DNA from: Rubrivivax sp.
Lineage (GTDB): Bacteria; Pseudomonadota; Gammaproteobacteria; Burkholderiales; Burkholderiaceae_C
DNA length: 64,000 nucleotides
Assembly: GCA_022842595.1 (NCBI GenBank)
Contig: JALHPF010000001.1
Coordinates: 62,001 to 126,000 of the forward strand
Reading direction: 5' to 3'
Part shown: one piece after another, positions 1 to 64,000 of the stretch
How the letters are laid out: each line of letters begins with the position of its first letter
How positions within the stretch are numbered: position 1 is the stretch's first letter
The notes under the pieces: model-generated
Told to the model about the DNA's origin: nothing
Database searches by the model: none
Seen by the model: only the letters and a program-made list of their open reading frames with translations
Made by a program: the position numbers and the translations under genes

Positions 1-3000
1 CTGCAGGCCCTGACCACCGCCCAGGCCGCCGCGCTCAGCTCGGCCCAGGCCCGCGCCATCGAAGCCAACGACCTGGCGCAGATGGAAAGCGCCGACATCG
101 CCGCCTTCAGCACCGCCGCCGTGGCAGCGCTGCGCGACGTGCAGATCGACGCCCTCAGTGGTGAACAGCTGGCCGCCCTGGGCAGCGCCCAGATGCGCGC
201 CCTGACCACGGCGCAGATCGCCCGCCTGGACGCCGACGACATCAATGCCCTGGCGCCGACGCAGCTGGCTGCACTGGGCACGGCCCAGGTGGCCTCGCTC
301 AGCGGCACGCAGTTCGCGGCCCTGGGCTCCGACGACCTGGCTGCGCTGAGCACGGCGCAGATGGCCGCCGTTTCCACCAGCAACATCGCCTCGCTCTCGG
401 CCGAAGCCATTGCCGGCTTCACCACCGCCCAGGTGGCGGCACTCACCACCGCCCAGGTGGCCGCCATCAGCAGCGCGAACATCGCGCAGCTGGAATCGGC
501 CGACCTGGCTGCGCTGACCACCGCCCAGGTGCGTTCGCTGTCGCTGGAACAGCTGTCGGCACTGGAAGGACCGCAGCTGGCCGCCTTCACCACCGCCCAG
601 GTGGCCGCGCTCAGCACCGCGCAGCTGGCCAGCCTGGACGCCAGCCGTCTGGCTGAAATGGAGACCCGCCACTTCGCCGCGATGGGCACGGCCCAGATCG
701 CCGCGCTGACCACGGCCCAGGCCGAAGCCCTGGAAACCGCCGACCTGCGCGCCCTGGGTGCCAGCGGTGTGGCCGCCTTGTCGTCCGACAGCATCACGGC
801 GCTCAGCGGCGGCCAGCTCGCCGCCCTGTCCACCCAGCAGGCCGCCGCGCTGAACAGCGCCCAGGCTGCCGCCATCGACGCCAGCGACCTGGGCGAGATG
901 GGCACGGCCAATCTCGCCGCCTTGACCACCGCCGCGCTGCGTGCGCTCAGCACCAGCCAGCTCGCCGGCATCGAAGGCACCCAGCTGGCCCAGCTGGGCA
1001 CGGCCCAGGTGGCCGCGCTCACCAGCGCCCAGATCGGCGGCCTGCAGGCTTCGAGCCTGGCCGCCCTGGGCACTGCCCACTACGCCGTGATGAATTCGGC
1101 CCAGCTTGCGGCCATCGGCAGCGAACAGGCCAGCGCACTGGAGACGGCCGATGTCGCCACGCTCAGCACCAGCCAGCTGCGGGCACTGAACACCGGCGCC
1201 ATTGCCGGCCTCTCGGTCGAAGCCGTGCAGGCCCTGACCACCGCGCAAGCCGCCGCACTGACCACCGGCCAGGTGGCCGCACTCACCGCCGAGCAGTTGG
1301 CCGGCATGCAGACGGCGGACCTCGCTGCGCTCAGCACCACGCAGGTGGCCGCGCTCAGCTCGGCGCAGTTCGCTGCCTTCAGCGCTGAACAGCTCGCAGC
1401 CCTTGGCAACGGCCAGATGGCCGGCTGGACCACCACCGCCATCGCCAACCTCAGCCCCGAAGCCCTGGCCGCGCTCAGCACCGACCAGTTCGCCGCGTTG
1501 ACCACCGCACAGGTGGCCTCCATTTCAGCGGCCCAGGCCGCTGCGCTGCAAACCGACGACGTGGCCGTGCTCTCGGCCAACCAGGTGCGTGCGCTGTCGG
1601 CCGACGCCGTGGCCGCACTGGCCCCGGCCGCGATTGCCGCTCTGGGCAGTGCCCAGATCGCCGCACTCACCACCACGCAGGTGGCCGGCCTCACCGCCGA
1701 GCAGATGCAGGCGATCGAGACCCGCGACATCGCGCACCTGACGACAGCCCAGATCGCCGCGCTGTCGACGATGCAGCTCGACGCCTTCGACACCACCCAG
1801 CTGGCCCTTCTGACTTCGCGCCAGGTGGCCGCCATCGGCACGGCACAGTTCGCCGCGCTCGCCGCCGACGACCTGGCCGCCCTGACCACGGGCCAGTTCG
1901 CCGGCCTGACCACGGCCCAGCTGGCCGCCCTGACGGCCGACCAGGCCGCCGCGCTGCAGACCGCCGACCTCGCGGCCCTGAACGTGGTGCAGGTGCGTGC
2001 GATCACGCCGCAGGCCCTGGCCGGGCTCAGCGCCGAGTCCATTGCCGCTCTGACCACCTTGCAGACCGCCGCGCTGAGCACCGCCCAGCTGGCGCAGTTC
2101 AGCGTTGAACAGATCGCCGCGATGGAATCGCGCGACATCGCCGCACTCGGCCTGCCGCAGCTGGCCTCGCTGTCGACGCAGCAGATCGCCGCGCTGGACA
2201 GCGCCCAGCTCAATGCCCTGTCTTCACGCCAGGTGGCTGCGCTCACCACCGAACAGATCGGCGCCATCGAGCCCGAGAAACTGGCCGCACTGGGCACCGC
2301 CCACTTCGCCGGCATGACCACGGGCCAGGTAGCGGCGTTCTCGGCCGCCCAGGCCGAAGCCCTGCAGACCGACGACGTGGCCGCACTCGGCACCGCCCAG
2401 GTGCGGGCGCTGGCCACGGCCAGCCTGGCCGCGCTGAGCACCGAAGCCATTGCCGCCCTGGGCACGAACCAGGTCGTGGCACTGACCAGCGACCAGCTGG
2501 GCGCCCTGCGTGAAGAGCAGCTGCAGGCTGTGGAAACACGCGACATCGCCGTCTTCAGCACCGCGCAGATCGCGGCGCTGAGCATCGCCCAGGTCGATGC
2601 ACTGGGCACCGGCCAGCTGTCTGCGCTCAGCTCGCGACAGCTCGCGGCACTGAGCACCGACCAGTTTGCTGCGATCGACGCCGACAAGCTGGCCGCGCTG
2701 ACCTCGGTCCAGTTCACCCAGCTCACCACCGCGCAGATCGCGGCCATGACGGCCGACCAGGCCGCCGCGCTGCAGACCACCGACCTCGCGGAACTGCGCA
2801 CCGCGCAGATTCGCGCGCTGACCACCACCGCCCTGGCCGCCCTGACCGACGATCTCGTCAAGGCCCTGACGACTGGCCAGGTGGCTGCACTCAGCACCGA
2901 GCAGCTGCAGGGCCTGACCGCCAGCCAGATGTCCGCGATGGCCACCGACGACCTGCGCGCCCTCGGCACCAGCCAGGTGGCGTCGCTCGCCACCGGCCAG

Positions 3001-6000
3001 ATCGCCGCGCTCGGCAGCGACCAGCTGCTGGCGATGACGAGCCAGCAGATCCGCGCGCTGTCGGCCGAACAGCTGGCCGCGCTCGACCCGAACGCCCAGG
3101 CCGCCCTGGGGGTGACGCAGTACGCCGGCATGAGCACGGCGCAGATCGCCGCGCTGACGGCCGCCCAGGCCGCCGCGCTGGGCACCGAGGTGATTGCCTC
3201 GTTCAGCACGGCCCAGGTGCGGGCGCTGACCACGGACGCCCTGGCCGCCCTGGGCACCGGCGCCGTCGCCGCGCTGACCGCCAACCAGGTGGCCGCGTTT
3301 ACCACCGAACAGGTGGCCGGCTTCGCCGACAGCGTGCTGCAGGCCCTGCAGACCAACGACCTGATGGCCCTGACCAGCGCCCAGCTGGCGGTGCTCAGCG
3401 ACAACCAGCTCGACGCGCTGAGCTCGGCCCAGCTTGCCGCACTCACCACCCGCCAGGTGGGCTGGCTCGGTGCCGACCAGGTGGCCGGCATCGAAGCCGC
3501 GAACCTGGCCGCCATGACCACGGCCCAGTTCGCCGCCATGACCACGGCGCAGATCGCCGCGCTGACGCAAAGCCAGGCCCAGGCGCTGGAGTCGGCCGAC
3601 GTCGCCGCACTCGGCACCGCCAGGATCCGGGCGCTGACGGCTGAGAACTTCGGCGCGCTCAGCACCGAAGCGCTGGCCGGCCTGACCACGGCGCAAGCCG
3701 GGGCGCTGACCGTCGAACAGATTGCCGCCATCGACCAGGACAAGCTCGTGGCCCTGGAAACCGCCGACCTGGCGCGCTTCAACACCGCCCAGATCGAAGC
3801 CCTGGGCGTCGACGGGCTGAACGCCCTGAGCACGGCCCAGCTCTCGCAGCTGTCCACGGCCCAGGTGGCCGGCCTGAACGGCGGGCTGCTGTCGGGCCTG
3901 GACGCGACCCAGCTCAACGCCTTCGGCACGGCCCAGTTCGCCGCCATGAGCACGGCGCAGATCGCCGCGTTGAGCGACGACCAGATCGCCAACCTGCAGA
4001 CCGCCGACCTGGCCGCGCTGGGCTCGGCCCAGATCCGTGCGCTGGGCGAAGGCCAGATCACTTCGCTGACCGCCGACCAGGTATCCACGCTGGGCACCAC
4101 CCAGGTGGCGGCGCTCAGCGCCAACCAGCTGGCAGCGCTGGAGAACGAAGACATCGTCGCGCTGACCACCGCCCAGGTGCGTGCGCTGACGACGGCACAG
4201 ATCGCCTCGCTCAGCGGCGACAAGCTCGGCGTGATGGAAACCGCCGACATCGCCGCGCTGAGCACGGCGCAGGTGCGCGCCATCTCGGTCGAAGCCCTGT
4301 CGAACCTGGGCGCCAGCACCATCGGCGCCCTGAGCTCGGCCCAGATCGCGGCGATGACCACGGCGCAGATCGCCGCCATCGACGCCGGCAGCATCACCAG
4401 CCTGCCCACGGCTTCACCCAGCACGCTGACGACGGCGCAGATCGCCGCGCTGACCGACGAGCAGCTGGCGGGCATGAGCACCGAGCAGTTCGCCTCCTTC
4501 ACGGCCACGCAAGCCGCAGCGCTGACGGCGCCGCAGGTGGGCAACCTGTCGGTGGCCAACCTGAACGCGCTGGGCACCCAGCAGTTCGCTTCGCTGGGCA
4601 CGGCCCAGATCGCGGCACTGCGTGACGAACAGATCGCCGGCCTGCAAACCGCCGACGTGGCCGCGATGACCTCGCGCCAGCTGCGTACCCTGAGCGACGG
4701 CCAGCTGGCCGCGCTGACCACCGACGCTGCCGCCGCGCTGACCACCGCCCAGGTGCGCAGCCTGACGACGCAGCAGATCGCCGCGCTCGAAGCCGAAGAC
4801 CTGGCAGCCCTGGGCACCTCGGCCTTCGCCGCGCTGCAGGCCACGCAGGTGGCCGCCATCACCGAAGTGCAGGCCGCGGGCCTGGAAACGGCCGACATCG
4901 TGGCCCTGGGCACCAGCCTCATCGGCAGCCTCAGCGTCAACGCCATCGCGGCCATGGAAACCGCTGGCATCGCCGCCTTGACCACGGCACAGGTGCAGGC
5001 CCTGAGCACGCGCCAGTTCGCCGCCATCGAAGCCGGTGACTTCGCCGCCATGGGCACCAGCCAGATTGCCGCCATCACGACGACGCAGATGTCGCGCCTG
5101 ACGGCCGAACAGCTGGGCGCCATCCAGAGCGACGACCTGCGCGTGCTGAGCTCGGCCCAGCTGCAGGCCCTGAGCACCGAGTCGATCATCGCGCTGAGCT
5201 CGGCCTCGGTCGCGGCGCTGACCTCGGCCCAGGTGCAGGCCCTGACGAGCCGCCAGATCGGCGCGATGGAAGCCGACGACCTGGCTGCGATGGACAGCGT
5301 GCAGTTCGCGGCCCTGACCACCGCCCAGTTGCCGGCCCTGAACGCCGGCCAGGCTGCGGCCCTGGGCAGCAGCGACCTGAACCTGCTGAGCACGGCCCAG
5401 GTGGCCGCGATCGGCACCTCGGCCTTCTCGGCCTTCAACACGCAGGTGATCGCCGCGCTGACCACCGACCAGGTGGCCGGCCTCACCAGCGCGCAACTGC
5501 GCGCCCTGGGCAACGACGCCATCCGCGCGCTGGAAAGCGCCGACCTGAATGCGCTGGACAGCCGCCAGGTGGCGGGCCTGCAGGCCAGCCAGGTGGCAGC
5601 GCTCACGACCACCCAGCTGAGCACGCTGGGCAGCGACCAGCTGCGGGCGCTGACCAGCACCCAGCTGCGCGCCATCGCCGAAGCCGACCTCAGCGCGCTG
5701 ACCACCGACCAGTTCACGGCCCTGCAGAACAGCCAGATCGCCAGCCTCACGGCCGGCCAGGTGGCAGCGCTTGCGACCGGCGACCTGTCGGCCCTGCTGG
5801 CGCCGCAGGTGGCGGCCCTGGGCACCCTGGCCATCCAGGCGCTGACCAGCGTGCAGCTGCAGGCCATGACCTCGGCTCAGTTCGAGGCGCTGTCGGCCAA
5901 CCAGCTGCGCGCCATCACCACGGCCAACATCGCGGTGCTGGAAAGCACCGACCTGAACGCCCTGAGCGACACCCAGTTCGCGGCCTTCACGACGGCGCAG

Positions 6001-8415
6001 ATTGCTGCACTCAGCACCGACCAGCTCAGTGCGCTCAGCGGCAGCCTGCTCGGCGCCTTGGGCACGGCCCAGCTGGCAGCGATTGCACCCGACCGCCTGG
6101 CGGCGATGGGCACCGAGGAGTTCTCGGCCCTCAGCGCCACGCAGCTCGGTGGCCTGAGCACGGCGCAGATCGCGGCGATGGAGACCACCGACCTGGCCTC
6201 GCTGACGGGCACGCAGCTGCGTGGCCTGAGCACGGCCGCGATCGTGGCCCTGAGCGCGGCGCAACTGCAGGCGCTGACGACCGAGCAGTTCGCTGCCCTG
6301 TCGACCCAGCAGATCCGCGCCATCGAAGGGGCCGACCTGGCCGTGATGGAAACCGCCGACCTGGCAGCCCTGGGCGCGCTGCAGCTGGCGGGCCTGAGCA
6401 CGGCGCAGATGGCCGTGCTGACGACCGACCAGCTCACGCAGCTGACCGACACGCAGCTGGCGGCACTGAGCACGGCGCAGCTGAACGCCATCGACCCGGC
6501 GCGCCTGAACACCCTGGGCACGGCGCAGTTCGCGGTGCTGAGCACGCAGCAGATCGCCGGCCTGGACACCGCCCACGTCGCGGCCCTGGACGTGGCCGAC
6601 TTGGCGGCCCTGTCGGCCGACCAGGTGCGGGGCTTCGGCACCAGCGCCATCGTGGCGATGTCTGCCGCCCAGCTGCAGGCCCTGACAACCACCCAGGTGG
6701 CGGCCCTGCGCACCGCGCAGGTGGCAGCCATCGAAGCCGCCGACCTGGCGGCGATGGAAACCTCCGACATCGCGGCGATGACGACAGCGCAGATCCGCGC
6801 GCTGACCAGCGAGCAGGTGCAGGCCCTGACCACCGACCAGCTGAGCAACCTGGGCAGCGCCCAGGTGGCCGCCATCGGCACGGCGCAGATCGGCCTGATC
6901 GCCACCGCCGACTTGAACACGCTGAGCACGGCGCAGTTCGCTGCGCTGACGACGGCGCAGGTCGCGCGCCTGTCCACCGACCAGGTGCAGGCCCTGGAAA
7001 CCGCCGACCTGGCCGCGCTGAGCACGGCCCAGGTGCGGGCCCTGGGCACCAGCGCCATCGCCGCGCTGAATGACAACGCCATCACCGCGCTGGGCAGCGC
7101 CCAGCTCGCGGCGCTGACCACCCAGCAGGTGCGCGCCATCGGCACGGCCAGCATCGACGCGCTGGAAACGGCCGACCTGGTGCTGATGAGCACGGCCCAG
7201 ATCGGCGCGCTTACCGGCGACCAGCTCGGCGCGCTGACGAACGACCAGCTCGCCAGCCTGACGACACGCCAGGTCCAGGGCCTGAACCTCGGCCAGATCA
7301 ACAGCCTGAGCGGGGCCGACCTGGCCGCCTTCGGCACGTCGCAGTTCGCGGCCTTCACGGCAGCGCAGGTGGGGGCCATCAACAGCGCCCAGGCAGCGGT
7401 GCTGGAAACCGCCGACCTGGCGGCGCTGGGCACGGCCCAGATCCGGGCGCTGACGACATCGGCCATCAACAACCTGAGCGCCGACGCGCTGGAAGCCCTG
7501 AGCACCACGCAGGTGGCGGCGCTGACGACATCGCAGGTGCGCGCCATCGACGTGGCCGACATCGACCGCCTGGAAACCCGTGACCTGGTGGCGATGGGCA
7601 CCGCCCAGATCGTGGCAATGAGCACCGCCCAGGTGGCAGCGCTCAGCACCGACCAGCTGGCCAGCCTGACGACGGCCCAGGTAGCGGCGCTGACCACGGC
7701 ACAGCTGGACGCGCTGACCGGCGAGGAAATCTCGGCCTTCGACGCCAGCCGCATCGCGGCGCTGACGACGGCGCAGGTCGCCAGCCTGAGCACCACCCAG
7801 ATGACGGCGCTGGACACCGCCGACCTGGCCACGCTGAGCACGGCGCAGATCCGCGCGCTGGGCAGCAGCGTGATCGCCGCCTTCGACAGCAGCGACTACG
7901 CCGCATTCACCACCCAGCAGGTGGCGGCATTGAGCACAACGCAGATCCGCGCGCTGGAAACCGACGACCTGTCGACCCTGGGTTCCACGCAACTGGCAGC
8001 CCTGGTGTCGAGCCAGCTGCTGGCACTGACCACCGACCAGGTGGACGCGTTCACGACGGTGCAGATCGGCCAGTTCGGCACCCAGCAGATCGCGGCGCTG
8101 ACGACGGCCCAGCTGACGAGCTTCGACAGCGCCGACATCGGCGCGCTCAGCACCGCACAGCTGGCAGGCATGACGACGACGCAGATCGCGTCGCTGGGCA
8201 GCGACCAGATCGCCGCGCTGGGCACCGACGACATCGTGGCGCTGACGACGGCGCAGGCACGGGCCCTGACGGTCGACCAGATCGAGGCGCTGAACACCGA
8301 ACAGGTGGCGGCCTTCGAGACGCGTGACCTGGCCTCGATGACCATGACCCAGTACAACGCCTTCGAGGGTGAAGACTGGGCGGCGATGAGCACGGCGCAG
8401 TTCGCCGCGCTGCAG
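1..8415 (+). repeat. Tandem 24-bp (octapeptide) repeats in a 408-bp higher-order unit
   Basis: Each 24-bp unit encodes one octad. Markers such as the Q-T-[AD]-D-[LV] octad recur exactly 17 octads apart in three consecutive intervals that I counted, starting near positions 1546, 1954, 2362 and 2770. Other octads (E-[ST]-R-D-I, S-[SR]-Q, AQVRAL or AQIRAL) keep fixed places inside the 17-octad block. The higher-order unit is therefore 136 residues or 408 bp, and about 20 copies fit in the window. The units are diverged at synonymous positions, so the array is old or under selection rather than a recent slippage product. Confidence 0.85.
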
Positions 8416-9093
8416 AGCGTGACCCCGATCGTGCTCGACCTGGACGGCAACGGCATCCAGACCGTGGCCGCCGCCGACGGCGTGAAGTTCGACATCGACG
8501 CCACCGGCCGCCAGACGCAGGTGGGCTGGGTCGGCGGCGGCGACGCGCTGCTGGTGCGCGACATCAACGGCGACGGCGTCATCAACGACGGCCGCGAGCT
8601 CTTCGGTGGCGCCACCGAGCTCGCCAACGGCCAGCGTGCCGGTGACGGCTTCCGCGCCCTGGCGCAGCTGGACGGCAACGGCGACGGCAAGGTCGACGCC
8701 CAGGATGCGGGCTTCGGCGAACTGAAGCTCTGGGTCGACGGCAACGGCGACGGCATCACAGATGCCGGCGAGCTGAGAGGCCTGGCCGACTTCAACGTGC
8801 TGTCGCTGAACCTCGACTTTGCCAAGGGCAGCGAGATGGACAACGGCAACATGCTGGGCCTGGTGGGCAGCTACACCCAGACCGACGGCAAGGAAAATGC
8901 CATGGTCGACGTCTGGTTCGCCAAGGACGCCGAGCAACCGGCCTTGGGCGACCTGCTGGCCGAGGCGCCGACGAACTTGCTGGGTGGCGACGAGCCGGCC
9001 CGCCAGACCAGCGGCGAGCCGCGCGCGGCGGCGGCTTTCATCAGCCGCCACATCGACGACGAGCTGCTGCGCAACCCGACGCCGTTGATCTGA
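1..9093 (+). CDS. Giant octapeptide-repeat protein with C-terminal Ca-binding-type domain (5' end outside window)
   Basis: The reading frame is open from base 1, so the ATG at 82 is internal and the true start lies upstream; 3030 codons are visible. Codons 1 to about 2805 are a near-perfect run of 8-residue units of the type L-T-T-A-Q-V-A-A: hydrophobic at position 1, Ser/Thr at 2-3, usually Gln or Asp at 5, aliphatic at 6, small at 7-8. The last ~224 residues are different: they hold DLDGNG, DINGDG and two DGNGDG loops, each resembling a Ca-binding EF-hand/dockerin loop, as in the C-terminal domains of large secreted RTX-type proteins. Cys is absent from the repeats. An extracellular or surface role is inferred from the domain type and repeat architecture; no GGxGxDxLx nonapeptides were seen, so it is not a classical RTX toxin. 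A bidirectional terminator follows. Confidence 0.85.
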   Translation: MQALTTAQAAALSSAQARAIEANDLAQMESADIAAFSTAAVAALRDVQIDALSGEQLAALGSAQMRALTTAQIARLDADDINALAPTQLAALGTAQVASLSGTQFAALGSDDLAALSTAQMAAVSTSNIASLSAEAIAGFTTAQVAALTTAQVAAISSANIAQLESADLAALTTAQVRSLSLEQLSALEGPQLAAFTTAQVAALSTAQLASLDASRLAEMETRHFAAMGTAQIAALTTAQAEALETADLRALGASGVAALSSDSITALSGGQLAALSTQQAAALNSAQAAAIDASDLGEMGTANLAALTTAALRALSTSQLAGIEGTQLAQLGTAQVAALTSAQIGGLQASSLAALGTAHYAVMNSAQLAAIGSEQASALETADVATLSTSQLRALNTGAIAGLSVEAVQALTTAQAAALTTGQVAALTAEQLAGMQTADLAALSTTQVAALSSAQFAAFSAEQLAALGNGQMAGWTTTAIANLSPEALAALSTDQFAALTTAQVASISAAQAAALQTDDVAVLSANQVRALSADAVAALAPAAIAALGSAQIAALTTTQVAGLTAEQMQAIETRDIAHLTTAQIAALSTMQLDAFDTTQLALLTSRQVAAIGTAQFAALAADDLAALTTGQFAGLTTAQLAALTADQAAALQTADLAALNVVQVRAITPQALAGLSAESIAALTTLQTAALSTAQLAQFSVEQIAAMESRDIAALGLPQLASLSTQQIAALDSAQLNALSSRQVAALTTEQIGAIEPEKLAALGTAHFAGMTTGQVAAFSAAQAEALQTDDVAALGTAQVRALATASLAALSTEAIAALGTNQVVALTSDQLGALREEQLQAVETRDIAVFSTAQIAALSIAQVDALGTGQLSALSSRQLAALSTDQFAAIDADKLAALTSVQFTQLTTAQIAAMTADQAAALQTTDLAELRTAQIRALTTTALAALTDDLVKALTTGQVAALSTEQLQGLTASQMSAMATDDLRALGTSQVASLATGQIAALGSDQLLAMTSQQIRALSAEQLAALDPNAQAALGVTQYAGMSTAQIAALTAAQAAALGTEVIASFSTAQVRALTTDALAALGTGAVAALTANQVAAFTTEQVAGFADSVLQALQTNDLMALTSAQLAVLSDNQLDALSSAQLAALTTRQVGWLGADQVAGIEAANLAAMTTAQFAAMTTAQIAALTQSQAQALESADVAALGTARIRALTAENFGALSTEALAGLTTAQAGALTVEQIAAIDQDKLVALETADLARFNTAQIEALGVDGLNALSTAQLSQLSTAQVAGLNGGLLSGLDATQLNAFGTAQFAAMSTAQIAALSDDQIANLQTADLAALGSAQIRALGEGQITSLTADQVSTLGTTQVAALSANQLAALENEDIVALTTAQVRALTTAQIASLSGDKLGVMETADIAALSTAQVRAISVEALSNLGASTIGALSSAQIAAMTTAQIAAIDAGSITSLPTASPSTLTTAQIAALTDEQLAGMSTEQFASFTATQAAALTAPQVGNLSVANLNALGTQQFASLGTAQIAALRDEQIAGLQTADVAAMTSRQLRTLSDGQLAALTTDAAAALTTAQVRSLTTQQIAALEAEDLAALGTSAFAALQATQVAAITEVQAAGLETADIVALGTSLIGSLSVNAIAAMETAGIAALTTAQVQALSTRQFAAIEAGDFAAMGTSQIAAITTTQMSRLTAEQLGAIQSDDLRVLSSAQLQALSTESIIALSSASVAALTSAQVQALTSRQIGAMEADDLAAMDSVQFAALTTAQLPALNAGQAAALGSSDLNLLSTAQVAAIGTSAFSAFNTQVIAALTTDQVAGLTSAQLRALGNDAIRALESADLNALDSRQVAGLQASQVAALTTTQLSTLGSDQLRALTSTQLRAIAEADLSALTTDQFTALQNSQIASLTAGQVAALATGDLSALLAPQVAALGTLAIQALTSVQLQAMTSAQFEALSANQLRAITTANIAVLESTDLNALSDTQFAAFTTAQIAALSTDQLSALSGSLLGALGTAQLAAIAPDRLAAMGTEEFSALSATQLGGLSTAQIAAMETTDLASLTGTQLRGLSTAAIVALSAAQLQALTTEQFAALSTQQIRAIEGADLAVMETADLAALGALQLAGLSTAQMAVLTTDQLTQLTDTQLAALSTAQLNAIDPARLNTLGTAQFAVLSTQQIAGLDTAHVAALDVADLAALSADQVRGFGTSAIVAMSAAQLQALTTTQVAALRTAQVAAIEAADLAAMETSDIAAMTTAQIRALTSEQVQALTTDQLSNLGSAQVAAIGTAQIGLIATADLNTLSTAQFAALTTAQVARLSTDQVQALETADLAALSTAQVRALGTSAIAALNDNAITALGSAQLAALTTQQVRAIGTASIDALETADLVLMSTAQIGALTGDQLGALTNDQLASLTTRQVQGLNLGQINSLSGADLAAFGTSQFAAFTAAQVGAINSAQAAVLETADLAALGTAQIRALTTSAINNLSADALEALSTTQVAALTTSQVRAIDVADIDRLETRDLVAMGTAQIVAMSTAQVAALSTDQLASLTTAQVAALTTAQLDALTGEEISAFDASRIAALTTAQVASLSTTQMTALDTADLATLSTAQIRALGSSVIAAFDSSDYAAFTTQQVAALSTTQIRALETDDLSTLGSTQLAALVSSQLLALTTDQVDAFTTVQIGQFGTQQIAALTTAQLTSFDSADIGALSTAQLAGMTTTQIASLGSDQIAALGTDDIVALTTAQARALTVDQIEALNTEQVAAFETRDLASMTMTQYNAFEGEDWAAMSTAQFAALQSVTPIVLDLDGNGIQTVAAADGVKFDIDATGRQTQVGWVGGGDALLVRDINGDGVINDGRELFGGATELANGQRAGDGFRALAQLDGNGDGKVDAQDAGFGELKLWVDGNGDGITDAGELRGLADFNVLSLNLDFAKGSEMDNGNMLGLVGSYTQTDGKENAMVDVWFAKDAEQPALGDLLAEAPTNLLGGDEPARQTSGEPRAAAAFISRHIDDELLRNPTPLI

Positions 9094-9131
9094 GGCTGAA
9101 GGCCCGAAGGCCGGAAAGCCTTCCGGTCAAC

Positions 9132-9163
9132 AAAAAAGCCGGTCCCGCGGGACCGGCTTTTTT
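9132..9163. terminator. Bidirectional intrinsic terminator
   Basis: A perfect 20-bp palindrome (9138-9157, GC-rich) is flanked by A6 on the left and T6 on the right. Read from either strand this gives a stable hairpin followed by a U-tract. It separates the giant repeat gene (+) from the convergent glycosyltransferase gene (-). Confidence 0.92.
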
Positions 9164-9200
9164 CATGGTGGCCGAGAACTAAGCGGCGGCGGCTGTGGCC

Positions 9201-10043
9201 TCAAGCCGCCTGCGCCAACCAGGGCCAGCCCGGCTGCGGCAGGTCGATGCGCGCCATCTCGCGCTGCAGCGGCGCGATCCAGGGCGCCATCGAGTCGTCG
9301 GTTTCTTCGTTGCGGTCGTGCTTCAGCCACCAGCTGTCGGGCCGCACGTAGCCGGCACCGGCGTCGGCCGCGCCCGAGGCCTGCTTGAAGCGCTGGAAGA
9401 ACTCGCGGCTCTGCGTCACGTAGTGGTTGATGCGCAGCTGCGCATAGCTGGGCGTGTGCTCGGTGCGGCCGAAGGTGACGGGCCGGCCGGTCTCGTCTTC
9501 GGTGCCCCAGGGGGTGACGAAGAGATGCGAATTCGGCCCCACCCGGCTGGCCTGGCGGCCGCGCACCAGGCTCTTCACGTGCTGGTTGTCGGGGAAGCCA
9601 AGCGGCGGACGCTGGCGAAAGTTCTGCGTCACCAGCCCGGGCGGTTCCTGCAGGTGGCCGCCGCTGCCGAAGCACACCCAGTAGACACCGATGGCCGAGA
9701 CCCTGCGGTACTGGTGCGGTGCCAGCGCCTCGGCCAGGCTCAGCGCGGCGGTGGGGAACAGGAACTCGTCGCCATCGATGAAGGCCAGCCAGTCGCATTC
9801 ATGCCCGAAGTGTTCGTAGGCATGCTGGTAGGCCTTCAGCTGCACCTGGTTTTCCTGCGTGTTCAGGGCGAAGGCCTGCAGGTCGTAGGTCTGGGCCAAG
9901 CGGCCCAGCACGGCGCCGCTGGCGTCGCTGCAGTTGTGGGCGTAGACGTAGAACTTGGACACGCCCACCAGGTGGTGGAAGGCCACCCATTCGTGGAGCC
10001 AGGGCGCGCGGTTCTTCTGGATGCTGACGATGCCGATCTTCAT
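9201..10043 (-). CDS. Glycosyltransferase family 92-like protein
   Basis: This 280-residue protein starts at ATG 10043 (MKIGIVSIQKN), not at an upstream start that would add 40 low-complexity residues. It has the features of the GT92/DUF23 group: an N-terminal Rossmann-like strand, the NRAPWLHEW segment, a VYAHNCSD strand, and the FIDGDEF motif (a D-x-D metal/nucleotide-sugar site near residue 110). A C-terminal INHYVTQS segment is also typical of the family. It probably transfers a sugar in the cytoplasm; donor and acceptor are not known. The start overlaps the stop of the upstream gene by 4 bp (ATGA), so the two are translationally coupled. Confidence 0.8.
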   Translation of the reverse strand: MKIGIVSIQKNRAPWLHEWVAFHHLVGVSKFYVYAHNCSDASGAVLGRLAQTYDLQAFALNTQENQVQLKAYQHAYEHFGHECDWLAFIDGDEFLFPTAALSLAEALAPHQYRRVSAIGVYWVCFGSGGHLQEPPGLVTQNFRQRPPLGFPDNQHVKSLVRGRQASRVGPNSHLFVTPWGTEDETGRPVTFGRTEHTPSYAQLRINHYVTQSREFFQRFKQASGAADAGAGYVRPDSWWLKHDRNEETDDSMAPWIAPLQREMARIDLPQPGWPWLAQAA

Positions 10044-10885
10044 GCCGGCACTTCTTCGAGGCTGGGCGCCTTGGCGGGCACGGCCCCCGTCGGGTCCATC
10101 ACCACGAAGCGGTGGCCGATACCGATCTCGCCTTCGGTGGTGCCTTCCATCACCGCGCGGCACAGCAGGTGGCTGTGCAGGCGTTCGAGCAGGTAGCCAC
10201 CCACGCGCATCTGGTAGCCGGTGCGCGCGGTGTGCGCGCTGGCGGCATGACGCGTGTATTCACCCCAGGCTGCGCGCAGCACGCGCATCTGGCGCAGGAA
10301 GAGCGGCGTGTTCACCAGGCACAGCGCCGGCGAAGGCACCAGCCCCTGGAAGGCGGCGAACTGGCGCACCGCGCCCGGGTCCATGCCGGCCGCACCCAGG
10401 CAGGCGGCGAACGTGACGAGGTCGTCGATCACATGCACTTGCGCGTAGTTCTGCGCCACGCTGGCGCCCAGGCCGAACATCGATCCGACCACGGCGGCCT
10501 GCGGCAGCGCCTGCAGGGCTTCCAGGCTGGGCATCAGCGCCGCGGCATCGGCCGGCGGCGCGATGCGCAGCCAGGGCGCGTTGGCGGCCACGCCGCCGGT
10601 GCGCAGGCCGATGAACTTGCGGTACTGGAACAGGTACAGCCGGTCGACCACCAGGTCGCCAGCCTCGATCAGGTCGTGCAGGCTGAAGAGCTGCGCGTAT
10701 TCGGCCAGCACCGCGCCGTGAAGGCCTGGCGCGCTGTGGCGTTCGTCGGGCAGCACCATCTCGCCCGGCAGGCCCAGGGGCCGCGGCGTGAGCATGGTGA
10801 ACGGCAGGCCGGGCTGGAAGACCGGGGGCACGTGGCCCACGCAGAAGGCCCGGGTCAATGGGAACTTGGGGAGCGTGGTGGCCAA
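10040..10885 (-). CDS. Uncharacterised protein of a glycan-type locus
   Basis: This 281-residue soluble protein is not assigned to a family with confidence. The N-terminus contains a VGHVPPVF segment, followed by a LYLFQYRKFIG segment that loosely recalls the YRR/YRKF segment of DUF4422-type proteins; this is a weak similarity. No signal peptide or membrane span is seen. The start used is TTG at 10885, about 9 nt after an AAGGG sequence and 12 bp after the FkbM gene; an ATG at 10795 would remove the conserved-looking N-terminus. Its place between an FkbM methyltransferase and a glycosyltransferase, with a 4-bp overlap downstream, suggests a role in glycan synthesis or glycosylation. Confidence 0.65.
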   Translation of the reverse strand: MATTLPKFPLTRAFCVGHVPPVFQPGLPFTMLTPRPLGLPGEMVLPDERHSAPGLHGAVLAEYAQLFSLHDLIEAGDLVVDRLYLFQYRKFIGLRTGGVAANAPWLRIAPPADAAALMPSLEALQALPQAAVVGSMFGLGASVAQNYAQVHVIDDLVTFAACLGAAGMDPGAVRQFAAFQGLVPSPALCLVNTPLFLRQMRVLRAAWGEYTRHAASAHTARTGYQMRVGGYLLERLHSHLLCRAVMEGTTEGEIGIGHRFVVMDPTGAVPAKAPSLEEVPA

Positions 10886-10897
10886 GGGGACGGCCCT

Positions 10898-11563
10898 TCA
10901 GTGGATGTGGATGGCCTGCTTGCGCACGAACAGGGCGTCGCCATGGTGGTGGCGGTCGAAGTTGATGTTGTTCAGCGTGAAGCCCAGCGGCTGCAAGAAG
11001 GCCATCAGGTCGCCGAGCTCGGGTGCGCCGTCGTACATCTGATTGCGCGTCACTTCCGTCAGCACGACGTTGATGTTCTGCATCACCGCACCGGCGCCGT
11101 GCAGCACCTTCAGCTCGGCGCCCTGGGTGTCCATGTACAGCAGGTCCAGCGCGTCGCAGGCCGGGGCGTGGCCGTTGGCACGCAGGAAGTCGATGACATG
11201 GTCCAGGCGGTTGGATACCAGTTCCACCTTCTGGTCGAAGCGCACGAAGTCGAATTCCTGCAGGTGGTTCTTCGGCGCCAGCATGCTGCTGCTCTGGCCG
11301 CCGTTGCTGGCCACGTGGAAGCTCACGCGTTCGCCGCTGCGTTCCGAACACAGGGCGTTCACGGCCACGAAATTCGGGCGCTGCAAGCAGCTTTGCGACA
11401 GCACCGCGAAGGGCTCGGGCAGCGGTTCGATGAAGACACCGGCCTGGATGCCGTTCTCGACGAACCAGGTCATTTCCTGGCCGTAGCTGGCACCCACCTG
11501 GAGCACGCCGCGCGGGGCGGGCAGGCCCAGTTCACGCAGGGTCTGGAAAAGGTTGAAGGGCAT
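10898..11563 (-). CDS. FkbM-family methyltransferase
   Basis: This 221-residue protein has the FkbM-type SAM-methyltransferase layout: an N-terminal VLQVGASYGQE segment (motif I, SAM-binding), an acidic strand end FIEPLPEPF (motif II), and LLYMDTQGAEL in the core, which corresponds to the conserved IDTQGaE motif of the family. FkbM enzymes O-methylate sugars or other hydroxyls. It is the first gene of a tight group with an unknown protein and a GT92-like enzyme, so methylation of a glycan is the likely role (inferred). Confidence 0.85.
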   Translation of the reverse strand: MPFNLFQTLRELGLPAPRGVLQVGASYGQEMTWFVENGIQAGVFIEPLPEPFAVLSQSCLQRPNFVAVNALCSERSGERVSFHVASNGGQSSSMLAPKNHLQEFDFVRFDQKVELVSNRLDHVIDFLRANGHAPACDALDLLYMDTQGAELKVLHGAGAVMQNINVVLTEVTRNQMYDGAPELGDLMAFLQPLGFTLNNINFDRHHHGDALFVRKQAIHIH

Positions 11564-11604
11564 GGCGGGTCCTGTGGAATCGAAGGTAGAAGTTCAGGGC
11601 AGGT

Positions 11605-13017
11605 TCAACGCAGCCATTCGGAAACGCCGCGGCCCAGCGACAGCAGCTGGGCGTTCATCTGCTGGCCGTCGTGCAGGGCGTTGATGTAGGCCACGCGCAG
11701 CTGGTAGTGCTCGGCTTCGGTGCCCATCACGTCGAACAGGCTGCGCCGGCCCAGCTGCTGCCACTGCTGCAGCGTGAAGTTGCGCAGCTGTTCGCTTTCG
11801 CGCAGCACGGCGCCCACCCGGCGGGCGCGGTCGAAGCTGGACAGCGTTTGTTCGTGGACTTCGGCGACGCGGTAGCGGCGGGCTTCCAGCGCTTCCTCGC
11901 GCTGCAGCCGGGCGGCTTCGGCGCGGCGGCGGGCGGCGTCGGAGGCCGGCGCCAGGCCGGGGCTATAGAGCGGAATGTTCACGGCCAGGCCCAGCGAGAA
12001 GTTGCCGCTGCGGCCATTGCCCGGGGTGTCGGGGTTGCTGCCCACCGCCGCCGCACCACCACCGGTGAAGGCCCAGCTGACCTGCGGCTTGCCGCCGCTG
12101 GCCACGGCGCGCGCATAGGCGCTGGCCGCGGCCATCTGTGCGGTGAGCTGGCCGATTTCGGTCGAACGTTCGACATTGGCCACCAGCTCGGCCAGCGCGT
12201 CCACCTTCAGCAGCACGGTCGACAGGCCCTGCACGCCCGGCAGGCCGTCGCCCACCAGCCGGCGCAGCCGCGTGTCCACCTGGCGCGCTTGCGACTGCGC
12301 GCTGGACTGCAGCAGTTGCGCCTGCTGCAGGTTCTTCTGCGCCTGCACCAGTTCACTGGCGCGGCCGCGGTCGGCGCGCACGATGGTGTCCAGCGCCTCG
12401 ACCAGGCATTCCATCTTGCGCACGTACTGGCCGTAGATGACCATGTGCTGGCGGTAGCGGCTGCGTTCCAGCGCCAGGGCCACGGTGTTCATGGCCAGCT
12501 GTTCGCGCAGGCTCAGCGTGCCCCAGCGTGCCGATTCGGCGAGCTGGGTGCGCCAGTCGGCCAGGCGGTCGATGCGGCCGCCGTCGTAGAGCAGCTGGCT
12601 GACGTTGACGTTGGCGCGCAGCTGCAGCGCCGCTGCGTCGTTCACGCCTTGCTGCAGGCTGCCGCCCGGGCCCACGCCGGCCGAGAACGAGGCCTGGGGC
12701 TTGAGCCCGGCGCGGGTTTCCTCGATGTCGCTCAGCGCCGCTTCGGCCAGCAGCTTGCTGGCGCCGACCGCGTGGCTGCGGTCCAGCGCGTCGCGCACCA
12801 GGCCCTGCAGCGTGGCGCGCGGGTCCAGGCTCTCGGGCGTGGCCGGTTCGTCGGCTGCGGCGCCGGAGCCCTCGACTCGGGCCTCGTCGATGCAGCGCGA
12901 CTGGGCCTGGGCCGGGCCGCTGTACAGCGCGGTACCGGCCAGGGCCAGCGCAAGCATCAATCGACACGCCGGAAAGGGCGAGAGGGAAAGAGACAGAAAA
13001 GGACGCAGGGCCAGCAT
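11605..13017 (-). CDS. TolC-family outer membrane efflux/secretion protein
   Basis: The start is placed at ATG 13017 (MLALRPFLSLSLSPF), which gives a signal peptide ending near GPAQAQ; a second ATG at 12957 would give a shorter one. The mature part has the TolC repeat pattern: two halves rich in long amphipathic helices (for example SDIEETRAGLKPQASF, VAEVHEQTLSSFDRARR) with Leu/Ala/Gln-rich coiled-coil content and a LLYDGGRID segment, the recurrent '-YDGGR-' motif of the family. It forms an outer-membrane channel for type I secretion or efflux. No ABC transporter or membrane-fusion gene is adjacent in the window. The nearby giant repeat protein is a possible cargo (inference only). Confidence 0.85.
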   Translation of the reverse strand: MLALRPFLSLSLSPFPACRLMLALALAGTALYSGPAQAQSRCIDEARVEGSGAAADEPATPESLDPRATLQGLVRDALDRSHAVGASKLLAEAALSDIEETRAGLKPQASFSAGVGPGGSLQQGVNDAAALQLRANVNVSQLLYDGGRIDRLADWRTQLAESARWGTLSLREQLAMNTVALALERSRYRQHMVIYGQYVRKMECLVEALDTIVRADRGRASELVQAQKNLQQAQLLQSSAQSQARQVDTRLRRLVGDGLPGVQGLSTVLLKVDALAELVANVERSTEIGQLTAQMAAASAYARAVASGGKPQVSWAFTGGGAAAVGSNPDTPGNGRSGNFSLGLAVNIPLYSPGLAPASDAARRRAEAARLQREEALEARRYRVAEVHEQTLSSFDRARRVGAVLRESEQLRNFTLQQWQQLGRRSLFDVMGTEAEHYQLRVAYINALHDGQQMNAQLLSLGRGVSEWLR

Positions 13018-13181
13018 GGTGACCAGAGTCTCGGCCGCCGGCCCCGCGCGCAATCGGCGGATGTCACGCCGAATCAAGGCCCAGTTTTCAAGCTGCAGGT
13101 CGCTGTCGCGCCTGCGACCGCGCCGGCGCGGGGCGCAAACCTATGATCCGTCCTTCTGCAGCCCACCCGGAGCACCACCCC

Positions 13182-14159
13182 ATGCAAGCCTGGCTTTGCG
13201 AGACCCTGGACGGCATCGGCGCGATGCGCTTTCAAACCCTGCCCACGCCCGAGCCCGCCGCCGGCGAAGTGCGCATCGCCATCGAGGCGGCCAGCCTGAA
13301 CTTCCCCGACCTGCTGATCGTGGAAGGCAAGTACCAGTTCAAGCCGCCCCTGCCCTTCGTGCCCGGCGCTGAATTCGCCGGCCGGGTGGACGCGGTGGGC
13401 GCCGGCGTCAAGCACCTGAAGCCGGGCGACGCGGTGGCGGCGATTGCCGGCACCGGCGGCTTTGCCACCCACGCCTGCGTCGACGCCACGCGTGTGCTGC
13501 CGCTGCCACCGGGTTTTGCCACGCGCGACGGCGCAGCCTTCGCCTTCACCTACGGCACCTCGCACCACGCGCTGATCGACCGCGCCCAGTTGCAGGCCGG
13601 CGAAACCGTGCTGGTGCTCGGGGCTGCCGGCGGCGTGGGCACCGCGGCGCTGCAGATTGCCAAGGCAGCCGGCGCGCGCGTGATCGCCGCCGCGTCCAGC
13701 GACGAGAAGTGCGCCTTGTGCCGCGAACTCGGCGCCGACGAGACCCTGAACTACAGCACCCAGAACGTGCGCGAGACGCTGAAGGCGCTGACCGGCGGCA
13801 AGGGCCCCGACGTCGTCTACGACCCCGTGGGCGGCGACCTGGCCGAACCCGTGTTCCGCAGCATCGCCTGGCGCGGGCGCTACCTGGTGGTGGGTTTTGC
13901 CGGCGGTGGCATCCCGGCCCTGCCCTGGAACCTGGCCTTGCTGAAAGGCGCCAGCGTGGTGGGTGTGTTCTGGGGCGACTTCGTCAAGCGCGAGCCGAAG
14001 GCCAGTGCCGCGGCACTGATGCAGCTGGCGCAGTGGTATGCGCAGGGAAAGATCAAGCCCGTCATCGACCAGGCCCTGCCGATGGCCGAGCTGCCGGCCG
14101 CCTACGCCCGCATGGGCACGCGCCAGGTGCGCGGCAAGCTGCTGCTCGTGAACGACTGA
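13182..14159 (+). CDS. NADPH:quinone oxidoreductase-like MDR protein
   Basis: This 325-residue zinc-free medium-chain dehydrogenase/reductase belongs to the quinone oxidoreductase group. It shows the N-terminal GroES-like segment (SLNFPDLLIVEGKYQ), PGAEFAGRV, and the NADPH-binding VLGAAGGVGTAA loop around residue 145, followed by GADETLNY. The substrate is probably a quinone or enone and cannot be specified. The start is ATG 13182 (MQAWLCET) with a CGGAG sequence about 9 nt upstream; the ATG at 13143 has no such site. The gene is divergent from the TolC-family gene. Confidence 0.88.
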   Translation: MQAWLCETLDGIGAMRFQTLPTPEPAAGEVRIAIEAASLNFPDLLIVEGKYQFKPPLPFVPGAEFAGRVDAVGAGVKHLKPGDAVAAIAGTGGFATHACVDATRVLPLPPGFATRDGAAFAFTYGTSHHALIDRAQLQAGETVLVLGAAGGVGTAALQIAKAAGARVIAAASSDEKCALCRELGADETLNYSTQNVRETLKALTGGKGPDVVYDPVGGDLAEPVFRSIAWRGRYLVVGFAGGGIPALPWNLALLKGASVVGVFWGDFVKREPKASAAALMQLAQWYAQGKIKPVIDQALPMAELPAAYARMGTRQVRGKLLLVND

Positions 14160-14295
14160 CGCCTGCGACTGGCACGCGATATCGTCAGCCTGAAGGATGG
14201 CGGCCCCTCTTCCGGGGGCGGCCAGCGTTCGCTGAACGGTAGGTGAGTGGCCGCCAAAGCGCTAGCATCCTGGGATTGGAAATGCCGGGGTACGC

Positions 14296-15036
14296 ATGAC
14301 TGTCAAGGTGCTGATCGTCGAGGACAACCCGGTGGCGCGCAGCTTCCTGTGCCGCGTCGTTCGCGAGAGCTTCAGCGACGCCCACCACATCACCGAAGCC
14401 GGCGATCTGGAAACCGCGCGCCGGCAGATTTCGCTGACCGGCGGGGCGCAGGGGCTGCATGGCGTCGACCCGTTCAAGCTGATCCTGGTCGACCTGGAGC
14501 TGCCCGACGGCAACGGCCTGGAACTGCTGGTGGAACTGGCCCACTACCCGGCCACGAAGATCGTCACCACGCTCTATTCCGACGACGACCACCTGTTCCC
14601 GGCGCTGCAATGCGGCGCCGACGGCTACCTGCTGAAGGAAGACCGCTTCGAGGTGCTGGTGGAAGAGCTGCAGCGCATCGTGCGCGGCCAGCCGCCGCTG
14701 TCGCCAGCCATCGCGCGGCGCCTGCTCACGCACTTCCGCCATGGCGTGGGCAGCGACAGCCGCGCGCCCGATTCCGGCTTTGCACACCTGAGCGGCTTCA
14801 CCACCAGCCGCCCGGTGCCCATCGAAAAGCCCGCGCCCGACCACGAACGGCTGACCCCGCGCGAAAGCGAGGTGCTCACCTACCTGAGCAAGGGCTTCAC
14901 CATCAAGGAAATCGCCAGCCTGATGGGCATCAAGTGGTTCACCGTGAACGACCACATCAAGAGCATCTACAAGAAGCTGAACGTGAGCAGCCGCGCCGAA
15001 GCCGCGGTGCTGGCCAGCAAGCAGGGGCTGGTTTGA
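14296..15036 (+). CDS. NarL/LuxR-type two-component response regulator
   Basis: The N-terminal receiver domain has the acidic pair E9-D10, a phosphoacceptor Asp at about residue 66 (LILVDLELPDG) and the conserved Lys in GYLLKED. A linker of about 50 residues leads to a C-terminal GerE/LuxR helix-turn-helix (LTPRESEVLTYLSKG, then IKEIASLMGI and TVNDHIKSIYKKL). The 246-residue length is somewhat above the usual ~215 because of the linker. No histidine kinase gene is beside it, so it is an orphan regulator in this window; target genes are unknown. Confidence 0.9.
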   Translation: MTVKVLIVEDNPVARSFLCRVVRESFSDAHHITEAGDLETARRQISLTGGAQGLHGVDPFKLILVDLELPDGNGLELLVELAHYPATKIVTTLYSDDDHLFPALQCGADGYLLKEDRFEVLVEELQRIVRGQPPLSPAIARRLLTHFRHGVGSDSRAPDSGFAHLSGFTTSRPVPIEKPAPDHERLTPRESEVLTYLSKGFTIKEIASLMGIKWFTVNDHIKSIYKKLNVSSRAEAAVLASKQGLV

Positions 15037-15103
15037 CGCCGTAGATGCCAGGCTGACAGACGGGCGAAGGTTCGACGGGCGTCAAACACCTCGCCTGTGG
15101 CGG

Positions 15104-16312
15104 TCACAGGTTCTCAGGCACCCAGCCGAATTCCTTCAGCTTGAGCAAGACCTGGTCGCCCAGGATCTTGTGGCCGGCCGTCGTGGGATGCACGCCGTCA
15201 GCGAACAGATACTTCGTCGGATCGATGCCGCGAGTGATGCCGTTCAGGTTGGGGATGCCGGCGGCAGCAAAGGCCGATGCGGGTGCGGCGTTGCAGAACA
15301 GCGAAGAGCCGTCGGTCACGCGGCCGCTGGTCACTGCGCTGATGATGGCTGTGTTGCAAGCGGGCGCGGTGACATTGGTCAGACCGAAGCTCGCGGGATT
15401 GGCCAGTACGGAGGCGTTGAGCGCGCGGGTGTCGATGATCTTCGCGGCCGTGCCGTTCAGGCCCGCGAGCACCGTGGCGTTGAACTGCGCCGACAGGTTC
15501 GACAGCAGCTGCCGGGCGCCATCGGCCTGCGCATTGCCCGCGGGGCCGAGGCTGGCGCCGAAGGGCGTGGCCGACGCATCGGGCAGCGTCATCACTGCCA
15601 CGCGCTTGGCACCTTTGGCGATGATCTGGTCACGCACGAGCGCCACGAGTTCGTTGGCGGCGGTGACGACGTTGGCCTGCGCCGCGGCCGGCGGCAGGCC
15701 CTGGTTGATGGCACCGAACTGCACGAAGATGTCGTTGTTGCCACCGAAAACGAAGACGATGTCTTCGCCGTCGAAGGCGTTGAACGCCCGCAGATGGCTG
15801 GCGACCTGCTCGGTCATCGGGACTGTCATCGGCGCGGGCGCGCCAGCGTTGATGCCATTGCCGTTCGGGTTGCCGATGCCGGCCGGGTTGCTGACACGCG
15901 AGCCGCCCTGGCCGTAGCCCGTGCAGCTGCTTGCCAGCACGGGGTCGGCGGCGGCCGGGCAGGGGCGGCGATTCGACACCGGCCCGAAACCGACGAGCGC
16001 CGGGGTGATGAATCGGCCCAGCCGCGACGCGACCAGCTCGACCCAGATGTTCGCGACGTTGGTATTGCTCGTGGCGCTGTAGCCGGTGTGCGTGTTGGTG
16101 GTGAACCTGCCCCCGAAGAACGGCGCGGCGCCCGCGGCCTGGCCCAGCGGGACTTGCGTGGCCGGGGTATACGCCCCGAGGTCGGACAGGCTGTCGCCGA
16201 ACGACACCACACGTGTGGACAGGGTGGGGGTGGAATCTCCGCCACCGCAACCGGCGATGAACAGAGCGGCAGCGACAAGGATCGACAGCTGACCGCGACG
16301 GAAGATCTTCAT
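15104..16312 (-). CDS. GDSL-type esterase/lipase lipoprotein
   Basis: The 402-residue protein starts at ATG 16312 with a lipoprotein signal peptide (LFIAGC; Cys22). Block I is VVSFGDSLSDLGAY with the nucleophile Ser near residue 41. The block III Asn lies in FGGNNDIF and the catalytic Asp/His in FADGVHPT near the C-terminus. It should hydrolyse esters in the periplasm or on the outer membrane. The layout matches the SGNH hydrolases secreted by Burkholderiales; no autotransporter beta-barrel is attached. The gene converges with the response regulator gene and diverges from the MORN gene. Confidence 0.9.
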   Translation of the reverse strand: MKIFRRGQLSILVAAALFIAGCGGGDSTPTLSTRVVSFGDSLSDLGAYTPATQVPLGQAAGAAPFFGGRFTTNTHTGYSATSNTNVANIWVELVASRLGRFITPALVGFGPVSNRRPCPAAADPVLASSCTGYGQGGSRVSNPAGIGNPNGNGINAGAPAPMTVPMTEQVASHLRAFNAFDGEDIVFVFGGNNDIFVQFGAINQGLPPAAAQANVVTAANELVALVRDQIIAKGAKRVAVMTLPDASATPFGASLGPAGNAQADGARQLLSNLSAQFNATVLAGLNGTAAKIIDTRALNASVLANPASFGLTNVTAPACNTAIISAVTSGRVTDGSSLFCNAAPASAFAAAGIPNLNGITRGIDPTKYLFADGVHPTTAGHKILGDQVLLKLKEFGWVPENL

Positions 16313-16531
16313 GCTTCTTTTCCCCTTCGGTTTGGTGGTTCGCAGAAGTCCGAACACCGTTCGCGTTTGAATATACGGTTGGGCCCCGGCGCGCCCAGCG
16401 TGGGTTAACCCGGTTCGCAGCCGGCCTGGACTGAGGCAGCCAACACGCGACAAGATGTAACGCCGTCCCCATACTGCACGGCCGGAACGCGGTGCCGATA
16501 GAGCCCGCGGCCGCTTGGTGCAGGGAGAGGT

Positions 16532-17494
16532 ATGCGCAACTGGGGAGCGCCCGCTGTTCTGGGCGGGCTTGGCAGGCTCTGGGCGTGGTGCATGGTGCTG
16601 GCTGCGCTGGGGCTGACCGGCTGCGCCAGCCATCAATTCACCCGCGACGACGGCCGCGCCGTCGACGAAACCCTGCTCACGCAGATTCGCCACTACGGCG
16701 CCGGTGAACGCGCTCTACGGCCGGCCATCGTGCGCAGCGCCGGCCTGCGCGACGCCGAATGCGACAAGCAGTGGGAACTGCCCTTCTCGGTGGCCTCGGC
16801 CGACGACTGGAGCGAAGACGAACGCGTGGCCTGGGTACGCGCGCTGGGCGTGGACGAGCGCCTCACCGTGGTGGCAGCGGCCGCGGTTCCCCCGCTGCGG
16901 AACGGCGAACACTTCGCCAACGTGAACGGCCTGAAAGCCGAACGCCAGCCGGTGCTGCTGCTGGAGAAGATGGCCGAGTTGCACGGCCAGGGCCGACTGA
17001 CATTCCCCGACGGCGGCCTGTTCGAAGGCGATGTGCACGCCAACAAGATCGGCGACAAGGGCCGCATGCGCTTCCCGTCGGGCGATGTCTACGAAGGCAG
17101 CTACAGCAACGGCCTGGCGCATGGCCAGGGCAGCTACCGCTGGCGCAACGGGCAGCGGTACGAAGGCCAGTGGGTGAACGGCCAGGCCCAGGGCACGGGG
17201 CGGCTGGCGTTTGCCAGTGGCAACGTCTACGAAGGCGAAGTGCTGGGCGGGCAGCCGCAGGGGTAAGGGGTGATGAAGTACGCCTCAGGCGACGACTACA
17301 CCGGGCGCTTCGACGAGGGGCAGCCTGATGGGGAAGGCACCTATACCTGGGCGAATGGGGCGCGGTATACCGGGCAGTGGCGGGCCGGGCTAAAGCACGG
17401 GCGGGCGGTGATGCAGTGGGCGGGTGGGGAGCGGTGGGAAGGGGTTGATCGGGAGGATGTGCAGATGGTGGATGTGGGGCAGGTTGGGCGGTGA
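16532..17494 (+). pseudogene. MORN-repeat lipoprotein gene split by an in-frame TAA
   Basis: ATG 16532 follows a GGGAGAGG Shine-Dalgarno sequence and encodes a lipoprotein signal (ALGLTGC) and, from about residue 150, MORN repeats (YEGSYSNGLAHGQGSY, YEGQWVNGQAQGTG, YEGEVLGGQPQG). A TAA at 17264-17266 ends the frame after 244 codons. The same frame continues without shift for 76 codons with two further MORN units (YTGRFDEGQPDGEG and YTGQWRAGLKHG). The TAA falls at the variable position of the G-x-G turn, where Tyr, Lys, Gln or Glu codons one base away from TAA would fit. Codon use after the stop is richer in GGG/GTG. Either a recent nonsense mutation, a tolerated truncation (the first 244 residues are probably still made), or a sequencing error. 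Confidence 0.75.
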
Positions 17495-17675
17495 GAGTGC
17501 GTTGGCCGGCCAGAAACTCAACCAGAACTCCTAGGCGGTCGGCAAAAAAGCTTCTTCTGAATGAATCAGAGTGAAACGGTCAAACATTGGACAGTCCCTG
17601 GTCGACTGTCAGCTTCGACCGGCGATTGGACGACAACATCCTGCGCTTCCGGCTATACCGTGATTGCGAAAACAC

Positions 17676-17682
17676 GTTAGGC
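17676..17682 (+). other. Left-boundary core recombination site (GTTAGGC), attI-like
   Basis: GTTAGGC occurs 33 bp before the first cassette gene. The preceding bases (GCGAAAACAC) resemble the AAAACAAA stretch before the core in class 1 attI. No R''-L'' partner that would make a full attC is visible upstream. It could be a diverged attI or the remnant of an attC. Confidence 0.45.
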
Positions 17683-17714
17683 CTCACAAAACTGGCGCTC
17701 CGCGCTTCCCCCTC

Positions 17715-18119
17715 ATGAAATCGCAGATCACCTTGCCAGACGAGGACTTCTTCAAGGCGCTTGAAGTCGAGCGAACCCAATCGCTTGTGAATCGAGACGA
17801 AGAAGCGATACGGCGGATTCATGCACCGAACTATGAGTTGATCACCGTTCCGGGCCAGGTCATGAGCCTTGAACGCTACATGTCCCTCATGGCGCGGGAT
17901 GTCTTCTATGCCAAGTGGGAGCACGGGCCCATGCGGGTTCACGTCGCGCAGGGTATGGCAGCAGTCAGGTATCTTGCCGAGCTCACGTTTCCTTCGGGCA
18001 AGGTTGTCAAGTGCTGGCACACGGACATATACGCATCACAAGCCGGAGCGTGGCAAGCAATCTGGTCTCAGGCCACACAGATTCCGCAGGAGCAAGGGCA
18101 CGAGAGCGCTGCGCAGTGA
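17715..18119 (+). CDS. SnoaL/NTF2-like (DUF4440-type) protein, cassette-borne
   Basis: This 134-residue protein starts at ATG 17715 (MKSQITLPDED); an upstream in-frame start at 17664 would overlap the cassette boundary. The order of an N-terminal helix (FFKALEVERTQSLVNRDEE), an I-R-R-I-HAPNYELITV strand and a final CWHTDIYASQAGAWQAIWSQAT hairpin fits the DUF4440/SnoaL cone fold, here with its typical W-x-x-x-x-x-Q end. Function is unknown; members include isomerases, hydrolases and ligand-binding proteins. The stop lies one base before attC 1, as in integron cassettes. Confidence 0.7.
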   Translation: MKSQITLPDEDFFKALEVERTQSLVNRDEEAIRRIHAPNYELITVPGQVMSLERYMSLMARDVFYAKWEHGPMRVHVAQGMAAVRYLAELTFPSGKVVKCWHTDIYASQAGAWQAIWSQATQIPQEQGHESAAQ

Positions 18120-18120
18120 G

Positions 18121-18249
18121 GCCTAACCCCTCGCTCAACCGGACCCGCTACGGCAGGCGTCGTAAGCCCGGGCTGCAGTCCGCAGCCTATTCTTGCAGCC
18201 CGGGCTTACGCCGCCTGCCTCCGTGGGCCGGTTAGCTCGAACGTTAGGC
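18121..18249 (+). repeat. attC recombination site 1
   Basis: This 129-bp imperfect inverted repeat starts with R'' GCCTAAC and ends with R' GTTAGGC. The L''/L' region (CTCGCTCAACCGG paired with CCGGTTAGCTCGAAC) has the offset expected of attC. The middle forms a 17-bp perfect stem (CGTAAGCCCGGGCTGCA with its complement) plus a GGCAGGCG/CGCCTGCC stem. Confidence 0.88.
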
Positions 18250-18276
18250 ATCACACGAACATTCCTTCTCCGCCAC

Positions 18277-18792
18277 ATGAATGCACACTTCCCCGCCGAA
18301 GGCGGCTGCGACTGCAGGCTTGTCCGCTACCGCCTGGAATCATCTCCCCTCTTTGTCCATTGCTGTCACTGCAGATGGTGTCAAAGAGAGTCAGGTGCCG
18401 CTTTTGCACTCAACGCGATGATCGAAGCCGACAGAGTCACGAGTCTTGGCGTTCAACCAGAACTCGTCGACACTCCATCCAATAGTGGAATGGGCCAAAA
18501 GATTGCTCGATGTCCGGAGTGCCGAATCGCTGTGTGGAGCAACTACGCAGGTTCAGGACCAGTCACAAAGTTTGTACGCGTAGGGACCCTAGACAATCCG
18601 GATTTCCTTCCTCCGGATGTTCATATCTTCACAGCATCAAAGCAACCCTGGGTTGTACTTCCCGCCGGTGCTCCCGCGTTCGAGGAGTACTACGAGCGAG
18701 AGTCACTTTGGCCACAGTCCAGCCTCGAGAGACGGGAGGCGTTACTGCCACTGATAGAGGCCTACCAAGCTGCCCGGCGTAGTGACGCCTAA
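18277..18792 (+). CDS. GFA/CENP-V-family Zn-binding protein, cassette-borne
   Basis: This 171-residue protein starts at ATG 18277, 33 bp inside the cassette. It shows the Cys ligand pattern of the GFA (glutathione-dependent formaldehyde-activating enzyme-like) fold: GGCDCRLVRY near the N-terminus, CCHCRWCQRESGAAF and a later CPECRIAVWS. These Cys residues bind two zinc ions in the family. Catalysis of formaldehyde-glutathione adduct formation is known only for a few members, so the enzyme activity is not assigned. The TAA stop is within the R'' box of attC 2. Confidence 0.85.
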   Translation: MNAHFPAEGGCDCRLVRYRLESSPLFVHCCHCRWCQRESGAAFALNAMIEADRVTSLGVQPELVDTPSNSGMGQKIARCPECRIAVWSNYAGSGPVTKFVRVGTLDNPDFLPPDVHIFTASKQPWVVLPAGAPAFEEYYERESLWPQSSLERREALLPLIEAYQAARRSDA

Positions 18793-18915
18793 CCCCTCGC
18801 TCAAGCGGAGCGCCAACGGCAGGCCACCAGGCCCGGGCTGGTGGTACGCGGTACATTCTCACCAGCCCGGGCCTGGCGCCCTGCCGTCGTTGACCGGTTA
18901 GCTCGAACGTTAGCA
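18787..18915 (+). repeat. attC recombination site 2
   Basis: It has the same length (129 bp) and the same ends as attC 1: GCCTAACCCCTCGCTCAA on the left and CCGGTTAGCTCGAACGTTAG on the right. The inner part differs: a 17-bp stem (CCAGGCCCGGGCTGGTG and its complement) and an AACGGCAGG stem. The right core reads GTTAGCA rather than GTTAGGC because those last bases belong to the next cassette. Confidence 0.88.
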
Positions 18916-18926
18916 ATCGCGACCGC

Positions 18927-19172
18927 ATGAACACTCGATTCGCCATCGCCATTTGCATCATCGTCTTGGCCGGCTGTGCAAACAGCGGCAAGAACGTCGA
19001 AGTGTTGGATTGCTGGGATCATCAGATCGCCGTGACCCCAGCCGTCAGCAACACAATTACCTTCTGCTTCGAACCTGGAACAGTAGCCGCGACAACCCAC
19101 TTTCCCAACTTCACCTCCGATTCGACAAATTGCCGGCACTCCGGCAGAGTCACCGAGAACTCATCGAGGTAA
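18927..19172 (+). CDS. Small putative lipoprotein, cassette-borne
   Basis: This 81-residue product starts at ATG 18927, 17 bp into the third cassette. It has a lipoprotein signal peptide (AIAICIIVLAGC) and a mature part of about 65 residues with three Cys after the lipid Cys. No family is recognised. Small secreted or lipid-anchored proteins of unknown role are common cassette products. About 200 bp of apparently non-coding sequence follow before the next core site. Confidence 0.6.
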   Translation: MNTRFAIAICIIVLAGCANSGKNVEVLDCWDHQIAVTPAVSNTITFCFEPGTVAATTHFPNFTSDSTNCRHSGRVTENSSR

Positions 19173-19377
19173 ATCAAGTTCACGCTTGATCGAGGTACCT
19201 GCGAAAATGGCGGATCGATGCGCGCGAATGAAGTCTCGTGCGAATCTCACTACTTCGCAACGCTCTCGTGCACATCTCAAGACGTGCAGACCCCAATGAC
19301 ATTCAAGCCGGAATCGCACAGGGACCGTCGCGAACCTGGCCTGCAGCGCCTTCCTCCGCAGGCCGGCCAGTGATAGC

Positions 19378-19384
19378 GTTAGGC
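19378..19384 (+). other. Right-boundary core site (GTTAGGC)
   Basis: A third GTTAGGC core lies 8 bp before the GNAT gene start. A weak R''-like TCGCAAC at 19255-19261 would give a 130-bp element, but no stem like those of attC 1 and 2 could be drawn. It is read as the array's right edge or a decayed attC. Confidence 0.4.
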
Positions 19385-19392
19385 GCCGACTG

Positions 19393-19977
19393 ATGTCCTT
19401 CCCCCCACCCCCCCTCCGCACCCCGCGCCTGCTGCTTCGCCCCTTCGTCACGGCCGACGCGGACGCCATCTACACGCTGCAGAGCAATGCGCAGGTGCTG
19501 CGCTATTGGGACGCACCGCCCTGGACCGATCGCAGCCGGGCCGATGCCTTCATCGCGTCGTGCCGCGCGATGGAAGAAGACGATAGCGGGGCGCGGCTGG
19601 CCATCGAAAATCACGACGGCCGCTTCGTGGGCTGGTGCGCCATGTTCCGATGGAACCCCACGTTCCGCAGCCTCGGCATCGGCTACTGCTTCGAAGAGGC
19701 CGCATGGGGCCAGGGCTACGCCACCGAGGCCACGCGCGCCATGCTGCGCTGGGCGTATGAGTCGCTGGACCTCAATCGCGTCGAAGCGGAACTCGACACC
19801 CGCAACGGGCCGTCTGCACGGGTGCTGGAAAAGCTGGGCTTCGTTCGTGAAGGTCTTCGGCGAGAAGATTGCATCGTTTCGGGGGAAGTCTCTGACTCCT
19901 GGATCTACGGTCTGCTGAAGCGAGACTGGAACCCGGACCCAGCCCCAGGCCCTGCGGCTGGAAGCCGTGCAGCCTGA
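19393..19977 (+). CDS. GNAT N-acetyltransferase, RimJ/RimL type
   Basis: This 194-residue protein of the Acetyltransf_3 group has an N-terminal TPRLLLRPF, a central GIGYCFEEAAWGQGYATEA acetyl-CoA-binding motif A, and the C-terminal NGPSARVLEKLGF motif B. It acetylates an amino group; the family includes ribosomal-protein acetyltransferases and antibiotic-modifying enzymes, and the substrate is unknown here. The start is only 8 bp after a GTTAGGC core, so it could be a cassette gene, but its GC-rich codon use matches the chromosome. Confidence 0.88.
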   Translation: MSFPPPPLRTPRLLLRPFVTADADAIYTLQSNAQVLRYWDAPPWTDRSRADAFIASCRAMEEDDSGARLAIENHDGRFVGWCAMFRWNPTFRSLGIGYCFEEAAWGQGYATEATRAMLRWAYESLDLNRVEAELDTRNGPSARVLEKLGFVREGLRREDCIVSGEVSDSWIYGLLKRDWNPDPAPGPAAGSRAA

Positions 19978-20030
19978 CGGCTGGGTGCAACCGTGGCGCG
20001 ATGCAAGGGCCACCCAAACGAAAGCTCCAC

Positions 20031-20435
20031 ATGCTTGAAACCGCCACCCTCGGCACAGCGTCCATCACCGTCACGGGTGCCGACCTGGCCGGAATCCTCA
20101 GCCAGACGGCCGACGATGTGCTGCCGCCCGTCTACGCCACCAGCAGGATGATCGGGCTGATGGAATTGGCCGCAGCACGTGCCATGCGCCCGGTGCTGCA
20201 GGCCGGGGAACTGTCGGTGGGCGTCACCGTCGACATCCGCCACGCTGCAGCCACCCCCATCGGCCAGACCGTGCATGCCGAGGCCCGCTACGTGGGCCGG
20301 GAAGGCAAGCTCTATGTCTTCGACGTGCTGGCGCGCGACGCAGGCGGCGAAATCGGCCGCGGCGTGCACAAGCGCGCGGTGGTTTCCGAAGCGCGGCTGT
20401 TGCAAGGCGCCGCCCAGCGCGTGGCTGCCGGCTGA
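20031..20435 (+). CDS. FlK-like hotdog-fold thioesterase
   Basis: This 134-residue protein starts at ATG 20031 (MLETATLG); an in-frame ATG at 20001 is also possible. It closely follows the fluoroacetyl-CoA thioesterase FlK pattern: V-Y-A-T-S, G-L-M-E-L-A-A-A-R-A-M and R-H-A-A-A-T-P. These carry the counterparts of FlK's Thr, Glu and His catalytic triad. The Phe that FlK uses as substrate gate, six residues before that Thr, is Leu here. A general acyl-CoA thioesterase is more likely than fluoroacetate resistance. Confidence 0.8.
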   Translation: MLETATLGTASITVTGADLAGILSQTADDVLPPVYATSRMIGLMELAAARAMRPVLQAGELSVGVTVDIRHAAATPIGQTVHAEARYVGREGKLYVFDVLARDAGGEIGRGVHKRAVVSEARLLQGAAQRVAAG

Positions 20436-20524
20436 GGCCGGCCCCACCGCGGCGCACGTACACACGTGCATCATCCCATTCAAGCGGCGCGCCGACGTCG
20501 TCCACCCTCATCAAAAAACCGCTC

Positions 20525-21142
20525 ATGCGCTTCGAAGGCACTCTCACATCCTGGAACGATGAACGCGGCTTCGGCCGCATCGAATCCAGCCAAGGCGGCG
20601 AACCCATCTTCGTGCACGTCTCTGCCTGGCCGCGCGGCCCGGCCCGCCCGCAGCTGGGCCAGGCCGTCAGCTTCGAAGTGGGGACGGGGCCCAAGGGCAA
20701 GCGCGCGAAGAGCGTGCAGCTGGTTCAGGCCCGCCGGCCGGCCAGGCAGCCGTCCGATCGCGCAATGCGCGCGCAGTGGGGCACGGCCACGCCGTTTGCG
20801 ATTCCCGCCTTCGTCGTCGTCTATGTCGTCGTCGCCGTGCTCTGGAAGCTGCCGCTGTGGGTGGCAGGCGGGTATGTCGCGCTCAGTGTTGCCAGCTTCT
20901 TCGCCTACGCCGCCGACAAGTCCGCCGCCAGCCGCGGCGAATGGCGAACGCCGGAAAACACCTTGCATCTGCTGGCCCTGGCAGGCGGCTGGCCGGGCGC
21001 GCTGCTGGCGCAGCAGTTCCTGCGCCACAAGTCCACCAAGCAGCCGTTCAGGCAGGTGTTCTGGGCCACGGCCTGGCTGAACGTGGCGGGCCTCGTCGTG
21101 CTGGCTTCGCCGCTCGGCCGGTCCGTGTTGCAGGCCGTGTAA
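20525..21142 (+). CDS. Cold-shock domain plus DUF1294 membrane protein
   Basis: The first ~65 residues form a cold-shock (CSD) domain: GTLTSWNDERGFGRIE with RNP1-like GFGRI, then IFVHVSAW. After a basic linker come about three membrane segments and the DUF1294 signature (FFAYAADKSAASRGEWRTPE, then LLALAGGWPGALLAQ and the HKSTKQPF sequence). This fusion is widespread in proteobacteria. The CSD probably binds nucleic acid; the function of DUF1294 is not known. Confidence 0.9.
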   Translation: MRFEGTLTSWNDERGFGRIESSQGGEPIFVHVSAWPRGPARPQLGQAVSFEVGTGPKGKRAKSVQLVQARRPARQPSDRAMRAQWGTATPFAIPAFVVVYVVVAVLWKLPLWVAGGYVALSVASFFAYAADKSAASRGEWRTPENTLHLLALAGGWPGALLAQQFLRHKSTKQPFRQVFWATAWLNVAGLVVLASPLGRSVLQAV

Positions 21143-21388
21143 GTCCCGCCCGCGCCGAGTGAGCGAGCTTCTGAACTCAGAGATGCGGCGTCGTTCGGCG
21201 GGATGATGCGCGCCAATGCTTCCATGGATAGAAGATCGACAGCCACTTCGCGGGGCAAGACGATGATGCCTGCGATGCAAGTGAACAAGTGTCGGCAAGA
21301 GGCGCCTTGATATTGCCGGCTGGAACTGGATGGCGATCAGAACTTGCCCGGTGCCTTGTGGCACGCCTAAACCCTTGCAGGAGAACCC

Positions 21389-21757
21389 ATGACACCTTCC
21401 CAGATTTGCGCGCTTGCAGACAGCATTGCAAGCAAGTACGGATGGCAGGAATGCAGACAATGCGCCACGGCTCTCCGAGAGGCCTTTGTCAAGGAGCATT
21501 TGAGCGGGTCTGTCCTTCGGCTCGCCACCCAGGGCGGGCGCGGCTACATCGTGATGAAGGACAGTAATTTCAAGCTGCCCTTCACGGTCCCTCAGGGCGT
21601 TGACTCCATTGCCGACAATGGGCAGCATTTCGGCGTATTGATCGGCAATCAGGTATTCGACAACGTCTTTCGTTCTGGCATTCCTTTTGCCGATTGGCAG
21701 AATCAGTTTGACTGCGACGTCCACTTCTTTACGGTGACGACCATCGAGACGTTCTGA
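21389..21757 (+). CDS. Papain-fold toxin-2-like small protein
   Basis: This 122-residue protein starts at ATG 21389 after an AGGAG site. It shows the layout of the papain fold toxin 2 domain: a Cys near residue 25 in CRQCATALREAF, then GRGYIVMKD, and a His in DNGQHFGVLIGNQVFDN followed by Asp/Asn, giving a plausible Cys-His-Asp/Asn set. Such domains are usually the C-terminal warheads of polymorphic toxins; here the domain is alone, with no secretion module or recognisable immunity gene beside it. GC content is below that of its neighbours, which suggests acquisition. About 246 bp upstream and 198 bp downstream hold no gene that I can support. Confidence 0.65.
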   Translation: MTPSQICALADSIASKYGWQECRQCATALREAFVKEHLSGSVLRLATQGGRGYIVMKDSNFKLPFTVPQGVDSIADNGQHFGVLIGNQVFDNVFRSGIPFADWQNQFDCDVHFFTVTTIETF

Positions 21758-21955
21758 CTGACCCTTCGGGATGACAGTCGCGTCCTCGATATGGAAGTTC
21801 ACCAACCCGACGCTCACCGTCCGGGTCAGCAGTGGGCCCGGTGGCGCCACGAACCGGTCACTAGGCTGCACGTCGCAACGGCCCATCCGCTCAGCCTGGC
21901 TCCATCGCCGCTGCGACTGCCGGCGAACAACGTCAGGCATTCCATCTGAAGATCG

Positions 21956-22645
21956 ATGCTCACCCTCACCATCGGCAACAAGAACTATTCGTCCTGGTCG
22001 CTGCGGCCCTGGGTGCTGCTGAAGCAGCTGGGCATTCCCTTCGAGGAACGGCTGGTCCCCTTCGGATCAGCCGGCGGCGTTTCGCCCTTCGCTGGCTTTT
22101 CACCGTCGGGCCGTGTGCCCTGCCTGGTCGACGGCGGCTCCACGATCTGGGATTCGCTGGCCATCACCGAATACCTGGCCGAATCACACCCGCAGGTGTG
22201 GCCGCAGGACAAGGCCACCCGGGCCTGGGCACGCTGCGTCGCCGCCGAGATGCATTCCGGCTTCTCGAACATCCGCAATACCTGCACCATGAACTGCGGC
22301 ATCCGGGTGCGGCTGCACGCCTGGCCGCCCGCACTGCTGGCCGAATGGCAGCGGCTGGACGCGCTGTGGTGTGAAGGCCTGCAGCGCTTCGGCGGGCCGT
22401 TCCTGGCGGGGCCGCAGTTCACCGCGGCGGATGCGTTCTTCGCGCCCGTGGCGTTTCGCGCTCAGACGTATTCGCCGCCGCTGTCGAACGAGGCTGCCGC
22501 GTACCTGCAGCGCCTGCGCCAGCTGCCGCCCATGGCCGATTGGGTTGCCAGTGCGCTGCGGGAGACCTGGCGCGACGCCGAACACGAACAGGAAGCCCGC
22601 GCCGTTGGCGATTGGCTGGAAGACCTGCGGGCGGGTGCTGCATGA
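21956..22645 (+). CDS. Glutathione S-transferase family protein
   Basis: This 229-residue protein has an N-terminal thioredoxin-like domain (LTIGNKNYSSWSLRPWVLLKQ, SGRVPCLVDGG with the cis-Pro, and IWDSLAITEYLAE, the GSH gamma-Glu-binding Ser) and an all-helical C-terminal domain (GPQFTAADAFFAPVAF). It is probably a cytosolic GST of the 'stress/zeta-like' bacterial type. Ser in the NYSSWS segment is the likely catalytic residue. The substrate is unknown. Confidence 0.88.
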   Translation: MLTLTIGNKNYSSWSLRPWVLLKQLGIPFEERLVPFGSAGGVSPFAGFSPSGRVPCLVDGGSTIWDSLAITEYLAESHPQVWPQDKATRAWARCVAAEMHSGFSNIRNTCTMNCGIRVRLHAWPPALLAEWQRLDALWCEGLQRFGGPFLAGPQFTAADAFFAPVAFRAQTYSPPLSNEAAAYLQRLRQLPPMADWVASALRETWRDAEHEQEARAVGDWLEDLRAGAA

Positions 22646-22682
22646 TCGGCAGCCCTTCGGCCCTTTCACCGATTCACCCGTC

Positions 22683-23315
22683 ATGACCCTGTCGACCTGG
22701 CTGCTGTACGTGGCCGCCGTTCTGGTGCTCACCATGACGCCCGGGCCCAGCGTGCTGATGTGCATCTCCACGTCCGTCCAGCACGGGCCCAGGCGCGCGC
22801 TGGTGGCGGCGCTGGGCATCATCCTGGCGCTCACCGGCCTGATGCTGCTGTCGATGCTGGGGCTGGGCACGGTGCTGGCCACGTCGGAAGTGCTGTTCTC
22901 GGCGCTGAAGTGGCTGGGTGCCGGCTATCTGGCCTACCTGGGAATCACGGCCTGGATGTCCAAGACTTCGAGCCTGGTGGTGCCCGATGCTTCCATGCCG
23001 CAGGTGAGCGCCCGCGCGATCTTCGTGCGCGGCATGCTGGTGGGGGCCAGCAACCCCAAGGCGCTGCTGTTCTTCGGCGCGCTGTTCCCGCAGTTCATCG
23101 ACCCTTCGGCGCCGCGGGCCAGCCAGTTCCTGATCCTCGGGCTGACCTTCGTCTTCTTCGAACTCTTCTGGCTGTCCACCTATTCGCTCACCGCCGCGCG
23201 GGCGCGCCACTGGCTGCAGCAGCCGCGCCGGGCGCTGGCCTTCAATCGCTTGACGGGTGGGGTGTTCTTGCTGGCGGCCGGCTTGCTGGCGACCACGCGG
23301 CGCAGTGGGGCCTGA
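22683..23315 (+). CDS. LysE/RhtB-family amino-acid exporter
   Basis: This 210-residue protein starts at ATG 22683, 37 bp after the GST gene. The N-terminus carries the family signature TMTPGPSVLMCISTSVQHGPRR, followed by six predicted membrane segments and the GMLVGASNPKALLFFGALFPQF motif. It exports amino acids (such as homoserine, threonine or lysine) or related compounds across the inner membrane. The exact substrate cannot be told. Confidence 0.9.
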   Translation: MTLSTWLLYVAAVLVLTMTPGPSVLMCISTSVQHGPRRALVAALGIILALTGLMLLSMLGLGTVLATSEVLFSALKWLGAGYLAYLGITAWMSKTSSLVVPDASMPQVSARAIFVRGMLVGASNPKALLFFGALFPQFIDPSAPRASQFLILGLTFVFFELFWLSTYSLTAARARHWLQQPRRALAFNRLTGGVFLLAAGLLATTRRSGA

Positions 23316-23340
23316 CACGCGCTTGCCACCGCCCCACGCC

Positions 23341-23658
23341 ATGCCGCCTGAACGAGGCTTGCGCCAGCCCCTGGGCACCGCCGTCAAGTTCTTCGTGGCG
23401 GCCATCGTCGTGCTCGGCATGGTGGGCGGGGCGCTGATCGTGGCGTACGCCGGCTACGAGACCTCGCCCAAGCGTGGCGGCACGCCTGTGTTCGTGCCGG
23501 CACCCCAGGCGTATCTTCTGGCAGCGCCGATGTTCGGCATGTCGGTCATCGGCTGGGTGGCGCTGGTCAGGGAGCGCTGGCGCTCGATAACGGTGGGCGC
23601 GGTGGCCGTGCTGCTGTACCTGGCGGTGGCGGCTGGCTTGACGGCCTTGCTGGGCTAG
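23341..23658 (+). CDS. Small three-helix membrane protein, unknown
   Basis: This 105-residue protein starts at ATG 23341 (MPPERGLRQ). It has a membrane helix near residues 16-37 and two more in the second half, separated by a loop (ETSPKRGGTPVF). No family is recognised. It follows the exporter gene by 25 bp, and codon use is typical of the genome. Confidence 0.55.
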   Translation: MPPERGLRQPLGTAVKFFVAAIVVLGMVGGALIVAYAGYETSPKRGGTPVFVPAPQAYLLAAPMFGMSVIGWVALVRERWRSITVGAVAVLLYLAVAAGLTALLG

Positions 23659-23717
23659 AACCAGGGCCCCGTTGGGCAAACATGGCCCTTGTCCACAGGG
23701 CCCCGGCGAATGAAGGC

Positions 23718-23981
23718 CTACCGCCAGCGCCGCCGCACGTCCGCCAGGTGCGCCAGCCCGGCTGCCGACAACCCCGCTGCCACCCAGGCCCAGCCCGCGC
23801 CGCTGACACCGGCCCGCACGGCCAGCATCAAGGCCAGCCCGGCCGCCAGCGTGGGCACGAATTCCGCCGGCGCCAGGCCCTTGCCCGTCTGCCGGTGATA
23901 CAGCGCCAGCACGCCGCCTTCCAGCAGCGTCATCACGATGACGAGGTCGATCAGGTGCAACACCATGGCCGTGTCTTCCAC
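23718..23981 (-). CDS. Small membrane protein downstream of bchP
   Basis: This 87-residue protein has about three hydrophobic segments and a basic C-terminal tail (VRRRWR). It lies 7 bp after the bchP stop on the same strand, at the end of bchG-bch2-bchP, so it is very likely co-transcribed. The start is ATG 23981 or ATG 23966. No named photosynthesis protein is recognised. A membrane role linked to bacteriochlorophyll tail assembly is inferred only from position. Confidence 0.6.
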   Translation of the reverse strand: MEDTAMVLHLIDLVIVMTLLEGGVLALYHRQTGKGLAPAEFVPTLAAGLALMLAVRAGVSGAGWAWVAAGLSAAGLAHLADVRRRWR

Positions 23982-23988
23982 GCCCGCG

Positions 23989-25215
23989 TCAGACGCGCGC
24001 CATGCCCAGCAGGTGCGCCATGTCCTTGAAGAAGATGCGCACCTGCTGCATCGGCTTCTTGCGCGTGAGCTTCTTGTTCATGTAGCTCTCGAAAGTCATC
24101 TGCTGCACGTCCTTGTCCTTGCAGATGGCCACGAAGCGTTCGCGGCGCTTGTCGTTCGTGTACCAGAAGCGCTGCATGATGCCCAGCACCAGGAAGACCG
24201 TGCCATGGTCCTTCATGAAGCGCTTGCGGGCACCGGCCAGGGCGTGGCCCTTGCCGGTGGCCAGCAGTTCCACCACGGCGTCGGCGGCCACGCGGCCGCC
24301 GTACATGGCGTAGTAGATGCCTTCGCCTGATGAAGGCGCCACCACGCCGGCGGCGTCGCCGGCCAGCACCACGTCGCGGCCGTTGTCCCACTTCTTCAGC
24401 GGCTTCATCGGCAGCGGCGCGCCTTCGCGGCGCAGGGTTTCGGTGTCGGCCAGGCCGGCGGCTTCACGCAGGCCGGTGGTGGCGTTGCGCAGGCTGAAGC
24501 CCTTGTCGGCGCTGCCGGTGCCGATGCTCATGGTGTCGCCGTGCGGGAACACCCAGCCGTAGAAGTCGGGGCTGATGGTGCCGCGGTAGTACACGTCGCA
24601 GCGCGTGCCGTCGTAGTCGGGGCCGGGGTTGGCCGGGGCGCGCACGATCTCGTGGTACGCGAACACGCATTCCACGTCCTTGGCGCCGGGCACGGCGTCG
24701 CGGGCCACGCCCGAGCGTGCGCCGTCGGCGCCGATGATGGCGCGGGCCCGCACCTGCGCCGGCTCGCCATGGCCGCGTTCGGCCCTGCTGCGCTGCTGGA
24801 AGTGCACGATGGCCGTACCGTCGCTGTCGCGGCTGATCTTCTCGTAGGTGCCGATTCGGCGCTCGGCGCCGGCGCTGGCCGCGCGGTCGCGCAGCCATTC
24901 GTCGAAGACCTCGCGGTCCACCAGGCCGACGAAGCCGTTCTCGATGGGGATGTCCACCTTCACGTCGGCCGGCGAAACCATGCGTGCCGACCGGGCCTTG
25001 GCCACCAGCAGTGAATCGGGGATGTCGAAGTCCTTGATCAGCCGCGGCGGGATGGCGCCGCCGCAGGGTTTCACGCGGCCGGCGCGGTCGAGCATCAGCA
25101 CGCGCTTGCCTTTGCGCGCCAGGTCGTGGGCGGCGGTGGCGCCGGCGGGGCCGCCGCCGACGACGACGACGTCATAGGTTTCGGTGGCTTGGCTTGCAGG
25201 GCTGGGCATCGACAT
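23989..25215 (-). CDS. bchP: Geranylgeranyl reductase (bacteriochlorophyll side chain)
   Basis: This 408-residue FAD enzyme reduces the geranylgeranyl tail of bacteriochlorophyll a to phytyl in three steps, at the membrane. It shows the dinucleotide-binding VVVVGGGPAGATAAHDLARKG start (residues 15-35), the CGGAIPPRLI segment typical of the family, and GDAAGVVAPSSGEGIYYAM, the FAD-binding second motif. Two in-frame ATGs (25215 and 25209) are possible. It lies 6 bp downstream of the PucC-like gene and closes the bchG-bch2-bchP transcription unit. Confidence 0.95.
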   Translation of the reverse strand: MSMPSPASQATETYDVVVVGGGPAGATAAHDLARKGKRVLMLDRAGRVKPCGGAIPPRLIKDFDIPDSLLVAKARSARMVSPADVKVDIPIENGFVGLVDREVFDEWLRDRAASAGAERRIGTYEKISRDSDGTAIVHFQQRSRAERGHGEPAQVRARAIIGADGARSGVARDAVPGAKDVECVFAYHEIVRAPANPGPDYDGTRCDVYYRGTISPDFYGWVFPHGDTMSIGTGSADKGFSLRNATTGLREAAGLADTETLRREGAPLPMKPLKKWDNGRDVVLAGDAAGVVAPSSGEGIYYAMYGGRVAADAVVELLATGKGHALAGARKRFMKDHGTVFLVLGIMQRFWYTNDKRRERFVAICKDKDVQQMTFESYMNKKLTRKKPMQQVRIFFKDMAHLLGMARV

Positions 25216-25221
25216 GGCGGT

Positions 25222-26604
25222 CTACCTTGGTTGACCCAGGGCCACCGCGGGCTCTTGCCGCGTGTGCCCGGGGGGCTGCGCCACAGGGCGCGATGAAATC
25301 GTTGCAGAGGAAACCGGCAGCTGCCCGCCGATGCGTGCGGCCAGCCAGGCCGCGAAAACGAACAGCAGCGCTTCGGCCGCGAACACGGTGCAGTAGGCGG
25401 CCACTGGCGAGCCGATGAGCCAGCGCGCCAGGTCGCTGGCGCCCGTGCCCAGCACGCCACCCAGGCCGAAGGCCACGGCCTGGGCCGCACCCCACAGGCC
25501 CATGCGCACGCCGGCGCGGCGTTGCCGGCCTTCGTGGGCCAGGCGCATCATCGAAGCGATGGCCGCGATCGAGAAAGCGCCGTTGGCCGCGCCCAGCAGG
25601 AAGACATTGGCCGTCAGCGGCCAGGCCGGGCCCACCGCACCGGCGGCCACCAGGCCCCCCAGGGCCAGGGCCGACACCAGGCAACCGCCCACCGCCCACG
25701 CGCGCAGCGAACCGAAGCGCCGCCCCAGCACGCCTGCACCGGCCACGGCCACCAGGATCATCCCGGCCAGCACACCGCCATGCTGCAGGCCCGACAGCTG
25801 CGTCGTCTGCCCCGGCGTCCAGCCGAACACGGTGCCGGCGAAGGGCTCCAGGATCAGGTCCTGCGCGCTGAAGGCCAGCATCGACACGAAGATGAAGATC
25901 GTGAAGCGACGTGCTTCGGGTTCGGCCCACACCTGCGCCAGCGCCTGGCGGAACGGTGGTGGTGCCGGCTCGGCCTGCACTTCGGCGCCCGGCAGGTGGC
26001 TTTCGACCTTGTGCAGCGCCAGCAGGGCGGCCACGAAGGCCAGGCCGCAGACGCCCGCCATCACGGCCACCAGCCGCGCCGGGGTGAACGGGTCCAGCAG
26101 CTTGCCGGCCATCACCGCGGTGAAGGCCAGGCCGAAGATCATCATCATCCAGACGATGGTGGCGGCCGGGGCACGCCGGCTTTCGGGCACGCTCTTGGCC
26201 AGCAGCACCAGCAGGTTGGTTCCCGCGGCGCTGACGCCGCCGCCGATGAGCAGGAAACACAGCACCGCCAGCACGATGCCGGCCACCGGCGACGAGCCCA
26301 TCCAGGCCGTGGCCGCCGCCGCACCCACGGCGCCCAGCGCCAGCACGGCCAGGCCGCCGACGATCCAGGGCGTGCGCCGCCCGCCCACGTCGCTGCCGAA
26401 GCCCATGCGCGGGCGTGTCACCTGCACCAGGTAGTGCAGGGCCACCAGCAGGCCGGGCAGCAAGGCCGGCAGGGCCAGTTCGACGACCATCACGCGGTTC
26501 AGCGTCGACGTGGTCAGCACCACCATCGCGCCGATGGCCATCTGCACCAGGCCCAGGCGCACCACGCCCAGCCAGCCCAGGGTGCCGTCGGCCTGCGTTC
26601 TCAT
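25222..26604 (-). CDS. PucC/BCD-family membrane protein (orf428/Bch2 type)
   Basis: This 460-residue protein of the bacteriochlorophyll-delivery (BCD) family of the major facilitator superfamily has about 12 membrane segments. Family motifs are LNRVMVVEL in helix 1 and RPRMGFGSDVGGRRTPWI in the loop after helix 2, followed later by AFSAQDLILEPF. The same gene sits between bchG and bchP in Rhodobacter (orf428). It is thought to help insert or move bacteriochlorophyll for light-harvesting assembly. It overlaps bchG by 4 bp (ATGA). Confidence 0.9.
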   Translation of the reverse strand: MRTQADGTLGWLGVVRLGLVQMAIGAMVVLTTSTLNRVMVVELALPALLPGLLVALHYLVQVTRPRMGFGSDVGGRRTPWIVGGLAVLALGAVGAAAATAWMGSSPVAGIVLAVLCFLLIGGGVSAAGTNLLVLLAKSVPESRRAPAATIVWMMMIFGLAFTAVMAGKLLDPFTPARLVAVMAGVCGLAFVAALLALHKVESHLPGAEVQAEPAPPPFRQALAQVWAEPEARRFTIFIFVSMLAFSAQDLILEPFAGTVFGWTPGQTTQLSGLQHGGVLAGMILVAVAGAGVLGRRFGSLRAWAVGGCLVSALALGGLVAAGAVGPAWPLTANVFLLGAANGAFSIAAIASMMRLAHEGRQRRAGVRMGLWGAAQAVAFGLGGVLGTGASDLARWLIGSPVAAYCTVFAAEALLFVFAAWLAARIGGQLPVSSATISSRPVAQPPGHTRQEPAVALGQPR

Positions 26605-27542
26605 CCCGCCGCCCCGGCCAGCCCGCGCAGGGCAAAGGCGCTGACCATCATGCCGGCCACGAAGACGGGCACGCCGAAGCCGCTGTAGTACAGCGCACGT
26701 TCGATGGGTTTCTGCAGGAACCAGCGCATCAGCACGCCCTGCCCGACCAGCAGGCCCGCGATGGCCAGCGCATGCCAGGGCGCGCCCCAGTGCAGCAGCA
26801 GGCCGATCACCACCACCTGCGGCAGCGCCATCACCCAGCAGGCCACCAGCGCGGCGCGCTGCGGGCCCAGCTGCACGGGCAGCGAACGCACGCCCATCTG
26901 CTGGTCGCCGGCAATGGCCTTGAAGTCGTTCAAGGTCATGATGCCGTGGGCGCCGATGCCGTACAGCAGGGCCAGCAGCAGCGAAGGCAGCGGCGGCATC
27001 TGGCCACCGGCCATCACTGCCGCACCCGTCACCCAGGCCAGGCTTTCGTACGACAGGCCGCAGGCGGCGTTGCCATACCAGCCGTTGAGCTTCAGGCGCA
27101 CCGGCGGGGCGCTGTAGGCCCAGGCCAGCAGCAGCCCCAGCACCGCGGCGCCGAAGCCCCAGGGACCGAGCGCAGTGGCCACCAGCAGCGACACGAAGGT
27201 CCAGCCGATGGCGATCCACAGCCCCCAGCGGCCGGGGATGCGACCCGAGGGAATGGGGCGCTGTGGCTCGTTGATGGCGTCGACCTCGCGGTCGAACCAG
27301 TCGTTGACGGCCTGGCTGGTGGCACACACCAGCGGCCCGGCCAGGATCACGCCCAGCAGCGCCAGCCACCAGCGGCCGTCCAGCGCAACGCCCGACGCCA
27401 CCACGCCGCAGGCAAAAGCCCACATCGGCGGGAACCAGGTGATGGGCTTGAAGAGTTCGGCAACGGCGCGCCATTCAGGCAGCGCGCGCGCGGCGGTGGG
27501 GTTGGCGGCCGGGGTTACGGCGGATACAGCAGGTCGGGCCAT
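26601..27542 (-). CDS. bchG: Bacteriochlorophyll a synthase (geranylgeranyl transferase)
   Basis: This 313-residue UbiA-family prenyltransferase attaches geranylgeranyl diphosphate to bacteriochlorophyllide a. The Mg-diphosphate site is NDWFDREVDAINEP (DxxxD) followed by QRPIPSGRI; the second Asp-rich loop is LNDFKAIAGDQ. Seven to nine membrane segments are present. The start ATG 27542 (MARPAVS) is favoured; upstream in-frame codons lie in the promoter region. The gene is divergent from crtI across a region with PpsR-type half-sites. Confidence 0.95.
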   Translation of the reverse strand: MARPAVSAVTPAANPTAARALPEWRAVAELFKPITWFPPMWAFACGVVASGVALDGRWWLALLGVILAGPLVCATSQAVNDWFDREVDAINEPQRPIPSGRIPGRWGLWIAIGWTFVSLLVATALGPWGFGAAVLGLLLAWAYSAPPVRLKLNGWYGNAACGLSYESLAWVTGAAVMAGGQMPPLPSLLLALLYGIGAHGIMTLNDFKAIAGDQQMGVRSLPVQLGPQRAALVACWVMALPQVVVIGLLLHWGAPWHALAIAGLLVGQGVLMRWFLQKPIERALYYSGFGVPVFVAGMMVSAFALRGLAGAAG

Positions 27543-27557
27543 GCGTGCATCTTGCCG

Positions 27558-27590
27558 TTGACACATCGATGCGTCAATCAGAATTGACAC
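27558..27590. promoter_or_regulatory. PpsR-type half-sites between bchG and crtI
   Basis: A near-perfect 20-bp inverted repeat, TTGACACATCGATGCGTCAA (27558-27577), is followed by another TTGACAC (27584-27590). Read on the minus strand this gives TGTCAATTCTGATTGACG, a TGT-N12-ACG match to the PpsR consensus TGT-N12-ACA, directly adjoining TGACGCATCGATGTGTCA. A TTGACG/CAAGAT pair 17 bp apart on the minus strand may be the bchG promoter. Confidence 0.6.
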
Positions 27591-27667
27591 TCTGCCCTTC
27601 CATGCGCGATGCTCGGGGCATGGGCGGCCCATCCCGGCCCGGCCCAGTTGTTCAGAGAGTGTTTGCG

Positions 27668-29233
27668 ATGCTGATGAAAACCCACCCCGACCGCCTGTCA
27701 GGCGACATGGACGGCCCGGGTGCCGAAAAGAGGCCCGACGCACCGGTCGCGCTCGTCGTCGGCAGCGGTTTCGGCGGCCTGGGTGCGGCGGTGCGCCTGG
27801 CGGCCAAGGGCTACCGCGTCACCGTGCTGGAAAAGCTCGACGGCCCCGGCGGCCGTGCCTACGTGCACCACCGCGACGGCCACACCTTCGACGCCGGCCC
27901 CACCATCGTCACCGTGCCCTTCCTGTTCGAGGAACTGTGGGCGCTGGCCGGTCGCAAGTTCAGCGACGACGTGACGCTGAAGGCGCTGGACCCGTTCTAC
28001 CGCATCCGTTTCGACGACGGCGACCACTTCGACTACAGCGGCGACAAGGACAAGCAGCGCGCCGAGGTGCGGCGCATCAGCCCGGGTGATGCCGAGGGTT
28101 ATGAACGTTTCATGGCCGAAGCCGACCATTGCTACGAACTCGGCTTCCGGGCGCTGGGCGACAAGGCCTTCGACACCGTGGGCGACCTGCTGAAGGCATC
28201 GCCCGCCATCCTGAAGATGCGCGGCTGGCGCAGCCTGCACCAGATGGTGGCCGCGCACCTGAAGCACCCGAAGCTGCGCATGGCCATGAGCCTGCAGAGC
28301 CTGCTGATCGGCGGCAATCCGTTTTCCGTGACCTGCATCTACAGCCTGATCAACGCACTGGAACGGCAATGGGGCGTGCACTGGGCGATGGGCGGCACCG
28401 GCGCGCTGGTGAACGGCCTGGTCGACCTGCTGCAGGGCCTGGGCGGGCAGCTGCAGCTGAACAGCGAGGTCAAACGCATCGAGGTCGACAACGGCCGCGC
28501 CCGCGGCGTGACGCTGGCCGACGGCCGCTTCATGCCGGCCGACCTGGTGGTCAGCAATGCCGACACGGCCTGGACCTACCGCAACCTGATCGCCCCCGAA
28601 CACCGCCGCCACTGGACCGACAAGCGCGTCGAAAAGGGCCGCTACAGCATGAGCCTGTTCGTCTGGTACTTCGGCACCAAGAAGCAGTACCCCGACGTGC
28701 CGCACCACATGATGCTGCTCGGGCCGCGCTACAAGGAACTGCTGACCGACATCTTCAAGCGCCACAAGCTGGCCGACGACTTCAGCCTGTACCTGCACCG
28801 CCCCACCGCCAGCGACCCGGCCATGGCGCCCGAAGGCGGCGACACCTTCTACGCCCTGGCGCCTGTGCCGCACCTGGACAGCGGCACCGACTGGGCCGCT
28901 CGGGCCGAGCCCTACCGCCAGGCTCTGCAGGCACGGCTGGAAGCCACGGTGATGCCGGGCCTGGGCGAGCAGATCACCACGTCGTTCGTGACCACGCCGC
29001 AGGACTTCCACGACCGCCTGCTGTCGTTCAAGGGCGCTGCTTTCGGCCTGGAGCCGCTGCTGACGCAGAGCGCCTGGTTCCGCCCGCACAACCGCAGCGA
29101 AGACATCGAAGGCCTGTTCATGGTGGGTGCCAGCACCCACCCCGGCGCCGGCGTGCCCGGGGTGCTGATGTCGGCGCGGGCGCTCGACTCGGTGATGCCG
29201 GTGGCTTCAGAGTGGAAAGCCCTCCACCCCTGA
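27668..29233 (+). CDS. crtI: Phytoene desaturase
   Basis: This 521-residue FAD enzyme converts phytoene to neurosporene and/or lycopene; beta-proteobacterial CrtI often makes a mixture of three- and four-step products. The FAD-binding motif is VVGSGFGGLGAAVRLAAKG near residues 30-48, and the family's C-terminal signature is MVGASTHPGAGVPGVLMSA. Internal RISPGDAEGYERF and AFDAGPTIVTVP-type segments also match. The start is ATG 27668 (ATG 27674 is possible); longer starts cover the regulatory region. The gene is divergent from bchG and is followed by a GNAT gene. Confidence 0.95.
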   Translation: MLMKTHPDRLSGDMDGPGAEKRPDAPVALVVGSGFGGLGAAVRLAAKGYRVTVLEKLDGPGGRAYVHHRDGHTFDAGPTIVTVPFLFEELWALAGRKFSDDVTLKALDPFYRIRFDDGDHFDYSGDKDKQRAEVRRISPGDAEGYERFMAEADHCYELGFRALGDKAFDTVGDLLKASPAILKMRGWRSLHQMVAAHLKHPKLRMAMSLQSLLIGGNPFSVTCIYSLINALERQWGVHWAMGGTGALVNGLVDLLQGLGGQLQLNSEVKRIEVDNGRARGVTLADGRFMPADLVVSNADTAWTYRNLIAPEHRRHWTDKRVEKGRYSMSLFVWYFGTKKQYPDVPHHMMLLGPRYKELLTDIFKRHKLADDFSLYLHRPTASDPAMAPEGGDTFYALAPVPHLDSGTDWAARAEPYRQALQARLEATVMPGLGEQITTSFVTTPQDFHDRLLSFKGAAFGLEPLLTQSAWFRPHNRSEDIEGLFMVGASTHPGAGVPGVLMSARALDSVMPVASEWKALHP

Positions 29234-29253
29234 GCTCACCCCTGAGTTCACCT

Positions 29254-29769
29254 GTGACACTGCGCCCGGCGCTGCCCGCCGACGCGCTGTGCCTGGGGGT
29301 CCTGGCCATCCAGGTGTTCATGGACACCTATGCCACGGGCGGCATCCGCCCGAGCATGGCCCGCGAGGTGCTGAGCGCCTATTCGACAGAGGCGTTCGAC
29401 GCCGCCATCGCCCGCAACGATACGCGGCTGTGGGTGGCCGAGGTCGACGCCCACCTGGTGGGTTTCGCGCAGGTGACGCTGGACGCGCACCACGAACTGG
29501 CACCCGCCGGCAGGCCGGCCGAACTGCTGCGCCTGTACGTGCAGGAGCCCTTCACCGGCCGCCAGGTCGGCACGGCGCTGCTGCGCCAGGCCGAGACCCT
29601 GGCGCGCGAGGCCGGTGCTGCGGTGATGTGGCTGACCCCCTGGGTGCACAACACGCGCGCGCTGGCCTTCTATGCCCGCCGCGGCTACATCGACCATGGC
29701 CTGACCTGGTTCCACTTCGAGGGCGAATCGCATGCCAACCGCGTGCTGGCGCGGGCCCTGGGCGACTGA
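29254..29769 (+). CDS. GNAT N-acetyltransferase
   Basis: This protein of about 171 residues is read from GTG 29254 (VTLRPALPAD), 20 bp after crtI; no ATG fits. Motif A is LRLYVQEPFTGRQVGTALL (acetyl-CoA pyrophosphate loop) and the later HNTRALAFYARRGY is motif B. The substrate is unknown. It seems co-transcribed with crtI, but no photosynthetic function is known for such enzymes. It converges with ppsR. Confidence 0.82.
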   Translation: MTLRPALPADALCLGVLAIQVFMDTYATGGIRPSMAREVLSAYSTEAFDAAIARNDTRLWVAEVDAHLVGFAQVTLDAHHELAPAGRPAELLRLYVQEPFTGRQVGTALLRQAETLAREAGAAVMWLTPWVHNTRALAFYARRGYIDHGLTWFHFEGESHANRVLARALGD

Positions 29770-29790
29770 CGCCGGGGCCAGCCCGGCGCC

Positions 29791-31239
29791 TCAAGACGCC
29801 TTGTCGGCGTCGGTGGGCAGGTCGCCCACGCCGTAGCGGCGCAGCTTCACGTACAGGCTCTGGCGCGACAGGCCCAGCATCTCGGCGGCCGAGGCGCGGT
29901 TGTCGCGGGTGAGCTCGAGCGCGGCTTCGATGCACAGCTGCTCGATCAGATCAGTGGTCTCGCCGACGATGTCTTTCAGCGGCACCCGGCCGACCAGTTC
30001 GGTGAGCTGGCCGACCGAGCGTGGCAGTTCCTTCTTGTTGCGTGACTCGCTGCTCAGGCGCCGGCCGACGTCGCGGATGGTGAAGCCCAGGAAAGGGCGG
30101 TCGCCGTGCGGCACCATCGTCGCCGAGATCTCAACGTCGGTCATCGCACCGTATTCGCCGCGCAACGTGGTGGCAAACAGCCGCACCGCGCCACGCTGGC
30201 GCAGGTTGCTGATGAGCACGCTCAGGTCCACGCCGGTACGGCCCAGCCAGCGGTCGAGGGTTTCGCCGCGCACCTGCTCTTCGGTGGTGAGCTGGGCCAG
30301 TTCGATGAACGCCGTGTTGGCCGAAATCACGCGGCCTTCCAGGTCGGTGACGACCAGACAGTCGGGCACGCTCTGCACCAGCTTCAGCAGCATCGAACTG
30401 GTGCTGGGCGCTGGTTGTGCCAGGGTGTCGGGGGCCGCCTGCGACAGGCGCACGAGGAAGTGCGAAACATTGTCCTGGCGGTAGGTGGACACGGCCACCA
30501 CGACTTCGCCGCGCGCGTCGAGCAGTTCGGCGCGCACCTGCTCGGCACGACCGGTGGCACGCACCCCCGCCAGCACGTTGTTCAGGGCTTCGTGGCTGCG
30601 CGTGTCCACGCCCAGCGGAAAGGTTTCGCCCACCAGGCCCTGCGGCCCGCCATCGCCGACCAGGCGTGCGGCCGCGGGGTTGGCTTCGAGGATGCGCTGG
30701 GTGGTGGCGTCGACCACTAGCACGGCTTCTGCCGCCACCTGGAACAGATGCCGGTAGCGGGTTTCGGCGTGGCGGAACTTCCAGTAGTCGCGCTCCATGG
30801 CCTGCTGTGCGTCGACCAGGCGCTGCTGCAGCGCTGCGATGGCCCGCAGGTCGCGCCCACACAAGAGCGTGCGGCCCTGCCCCAGCGGCACGGCGGCCAG
30901 CAGCAGCGGCAATTCGCGCCCGCTGGCCAGCACGGCATTTACCTGACGCCAGCGCGGGGTGGGGCTCGTGGGCTCGGGTTCAGCATTGGCCGCGTCGCGC
31001 GTTTCCAGCAGTCCCAGCGCCTTGCGCCGGCTTTCCGGTGTCACCAGGTCGACAAGCGGCTGCCCGACCCAGGCCGCCATCTCGTCATCCGGTAGTTCGT
31101 CCAGACTGCTGGACCAGTCGCACACAACGCCCTGGTCGTCCACGACCAGCGAGATGTCGTTGGCCACACCGAGCAGCGATTCCACGGCCTCACCGTCGAG
31201 ACTGCCCAACGTGGCCTGCGATGCTGCAAAAGGTCTCAT
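29791..31239 (-). CDS. ppsR: Photosynthesis gene repressor PpsR (CrtJ)
   Basis: This 482-residue DNA-binding regulator has the PpsR/CrtJ layout: an N-terminal PAS-like domain, a Q-linker helix (about residues 130-155), two further PAS domains, and a C-terminal Fis-type helix-turn-helix (ASAAEMLGLSRQSLYVKLRRYG). It binds TGT-N12-ACA operators, controlling bch, crt and light-harvesting genes in response to oxygen and light. A Cys in QLCIEAAL just before the HTH probably matches the redox-active Cys of the family. In Rubrivivax PpsR is reported to act as activator as well as repressor (literature knowledge). It lies 94 bp downstream of aerR in the same direction. Confidence 0.95.
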   Translation of the reverse strand: MRPFAASQATLGSLDGEAVESLLGVANDISLVVDDQGVVCDWSSSLDELPDDEMAAWVGQPLVDLVTPESRRKALGLLETRDAANAEPEPTSPTPRWRQVNAVLASGRELPLLLAAVPLGQGRTLLCGRDLRAIAALQQRLVDAQQAMERDYWKFRHAETRYRHLFQVAAEAVLVVDATTQRILEANPAAARLVGDGGPQGLVGETFPLGVDTRSHEALNNVLAGVRATGRAEQVRAELLDARGEVVVAVSTYRQDNVSHFLVRLSQAAPDTLAQPAPSTSSMLLKLVQSVPDCLVVTDLEGRVISANTAFIELAQLTTEEQVRGETLDRWLGRTGVDLSVLISNLRQRGAVRLFATTLRGEYGAMTDVEISATMVPHGDRPFLGFTIRDVGRRLSSESRNKKELPRSVGQLTELVGRVPLKDIVGETTDLIEQLCIEAALELTRDNRASAAEMLGLSRQSLYVKLRRYGVGDLPTDADKAS

Positions 31240-31333
31240 CGGAGACCCGCCTTTCGCTCAAGACTGCATTGAAGGGGACTGCATCGATGTTGAGAACAAC
31301 CCGGTTGGGCAAGATTTTCTGACGCGTACCACC

Positions 31334-32224
31334 TTACAAGCGCCGCAAGCGCTGCTCCAGCAACTGTTCCGCCATCACGGGTGCCTGGCGGCCATCGACA
31401 GCCGTGCCATCAGCACCCAATTCCGCGGCGCGCTCGGGGTTGGCCACGAACACCGGGCCACCCACCATCACGCCGATTGCTCTGTTGCGGGACGCGTTGC
31501 GCACCGCAGCAATGCCTGACTTTAACCAATCCAAACGCGATTCAATCCCAACCGAAATGCCGATGACGTCGAACCATTCACGGCGTACCAGCGCAGCCGG
31601 GTCGGCGATGCGGGCTTCGGTGTCGCCCACCACTTCCCAGCCGGCGCGGCGGAAGAATTCGGCCACGATCGACAGCCCGAAAGTGTGCTGCTCACCAGGC
31701 GCCGGCAACAGCAGCACACGACGGCCATCGGCCGGGTGGTCGACCTCGCGCCCGAAGGCAGGACTGAGCATGCGCATGACACGCTGCATGCGCCCGAGCG
31801 CGACTGTCACATCGGTGAAGGAGCATTGGTCGGCTTCCCACATGCGGCCGAGTTCGCGGGCGGCCGGCGTCAGCAAGCCCAGGTAGATCTCGTCGACACC
31901 CATGCCGCGGGTCAACAGGCGTTCCAGCTGGGCCTGCCAGCCCGCGTCTTCGGAAGCCAGGATCAGCGGCAGGAACTGTTGCAGGTCTTCGGCGCTCACC
32001 AGCACCGCAACGACCTGTTCCGGGGCGGCCACCGGGTCGCGGTGGGCGTGCACCAGGCGCGGAATGATGTCCTGTTCGATGGTTCTCACGATGCGCGCGA
32101 GCCTCTCTTGCGGAGACGGCGCACTCTGGGCCGCAGTGACGGCGGCCTGGGCCTCGATGGCGCCCGGCTCACAGTGGATATTGGCGCGTTCATCCAGGAA
32201 AGACGCCTGGTTCATTCGGTCCAT
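31334..32224 (-). CDS. aerR: B12-binding antirepressor AerR (PpaA)
   Basis: This 296-residue protein contains a cobalamin-binding domain of the AerR/PpaA (SCHIC) type. The helical cap has WEADQCSFTDVTVALGRM, and the Rossmann part has LLLPAPGEQHTFGLSI, whose His (about residue 180) corresponds to the cobalamin-ligand His of AerR. Light-exposed B12-bound AerR antagonises PpsR/CrtJ. The start ATG 32224 (MDRMNQ) is chosen because GGAGG lies 7 nt upstream; ATG 32248 has no such site. It is upstream of ppsR and divergent from bchF. Confidence 0.93.
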   Translation of the reverse strand: MDRMNQASFLDERANIHCEPGAIEAQAAVTAAQSAPSPQERLARIVRTIEQDIIPRLVHAHRDPVAAPEQVVAVLVSAEDLQQFLPLILASEDAGWQAQLERLLTRGMGVDEIYLGLLTPAARELGRMWEADQCSFTDVTVALGRMQRVMRMLSPAFGREVDHPADGRRVLLLPAPGEQHTFGLSIVAEFFRRAGWEVVGDTEARIADPAALVRREWFDVIGISVGIESRLDWLKSGIAAVRNASRNRAIGVMVGGPVFVANPERAAELGADGTAVDGRQAPVMAEQLLEQRLRRL

Positions 32225-32443
32225 CGTGCGTCCTCCGGTACGCAACATGCCAGGCTCTTGCCTGAATATGCGGTGCGCGCCCTACTGCGGTTACTGCTGA
32301 AACTAGCGGTCGCCAGTGTAGTGACACGGATCTCGGCCGCCTTGGCGCCGAAATGCATCACGGTTGTCACTGGTGCCACCCGAATTTCATGTTTGTGCCC
32401 CTTGAGCGTCAAGCATCGTAAACCCACAGTGTGCACAGATTAG

Positions 32444-34296
<1,853 letters not shown>

Positions 34297-34298
34297 CC

Positions 34299-35871
34299 AT
34301 GCAGTTGACCCTCTGGACCTACGAAGGCCCGCCGCACGTCGGCGCGATGCGTGTGGCCACCGCCATGCAGGACGTGCACTACGTGCTGCATGCGCCGCAG
34401 GGCGACACCTATGCCGACCTGCTGTTCACGATGATCGAGCGGCTGAAGAAGCGCCCGCCCGTCACCTACACCACCTTCCAGGCCCGCGACCTGGGCAGCG
34501 ACACCGCGCAGCTGTTTCAGACCGCCGCCGCTGAAGCCTACGAACGCTTCAAGCCCGCCGCGATGCTGGTGGGCTCGTCGTGCACCGCCGAACTCATCCA
34601 GGACGACCCGGGCGGCCTGGCGCGCGCGCTGCAGCTGCCGGTGCCGGTGGTGCCACTGGAACTGCCTTCGTACCAGCGCAAGGAAAACTACGGCGCTTCG
34701 GAAACCTTTTATCAGCTGGTGCGTACGCTGGCTGGCCCGAACGCCCCGGCACCTGGCACCCAGCGCCCGGCCCGCGCCGCAGGCACCGCCCCCAGCTGCA
34801 ACATCCTCGGCGCCACCGCCCTGGGCTTCCGCCACCGCGACGACGTGCGCGAGATCGTCGGTCTGCTCGAACAGCTGGGCATCGACGTGCGCGTGGTCGC
34901 ACCGCTGGGTGCCACGGTCGACGAACTGCGCCACCTGGGCGACGCCGACTTCAACGTCGTGCTCTACCCCGAAGTGGCCTCGCAGGCGGCCAGCTGGCTG
35001 CAGCGCATGTTCGCGCAGCCGTTCACGCGTGTCGTGCCCATCGGCGTGGGCGCCACCACCGAATTCATCCGCGAAGTGCGCGGGCTGGCCGGTCTGGACG
35101 CCGAAGCGCCGCTGCCCGATGCGCTGTCGAATTCCACCTGGTATTCACGCTCGGTCGATTCGACCTATCTCACCGGCAAGCGCGTCTTCGTCTTCGGCGA
35201 CGCCACCCACGCCATCGCCGCGGCGCGCGTGGCGCACCAGGAGTTCGGCTTCACCGTCGTCGGCCTGGGCACCTACAGCCGCGAATTTGCGCGCGACGTG
35301 CGCGAAGCCGCCAAGCTCTACGGCATCGAAGCGCTGATCACCGACGACTACCTGGAAATCGAAGCCAAGGTGGCTGAATTGCAGGTGGAGCTGGTGCTGG
35401 GCACCCAGATGGAACGCCACATCGCCAAGCGCCTGGGCGTGCCCTGTGCGGTGATCTCGGCCCCCGTGCATGTGCAGGACTTCCCGGCGCGTTATTCGCC
35501 GCAGATGGGCTTCGAAGGTGCCAACGTGCTCTTCGACACCTGGGTGCACCCGCTGATGATGGGCCTGGAAGAACACCTGTTGACGATGTTCCGCGGCGAC
35601 TTCGAATTCCACGACGGCGCAGCCGCCTCGCACCTGGGACGCAGCGGTGGCCCGCAGGCGGCCAAGGCCGCAGCCGTGGCCGAGACGGCCGCGGCCGCAC
35701 CCGCCGCCGTGGCAATGCCGGAGCCGGTGGCGCCGGGCACCGCAGCCTGGGCTGCGGAGGCCACCAAGGAACTGCAGAAGATCCCGTTTTTCGTCCGCGG
35801 CAAGGCACGCCGCAACACCGAACGTTTTGCGGCCGAACGTGGCCTGGCACACATCACCGTGGAGACGCTCT

Positions 35872-35900
<29 letters not shown>
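34299..35900 (+). CDS. bchB: Dark protochlorophyllide reductase subunit B
   Basis: This 533-residue NifK-like partner of BchN contains the residue that supplies the unusual fourth [4Fe-4S] ligand, Asp36 ([12 protein letters not shown]), at exactly the expected position. An Ala-rich linker of about 60 residues leads to a C-terminal domain with [17 protein letters not shown], typical of ChlB/BchB. An internal stretch is rich in Ala-Pro-Gly (residues 145-165). The 3' end overlaps bchH by 29 bp. Confidence 0.97.
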
Positions 35901-40649
<4,749 letters not shown>

Positions 40650-40663
40650 ACCCGGATCCCGAC

Positions 40664-41365
40664 ATGAACAATCCGACCTACACCACCCGCCGCGGCGAAC
40701 TCGAACAGTACTTCGACCGTACCGCAGCGCAGGCCTGGGCCCGCCTGACTTCCACCGCCCCCGTGGGCCGGGTGCGCGCCACCGTGCGCGAAGGCCGCGA
40801 CCGCATGCGCAACACGCTGCTGTCCTGGCTGCCCGACGACCTGCGTGGTCGCCGCATCCTCGACGCGGGCTGCGGCACTGGCGCGCTGGCCGTCGAAGCC
40901 GCGCGCCGCGGCGCGGACGTCGTGGCCATCGACCTCTCGCCGACGCTGGTGGGCCTGGCACGTGAACGCCTGCCCGAATCGCTGGGGCTGGGTTCGATCG
41001 ACTTCCGCAGCGGCGACATGCTCGACCCGATGCTCGGCGAGTTCGACCATGTGGTGGCCATGGACTCGCTCATCCACTACCGCGCCAGCGACATCGTCGC
41101 GGCGCTGTCGCGCCTGGCCGCACGAACCAGCCAGTCGATCGTCTTCACCGCCGCACCGCGCACGCCGGCGACGATGCTGATGCTGGGTGTCGGCCGCCTG
41201 TTCCCGCGCGGTGACCGTTCACCGGCGATCGAGCCGGTGGCGCCAGAAACCCTGAAGCAGCTGATGGGCACCGACCCGTCGATCGCGCACTGGCAGACCG
41301 GGCGCTTCGAGCTCATCACCGGCGGCTTCTACAAGTCGCAGGCCCTGGAGTGGAAGCGCCCGTGA
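40664..41365 (+). CDS. bchM: Mg-protoporphyrin IX O-methyltransferase
   Basis: This 233-residue SAM enzyme methylates the C13 propionate of Mg-protoporphyrin IX, just before the cyclase reaction. Motif I is ILDAGCGTGALAVEAARRG, followed by VVAIDLSPTLV. The start is ATG 40664 (MNNPTY), 14 bp after bchL. The stop overlaps the lhaA GTG. C-terminal FELITGGFYKSQALEW is typical of the family. Confidence 0.96.
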   Translation: MNNPTYTTRRGELEQYFDRTAAQAWARLTSTAPVGRVRATVREGRDRMRNTLLSWLPDDLRGRRILDAGCGTGALAVEAARRGADVVAIDLSPTLVGLARERLPESLGLGSIDFRSGDMLDPMLGEFDHVVAMDSLIHYRASDIVAALSRLAARTSQSIVFTAAPRTPATMLMLGVGRLFPRGDRSPAIEPVAPETLKQLMGTDPSIAHWQTGRFELITGGFYKSQALEWKRP

Positions 41366-42831
41366 AGTCTGCCGCGCCCGCCCGTCGTCGCAGCCCCATG
41401 CCGCCGGCGCTGGAAGCGCTGGCCCGGGCATGGGTGCCGCGGCTGCTGCCGTTCGCCGACGCGGCAAGCGCCGACCTGCCGCTCGCGCGGCTGCTTCGCC
41501 TGAGCCTGTTCCAGGTGTCGGTGGGCATGGCTGCCGCGCTGATGGTGGGCACGCTCAACCGCGTGATGATCGTCGAGCTGCACATGGCGGCGTGGCTGGT
41601 GGCGCTGATGGTCGCGCTGCCTCTGCTGGCTGCACCCTTCCGTGCCTTCATCGGCTTTCGCAGCGACCACCACGCTTCGGTGCTGGGATGGAAACGAGTG
41701 CCCTATCTGTGGGTAGGCACCCTGCTGCAGTTCGGGGGCCTGGCGATCATGCCGTTTGCGCTGCTGGTGCTGACCGGCGACGGCCAGCTCGGCATGGCCT
41801 GGCTGGGCCACCTGGCCGCGGGCCTGGCCTTCTTGCTGGTGGGTGCCGGCCTGCAGACGACGCAGACCGCCGGCTTGGCCCTGGCCACCGATCTGTCCAG
41901 CGAAGAAGCCCGGCCGCGCGTGGTGGCGCTGATGTACGTGATGCTGCTCGTGGGCATGGTCGCCGGGGGCTTCGTGGCTTCGGCGCTGCTGGCCGACTTC
42001 AGCGACAAGAAGCTGGTGCAGGTGGTGCAGGGTGCGGCGCTGCTGACGGTGTTCCTGAACCTGTTCGCGGCCTGGAAGCAGGAACCGCGCAGCAAGACAC
42101 GCCGCCTCAAGACCGACCCGCTGCCGGCCTTCGGCCCGCAGTGGCGCGCCTTCATCGCGCAGCCGAACGCACGCCGCTTTCTCTGGGCCACCGGCCTGGG
42201 CACGGCGGCCTTCAACATGCAGGACATCGTGCTGGAGCCCTATGGCGGCGAGATCCTGGGCCTGAGCGTCAGCGCCACCAGCGCGCTGACGGCGGTGATG
42301 GCCTGTGGCGCCCTGCTCGCCTTCGCACTGTCAGCGCGCTTCCTGATGCGTGGCGCCGACCCCATCCGCGTGGCCGCACTCGGTGCATTGATCGGGCTGC
42401 CGGCGTTTTCCGCGGTCATCTTCGCAGCACCGGCCGAAGCGCCCTGGATGTTCCGCACCGGCACCTTCTTCATCGGCTTCGGCAGCGGCTTGTTCGCAGT
42501 CGGCACGCTGACGGCGGCGATGGGCCTGGAAGGCAAAAGCCACATCGGCATGGCCCTGGGCGCCTGGGGCGCCGTGCAGGCCAGTGCCGCCGGCCTGGCG
42601 GTGCTGACCGGCGGCGCCCTGCGTGACGCCGCCGACCACCTGGCGATGAGCGGCTGGCTCGGCCCGGTGCTGCAGACCCCGGTCACCGGCTACGGCACGG
42701 TGTACCACCTTGAAATGTTGATGTTGTTTGCAGCCCTGGTGGCGATCGGTCCGTTGGTCAGGCGCCAGTCGCCGCAGCGCGCCGTCACCCGCCCGGGCAC
42801 CCGTTTCGGCCTGGCCGATCTACCCGGCTAG
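41362..42831 (+). CDS. lhaA: LH1 assembly factor LhaA (PucC family)
   Basis: This ~489-residue protein of the BCD/PucC family has about 12 membrane spans. Motifs shared with the bch2 product are TLNRVMIVEL, RAFIGFRSDHHASVLGWKR and FNMQDIVLEPYGGEILG. It is required for LH1 assembly in purple bacteria. The start is taken at GTG 41362, overlapping the bchM stop; GTG 41350 and ATG 41398 are possible. It is located before puhA, as in Rhodobacter. Confidence 0.93.
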   Translation: MKSAAPARRRSPMPPALEALARAWVPRLLPFADAASADLPLARLLRLSLFQVSVGMAAALMVGTLNRVMIVELHMAAWLVALMVALPLLAAPFRAFIGFRSDHHASVLGWKRVPYLWVGTLLQFGGLAIMPFALLVLTGDGQLGMAWLGHLAAGLAFLLVGAGLQTTQTAGLALATDLSSEEARPRVVALMYVMLLVGMVAGGFVASALLADFSDKKLVQVVQGAALLTVFLNLFAAWKQEPRSKTRRLKTDPLPAFGPQWRAFIAQPNARRFLWATGLGTAAFNMQDIVLEPYGGEILGLSVSATSALTAVMACGALLAFALSARFLMRGADPIRVAALGALIGLPAFSAVIFAAPAEAPWMFRTGTFFIGFGSGLFAVGTLTAAMGLEGKSHIGMALGAWGAVQASAAGLAVLTGGALRDAADHLAMSGWLGPVLQTPVTGYGTVYHLEMLMLFAALVAIGPLVRRQSPQRAVTRPGTRFGLADLPG

Positions 42832-42865
42832 ATCCATCCAGCCGTTTTCCCGTAAGGAGACTTTC

Positions 42866-43627
42866 ATGGGCACTGGTGCCATCACCCAATACGTCGACGT
42901 CGCGCAGCTCGTTCTGTACGCGTTCTGGATCTTCTTCTTCGGGATCTGCTACTACCTGGTCCGCGAAGGCCACCGGGAGGGTTACCCGATGGAAACCGAG
43001 TCTGGCCGCGGTGTCATCGTCGGCTGGCCGGTGGCGGGCCCGAAGACCTTCGTGCTGAGCGATGGCACCGAACTCGTGGTGCCGCACGAGGCGCCCGTGG
43101 CGCAAAAGCTGCTGGCCGAGCCGACGCACGGCTGGGCCGGCGCACCCTACCAGCCCATCAATGCCAACCCGATGCTCGACTGCGTCGGCCCCGGCGCCTG
43201 GGCCGAGCGGCGCGATGTCCCGGACATCACCAGCAACGGCCACCCGCGACTGCAACCCCTGCGCATGGCCCACGAATTCAGCGTGCACGCCAAGAACAAC
43301 GACCCGCGTGGCGTACCCGTGGTGGGCGCCGACGGCGTCGTGGGTGGCACCGTCAGCGACCTGTGGATCGACCACAGCGAAAGCCAGTTCCGCTACCTCG
43401 AAGTGAAGTTGGCCGACGGCTCGCGCAGCGTCATGCTGCCGATCAACTTCGCCCGCATCAAGGCCAGCGTGGTGCAGGTGCGCTCGATCATGGGCCACCA
43501 GTTCGCGCAGGTGCCGGGCATCAAGCGCGACGACCAGATCACCTTCCTCGAGGAAGAAAAGATCATGGCGTACTACGGCGCCGGCACCCTGTATGCCGAC
43601 CCGTCACGGGTCGAGACGCTGATCTGA
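42866..43627 (+). CDS. puhA: Photosynthetic reaction-centre H subunit
   Basis: This 253-residue protein starts at ATG 42866 after a strong TAAGGAGA Shine-Dalgarno. It has one N-terminal membrane helix (about residues 12-31), then ReGyPME (residues 38-43) and the cytoplasmic PRC-barrel domain (GVVGGTVSDLWIDHSESQFRYLEV). The tail GAGTLYADPSRVETLI is typical. It caps the L/M core on the cytoplasmic side and controls proton delivery to QB. Confidence 0.97.
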   Translation: MGTGAITQYVDVAQLVLYAFWIFFFGICYYLVREGHREGYPMETESGRGVIVGWPVAGPKTFVLSDGTELVVPHEAPVAQKLLAEPTHGWAGAPYQPINANPMLDCVGPGAWAERRDVPDITSNGHPRLQPLRMAHEFSVHAKNNDPRGVPVVGADGVVGGTVSDLWIDHSESQFRYLEVKLADGSRSVMLPINFARIKASVVQVRSIMGHQFAQVPGIKRDDQITFLEEEKIMAYYGAGTLYADPSRVETLI

Positions 43628-43679
43628 CTCGCCTCTTCCGCAGTTCCCGCAGTCCCACGCGCTTATCAAGGAGTTCCGC

Positions 43680-44396
43680 ATGAAAGCCGTCCGCACCCCC
43701 CGCCCGGGCCACCGCCACAGCCTCGGCCACGAACACGAGTTCGAACCCCAGTTCGGCCTGCCCGAAGTGCTGCCTGCCGGCGAGAAGCTGCTCTGGCAGG
43801 GTTCGCCGCAATGGCAGGCCCTGGCTGTCGAAGTCTTCCACGCCCGCAAGCTGGCCTTCTACTTCGCCGTGATCCTGGCGCTGCGCGCCGTGTTCGTGCT
43901 GGGCGACGGCGGCAGCGTTTTCGACGTGGTGAAAAGCTGGGCCTGGCTGGCGCCGATGGCCGGCATCGCGGTGGGCATCATGCTCGTGCTGGCCCGGCTG
44001 GCGGCGCGCACGACGGTCTACAGCATCACCGACCGGCGCGTCATCCTGCGCATCGGCATCGTGCTGACGGTGGCCTACAACCTGCCGTTCAAGCGCATCG
44101 AGGCCGCTGGCCTGATGCTGCGCGGCAAGGACGGCCACGGCGACCTGCCCATCACGCTGAAGAAGGGCGAGCAGATCGCCATCCTGCAGCTCTGGCCGCA
44201 TGCGCGCCCCTGGCACGTGGTGCGTCCGCAGCCGATGCTGCGCGGGCTGAAGGACGCCGCCCAGGTCGGCCAGATTCTGGCCGCGGCGTGGCAGGCCTCG
44301 CAGGATGAAGTGGCACTGCCCGCGGTCGTGCGCAGCGAGCCCCGCAGCGCCGCATCGCACGGCGTGCCCGGCATGCCCCAGGCCCAGGCGGCCTGA
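43680..44396 (+). CDS. puhB: Reaction-centre assembly protein PuhB
   Basis: This 238-residue protein with two to three membrane segments (near residues 55-75 and 85-105) has a C-terminal PH-like (DUF304-type) domain: SITDRRVILRIGIVLTVAYNLPFKRIE. PuhB assists reaction-centre assembly, as shown in Rhodobacter capsulatus. The N-terminal EFEPQFGLPEVLPAGEKLLWQGSP is conserved in the family. It lies 52 bp after puhA, with AAGGAG before ATG 43680. Confidence 0.95.
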   Translation: MKAVRTPRPGHRHSLGHEHEFEPQFGLPEVLPAGEKLLWQGSPQWQALAVEVFHARKLAFYFAVILALRAVFVLGDGGSVFDVVKSWAWLAPMAGIAVGIMLVLARLAARTTVYSITDRRVILRIGIVLTVAYNLPFKRIEAAGLMLRGKDGHGDLPITLKKGEQIAILQLWPHARPWHVVRPQPMLRGLKDAAQVGQILAAAWQASQDEVALPAVVRSEPRSAASHGVPGMPQAQAA

Positions 44397-44416
44397 CGTC
44401 GTTCAGAGGCCCCGAG

Positions 44417-44890
44417 ATGACTGCCCTGATGAACAAGCCGCCGCCCGAAGCCTTGCCGCGCAAGGCCGTGCTGGCCCTGGGACTGCTGCTCGTCGCGACG
44501 CTGCTGGGCGTGGCTGCCGTGCGCCTGTCCGGCACCGAGATCCGCAGCCCCGACGCACCCACGGCCGCGCAGCGCAGCCTGCGCTTCGAAGACGGTCCGA
44601 ACGGCAGCGTGCTGGTGCTCGACGCCCGCACGGGCACCGCCATCGACAGTGTGTCCGGCGAGGCCGGCTTCCTGCGTGGCAGCCTGCGTGCACTGGTGCG
44701 TGAACGCAAGATGCGCGGCATCGGTTCGGGGCCGGCTTTCGAGCTGATTGCGCGCACCGACGGCCGCCTGACCCTGCTGGACCCGGCCACCGGCGAACGC
44801 CTGGACCTGGAGTCCTTCGGCCCGACCAATTCGGCCGTCTACCGCCGCTGGCTGCAGCCCAGCGCGACCCCATCACCCGTTTCGCAGTAA
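44417..44890 (+). CDS. puhC: Photosynthetic complex assembly protein PuhC
   Basis: This 157-residue protein has an N-terminal membrane anchor ([19 protein letters not shown]) and a periplasmic domain with [17 protein letters not shown] and [15 protein letters not shown], matching the PuhC family. PuhC is needed for correct LH1-RC levels in Rhodobacter. It lies 20 bp after puhB and 10 bp before acsF. Confidence 0.93.
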
Positions 44891-44900
44891 GGAAACCGCC

Positions 44901-45983
44901 ATGAGCACAGCCACCCTGGACCCCATCAAGTCATCGGAAGACGCGGCCCGCAAGGCCAAGACCGAGACGATGCTGACGCCGCGCTTCTACACGACCGACT
45001 TCAAGGCCATGGACGCGCTGAACGTCGAGCCCGTGCGCGCCGACTGGGACGCGATGATGGCCGAGTACGAAGGCGACAACAACCACGACCACTTCCAGCG
45101 CACGCCCGAGTTCGCCACCGAAGTCGAGGAAGTGTTCAGCAAGGTCAGCCCGGAACTGCGCCAGGAATTCCTGGAGTTCCTGATCAGCAGCGTGACCAGC
45201 GAATTCAGCGGCTGCATTCTCTACAACGAGATCCAGAAGAACATCACCAACCCCGACATCAAGGCCCTGATGCGCTACATGGCGCGCGACGAATCGCGCC
45301 ATGCAGGCTTCATCAACCAGAGCCTGAAGGACTTCGGCATCGGCCTGGACCTGGGCGACCTGAAGCGCACCAAGAAGTACACCTATTTCAAGCCCAAGTA
45401 CATCTTCTACGCGACCTACCTGTCCGAGAAGATCGGCTACGCCCGCTACATCACCATCTTCCGGCAGCTCGAACGCCATCCTGAGAAGCGCTTCCACCCG
45501 ATCTTTCGCTGGTTCGAGCGCTGGTGCAACGACGAATTCCGCCATGGCGAGAGCTTCGCCTTGATGATGCGCGCGCAACCGCATCTGCTGAAGGGCGGCA
45601 ACCTGCTGTGGGTGCGCTTCTTCCTGCTGGCGGTGTACGCCACGATGTACGTGCGCGACCACACCCGGCCGATGCTGAAGGCGGCGATGGGCCTGGACCC
45701 GACGACCTACGACTACGAGGTCTTCCGCATCACCACCGAGATCAGCAAGCAGGTCTTCCCGATCTCGCTGGACACCGACGCCCCGGCCTTCCGCGCTGGG
45801 CTCACCCGGCTGTTCGAACTGCAGATGCGCATCGACGCAGCCAAGGCCCGCGGCGGGGTGATGGGCAAGCTGGCACAGGCCGGGCTGGCTGCGCAGGCCG
45901 CGCTGACCTTCGGCCGCCTGTACCTGATGCCGGTGAAGCGCCACGACCTGCCCGTGCAGGTGCGTGTGGCGCCGGCCTGGTAG
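44901..45983 (+). CDS. acsF: Aerobic Mg-protoporphyrin IX monomethyl ester cyclase
   Basis: This 360-residue diiron enzyme makes ring E of bacteriochlorophyll with O2. The diiron ligands are in [14 protein letters not shown] and DESRHAGF (E131-x-x-H134) and the later [10 protein letters not shown] (ExxH). The strong N-terminal [14 protein letters not shown] block is family-typical. Its position between puhC and puhE is the usual one. The anaerobic counterpart bchE is not present in the window. Confidence 0.97.
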
Positions 45984-46004
45984 ACGCACACAGAGCCTGA
46001 AGCG

Positions 46005-46853
46005 ATGAGCAGTCCCTGGATCGCAATCGGCTTTGCCGTGTTCATGTGGTGGTTCTGCACGGGCATCGTGCTGCTGCTGGACAACCTGCCGCGCACCACC
46101 TTTCGCTGGAGCCTGTTCCTTTCTTCGGCGCTGGGCGTGGCGGCGCTGTTCGGCCTGGCGCACACCGCCAGCCAGGACACGCTGGCCGGGGCCTACTGCG
46201 CCTTCACCTGTGCCCTGCTGGTGTGGGGCTGGCACGAACTGACCTTTCTCACCGGCTGGATCACCGGCCCGCGGCGGACGGCTTTGCCGCCCGGCGTCGA
46301 GGGCTGGGCGCGCTTTCGCGCGGCCGTTGGCGCCATCCTCTGGCACGAACTCGCGATCCTGGCCGTGGGTGCCCTCATCGTGGCCATGACCTGGGGCCAG
46401 ATCAACCAGGTGGGCACACTCACCTTCGTGCTGCTGTGGGTGATGCGGGTCAGCGCCAAGCTCAATCTGTTCCTGGGCGTGCGCAACCTCAGCGAGGAAT
46501 TCCTGCCCCAGCACCTGGCCTACATGGCCAGCTACTTCCGCCGCCGGCCCATGAATGCCCTGCTGCCCTGGTCGGTGATCGGTGGCATCGCCTGGGTCAC
46601 CGTGCTGGTGGTCGGCCTGCAGACGCCTGGCGCCAGTCCGGCCGCCGTGGTCGGCACTGTGCTGGTGGCCACGCTGCTGGTGATGGCCGTCGTTGAACAT
46701 CTGCTGCTGGTGCTGCCCCTGCCTTCCACCGCGCTTTGGCGCTGGGCGATGCGGCGCCAGGCCAGCCGCCCCGTCGCCCCGCTGCCCGGCGCCCTGCCCG
46801 CTGCCCTGTCCGAGGGGCTGTCAGATGGTCCGCCGCTGATTCCCGCACGCTGA
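46005..46853 (+). CDS. puhE: PuhE (DUF3623) membrane protein
   Basis: This 282-residue integral membrane protein has seven predicted spans. Family motifs: TGIVLLLDNLPRTTFRWSL, WGWHELTFLTGWITGPRR, AILWHELAILA, and NLFLGVRNLSEEFLPQHL. PuhE modulates photosystem levels in Rhodobacter; its biochemistry is unknown. The Pro-rich tail (after residue 250) is less conserved. It lies 21 bp after acsF. Confidence 0.94.
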   Translation: MSSPWIAIGFAVFMWWFCTGIVLLLDNLPRTTFRWSLFLSSALGVAALFGLAHTASQDTLAGAYCAFTCALLVWGWHELTFLTGWITGPRRTALPPGVEGWARFRAAVGAILWHELAILAVGALIVAMTWGQINQVGTLTFVLLWVMRVSAKLNLFLGVRNLSEEFLPQHLAYMASYFRRRPMNALLPWSVIGGIAWVTVLVVGLQTPGASPAAVVGTVLVATLLVMAVVEHLLLVLPLPSTALWRWAMRRQASRPVAPLPGALPAALSEGLSDGPPLIPAR

Positions 46854-46869
46854 AAGCCCACCCAAGCCC

Positions 46870-47973
46870 ATGACACAACTTGCCAGCACCGCCAGCGAAA
46901 GCTTCCAGCACACCGGTGGCATGGTGTCGGCCAGCCAGGACATCCGGGCACACGACCGCCTGCGCGTGCTGATGCGCGGTGGCTCCAAGTCCTTCTTCGC
47001 CGCTTCGCTGATGCTGCCGGCCCGGGCGCGCGCGCCGGCCACGGCGCTGTATGCCTTCTGCCGGCTGGCCGACGACGCCATCGACCTGGGTGACGACCCG
47101 GTTTCTGCCATGGCCGACCTTGAACACCGGCTCGACGCCATCTACGCCGGCCGCCCGCGCAACATCGACGCCGACGTCGCCCTGGCCCATGTGGTGCACC
47201 GTCATGCCATTCCGCGCGCCCTGCCCGACGCCCTGCTCGAAGGTTTTCTGTGGGACACCCAACAGCGCTGCTGCGAGACCCTGGCCGACACCGAAGCCTA
47301 TGCAGCGCGCGTGGCCGCCACCGTCGGCGCCATGATGTCGCTGGTGATGGGTGCCGACAGCTCCACCGCCCTGGCCCGCGCGTGTGACCTGGGCGTTGCC
47401 ATGCAGCTGACGAACATTGCCCGTGACGTCGGCGAAGACGCGCGCGCCGGCCGCCTGTACCTGCCGCGGCAGTGGCTGCGCGAAGCCGGCGTCGACATCA
47501 CCGCGTGGCTGGCCCAGCCGGTTTTCAATGCCGCGCTGGCAGGCGTCATCGAACGCCTGCTCAATCACGCCGACATGCTCTACCAGCGGTCTGAACATGG
47601 CATCCCCGAACTGCCGCGCGACTGCCGGCCGGCCATCCGCGCCGCGCGCCTGGTCTACGCCGAGATCGGCGAACAGCTGCGCCGCGAAGGACTGGACTCG
47701 ATCAGCCGCCGCGTCGTCGTCAGCAAACAGCGCAAGCTGGCCCTGATGGCCCGCGCCGCTGGCGCCGCGATGATCAGCAGCGGCCGCGCTGGCGCAGAGC
47801 TGCCGGTGTTGCCGGCGGTGCAGTTCCTGGTCGATGCGGCTGCAGCCGCCGCACCCGTCGCGGGCGCCCGTCATACGCCGCGGCGTCCGTTCGGAGAGCG
47901 GCTGGGCTGGATGATCGCCCTGCACGAACGCGAAGCCATCGCGCGGCAGGAAGCCCGCGGCATGCTGAACTGA
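46870..47973 (+). CDS. crtB: Phytoene synthase
   Basis: This 367-residue enzyme condenses two geranylgeranyl diphosphates to phytoene. The Asp-rich motifs are RLADDAIDLGDD (near residue 60) and NIARDVGEDARAGRLYLP, and FFAASLMLPARAR is typical of the N-terminal core. It lies 16 bp after puhE, making it the last recognised PGC gene of the bchF-crtB run. The substrate comes from CrtE. Confidence 0.95.
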   Translation: MTQLASTASESFQHTGGMVSASQDIRAHDRLRVLMRGGSKSFFAASLMLPARARAPATALYAFCRLADDAIDLGDDPVSAMADLEHRLDAIYAGRPRNIDADVALAHVVHRHAIPRALPDALLEGFLWDTQQRCCETLADTEAYAARVAATVGAMMSLVMGADSSTALARACDLGVAMQLTNIARDVGEDARAGRLYLPRQWLREAGVDITAWLAQPVFNAALAGVIERLLNHADMLYQRSEHGIPELPRDCRPAIRAARLVYAEIGEQLRREGLDSISRRVVVSKQRKLALMARAAGAAMISSGRAGAELPVLPAVQFLVDAAAAAAPVAGARHTPRRPFGERLGWMIALHEREAIARQEARGMLN

Positions 47974-47989
47974 CACGGCCGCAGCGGCC

Positions 47990-48184
47990 GTGGCCAGCCC
48001 CCTGCCCATCATCCTGATCGAGGTCGTTCTGGTTTTTGGCGGCGTTCTGGCCTTCGGCTGGTGGCAGCTGCGCTCGGTGCGCCGCGACCGCGAAGCGACA
48101 GCGGCCCGCCGCGAACAAGAACGTCAGGCCGTGCAAGCCAATTCCGACACGACCCACACCAGCGGCGACAAGCGGAGCCCCTGA
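47990..48184 (+). CDS. Small single-helix membrane protein, unknown
   Basis: This 64-residue frame starts at GTG 47990, 16 bp after crtB. It has one hydrophobic helix (PIILIEVVLVFGGVLAFGWW) followed by a charged coiled-coil-like tail (RSVRRDREATAARREQE). The GTG lies in a short GC hairpin (47975-47991), so the start is uncertain. The composition looks like a real short membrane protein, but no family is recognised. Confidence 0.5.
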   Translation: MASPLPIILIEVVLVFGGVLAFGWWQLRSVRRDREATAARREQERQAVQANSDTTHTSGDKRSP

Positions 48185-48213
48185 AACCCGGCCACAGGGC
48201 TACCATCTCGGGC

Positions 48214-48594
48214 ATGGCAGAGACACTACTTGCAGCACTGGGCGCAGCCGTCTGCCTCGCCCTGCTGGTGCACATGTTCCTGCCGGCCGCCCTGCGCCAG
48301 CGGATTGACGGGCGTTTCAGCCGTGTCTGGCAGGCCGTGCGCCAGCGCCGCAGCGGTGTTCCTCGCGCGGCCCGGCGCACCGCCATGCGCGCAGCCAACA
48401 AGCCGCGCGTGGACGATCGCCGCGGCGAACGCAAGTCCGACCGCGAAGTGCTGCAGGAAGCCGAGCAGGAAGCGCAGGAAGTGATCGAACGCGTGCGCCG
48501 CCAGGCACGCGAGGGCAAACCCGTAGAGCGGGATGGCAACGTCTATCGGCCCGACGCCTTCAAGCCCCGTCCGCCGAAGGACAAGCTGCACTGA
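48214..48594 (+). CDS. Membrane-anchored coiled-coil protein, unknown
   Basis: This 126-residue protein starts at ATG 48214 with a short hydrophobic N-terminal segment (LAALGAAVCLALLVHMFLPAAL). A long, highly charged region follows (REVLQEAEQEAQEVIERVRRQ), predicted to be helical/coiled-coil, ending with GNVYRPDAFKPRPPKDKLH. The function is unknown. It is the last + strand gene before the convergent crtC, and could belong to the crtB transcript. Confidence 0.65.
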   Translation: MAETLLAALGAAVCLALLVHMFLPAALRQRIDGRFSRVWQAVRQRRSGVPRAARRTAMRAANKPRVDDRRGERKSDREVLQEAEQEAQEVIERVRRQAREGKPVERDGNVYRPDAFKPRPPKDKLH

Positions 48595-48600
48595 CCCGCA

Positions 48601-49779
48601 CTAGCTGCGCCGCGGCATCCGCCAGGGCAGCATCAAGCGCACCGGCAGCGAAACCAGCCGTGGCACGTTCAGGGTCTCGTGCACCGAAGTCACACGCTCG
48701 CCGAACAGGCCCGACTGCAGCACCGAACGCACATAGAACGGCGTGTCTTCCAGCGTCTGCTCCACGACAGCCGGCGAGCCCGCGTCGCTGCGCATCGTGC
48801 GGCCGATGCGCCAGGCGGTGGGCGGCAGCGCCTGGCGCGGTGGCGGCTCGAAGGGCTCGCTGCGGCCGTCGGGGTGAAAGCGCTGGGTGATGACGCGGTC
48901 GCCACCCTGCTTCTGGCGCACGTCGTAGATCACGGCCGTGCTGCCGTCGGCCAGCAGGCCACGCGACCAGTCCCATTCGGTGAACGGCCGGTCGATGGGT
49001 TCGTCACCTTCGTTGCTGTCCAGATAGCCGTCGCCGGACCAGCTCAGGCCTGGCCGGTCGAGCTTCACTTCCACGCGTGAACAGGGCGCGATCGGCCCCC
49101 AGCGGTGGCGCCCGCCGTCGTCGAGCGCGGCGTTGAAGTTGCTCAGCGCGCGCGGCCAAACGCGCACCGTGCCGTCCACCCGCTTGGGCAGCGGCACGCC
49201 CACCTCGTGCAGGTCGAAGACCAGGCTCTGGCCGTCCCAGCGCAGGCTGCTCGGCCCGACGCTGAAGCTGCTCGGCGTGCGCTGCACATGGCGCCGGCCA
49301 CGTTCGGTCATCGTCCAGCGGCGCGTGCCGCGGCCGTACAGCGCCACGTTGATGCAGCAGAAGTCCTCGGCCAGTGCGGGTGCGCCACCGCGGGCCTGGC
49401 GGTGCTGGGCCAGCGCGTAGTAGCTGGAAAAGACACTGCCGACGAAGGCAATGATCGTCAGGCCGTGGGCACCGTCGTCACTGAGGGCGTCGAGATACCA
49501 CCAGAGATATGCACCCGGCGCGACCGGCTGGTCGAATCGAGGTGCGCCAGCAGCGTCGCGGCCGCCAGTCGCCCCGACATCGCCGCCATCGGGACGCCCG
49601 GACCCGGGTGCACGCTGCCCCCCGCCAGGAAGAGGCCCGGCACCCTGCTTTGCGCCGACGGGCGGCTGAACGACGACATCCAGCCGTGCGTCGCCCGCCC
49701 GTACAGCGCCCCGCCCGTGGCCGGGAACAGGCGATTGAAGTCCTGTGGCGTCGTGCGCAGGATCTGGTGTGGTTCCCAT
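48601..49779 (-). CDS. crtC: Carotenoid 1,2-hydratase (hydroxyneurosporene synthase), start uncertain
   Basis: The conserved CrtC domain begins at FDQPVAPGAYLWWYLDA (from about position 49536) and runs to the stop at 48601. It includes GLTIIAFVGSVFSSYY, WDGQSLVFDLHEVG and FTEWDWSRGLL. The enzyme adds water to the C-1,2 double bond of neurosporene or lycopene. There is no ATG, GTG or TTG in frame between the crtD C-terminal conserved part and FDQPV. The nearest is ATG 49779, 81 codons upstream, overlapping crtD by 322 bp and giving 392 residues. That is near the ~400 residues I recall for Rubrivivax CrtC, longer than Rhodobacter's ~281. A frameshift near the junction is the alternative. Confidence 0.85.
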   Translation of the reverse strand: MGTTPDPAHDATGLQSPVPGHGRGAVRAGDARLDVVVQPPVGAKQGAGPLPGGGQRAPGSGRPDGGDVGATGGRDAAGAPRFDQPVAPGAYLWWYLDALSDDGAHGLTIIAFVGSVFSSYYALAQHRQARGGAPALAEDFCCINVALYGRGTRRWTMTERGRRHVQRTPSSFSVGPSSLRWDGQSLVFDLHEVGVPLPKRVDGTVRVWPRALSNFNAALDDGGRHRWGPIAPCSRVEVKLDRPGLSWSGDGYLDSNEGDEPIDRPFTEWDWSRGLLADGSTAVIYDVRQKQGGDRVITQRFHPDGRSEPFEPPPRQALPPTAWRIGRTMRSDAGSPAVVEQTLEDTPFYVRSVLQSGLFGERVTSVHETLNVPRLVSLPVRLMLPWRMPRRS

Positions 49780-51059
49780 TGCAGGTTCAAGCCGCATTGG
49801 CGCAGCAGCGCCAGGCTCCGTTGTTCGCATGGGTCGGTCTCCGAAGGGTCGAAGCTGCGCGCTGATGAGCCCGTGGGCTGGTCGCCGTCGGCCGGGGCAT
49901 TGACCAGGCACAGCAGGCGCTCCGGGGCGCCAGCGGGCAGGTCGCTGTCGTTGCGGTCCTGCGCACAGACGTAGACGGTGCCCTGCCGCGGCAGCCGTTG
50001 CTGACGAAAGATGTCGTCGAATTCGCTGCGATAGTCGGTGTCGAAGAAGACGTTGTGGCGCACCAGCGGGAAGCCGCTGCTGCGCGCCCGCAGCGCCCAG
50101 GTCACGGCCGACAGCGACCGGTCCTGGCGCGCGGTGGGCCGCGTGGCGGTGCGCGCTGCCGCACCGAGCAGGCCGCTGGCCAGGGCATGGGCGTCGCCAT
50201 TGAACACGACCGAATCCGCCAGCAGGGTGCTGCCATCGGCCAGGCGCACGCCGCTGGCGCGGCCCTGGCGGACCAGGATCTCCTGCACCGGCTGGCCATA
50301 TCGGACATCCACGCCCTTGCGCTGCGCCAGCTGTGCCAGGGCCAGTGCGACGGCGTGCATGCCGCCTTCCACGGCCCAGACGCCGTCGAGCTCGACCTGG
50401 GCCACCAGCATCAGGGTGGCCGGCGCGGCCCAGGGCGAGGCGCCGCAATAGGTGGCGTAGCGCCCGAACAGCTGCTGCAGGCGCGGGTCGTGGAAGTGCC
50501 GCCCGAGCGAACGCCACAGGCTGGCAAACGGGCCCAGCCCGGCCAGCACGGCCAGGCCGCGTGGCCCCAGATCCACCCCCATGCTCAACAGGCTGGGACG
50601 CTCGGAACGGATGTACGGGCCTTCCAGCGTCTGGTAGACCCTTTTCGCCTGGGCACAAAAGGCCAGAAAGCGCCGCGCCTCGGCCGGGCTGCTGAACTGC
50701 GCGATGGCGTCGGCGCTGCGCTGCAGGTCGGCAAAGAGGTCCAGCGTCTGTGCGTGTCCACGCCAGGCGTGGCGCGCCAGCACCGACAGGGGCGAAAGCT
50801 GCAGCAGGTCTTCGAGACCGACACCCGCTTCGGCCAGGATCTGATCGAACACCCAGCGCATCGTGAAAACCGTGGGGCCGGCGTCGATGAGAACCCCGTC
50901 CACCGGCACCTGGCGCATCTTGCCGCCCGGCGCCGGGGCGGCGTCAACCAGGGTCACCGGCAGACCACGGCAGGCCAGCAGCAAGGCACTGACGAGGCCG
51001 CCGATGCCGGCGCCGACGACGACAACGCGGTGTTCGGAAGGCAGGGCGCTAGTCGCCAT
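49458..51059 (-). CDS. crtD: Methoxyneurosporene (hydroxyneurosporene) dehydrogenase
   Basis: This 533-residue FAD enzyme introduces the C-3,4 double bond in 1-hydroxy carotenoids. It has HRVVVVGAGIGGLVSALLLAC at residues 10-30, the DAGPTVFTMRWVFDQIL segment and the C-terminal LAGGSVHPGPGVPMAAMSGR signature. The frame continues about 28 residues beyond the usual end (STSRSRRVHISGG and on), which is out-of-frame crtC sequence. The start ATG 51059 overlaps crtA by 11 bp. Confidence 0.94.
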   Translation of the reverse strand: MATSALPSEHRVVVVGAGIGGLVSALLLACRGLPVTLVDAAPAPGGKMRQVPVDGVLIDAGPTVFTMRWVFDQILAEAGVGLEDLLQLSPLSVLARHAWRGHAQTLDLFADLQRSADAIAQFSSPAEARRFLAFCAQAKRVYQTLEGPYIRSERPSLLSMGVDLGPRGLAVLAGLGPFASLWRSLGRHFHDPRLQQLFGRYATYCGASPWAAPATLMLVAQVELDGVWAVEGGMHAVALALAQLAQRKGVDVRYGQPVQEILVRQGRASGVRLADGSTLLADSVVFNGDAHALASGLLGAAARTATRPTARQDRSLSAVTWALRARSSGFPLVRHNVFFDTDYRSEFDDIFRQQRLPRQGTVYVCAQDRNDSDLPAGAPERLLCLVNAPADGDQPTGSSARSFDPSETDPCEQRSLALLRQCGLNLQWEPHQILRTTPQDFNRLFPATGGALYGRATHGWMSSFSRPSAQSRVPGLFLAGGSVHPGPGVPMAAMSGRLAAATLLAHLDSTSRSRRVHISGGISTPSVTTVPTA

Positions 51060-51855
51060 AGACCGTGCCCAGCCAGCATCCCTGCACGGCCACAGGCACG
51101 AAGCGGGCGAACATCGATTCTGAGAAGTAGCCTTCGCGGTAGGAAGCCCTGATGGCGTCCAGATGGGCGCCGCTGCGCGCATAGGCGTCCATAGCAGCAA
51201 GGTTTTCCCAGACACTGAACGTGGCCTGGCGCAGCAAGGGCGCTTCGCCCAGGCCCACGGCCAGCATGCAGCCAGGCGCATCGGCCAAAGCCGCCTGCGC
51301 AGGCGGCGCCTTGCGCCAGAACGCAAGCGCTCGCCGGGGGTGGATGGAGGCGCGCGTCAACGCGGCCACAGGCCCGCCGCCGGGCGCTGCGACGGGCACC
51401 GGCGCACTGGGCTGCAGCATCTGCCCGCTCCAGGCGCCGCGGCTGGACCAGGCGCGCAGCTTGGCCACGCAGAGTTCGGCCGTGCGCGCACGGAAGGCCG
51501 CCAGCGTGGGCGACTGCTGGATGAACCGGTCGGCTGCAGCTTCGGTCTCGAAGACGGCGAACACGCCCTGGCGGGATCGGCTGGGCCGCACACCGAAACC
51601 GCCTTCGAAGCCGCTGCCCAGGGCCTTGGCGAAGCGCAGGCCGGGCACGCCACGGAAGCTCTGACCGCCGCGCATGATGCGCCACCAGCCCCAGAGCCGC
51701 CAGGCAGGTGCCACGTCGGCCAGGAGCATGACGATGACCTCGTCACCCAGCTGCGGGCCCTGGCTGGACGCACCGGTTGCGCCCGCGCCCGCCACAAACA
51801 GCGCAGCCGGCGCCCCGGGCAGGGCGTCGGCTGGATGGACGGTGCGGAAGGCCAT
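51049..51855 (-). CDS. crtA: Spheroidene monooxygenase
   Basis: This 268-residue protein matches CrtA: VIVMLLADVAPAWRLWGWWRIM, PGLRFAKALGSGFEGGFG, WSGQMLQPSAPVPVA, IHPRRALAFWRKAP, and a C-terminal GYFSESMFARFVPV segment. CrtA adds a C-2 keto group to spheroidene when O2 is present. It lies 29 bp after pufC, so it is probably transcribed with puf; crtADC downstream of pufC is the Rubrivivax arrangement. Confidence 0.94.
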   Translation of the reverse strand: MAFRTVHPADALPGAPAALFVAGAGATGASSQGPQLGDEVIVMLLADVAPAWRLWGWWRIMRGGQSFRGVPGLRFAKALGSGFEGGFGVRPSRSRQGVFAVFETEAAADRFIQQSPTLAAFRARTAELCVAKLRAWSSRGAWSGQMLQPSAPVPVAAPGGGPVAALTRASIHPRRALAFWRKAPPAQAALADAPGCMLAVGLGEAPLLRQATFSVWENLAAMDAYARSGAHLDAIRASYREGYFSESMFARFVPVAVQGCWLGTVYGD

Positions 51856-51884
51856 GCAACAACCACCTGCCCGCGCGGTCTGAA

Positions 51885-53249
51885 TTACTTGAGGGTGGCT
51901 TCGACGCGCCGCGCCACCGGGTCTTCACCCGAGACATTGGCCTCGGCCTGCAGGGGTTTGTCCAGCACCACGCGGCTGGCCGGGATGCCGGCCGCGGCGA
52001 GCGAGTCACGCACGCTCAGCGCCCGGTTCTTTGCCAGCTCCTGGTTGCTGGCCAGGTCGCCGGCGGCCGAGTGGTAGCCGGAAATCGTGACCTTGGTTGC
52101 CGGCTGTGCCGTCATCGTCGCGACCAGCTGCACCAGACCCTTGGCCTGTTCGCCTTCCAGCGTGAAGCTGCCGACGTTGAAGTACAGCACCGAGCGCGCG
52201 GCTTCCGACACCGGCGGCGGCAGGCCGTCGCCAGGCTTGGCGTAGGCCAGCAGTTCCGGGAATTCCTTGGCCATCTGCGCGCCATACAGCGGCTTGTAGG
52301 CACCCTGGTGGCAGCTGGCACAGTTCACTTTCGCCACGTCGCCGGTGGCGCCCTTGCGGTGCGCCGGGAAGGCGTCGGTCAGACCCACCATGTAGTCGTT
52401 GTTGACCTCGCGCACCATGCGGATGCCGTGCCAGGCCGTCGTCAGCTGCGTCGGGTTGCCTTCCCAGCCGCCACCGATCTGCCGCGTGTTGTGGCAATAG
52501 GTGCAGTTCACGCCCAGCGAGCTGCTGAAGTGAGTCATCAGCCCGAAGGTGTGCTCGGCCTGCTGGATGCTGGCGCGGTTGCCGGTGGGCAGGGCCGTGG
52601 TGCCGTTGACGCGGATGGGCTTGGCTTCGAGCAGGTACGGCGTGAACGGGTCGTTGGGCAGCGAACTCAGCGCCACGGTGCGCGCGGCCATGTTCTGGCC
52701 ATTCAGGTTGCCGATGAAATTGCCGCGCTTGTCCTGCGGCTCGGCCTTGAACCAGATCTGCGCCGGCACCGGGTTGCCACGGTGGCAGGTGTAGCAGGTC
52801 ACGCCGGTGGCCGCCACGTGGGGCTTCCAGTCGGCGTTGACCTTCTGCGTCATCTGGATCATGCGCCGCGCCACCACCTTGGTGTACTTGCCGTCATCGG
52901 CAAAGTTCTGCACGTTGTGGCAGTAGGCGCAGCCTTCCTGCGGCGACACCCAGGCCGTGATGCTGGCCATGTGGCGGTTGAAGTTGGCCACGCTCAGGTC
53001 GCCCAGCACCTTGACGTTCTGGTACACCTGCCCGGCCTTGGGCCCCTCGTTCGGGGCCAGCGGCCCCGGCGGTGCGGGCGGCTGGTTCAAGGGCACCAGC
53101 TTGTCGACGGCACGGGGGTTGTAGACCACCTCCATGCCGGTTCCGCGGTAGCCCCGTTGCACGGGATCGACAGGCGGGCGTTCGCAGCCCGCCAGCAGCA
53201 CCACGACTGCGGCGACTGCCGCTGTGGTGAATCGGGTCATGAGGCTCAT
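51885..53249 (-). CDS. pufC: Tetrahaem reaction-centre cytochrome PufC with C-terminal OmpA-like domain
   Basis: This 454-residue lipoprotein (AGC at Cys22) is the periplasmic electron donor to the special pair. Four haem motifs are visible: CAYCH (107-111), CYTCH (152-156), CTYCH (249-253) and CASCH (310-314). Met axial ligands precede them (for example MASIT, MIQMTQ). The cytochrome part ends near residue 345. The remaining ~100 residues (VLYFNVGSFTLEGEQAKG, then TISGYHSAAGDLASNQ and ELAKNRALSVRDSLAAAGI) look like an OmpA/MotB C-terminal domain with the N-x-x-L-x-x-x-R-A core. The Asp of the canonical GHTD motif is absent (GYHS). Known PufC proteins are usually ~330-360 residues, so this is a fusion. 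Confidence 0.95.
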   Translation of the reverse strand: MSLMTRFTTAAVAAVVVLLAGCERPPVDPVQRGYRGTGMEVVYNPRAVDKLVPLNQPPAPPGPLAPNEGPKAGQVYQNVKVLGDLSVANFNRHMASITAWVSPQEGCAYCHNVQNFADDGKYTKVVARRMIQMTQKVNADWKPHVAATGVTCYTCHRGNPVPAQIWFKAEPQDKRGNFIGNLNGQNMAARTVALSSLPNDPFTPYLLEAKPIRVNGTTALPTGNRASIQQAEHTFGLMTHFSSSLGVNCTYCHNTRQIGGGWEGNPTQLTTAWHGIRMVREVNNDYMVGLTDAFPAHRKGATGDVAKVNCASCHQGAYKPLYGAQMAKEFPELLAYAKPGDGLPPPVSEAARSVLYFNVGSFTLEGEQAKGLVQLVATMTAQPATKVTISGYHSAAGDLASNQELAKNRALSVRDSLAAAGIPASRVVLDKPLQAEANVSGEDPVARRVEATLK

Positions 53250-53250
53250 G

Positions 53251-54234
53251 TCACTTCGCTCCCTGGATCAGCGTGGCCGGATCGACCAGGTTCGGGTAAA
53301 CGGCGGGGTACGGGGGAGCGACGCCATGCTTGACGGCCCAGAGATACCAGTTGTCGACCACGGTACCGGTCAGCAGGATGCCGATGCCACCCACCAACGG
53401 GCAGAGCACGGCAAACCACCAGGCCCAGCGGTGCACCGATTCCATCGTGGCGTTGAAGCCCATCGTCCAGCGCCAGAACAGGGCGGCACGCTCGCTGGCG
53501 GTGCCGCGGTCGGTGATCTGCTCGATCTCGCGGTCGCCACCGTAGCGGCTGACGGCCAGGATCGTGGCGCCGTGCATCGCAAACAGCAGGGCGGACCCGT
53601 ACAGGAAGGCGATGGACAGGGCGTGGAACGGGTTGTAGAACAGGTTGCCGTAGCGCAGCGAGAACGCGGCCGTCCAGTCCAGGTGCGGGAAGATGCCGAA
53701 GGGAACCGCCTCGCTCCAGCTGCCCATCAGCACCGGGCGGAAGAAGCCCAGCACCAGGAACAGCCAGATCGCCGCGGCGAAGGCCCAGGCCACGTGCGTG
53801 CCCATCCCCAGCGCCCGCGCCCGGGTGTACATGCGTGTCCACCACAGCAGGATCGACGTGGTCAGCAGCGCACCCGACAGCAACCACCAGCCGCCCTCGT
53901 TCATCGGCGGGAAGCTCAGCCCGTAGGCCGGCGACGGCGGGTCCAGCGACAGCCAGAACAGCTGGCGCACGAACTGCACCACGTCCCAGTTCACCTGGGC
54001 CAGCATGTTGAAGCCCATGATGTTGATGGACAGGGTGCCCAGGATCAGCGAAGCCAGGCCCAGGCCACCCAGATAGATGGGACCGATCTGGGCATTGCCG
54101 AAGCGGCCGATCAGGTGCACGTGCATCGGCTCCTTGCCGGTGCGCGGGCTGTTGCCTGGAGGCAGCGGAACGCCGGCTTCGGCCGGGCCGCTGGCCTGCA
54201 CGGCCGTGAAGAGGTTTTGGTATTCGACCATCAT
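53251..54234 (-). CDS. pufM: Photosynthetic reaction-centre M subunit
   Basis: This 327-residue five-helix protein carries the special-pair ligand His in [22 protein letters not shown] and the Fe-ligand region [13 protein letters not shown]. The N-terminal YQNLFTAVQ and [14 protein letters not shown] are family marks. The start is ATG 54234 (ATG 54231 also possible), with GGAG 9 nt upstream. One base separates its stop from the pufC start. Confidence 0.97.
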
Positions 54235-54262
54235 GATTGTTTGCTCCGCGGTTCAGTGCGCA

Positions 54263-55102
54263 TCACTGCAAGGGCCACTGGGACCAGATCGGCAGATTCA
54301 GCCACCAGCCCCACCACTCGGGCCAGCTCTTGGTCCAGAACGGACCGCTGATGACGATGCAGACGGCGCTGAAAAAGACGGCGGCCAGCGCCAGGAAGAG
54401 GCCCAGGCGGTGGATGCCGAGCGAACCGACCGAATAGCCGATGGCGTCACGGAAGAAGGTGTCCTCGTGCTCGGGCGTCAGCACCCGGTCACCTTTCTTC
54501 GGGTTGGTGGCCGACAGGATCAGGCCACCGTGCATCGACAGTGCCAGCGTCGTCGTGAAGAAGAAAGTGATGGCCAGCATATGGGCCGGGTTGTAGTGGA
54601 AGTGCAGATACTGATAGCCCACGTTCGACACCCAGTCGAGGTGGCTGAAGATGCCGTAGGGGAAGCCGTGACCCCAGGCGCCGAGCAGCACCGGGCGGAT
54701 GACCACCAGCGTGAAGTACGCAAAGATGGCGAATCCGAAAGCCACGGGCACGTGGTAGCCCATGCCGAGTTTTCGGCAGATTTCAACTTCGCGCAGCGCC
54801 CAGGAAACGAAGGCCCCCAGCGCACACACGGTAATGATCTGCCAGAGCCCGCCTTCGGCCAGCGGCGCCAGTTTCAGTCCGTACGACAGATCAGGCGGTG
54901 CAATATTGATCTGCCAGACATTCCAGGTCGGGCCCAATGCCGCGCCCCAGAGGATCAAGGCCGTGCCGAGAAAAGTGAAGAAAATCGTCGTTACACCGAA
55001 AAATCCGACGTAGAACGGCCCGACCCAGAAGTCGAAGAGATCGCCTCCGACCAGGGTTCCACCGCGAACGCGGTATTTTCTTTCGAAGCTCAGCATGGCC
55101 AT
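54263..55102 (-). CDS. pufL: Photosynthetic reaction-centre L subunit
   Basis: This 279-residue protein starts at ATG 55102 ([15 protein letters not shown]) with GGAGG about 8 nt upstream; longer starts lie in the pufA-pufL spacer. Helix D region [24 protein letters not shown] holds the special-pair and Fe ligands, and [19 protein letters not shown] contains accessory BChl-binding residues. It forms the L/M core with PufM. Confidence 0.97.
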
Positions 55103-55207
55103 GTCATTTCCTCCAACCCCGAAAGCCTCGTGAATTCGAGTCTTCGTGGCGAGTTTGTATTCAATCAATTCAGCAATTCAACCTTCGATGACACGGGGAG
55201 GGCTTTT

Positions 55208-55242
55208 GGGGCCCAGCCCCGCGTACCGAATTTCAGCGGTAC
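55208..55242 (-). promoter_or_regulatory. Intercistronic hairpins between pufA and pufL
   Basis: GTACCG/CGGTAC pair across an 8-nt loop (55223-55242), next to a GGGG-CCCC stem (55208-55220). In Rhodobacter such structures stabilise the 5' pufBA mRNA segment so that LH1 exceeds RC. The same role is inferred here. Confidence 0.5.
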
Positions 55243-55259
55243 TGCTATTCGAGCAAGCG

Positions 55260-55457
55260 TTACTTCGCGACCGAGGTCACTGCAGCGGGCAGTGGTGCGT
55301 TCGCGGAGGCAACGGCCGCTGTGCGCGGGCCGTCCATCCAGTTGAATTTGTTCGTGCTCAGCAGGATGAGGTGAATCATCGCGGCCAGACCGAACAGAAA
55401 AATACCTTGGGCGACCATCGTGCGCAACGGGTCGAACAAACGCCAGATTCTCCACAT
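55260..55457 (-). CDS. pufA: LH1 alpha polypeptide
   Basis: This 65-residue single-span antenna protein begins [14 protein letters not shown] and has the BChl-ligand His29 in [16 protein letters not shown] is 9 nt before ATG 55457. The tail ([14 protein letters not shown]) is Ala-rich. It is separated from pufB by 274 bp because another small gene lies between them. Confidence 0.96.
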
Positions 55458-55469
55458 GTTTCCATGCTC

Positions 55470-55694
55470 CTAAGTTAGATGCGACATAAAGGTATATACA
55501 GCCGCCTTGACGCCGCCAAAAATGGACTTCACACCTTCAGCACCCGGCAACCAGGTTCGCCAATGCCAGCCCAGCAACTGCCCGAAGAGGGCAATGGCCA
55601 GAAACACCGTGAATCCCAGCGTGAAGATGAACCAGAAACTTCTGGATTCACCCACCATCAGGGGCTTGGGCATCACTGTTTGGACATGAGACAT
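55470..55694 (-). CDS. 74-residue single-span membrane protein between pufB and pufA
   Basis: This frame starts at ATG 55694 with an AAGGGGA sequence 6 nt upstream. It encodes one membrane helix (residues 20-42, FWFIFTLGFTVFLAIALFGQ) and an amphipathic C-terminal part (LPGAEGVKSIFGG, then VKAAVYTFMSHLT). It is 37 bp after pufB and 12 bp before pufA. It lacks the LH alpha or beta ligand layout. It resembles PufQ-type assembly proteins in size and in TM-then-LPG order, but I cannot assign it. The location, between two genes that are almost always adjacent, suggests a role in LH1 assembly or an extra LH1 subunit. Confidence 0.7.
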   Translation of the reverse strand: MSHVQTVMPKPLMVGESRSFWFIFTLGFTVFLAIALFGQLLGWHWRTWLPGAEGVKSIFGGVKAAVYTFMSHLT

Positions 55695-55731
55695 TTGGTT
55701 TCCCCTTGACTGGGTTTAAATCTTCAGGCGA

Positions 55732-55878
55732 TCAGAGCCAGGGACGCCACACCCACACCAGGATGTGGGCAACGACGGCGATTGCCGTGAAGCCCACGAA
55801 ACCCTGGATGTAGTAGGTGTGGAATTCTTGGGCCTCGTCGTCAGTGAGGCCCGAAATGGAGCCTTTTCTTTCAGCCAT
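55732..55878 (-). CDS. pufB: LH1 beta polypeptide
   Basis: This 48-residue antenna protein starts at ATG 55878 ([20 protein letters not shown]). His20 and His38 ([14 protein letters not shown]) are the conserved residues; His38 binds BChl. The longer frame upstream lies in the bchZ-pufB spacer and is not used. It is the first puf gene after bchZ. Confidence 0.96.
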
Positions 55879-55945
55879 GGCTAATTTCCTTCCAAACCGG
55901 TCTTGCGACCGCGTGCGCACTAAGAGCCCGCGCACCATGGGCAGA

Positions 55946-55962
55946 CACGGCGATCTGCCGTG
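55946..55962 (-). promoter_or_regulatory. Stem-loop in the bchZ-pufB spacer
   Basis: A 6-bp CACGGC/GCCGTG stem with a 5-nt loop lies 68-84 nt upstream of pufB. It has no T-tract, so it is more likely an RNA-processing or stability element than a terminator. Confidence 0.35.
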
Positions 55963-55986
55963 ACGTGGGGGTGAAGCCGCGCGCGT

Positions 55987-57507
55987 TCATGCGGGCTCCT
56001 TCTGAGTTGATGTGATGCCCAATGACTTGAGCACCCGTTGCAGCGTGACGCGGGCTTCACCCGCGGTGCGTGCGTCGTGTTCGGTACGGTCGCGCAATTG
56101 CTTGGCGGCCGATATCTGCACCAGCACCGGCTGCTGCTGCACGTGGTCCTGAAGCGCGGCTTGCGCCTCGTCGTCCCAGGGCCGCGCGTCGTTTTCGGTG
56201 CGGTGGCCATGGGCTGCGGGGGTGGCGTCGACCTTGTCGAGCTCGGTACCCAGCGGCAGGATGAAGAACAGCGCATCGAACAGCGCGTTGCAGAACTCCT
56301 GCACGATGTAGGTGGCGCCGGCGTAACCCATGAACGGTGTGCCAGTGTGGCGGCGGATGATCGCGCCCGGGAACGAGGCCGGGATGAACGTGGGCTTGGG
56401 CCCGTGGCCCCCACCCTGCGCCGACTTCTCGGCCAAGTACATGCGTTCGTTGTAGCTGCCGAACATCACCAGCGGCGTGTTCGTGTGCGTCATCTGGCGC
56501 ACGCTCTCGCTGTCGGTCTTGCTGCCGGCAATGCGCGAGACCGCGAAGTTGCAGGGCAGGCCCAGCTCGTCTTCGAGGAAGTGGCGGATGCCGCGGGCGT
56601 AGGTCTCGCCGGCCACGACAGCGAAATTGGCGGTGCCGAAGAAGTCCTGCGTGACGCTGCGCCACAGGTCCCAGATCGGCTTGATCGTGGTGTGCTTCTC
56701 GCGCTCGATGAAGGGCTCCGGGTCGAGGTGCAGCAGTTCGCCCAGCTGGCGCAGGAACGCGGTGGTGCTGTGCAGGCCGATCGGCGCTTGCAGGTACGGC
56801 CGCTCCAGCGCCTCGCACAACATCCGGCCGAACTCGCGGTACATGCAGATGTTCGCGTCGGCTTCGACCAGGCGCGAGACATCGGCCAGATGGCTGCCCA
56901 GCGGGAAGACCATGTTCACTTCGGCGCCGATGCCCTGCACCAGGCGGCGGATCTCGGCGAGGTCGCTGGGGCCGTTGAACACGCCGTAGCTGGGGCCGAT
57001 GATGTTCACTCGCGGCTTCTCGCCCGCGGGGCGTTCGGCAAACGGCGTGCGCTGCGGCACCTTCTTCAGGCCGTAGCTGGTCCACAGCCAGTACATCGCG
57101 CGGTTGGCGCATTGCCACTGGTCTTCGTCGATGGTGCGCGGCAGGAAGCGCGCGATGGTCGTGCCTTCCGGGGTGACGCCGCCGCCGATCATTTCCGAGA
57201 TCGAACCGGTGACCACGACGCTCGGCAGGTCGGGGTCGAGCGCGGCATGGGCACGCTTCATCGAGCCTTCGGTGCCCTCGCGGCCCAGCTGTTCTTCACC
57301 CAGGCCGGTGACGACGATGGGCAGTTCGTGCGGGGGCAGCGCGTCGGTGTAGTGCAGGACGCTGGTCACCGGCAGGTTCTCGCAACCCACCGGGCCGTCG
57401 ATGATGACCTGCAGGCCCTTGATCGCGGTGAAAACGTAGACCGCACCCCAGTAACCGCCAGCGCGGTCGTGGTCGATCACATACGTGGGTTGTTGCGTGC
57501 CGGCCAT
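55987..57507 (-). CDS. bchZ: Chlorophyllide a reductase subunit Z
   Basis: This 506-residue NifK-like subunit works with BchY and BchX to reduce the C7-C8 bond of chlorophyllide a. Matches are [41 protein letters not shown], and [23 protein letters not shown]. Cys in GPVGCENLP is an Fe-S ligand candidate. The C-terminal ~80 residues ([11 protein letters not shown] and on) have DUF-like extension features typical of BchZ. It overlaps bchY by one base. Confidence 0.96.
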
Positions 57508-59039
57508 CAGATCATCTCCTCGGCCTTGCGCTTCTTCAGCATCTTGATGACCTGCCGCTTGGTCTCGGCGCGGAACTCGGGCCGCTCGACGGGCTTGCCT
57601 TCCCAGACGCCAGCGCGGTCGCCGCTGCCGACGTCACCGAAGAACTCGCGCATCTTGTTGAAGCGTTCGCGGTTGCCGATCGCGGCATTGATCACCTGGG
57701 CCAGCGAACCGGCACCCATCGGACCCATCAGCGGGCGGGCCGAGATCAGGTTGGTGAAGTACAGCGAAGGGATCGCGGCTTCCTTCGCCGCCTGCACCAC
57801 CGGTGTGGTGCCGATGGCGAGGTCGGGCTTGAATTCGCGCACGGCCTGGATGTCCTGTTCCAGCGAAGCGCGGTACTGCACGTGCACGCCGCGGGCCTGC
57901 AGCCAGGCGAGGTCGGGGGCGCTCCAGGGTGTCTTCGGGCAGGCAGTGCCCACGTACGGCACATCGGCGCCGCTTTCGATCAGCAGCCGAGCCACAAGCA
58001 GCTCGCTGCCTTCGTAGCCGCTGACGGTGACGCGACCCTTGATGGGGGTTCGAGCCAGCGCAGCCTTGATCGCCGGAAGCCACTTGTTCTTCGACGCGTC
58101 GATCAGCGCCTGCGGCACATTGGTCGCCTCGCCGATGGCCTGCAGCCAGGCTTCGGTACCGTCATAGCCGACCGGGGCAGACGCGACGATCTTGCGGCCG
58201 GCGGCGACGAACTCGCGCACGCTGGCGGTGTAGAAAGGGTGGATGGCGGCCACGGCCGCGCAGTCCAGCGCGGCATAGAGCTCGCGCCATTCACGTGTCG
58301 GAACGACCGGCCCAGCCGCCAGGCCCATCGGCTCGAGCAGCATGCCGATGCCGACCGGGTCGGCTGGGAACATCTCGCCCAGCAGCGTGATCGTGGGCTT
58401 GGTCGCGATGCCGGTGCGCGGCGCAGCCACCGGGCCGGCTTCGGCCTCGGCGCGGGCCACCTTCAGCATCGCGCCGGCCAGCACGTCCTTGGCTTCCGCG
58501 TGTGTCGGCACACCGAACCCCGGCACGTCGATGCCGATGATGCGCACGCCGTTGATCTGGCTGGGCAGCAGCTGCAGCGGCACACCGCTGGCGGTGGGCA
58601 CGCACAGGTTGATGATGACGATGGTGTCGTACAGCGCCGGGTCGGCCTGCTTGTAGACGTTGTCGCGGATGTCCTCGAACAGCTTGCCGGTGACCAGGCT
58701 TTCGCTGTTGAAGGGCACGTAGCCGACGCTGCGGCGAGCGCCGTAGAAGTGGCTGGTGAAGGTGAGCCCGTAGACGCAGCAGGCGCTGCCGCTCAGGATG
58801 GTGTGCGTGCGCCGCATGCGCAGACCCACGCGCAGACTGCCGAAGGCCGGGCACATGCTCTGCGGCTGGTCGTGCGGGCCTGCGCCTTCAGGCAGCGGGT
58901 AGTCCGTGGCGTACTGCTTCAGCACGTCGCTCTTGCCGGCCGTCTTGGCGGCGGCCAGCATCGCGTCCTTGCCGGAATGGCAGCCAACACCATCGGCCTC
59001 CAGGGCGGCCGGGTTCGGGACTTGGGGTACAGCGCTCAT
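57507..59039 (-). CDS. bchY: Chlorophyllide a reductase subunit Y
   Basis: This 510-residue NifD-like subunit pairs with BchZ. Cys residues in [20 protein letters not shown] and [12 protein letters not shown] are the likely [4Fe-4S] ligand set. The C-terminus ([22 protein letters not shown]) is typical. It lies 24 bp after bchX in the same direction. Confidence 0.96.
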
Positions 59040-59063
59040 GGTCTTGCTCGGCTCTTCGAAACG

Positions 59064-60068
59064 TCAGGCGGCGTCGTAGACGACTTCAAGCGTCGGCTTG
59101 ACGATCTCGTTCTTGCCCACCATGTCGAACAGCGTGGCCGGTTCCATCTTGAAGTCGCGTCCGGTCACTTCAGCGCTGAACAGGCCGAGCAGCTGGTCCT
59201 GGGTCTGCGGCTTGGGGCGCACTGGCGGCGCCACGGCGACGTTGGTGGCGAGCTCTTCGAACAGTGGCGCCCACTGCGTGCCGGGGCGGCCGATGATTTC
59301 GTAGCTGGCGCTCTTGCGGCGGATGTCGTCGTTGGCCGGAATCGTGGCCAGCACCGGGATGCCGACGTTCTCGGCGAACAGCTTAGCCTCGCCCGTGCCG
59401 TCGTCGCGGTTGATGACGATGCCGGCGACACCGACGTTGCCACCGAGCTTGCGGAAGTACTCGACCGCGCTGCAGACGTTGTTGGCCACGTACAGGCTCT
59501 GCAGGTCGTTGCTGGCGACGACGATGACCTTCTGGCACATGTCGCGCGCAATCGGCAGGCCGAAGCCACCGCAGACCACGTCGCCCAGGAAGTCGAGCAG
59601 CACGTAATCGAAGCCCCAGTCGTGGAAGCCCAGCTTTTCCAGGGTCTCGAAGCCATGGATGATGCCGCGCCCGCCGCAGCCGCGGCCGACTTCGGGGCCG
59701 CCCAGCTCCATGGCGTAAACGCCGTCGCGCTTGAAGCAGACGTCGCCGATGGCCACCGCTTCGCCGGCCAGCTTCTTCTTGCTGCTGGTTTCGATGATCG
59801 TCGGGCAGGCCTTGCCGCCGAAGAGCAGGCTGGTGGTGTCGCTCTTCGGATCGCAGCCGATCAGCAGCACCTTCTTGCCCTGCTGCGCCATCATGTAGCT
59901 CAGGTTGGCCAGCGTGAAGCTCTTGCCGATGCCGCCCTTGCCGTAGATGGCGATGATCTGAGTGGTCTTGGCCGCAGGGCTGGTCGACACCGGATCGGGC
60001 TCGATCGCGGCTTCGGCCTTCAGGCGCTCGTCCCGCATGAACATCACGGTATTGGTGGGCGCATTCAT
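59064..60068 (-). CDS. bchX: Chlorophyllide a reductase iron-sulfur subunit X
   Basis: This 334-residue NifH-like ATPase feeds electrons to BchYZ. P-loop [12 protein letters not shown] lies near residues 41-52. Fe-S cluster ligands: GRGCGGRG and DVVCGGFG. The start is ATG 60068 (MNAPTNTV), overlapping the bchC stop as ATGA; an upstream TTG is not needed. Confidence 0.96.
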   Translation of the reverse strand: MNAPTNTVMFMRDERLKAEAAIEPDPVSTSPAAKTTQIIAIYGKGGIGKSFTLANLSYMMAQQGKKVLLIGCDPKSDTTSLLFGGKACPTIIETSSKKKLAGEAVAIGDVCFKRDGVYAMELGGPEVGRGCGGRGIIHGFETLEKLGFHDWGFDYVLLDFLGDVVCGGFGLPIARDMCQKVIVVASNDLQSLYVANNVCSAVEYFRKLGGNVGVAGIVINRDDGTGEAKLFAENVGIPVLATIPANDDIRRKSASYEIIGRPGTQWAPLFEELATNVAVAPPVRPKPQTQDQLLGLFSAEVTGRDFKMEPATLFDMVGKNEIVKPTLEVVYDAA

Positions 60069-61018
60069 TGGCAACTTCTCCAGTCGAGGACCATCTTCAG
60101 ACAGTCGGAATCACCGAACGCGGTGCGGTAGGCACTGTCGGCGTGCATGGGGTCACCGTGGTGGGTGATCAGGCCGTCCAGCGACAGCCGGCCGCTTTCG
60201 GTGAGCTCTTTCACCGCCAGCAGGTCCGGGCGCTGCCATTCGGCGGCGCAGCGGAAGGTGGCTTCGCGCATGAAGGCCGGCGCAAAGGCGAAGTTGATCG
60301 GGTCGGTATAAAAACCGGCCAGCACCACTTCGCCACCCGGCGCCAGGCGCTGCACCAGGCGGTCGAGGATCTGTGAATCGCCACTGACGTCGTAGATGGC
60401 GCGGTAGTCGCGGCGCGTGTCTTCGTCGGGGTGGATGACGGTGTAGCCATCACCGCCAAGCGCGCGGCGGCCATTGGTTTCCCAGACGGTCGGCGGCGCG
60501 AAGCCGGCCACTACCGTCATGCGTGCAAGCAGCCGGCCGAGCACGCCGTGGCCGACGATCAGGTCAGGCGGCACGATCTTCTCGCGCTTGCCGCCCACAG
60601 CGACCGCGTGGTACGCGGTGGCCGCCAGTGCCAGAAGCACGGCTTCCTGGCCGAGTGATTCCGACACGGGCACGACGCGGGAGTCGGCCACCACCACCTT
60701 GGACGCTGCACCCCCGAACAGGCCGCGGACTTCGCCGTAGCAGCGGGCCCCCGGCACGAAGACGCGGCTGCCGACGGCATGGCGGGCGTTCGGCCCGGCT
60801 TCGACGACGCGGCCCACGGATTCGTAGCCTGGCACCAGCGGGTAGCCCATGCCCGGGAACTTGGGCATGCGGCCGTTCCACAGCAGCTTCTCGGTGCCGG
60901 TGCTGATGCCGCTGAACTCGATGTCGACGACCACGTCGTCGGCGCCTGGCGGCGTGAGGTCGAGGCTGCTGAATGCGATGTGCTCGGGTTCTTCGAGCAC
61001 GATGGCCATGGTCTTCAT
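60065..61018 (-). CDS. bchC: 3-hydroxyethyl bacteriochlorophyllide a dehydrogenase
   Basis: This 317-residue zinc-free MDR-type dehydrogenase oxidises the C3 hydroxyethyl to acetyl. It contains FSGISTGTEKLLWNGRMP, PLVPGYESVGRV and VGHGVLGRLLARM for NAD(P) binding. The start ATG 61018 (MKTMAIVLEEPEH) has AGGAGG upstream; the frame before it is in the promoter region. It is the first gene after a PpsR box. Confidence 0.95.
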   Translation of the reverse strand: MKTMAIVLEEPEHIAFSSLDLTPPGADDVVVDIEFSGISTGTEKLLWNGRMPKFPGMGYPLVPGYESVGRVVEAGPNARHAVGSRVFVPGARCYGEVRGLFGGAASKVVVADSRVVPVSESLGQEAVLLALAATAYHAVAVGGKREKIVPPDLIVGHGVLGRLLARMTVVAGFAPPTVWETNGRRALGGDGYTVIHPDEDTRRDYRAIYDVSGDSQILDRLVQRLAPGGEVVLAGFYTDPINFAFAPAFMREATFRCAAEWQRPDLLAVKELTESGRLSLDGLITHHGDPMHADSAYRTAFGDSDCLKMVLDWRSCQ

Positions 61019-61123
61019 GCGGTCCTCCTGGAAGCGTCGGTTCCAGCCGCGCAGGTACACAGCGGGGTCGGCAGAGATGGTTGGGTCGAGGGCTTGAACA
61101 TGGACGGGGGCATTGACAACGTC

Positions 61124-61163
61124 AGTTTAAGGTGACGACTACGAGTGTCAATAGAAATGGACA
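61124..61163 (-). promoter_or_regulatory. bchC promoter and PpsR-type box
   Basis: TGTCAATAGAAATGGACA (61146-61163) is a full TGT-N12-ACA PpsR box. On the minus strand the box ends in TTGACA (-35), and TAAACT lies 16 bp further as a possible -10 (61124-61129). As at bchF, the -35 is inside the box. An adjoining TGAC-N10-GTCA (61132-61149) adds another half-site. Confidence 0.7.
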
Positions 61164-61180
61164 CTTTTGTTTTCAAGGGT

Positions 61181-62386
61181 TTACGCTCGGCTGCAGCGTG
61201 CCACCAGCACGCTGGTCTGCAGGGGCTGGTGGGTGGGGACGACGCGCGCAGGCTCGAAGCCGGCCTGCTGCATCAGCGCTGACAGTTGCGTCGCCGTTCG
61301 TGGCCGCCCACGGCCCATGGCCAGCAGATAGAAGCCGAAGTAAGCATCACCCATGGCCTCGACCCCCGGCACCTGGGCCATCGGCTCGGCGAGCAGCAGG
61401 CAGCCGTCGTCGGGCAGCGCCCGGCGCACACGTTGCAGCAGGCGCAGGACTCGTTCATCGGGGTGGTCGAAGGCCACGCGCACCAGACTCACGATGTCGG
61501 CGCCACGCGGCAGTTCGTCATTGAAGAAGTCGCCCCCGTAGGTGCTGGCGCGCCGGGCGAGGCCGGCCGTGGCCAGCCGGGCGCGGGCGCGTTCGGCCAC
61601 CGCCGGCAGGTCGTACAACATCAATTGCAGCTGCGGTGACTGCGCCGCCACCGCGGTGATGAAGCTGCCCTCGCCGCCGCCCACGTCGAGCAGGCAGCGG
61701 TGGCGGTCGAAGCGGTAGGCCGCGACCACTTCCTGCGTCACGAGCGGCTGCGAAGCCGACATCAGCGCCGAATAGTCAGCCACCCGCTCCGGCGAAAGCG
61801 CCGCCGGCGACTCGACCTGAGACGAAGCCGCAGCCTCGTAGGGCCAGTACCCGGCCATCGCCGGGCGCCCCTCGCGCCGCAGCAACGCCACGGGGTCGCC
61901 CAGGTCGGCATAGAGCGTGGCATGGTGCTCCACCATCGAAGCGATGGCACGGTTGCCCACCATCGGCGCGCCCAGACGGCCGAGCGCGACGCGGCCGCCG
62001 CTGCGACGCTCCAGCAGTTCGATGGCCACGGCTGCGGCCACCAGCCGTTCGGCACCCTCGCGGCCCAGACCGAGGCGTTCGCTCAGCGTGTCTTCCGCCA
62101 TCGGGCCGGGGGCCAGCAGGTCGAAGATCTGCAGACGCACACAGGCCAGAAGGACCTGGGAATAGACGAAGCCGGCCACCAGATCGAACAGCGCCATGGC
62201 CTCGCGGCGCGCCACCGGCCGCGTCAGGGGGAAGGCAGCGGCCCAGCGCTGGAAGCCCGGCCGCGCCACCGTGCGATGGCGCCAGTCGCGCAGTCTCTCA
62301 AGCCAGCTACCAGCCACGACGGGGTCTGGGTCCGGCACCGGGCCGACCGTCGCAGCGGGCACGGGCCGGGGCTGCGCTGGGTCCAT
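61181..62386 (-). CDS. crtF: Demethylspheroidene O-methyltransferase
   Basis: This 401-residue SAM enzyme methylates the C-1 hydroxyl of spheroidene-series carotenoids. It has an N-terminal dimerisation/winged-helix part (LLACVRLQIFDLLAPG) and the SAM-binding LLDVGGGEGSFITAVAA (near residue 230), followed by LMLYDLPAVAERARARL. The start ATG 62386 (MDPAQPRP) lies 11 bp after crtE; the longer frame is crtE shadow. It is followed by a 162-bp spacer with the bchC promoter. Confidence 0.95.
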   Translation of the reverse strand: MDPAQPRPVPAATVGPVPDPDPVVAGSWLERLRDWRHRTVARPGFQRWAAAFPLTRPVARREAMALFDLVAGFVYSQVLLACVRLQIFDLLAPGPMAEDTLSERLGLGREGAERLVAAAVAIELLERRSGGRVALGRLGAPMVGNRAIASMVEHHATLYADLGDPVALLRREGRPAMAGYWPYEAAASSQVESPAALSPERVADYSALMSASQPLVTQEVVAAYRFDRHRCLLDVGGGEGSFITAVAAQSPQLQLMLYDLPAVAERARARLATAGLARRASTYGGDFFNDELPRGADIVSLVRVAFDHPDERVLRLLQRVRRALPDDGCLLLAEPMAQVPGVEAMGDAYFGFYLLAMGRGRPRTATQLSALMQQAGFEPARVVPTHQPLQTSVLVARCSRA

Positions 62387-62397
62387 GCCGGCGCCGT

Positions 62398-63387
62398 TCA
62401 AGGCAGGCTGGGCGTGATGGCGGGCGCGGCCCCGGCGGCGGGAACAGCGGCAGGAACGACAGCGCGGGGCTTGCGCGGCGGACGCGGGGTGGTCTTCGGC
62501 GCCGGGGCACGCTGCAGCCCTTCCACCTGGTCGCACCAGCTCTTGGGAACCAGGCGTTCGGATTCCATGCGCACCAGCTGGCGCAACTGGGCCGAACCGC
62601 GGCACGGGGGAATGGCTTCGATGGCGCAGGCCACGAGCCGGTCGAAATGCTGGATGGCACCCGACAGGCCATGTTCGCTGGCCGAGCTGGGGCGGCCCAG
62701 GGCCAGGTCGCGGCCCACCGGCTTGCCAAGTGCGATGGGGTCGGCCATCACGTCGCGCACGTCGTCGGCCACCTGATAGGCCTCGCCCAGCCATTCACCC
62801 AGGGCTCGCCAGGTGTTGCCGTCGACGCCGGCGGCTTCGGCGCCGGCGCAGGTGGCGGCGGCGAACAGGGCGCCGGTCTTGGCGCGCTGGTAGTCGCCGA
62901 GGGCAACCCGCGGTTCACATTCCCAGGCCTGGCCGGCGGTGATGCCGAACGGCATGCCCACACCATGGCTGATGGTGGCCATCAGCCGAGCCAGTCGCGC
63001 CGGCGAACGCCCGGAAGCGACGCCCAGCGTCTGGAAAGCCAGCACGATGAGCCCGTCGCCGGCCAGCACGGCCAGCCGCTCGCCGAAAGCACTGTGCACC
63101 GAAGGCTGGCCGCGGCGCGTGGGTGCGTCGTCGAAACACGGCAGGTCGTCGTGGACGAGCGAGGCGCAGTGCAGCAGTTCGATCGCCGCCGCGGCAGCAT
63201 CGGACAGCCCCGGATCGTCGTCGCCGCAGGCGCGCGCCACCGACAGGCACAGCATCGGCCGGATGCGCGCTCCGCCCGGGAAGACAGCGTGTCGCATTGC
63301 AGCAGCCAGCCGAGGCGGGCAGCCCGGCGCCTCGGTCGTGGTGATGGCCGCAGCCAGCGCCTCTTCGATTCTTGCCAGGGTTTCCAT
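62398..63387 (-). CDS. crtE: Geranylgeranyl diphosphate synthase
   Basis: This 329-residue trans-prenyltransferase makes GGPP for carotenoids and the bacteriochlorophyll tail. First Asp-rich motif: LVHDDLPCFDD; second: YQVADDVRDVM; GGARIRPML is also present. The start ATG 63387 (METLARIEEAL) has GAGGT 7 nt upstream; the upstream TTG frame (63423) is not needed. The C-terminal Pro/Ala tail (RPPRKPRAVVPAAVPA) is low complexity. Confidence 0.95.
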   Translation of the reverse strand: METLARIEEALAAAITTTEAPGCPPRLAAAMRHAVFPGGARIRPMLCLSVARACGDDDPGLSDAAAAAIELLHCASLVHDDLPCFDDAPTRRGQPSVHSAFGERLAVLAGDGLIVLAFQTLGVASGRSPARLARLMATISHGVGMPFGITAGQAWECEPRVALGDYQRAKTGALFAAATCAGAEAAGVDGNTWRALGEWLGEAYQVADDVRDVMADPIALGKPVGRDLALGRPSSASEHGLSGAIQHFDRLVACAIEAIPPCRGSAQLRQLVRMESERLVPKSWCDQVEGLQRAPAPKTTPRPPRKPRAVVPAAVPAAGAAPAITPSLP

Positions 63388-63427
63388 GCGTGACCTCGGT
63401 TTTCGCACCAATTCGGTGCCCAAGGGA

Positions 63428-63471
63428 TGTCATAAACAGCTGACATCCCAATGTGTCACGAAGAATAGACA
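63428..63471 (-). promoter_or_regulatory. Tandem PpsR boxes upstream of crtE
   Basis: TGTCATAAACAGCTGACA (63428-63445) and TGTCACGAAGAATAGACA (63454-63471) are both perfect TGT-N12-ACA boxes, 26 bp apart centre to centre. They lie 41-84 bp upstream of the crtE ATG. The spacing would place two PpsR dimers on roughly the same DNA face, allowing cooperative binding. Confidence 0.8.
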
Positions 63472-63560
63472 CTCAGGTGCCCGGCGTCAATGCGGGTAGA
63501 CGCCGGGCAGGCCGGCGAAGGGCGGAACGTCGACGAAATGGGCCGGCCAGGCCGCCAGCT

Positions 63561-64000
63561 TCAGCCGACGGCCGCGGCCCGCACCACTTTTGAAAGCGTC
63601 TGCGCGCCGGCGTGCGGCAGGGGCAGATAGGTCGCCGCCGCCGCCTCGGCCACGCGCGCCGCCTGGGCACTGGGCTGCGGAGCGGTGTCGATCACCAGCA
63701 CGGCCGCGCCCAGGCCGCGCAGGCGGCGGGCAGCAGCCAGGGCATCGGACTCTGCCCGGGTGCGGCCACCGGTGCCGTCGAGCGCCACATTGGCGCGGCC
63801 GTCGGTCAGCACCACCACCACGGCAGTGTCGCCACGGCGGCGCGCGGCGGCCGCCAGGGCCGACAGCGCGTCCAGCGCCGCCGCCAGCGGCGTGCCACCG
63901 CCACCCGGCAGACCCGACAACGCGCGCTTGGCGCGCACCAGCGAACGCGTTGGCGGCAGCAGCAGTTCGGCGCTGCGCCCGCGGAAGGCCAGCACCGCCA
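63561..64000 (-). CDS. bchD: Magnesium chelatase subunit D, C-terminal part (truncated by window end)
   Basis: The frame is open to base 64000 and encodes the last ~146 residues of BchD: the VWA/integrin-I domain end, with LAFRGRSAELLLPPTRSLVRA, GLPGGGGTPLAAALDA, VVVLTDGRANVALDG and a final YLPLPHAGAQTLSKVV. BchD and BchI form the ATPase ring of Mg-chelatase, with BchH as the third subunit. The stop is 173 bp before the crtE ATG; the intervening 98 bp up to the PpsR boxes hold no recognised gene. Confidence 0.92.
   Translation of the reverse strand, partial: AVLAFRGRSAELLLPPTRSLVRAKRALSGLPGGGGTPLAAALDALSALAAAARRRGDTAVVVVLTDGRANVALDGTGGRTRAESDALAAARRLRGLGAAVLVIDTAPQPSAQAARVAEAAAATYLPLPHAGAQTLSKVVRAAAVG

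Follow-up and report, generated by a model that had tools for sequence, protein, structure and literature searches.

A probable integron cassette array with no integrase gene nearby in the chromosome of a phototrophic Rubrivivax

Introduction

Clusters of attC sites lacking an integron integrase (CALINs) are a category of IntegronFinder, and the data set of PMC9024848 comprises 2961 of them which, according to the accessible text of that article, are reported only from two attC sites upwards and contain almost 6 sites on average. According to the accessible text of PMC8618304, which cites Cury et al., a CALIN can arise by off-target insertion, when intI is lost, or by rearrangement. In the chromosomal integrons of Xanthomonas, as far as the accessible part of PMC12444791 describes them, intI is fixed beside ilvD, and CALINs lie at other loci in about half of the genomes.

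Here we analyze a locus in a stretch of 64,000 nucleotides (the window) on contig C1 of a Rubrivivax genome, a 5.46-Mb draft in 75 contigs. We conclude that the locus is very probably a chromosomal integron cassette array without local intI, that is, a CALIN, which begins at an attI-type left edge, holds cassettes inserted by IntI and is likely cut off from its integrase. It resembles CALINs in having two attC sites and no intI nearby, and differs from them in its attI-type left edge and in its number of good sites, only two against the mean cited above. With the integrons of Xanthomonas it shares a genus-wide intI at a fixed neighbor, detached attC clusters and worn arrays.

Results

Two attC sites that fold on the bottom strand

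The features of the array are listed in Table 1. An earlier note, made from the letters of the window alone, had described two 129-bp attC sites with identical outer arms and different inner stems, and this description was borne out: attC1 and attC2 both start with the 18-nt left arm GCCTAACCCCTCGCTCAA and have the right arm AGCTCGAACGTTAG in common, and their inner stems are unlike. Its statement that stop codons abut or overlap R'' also proved correct, as the stop of the first cassette gene (18117-18119) lies one base before and that of the second (18790-18792) falls inside. The box consensus for attC sites is RYYYAAC for R'' and GTTRRRY for R', as given in the accessible text of PMC12901181; attC1 contains both boxes, and in attC2 R'' reads GCCTAAC and R' reads GTTAGCA, the last six bases of which come from the following unit.

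Table 1. Coordinates of the array features in the window
Feature	Position	Strand	Properties
attI-type left edge, GAAAACAC-GTTAGGC	17668..17682	+	recombination point after G17676; matches sister array starts
Cassette 1	17677..18243	+	567 bp; G/TT cores at 17676 and 18243
Cassette 1 gene, DUF4440 (NTF2-like), 134 aa	17715..18119	+	PF14534 29.8 bits, cut-off 25.2
attC1	18121..18249	+	129 bp; fold z -8.1; covariance model 134.6 bits (site used in building the model)
Cassette 2	18244..18909	+	666 bp; G/TT cores at 18243 and 18909
Cassette 2 gene, GFA family, 171 aa	18277..18792	+	PF04828 91.4 bits, cut-off 24.3; stop inside R''
attC2	18787..18915	+	129 bp; fold z -7.7; covariance model 128.1 bits (site used in building the model); final six bases are those of the next unit
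Possible cassette 3 remnant	18910..19378	+	lipoprotein-like ORF with in-frame stop; no folding attC
GTTAGGC, possible right-hand core	19378..19384	+	unsupported; GNAT start codon at 19393

The z values in Table 1 refer to folding of the bottom strand, and none of 200 shuffles of either site was equally stable. In the lowest-energy fold of attC1, R'' is paired with R'; in that of attC2 the two boxes lack canonical pairing, because the last bases, TTAGCA, are those of the next unit and because one pair of the L stem is G-G. The unpaired base of the L stem, by which we judged membership among attC sites, falls in column 16 of the alignment described below. A search of Rfam returned seven matches at E≤1, all to miRNA models below their gathering scores, of a kind that any long hairpin may trigger. 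The idea that attC2 is a recombinant of two attC types was dropped, as its differences from sites in the congeneric genomes G044 and G056 can be explained by point changes.

Covariation and spread of the attC family

We aligned 16 sites. Two are those of the window, and five further congeneric genomes contributed 12 (three each from G044 and G006, four from G056, one each from G003 and G002); the other two come from Rhodoferax sp. TH121 and a Pseudomonas plasmid. Compensatory changes that keep the pair were found in 25 of the 37 consensus pairs. The proportion of paired cells was 95.3%, compared with 75.1% in column shuffles, and on none of five measures did any of 500 shuffles equal the real alignment; the consensus structure was derived from the same alignment and is helped by related rows, so that the covariation is the stronger part. 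Versions of the consensus structure slid along the alignment had at most 48.1% of their cells paired.

A covariance-model check, which according to the earlier note might have rejected both sites, rejected neither, although the model used (R1) was built in this analysis and is not IntegronFinder's own; attC1 and attC2 are among its 16 building sequences, so that their bit scores are not independent. When the two arms served as the search motif, real sequence yielded 28 entries, counting overlapping copies of the same site, and 1.26 Mb of shuffled sequence none; a laxer motif scan gave two matches in 0.98 Mb of shuffled sequence. With stricter filters and the best 42 matches per genome, R1 detected the family (E≤0.01) in 70 of the 81 congeneric genomes. 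A search of E. coli genomes gave no match. In genome G045, matches of equal score and equal spacing were seen at the start of contig C1, at the end of C2 and, inverted, at the end of C1; either an array exceeding 8 kb is repeated there, or the assembly produced the pattern at its contig ends.

The plasmid member of the alignment (Pseudomonas plasmid NZ_CP156903.1, L120:3501-3638) shares 73.9% identity with attC1 across 96% of the query (window 18115-18255), with the same arms and the same stem plan. It lies directly 3' of an aac(6') gene that adjoins blaVIM-2, and TniQ, TniB and recombinase genes follow further out, surroundings in which class 1 integron cassettes usually stand. The plasmid site differs from the window site in its own setting, which is mobile and carries resistance cargo.

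Cassette genes

The cargo of the two cassettes is ordinary. Relatives of the DUF4440 gene were found in seven of the 81 genomes, its own included (E≤1e-15); in G020 the copy is the first cassette next to intI, and in G021 it lies between attC-like sites. The plasmid relatives of cassette 1 are all distant, none being more than 36% identical. Another gene of the DUF4440 family is located just past dnaE2 in the source genome of the window (L089:5241-5615). For the GFA gene of cassette 2, R1 matches (E≤0.001) were present at nine of the best 80 of at least 523 confirmed GFA loci, and at locus L014 the gene is flanked by two attC sites. GFA genes are listed among the abundant integron-associated functions in the accessible text of a metagenome survey (PMC7370490).

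Edges of the array

The earlier note had proposed that three GTTAG cores delimit the cassettes, of which the one at 17676 is here corrected to an attI-type edge and the one at 19378 is unsupported. The sequence of the left edge, GAAAACAC-GTTAGGC, is the same as that at which the intI-linked arrays of G034 and G020 begin, and a near-identical core, GAGAACAC-GTTAGGC, begins those of G024 and G076. The shorter motif NAACAC-GTTAG was found in 10 of the 28 stretches upstream of intI that were scanned, and AACACGTTAG has a single occurrence, at the left edge, on both strands of 1.89 Mb (the window together with stretches L001-L087). As an attI site we counted a GTTRRRY core preceded by the left box of the family, and this combination is present at 17668-17682. 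A published minimum consensus for attI1-derived ends, AAACAAAGTTRRRY, is similar in kind, as far as the accessible text of PMC12901181 shows.

The likeness to the sister cores covers 8 bases before the G. Upstream of the core, six of seven comparisons between the window and sister attI regions were no better than shuffles, so that it is only the core that gives the left edge its attI-type character; the sister attI regions themselves have no visible mutual likeness beyond the core. Array edges of the attI type apart from intI were found once in G056 and twice in G006, and none was present in the examined stretches of the C8, C9 and C42 clusters of the source genome or of the clusters of the sister genome G009. 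On contig C25 of G006 (L118:2537 and 2696), two attI-type cores 159 bases apart mark the edge of an array; the part of that contig that was read contains no intI. To the left of the array in the window, a MORN-repeat gene has an in-frame stop at 17264-17266, beyond which 74 further residues can be read in frame; the G009 homologue aligns on both sides of this stop.

On the right-hand side, attC2 is followed by TTAGCAATC and then by an 81-aa lipoprotein-like ORF (18927-19172), which had no Pfam match and no match on plasmids; its frame, interrupted by the in-frame stop at 19170-19172, stays open for about 200 bases beyond. A third attC at 19325-19385 was considered and rejected (z -0.31, 75 of 200 shuffles as stable, no covariance-model match). 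The third unit lacks the 3' attC of its own by which we recognized a gene cassette, and the core at 19378 is without a folding attC, so that this unit is a remnant or a chance occurrence. The best congeneric relative of the GNAT gene that follows is in G056 (69% identical, the next at most 49%), where the orthologue lies outside the array. Comparing the regions upstream of the GNAT gene in the window and in G056 gave a score of 22, which 6% of shuffles also attained, so that the two regions are not significantly alike and do not mark a right edge; the GNAT gene may be either a last cassette or host sequence.

The integrase gene and its dnaE2 neighbor

A profile search of the whole genome confirmed that the window holds no integrase gene, as the earlier note had stated, and located a single intI above the curated cut-off on contig C21 (C21:86518-87480, 458.2 bits, cut-off 265), an intact copy; four further intI-type matches, on C3 and C38, were below it. 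The product exceeds the cut-offs for TIGR02249 and NF011946 (464.7 versus 435 for the latter), and its residues 31-349 align with the solved IntI4 structure 2a3v. Given that the array lies about 79 kb from the nearer end of contig C1, intI is at least about 79 kb away. No attC was found in the 33 kb read around intI on C21, and no attI-type core NAACAC-GTTAG within 900 nt upstream of intI. A complete chromosomal integron has intI adjacent to attI and the array, which is not the arrangement here. Two good attC sites in a row with no intI nearby correspond to the definition of a CALIN (two or more in a row), and since intI lies on a different contig, where the 33 kb examined hold no attC, we classify the locus as a CALIN and not as a complete integron. 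From the earlier reading, a chromosomal integron with a uniform attC family in a phototroph, the cassettes and the uniform family are retained and the complete integron is given up.

The intI gene overlaps dnaE2 by 52 bases (L089:393-4827, C21), and the product of the latter is an error-prone DNA polymerase (1489.9 bits, cut-off 939). Just upstream of intI there is a perfect CTGT-N8-ACAG box, which we take to be a LexA-type box. Across the genus, intI was detected in 64 of 81 genomes (E≤1e-80), and 61 of 68 matches were inspected, leaving out seven that were partial or at contig edges. Whereas the fixed neighbor in Xanthomonas is ilvD, at 33 of these 61 loci dnaE2 follows within 1 kb 3' of intI on the same strand, often with the LexA-type box before intI: a perfect box was found near the intI start at 28 of the 33 dnaE2-linked loci, compared with 4 of the 28 others. 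At 12 of the 33, attC sites run off upstream of intI; the counts of attC and dnaE2 are lower bounds because the contigs are short. The arrays of sister genomes such as G034, G064, G066 and G003 begin upstream of intI and run away from it. On a tree of IntI proteins, in which three rows have long branches and an unsure placement, the dnaE2-linked state requires 6 changes, compared with 20.4 when labels are shuffled, and none of 500 shuffles was as low.

In other genera of the family, dnaE2 was within 1 kb of intI at 5 of 50 inspected loci and at 1.3 kb at two more, the 50 being taken from 129 matches, 30 of them with only about 1.5 kb downstream and 20 chosen partly for long open frames. A search that lay mostly outside the subscription literature returned no published report of the intI-dnaE2 linkage; the words dnaE and polymerase do not occur in the main text of PMC2426708, nor polymerase and operon in that of PMC3108266, as far as these texts are accessible.

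Genomic surroundings

The window contains bchP, bchN, bchH and a crtI-family gene, all above curated cut-offs, in agreement with the earlier assignment of the array to the chromosome of a phototroph. Further members of the attC family, which the earlier note had thought worth seeking elsewhere in the genome, were found on contigs C9 and C42 (11 R1 entries at E≤1, some of which are reverse-strand matches to a place already listed) and weakly on C8 (14.3 bits), with one doubtful match on C28; all of them score far below attC1 and attC2. The clusters on C9 (L199:7602-8603), C42 (L200:2884-4391) and C8 (L006:8522-9987) have a worn appearance.

In the sister genome G009, the stretch corresponding to 17469-23723 is missing, and the counterparts of 17001-17468 (MORN gene, 78% identical) and 23724-25989 (bchP onward, 88%) are 890 bases apart. 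This gap agrees with an insertion, but neither dates nor delimits it. A base-exact empty site was not found, as the MORN gene and bchP are neighbors in G009 with 890 other bases between them. Nor was the same gene order without attC-type sequences seen in all relatives, an outcome that the earlier note had named as speaking against an array: the MORN gene beside the array occurs in only three of 81 genomes, its own included, and G009 lacks the stretch in question.

Discussion

Origin of the array

In the reading that we consider very probable, IntI would have recombined bottom-strand attC hairpins with attI or attC sites, allowing the cassettes to enter. This IntI was probably that of the lineage itself, which is today encoded on C21 behind the LexA-type box by a gene overlapping dnaE2. 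The likeliest history is that attI and the array were later separated from the integrase, either because a local intI was lost or because the DNA was rearranged; two complete cassettes and perhaps a worn third are present. If IntI is made during the SOS response, it could still act on the array in trans, which, to judge from the intact gene, would be possible.

The main alternative, which we regard as possible though clearly less likely, is off-target insertion, in which IntI from C21 put circular cassettes into an attG-type chromosomal site that was never an attI. Such secondary chromosomal sites were reportedly described by Loot et al. in 2024, as papers citing that work have it. The alternative is kept alive by the scatter of attC clusters over contigs C1, C9, C42 and, weakly, C8 of the source genome and over five contigs of G009, and by the C8 array, which begins at GTTAGGC without an attI-type motif; it is also among the published routes to CALINs (PMC8618304, accessible text). 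Against it, the left edge in the window has the attI-type core of the sister arrays over the 8 bases before the G, which favors loss of intI or rearrangement over off-target insertion.

It is improbable that the array came with a mobile element, a plasmid or transposon integron foreign to the lineage. The close attC relative on a Pseudomonas plasmid and the poorly conserved surroundings, with a FlK-type gene (at 20034) found in one of 81 genomes and the rarity of the MORN gene, would fit such an arrival, but the attC family is present in most of the congeneric genomes, several with large arrays, and no transposase or relaxase was met among the ORFs examined (13143-25215). That the hairpins are terminators or dispersed palindromic repeats standing by chance after ORFs is largely refuted: long GC-rich hairpins 3' of stop codons can be terminators, but no terminator-like site was found in 17400-19500, the hairpins have R and L boxes, the unpaired base and covariation, and their relatives form arrays starting beside intI, one of them lying 3' of a resistance cassette.

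Beyond the probable CALIN itself, we tentatively consider a split, trans-acting integron, an idea somewhat less likely still than off-target insertion, in which an SOS-controlled intI-dnaE2 operon would serve distant attI-attC arrays, so that one LexA switch would free cassette shuffling together with error-prone translesion synthesis.

Meaning for the genus

The locus is a known kind of element, and chromosomal integrons are widespread in the genus. Chromosomal integrons with detached cassette clusters are a known pattern, which the locus extends to a genus that includes phototrophs; nearly all of the genomes examined in this genus carry the attC family. The likeness of attC1 to the attC of the clinical aac(6') cassette offers a lead, a hint as to the chromosomal lineage in which that site may have originated. 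The locus is notable more for the dnaE2 neighborhood of its integrase than for the array itself: if the arrangement of a LexA-type box before the intI-dnaE2 pair, seen in many species, holds in living cells, cassette rearrangement and stress mutagenesis would be placed in one transcription unit.
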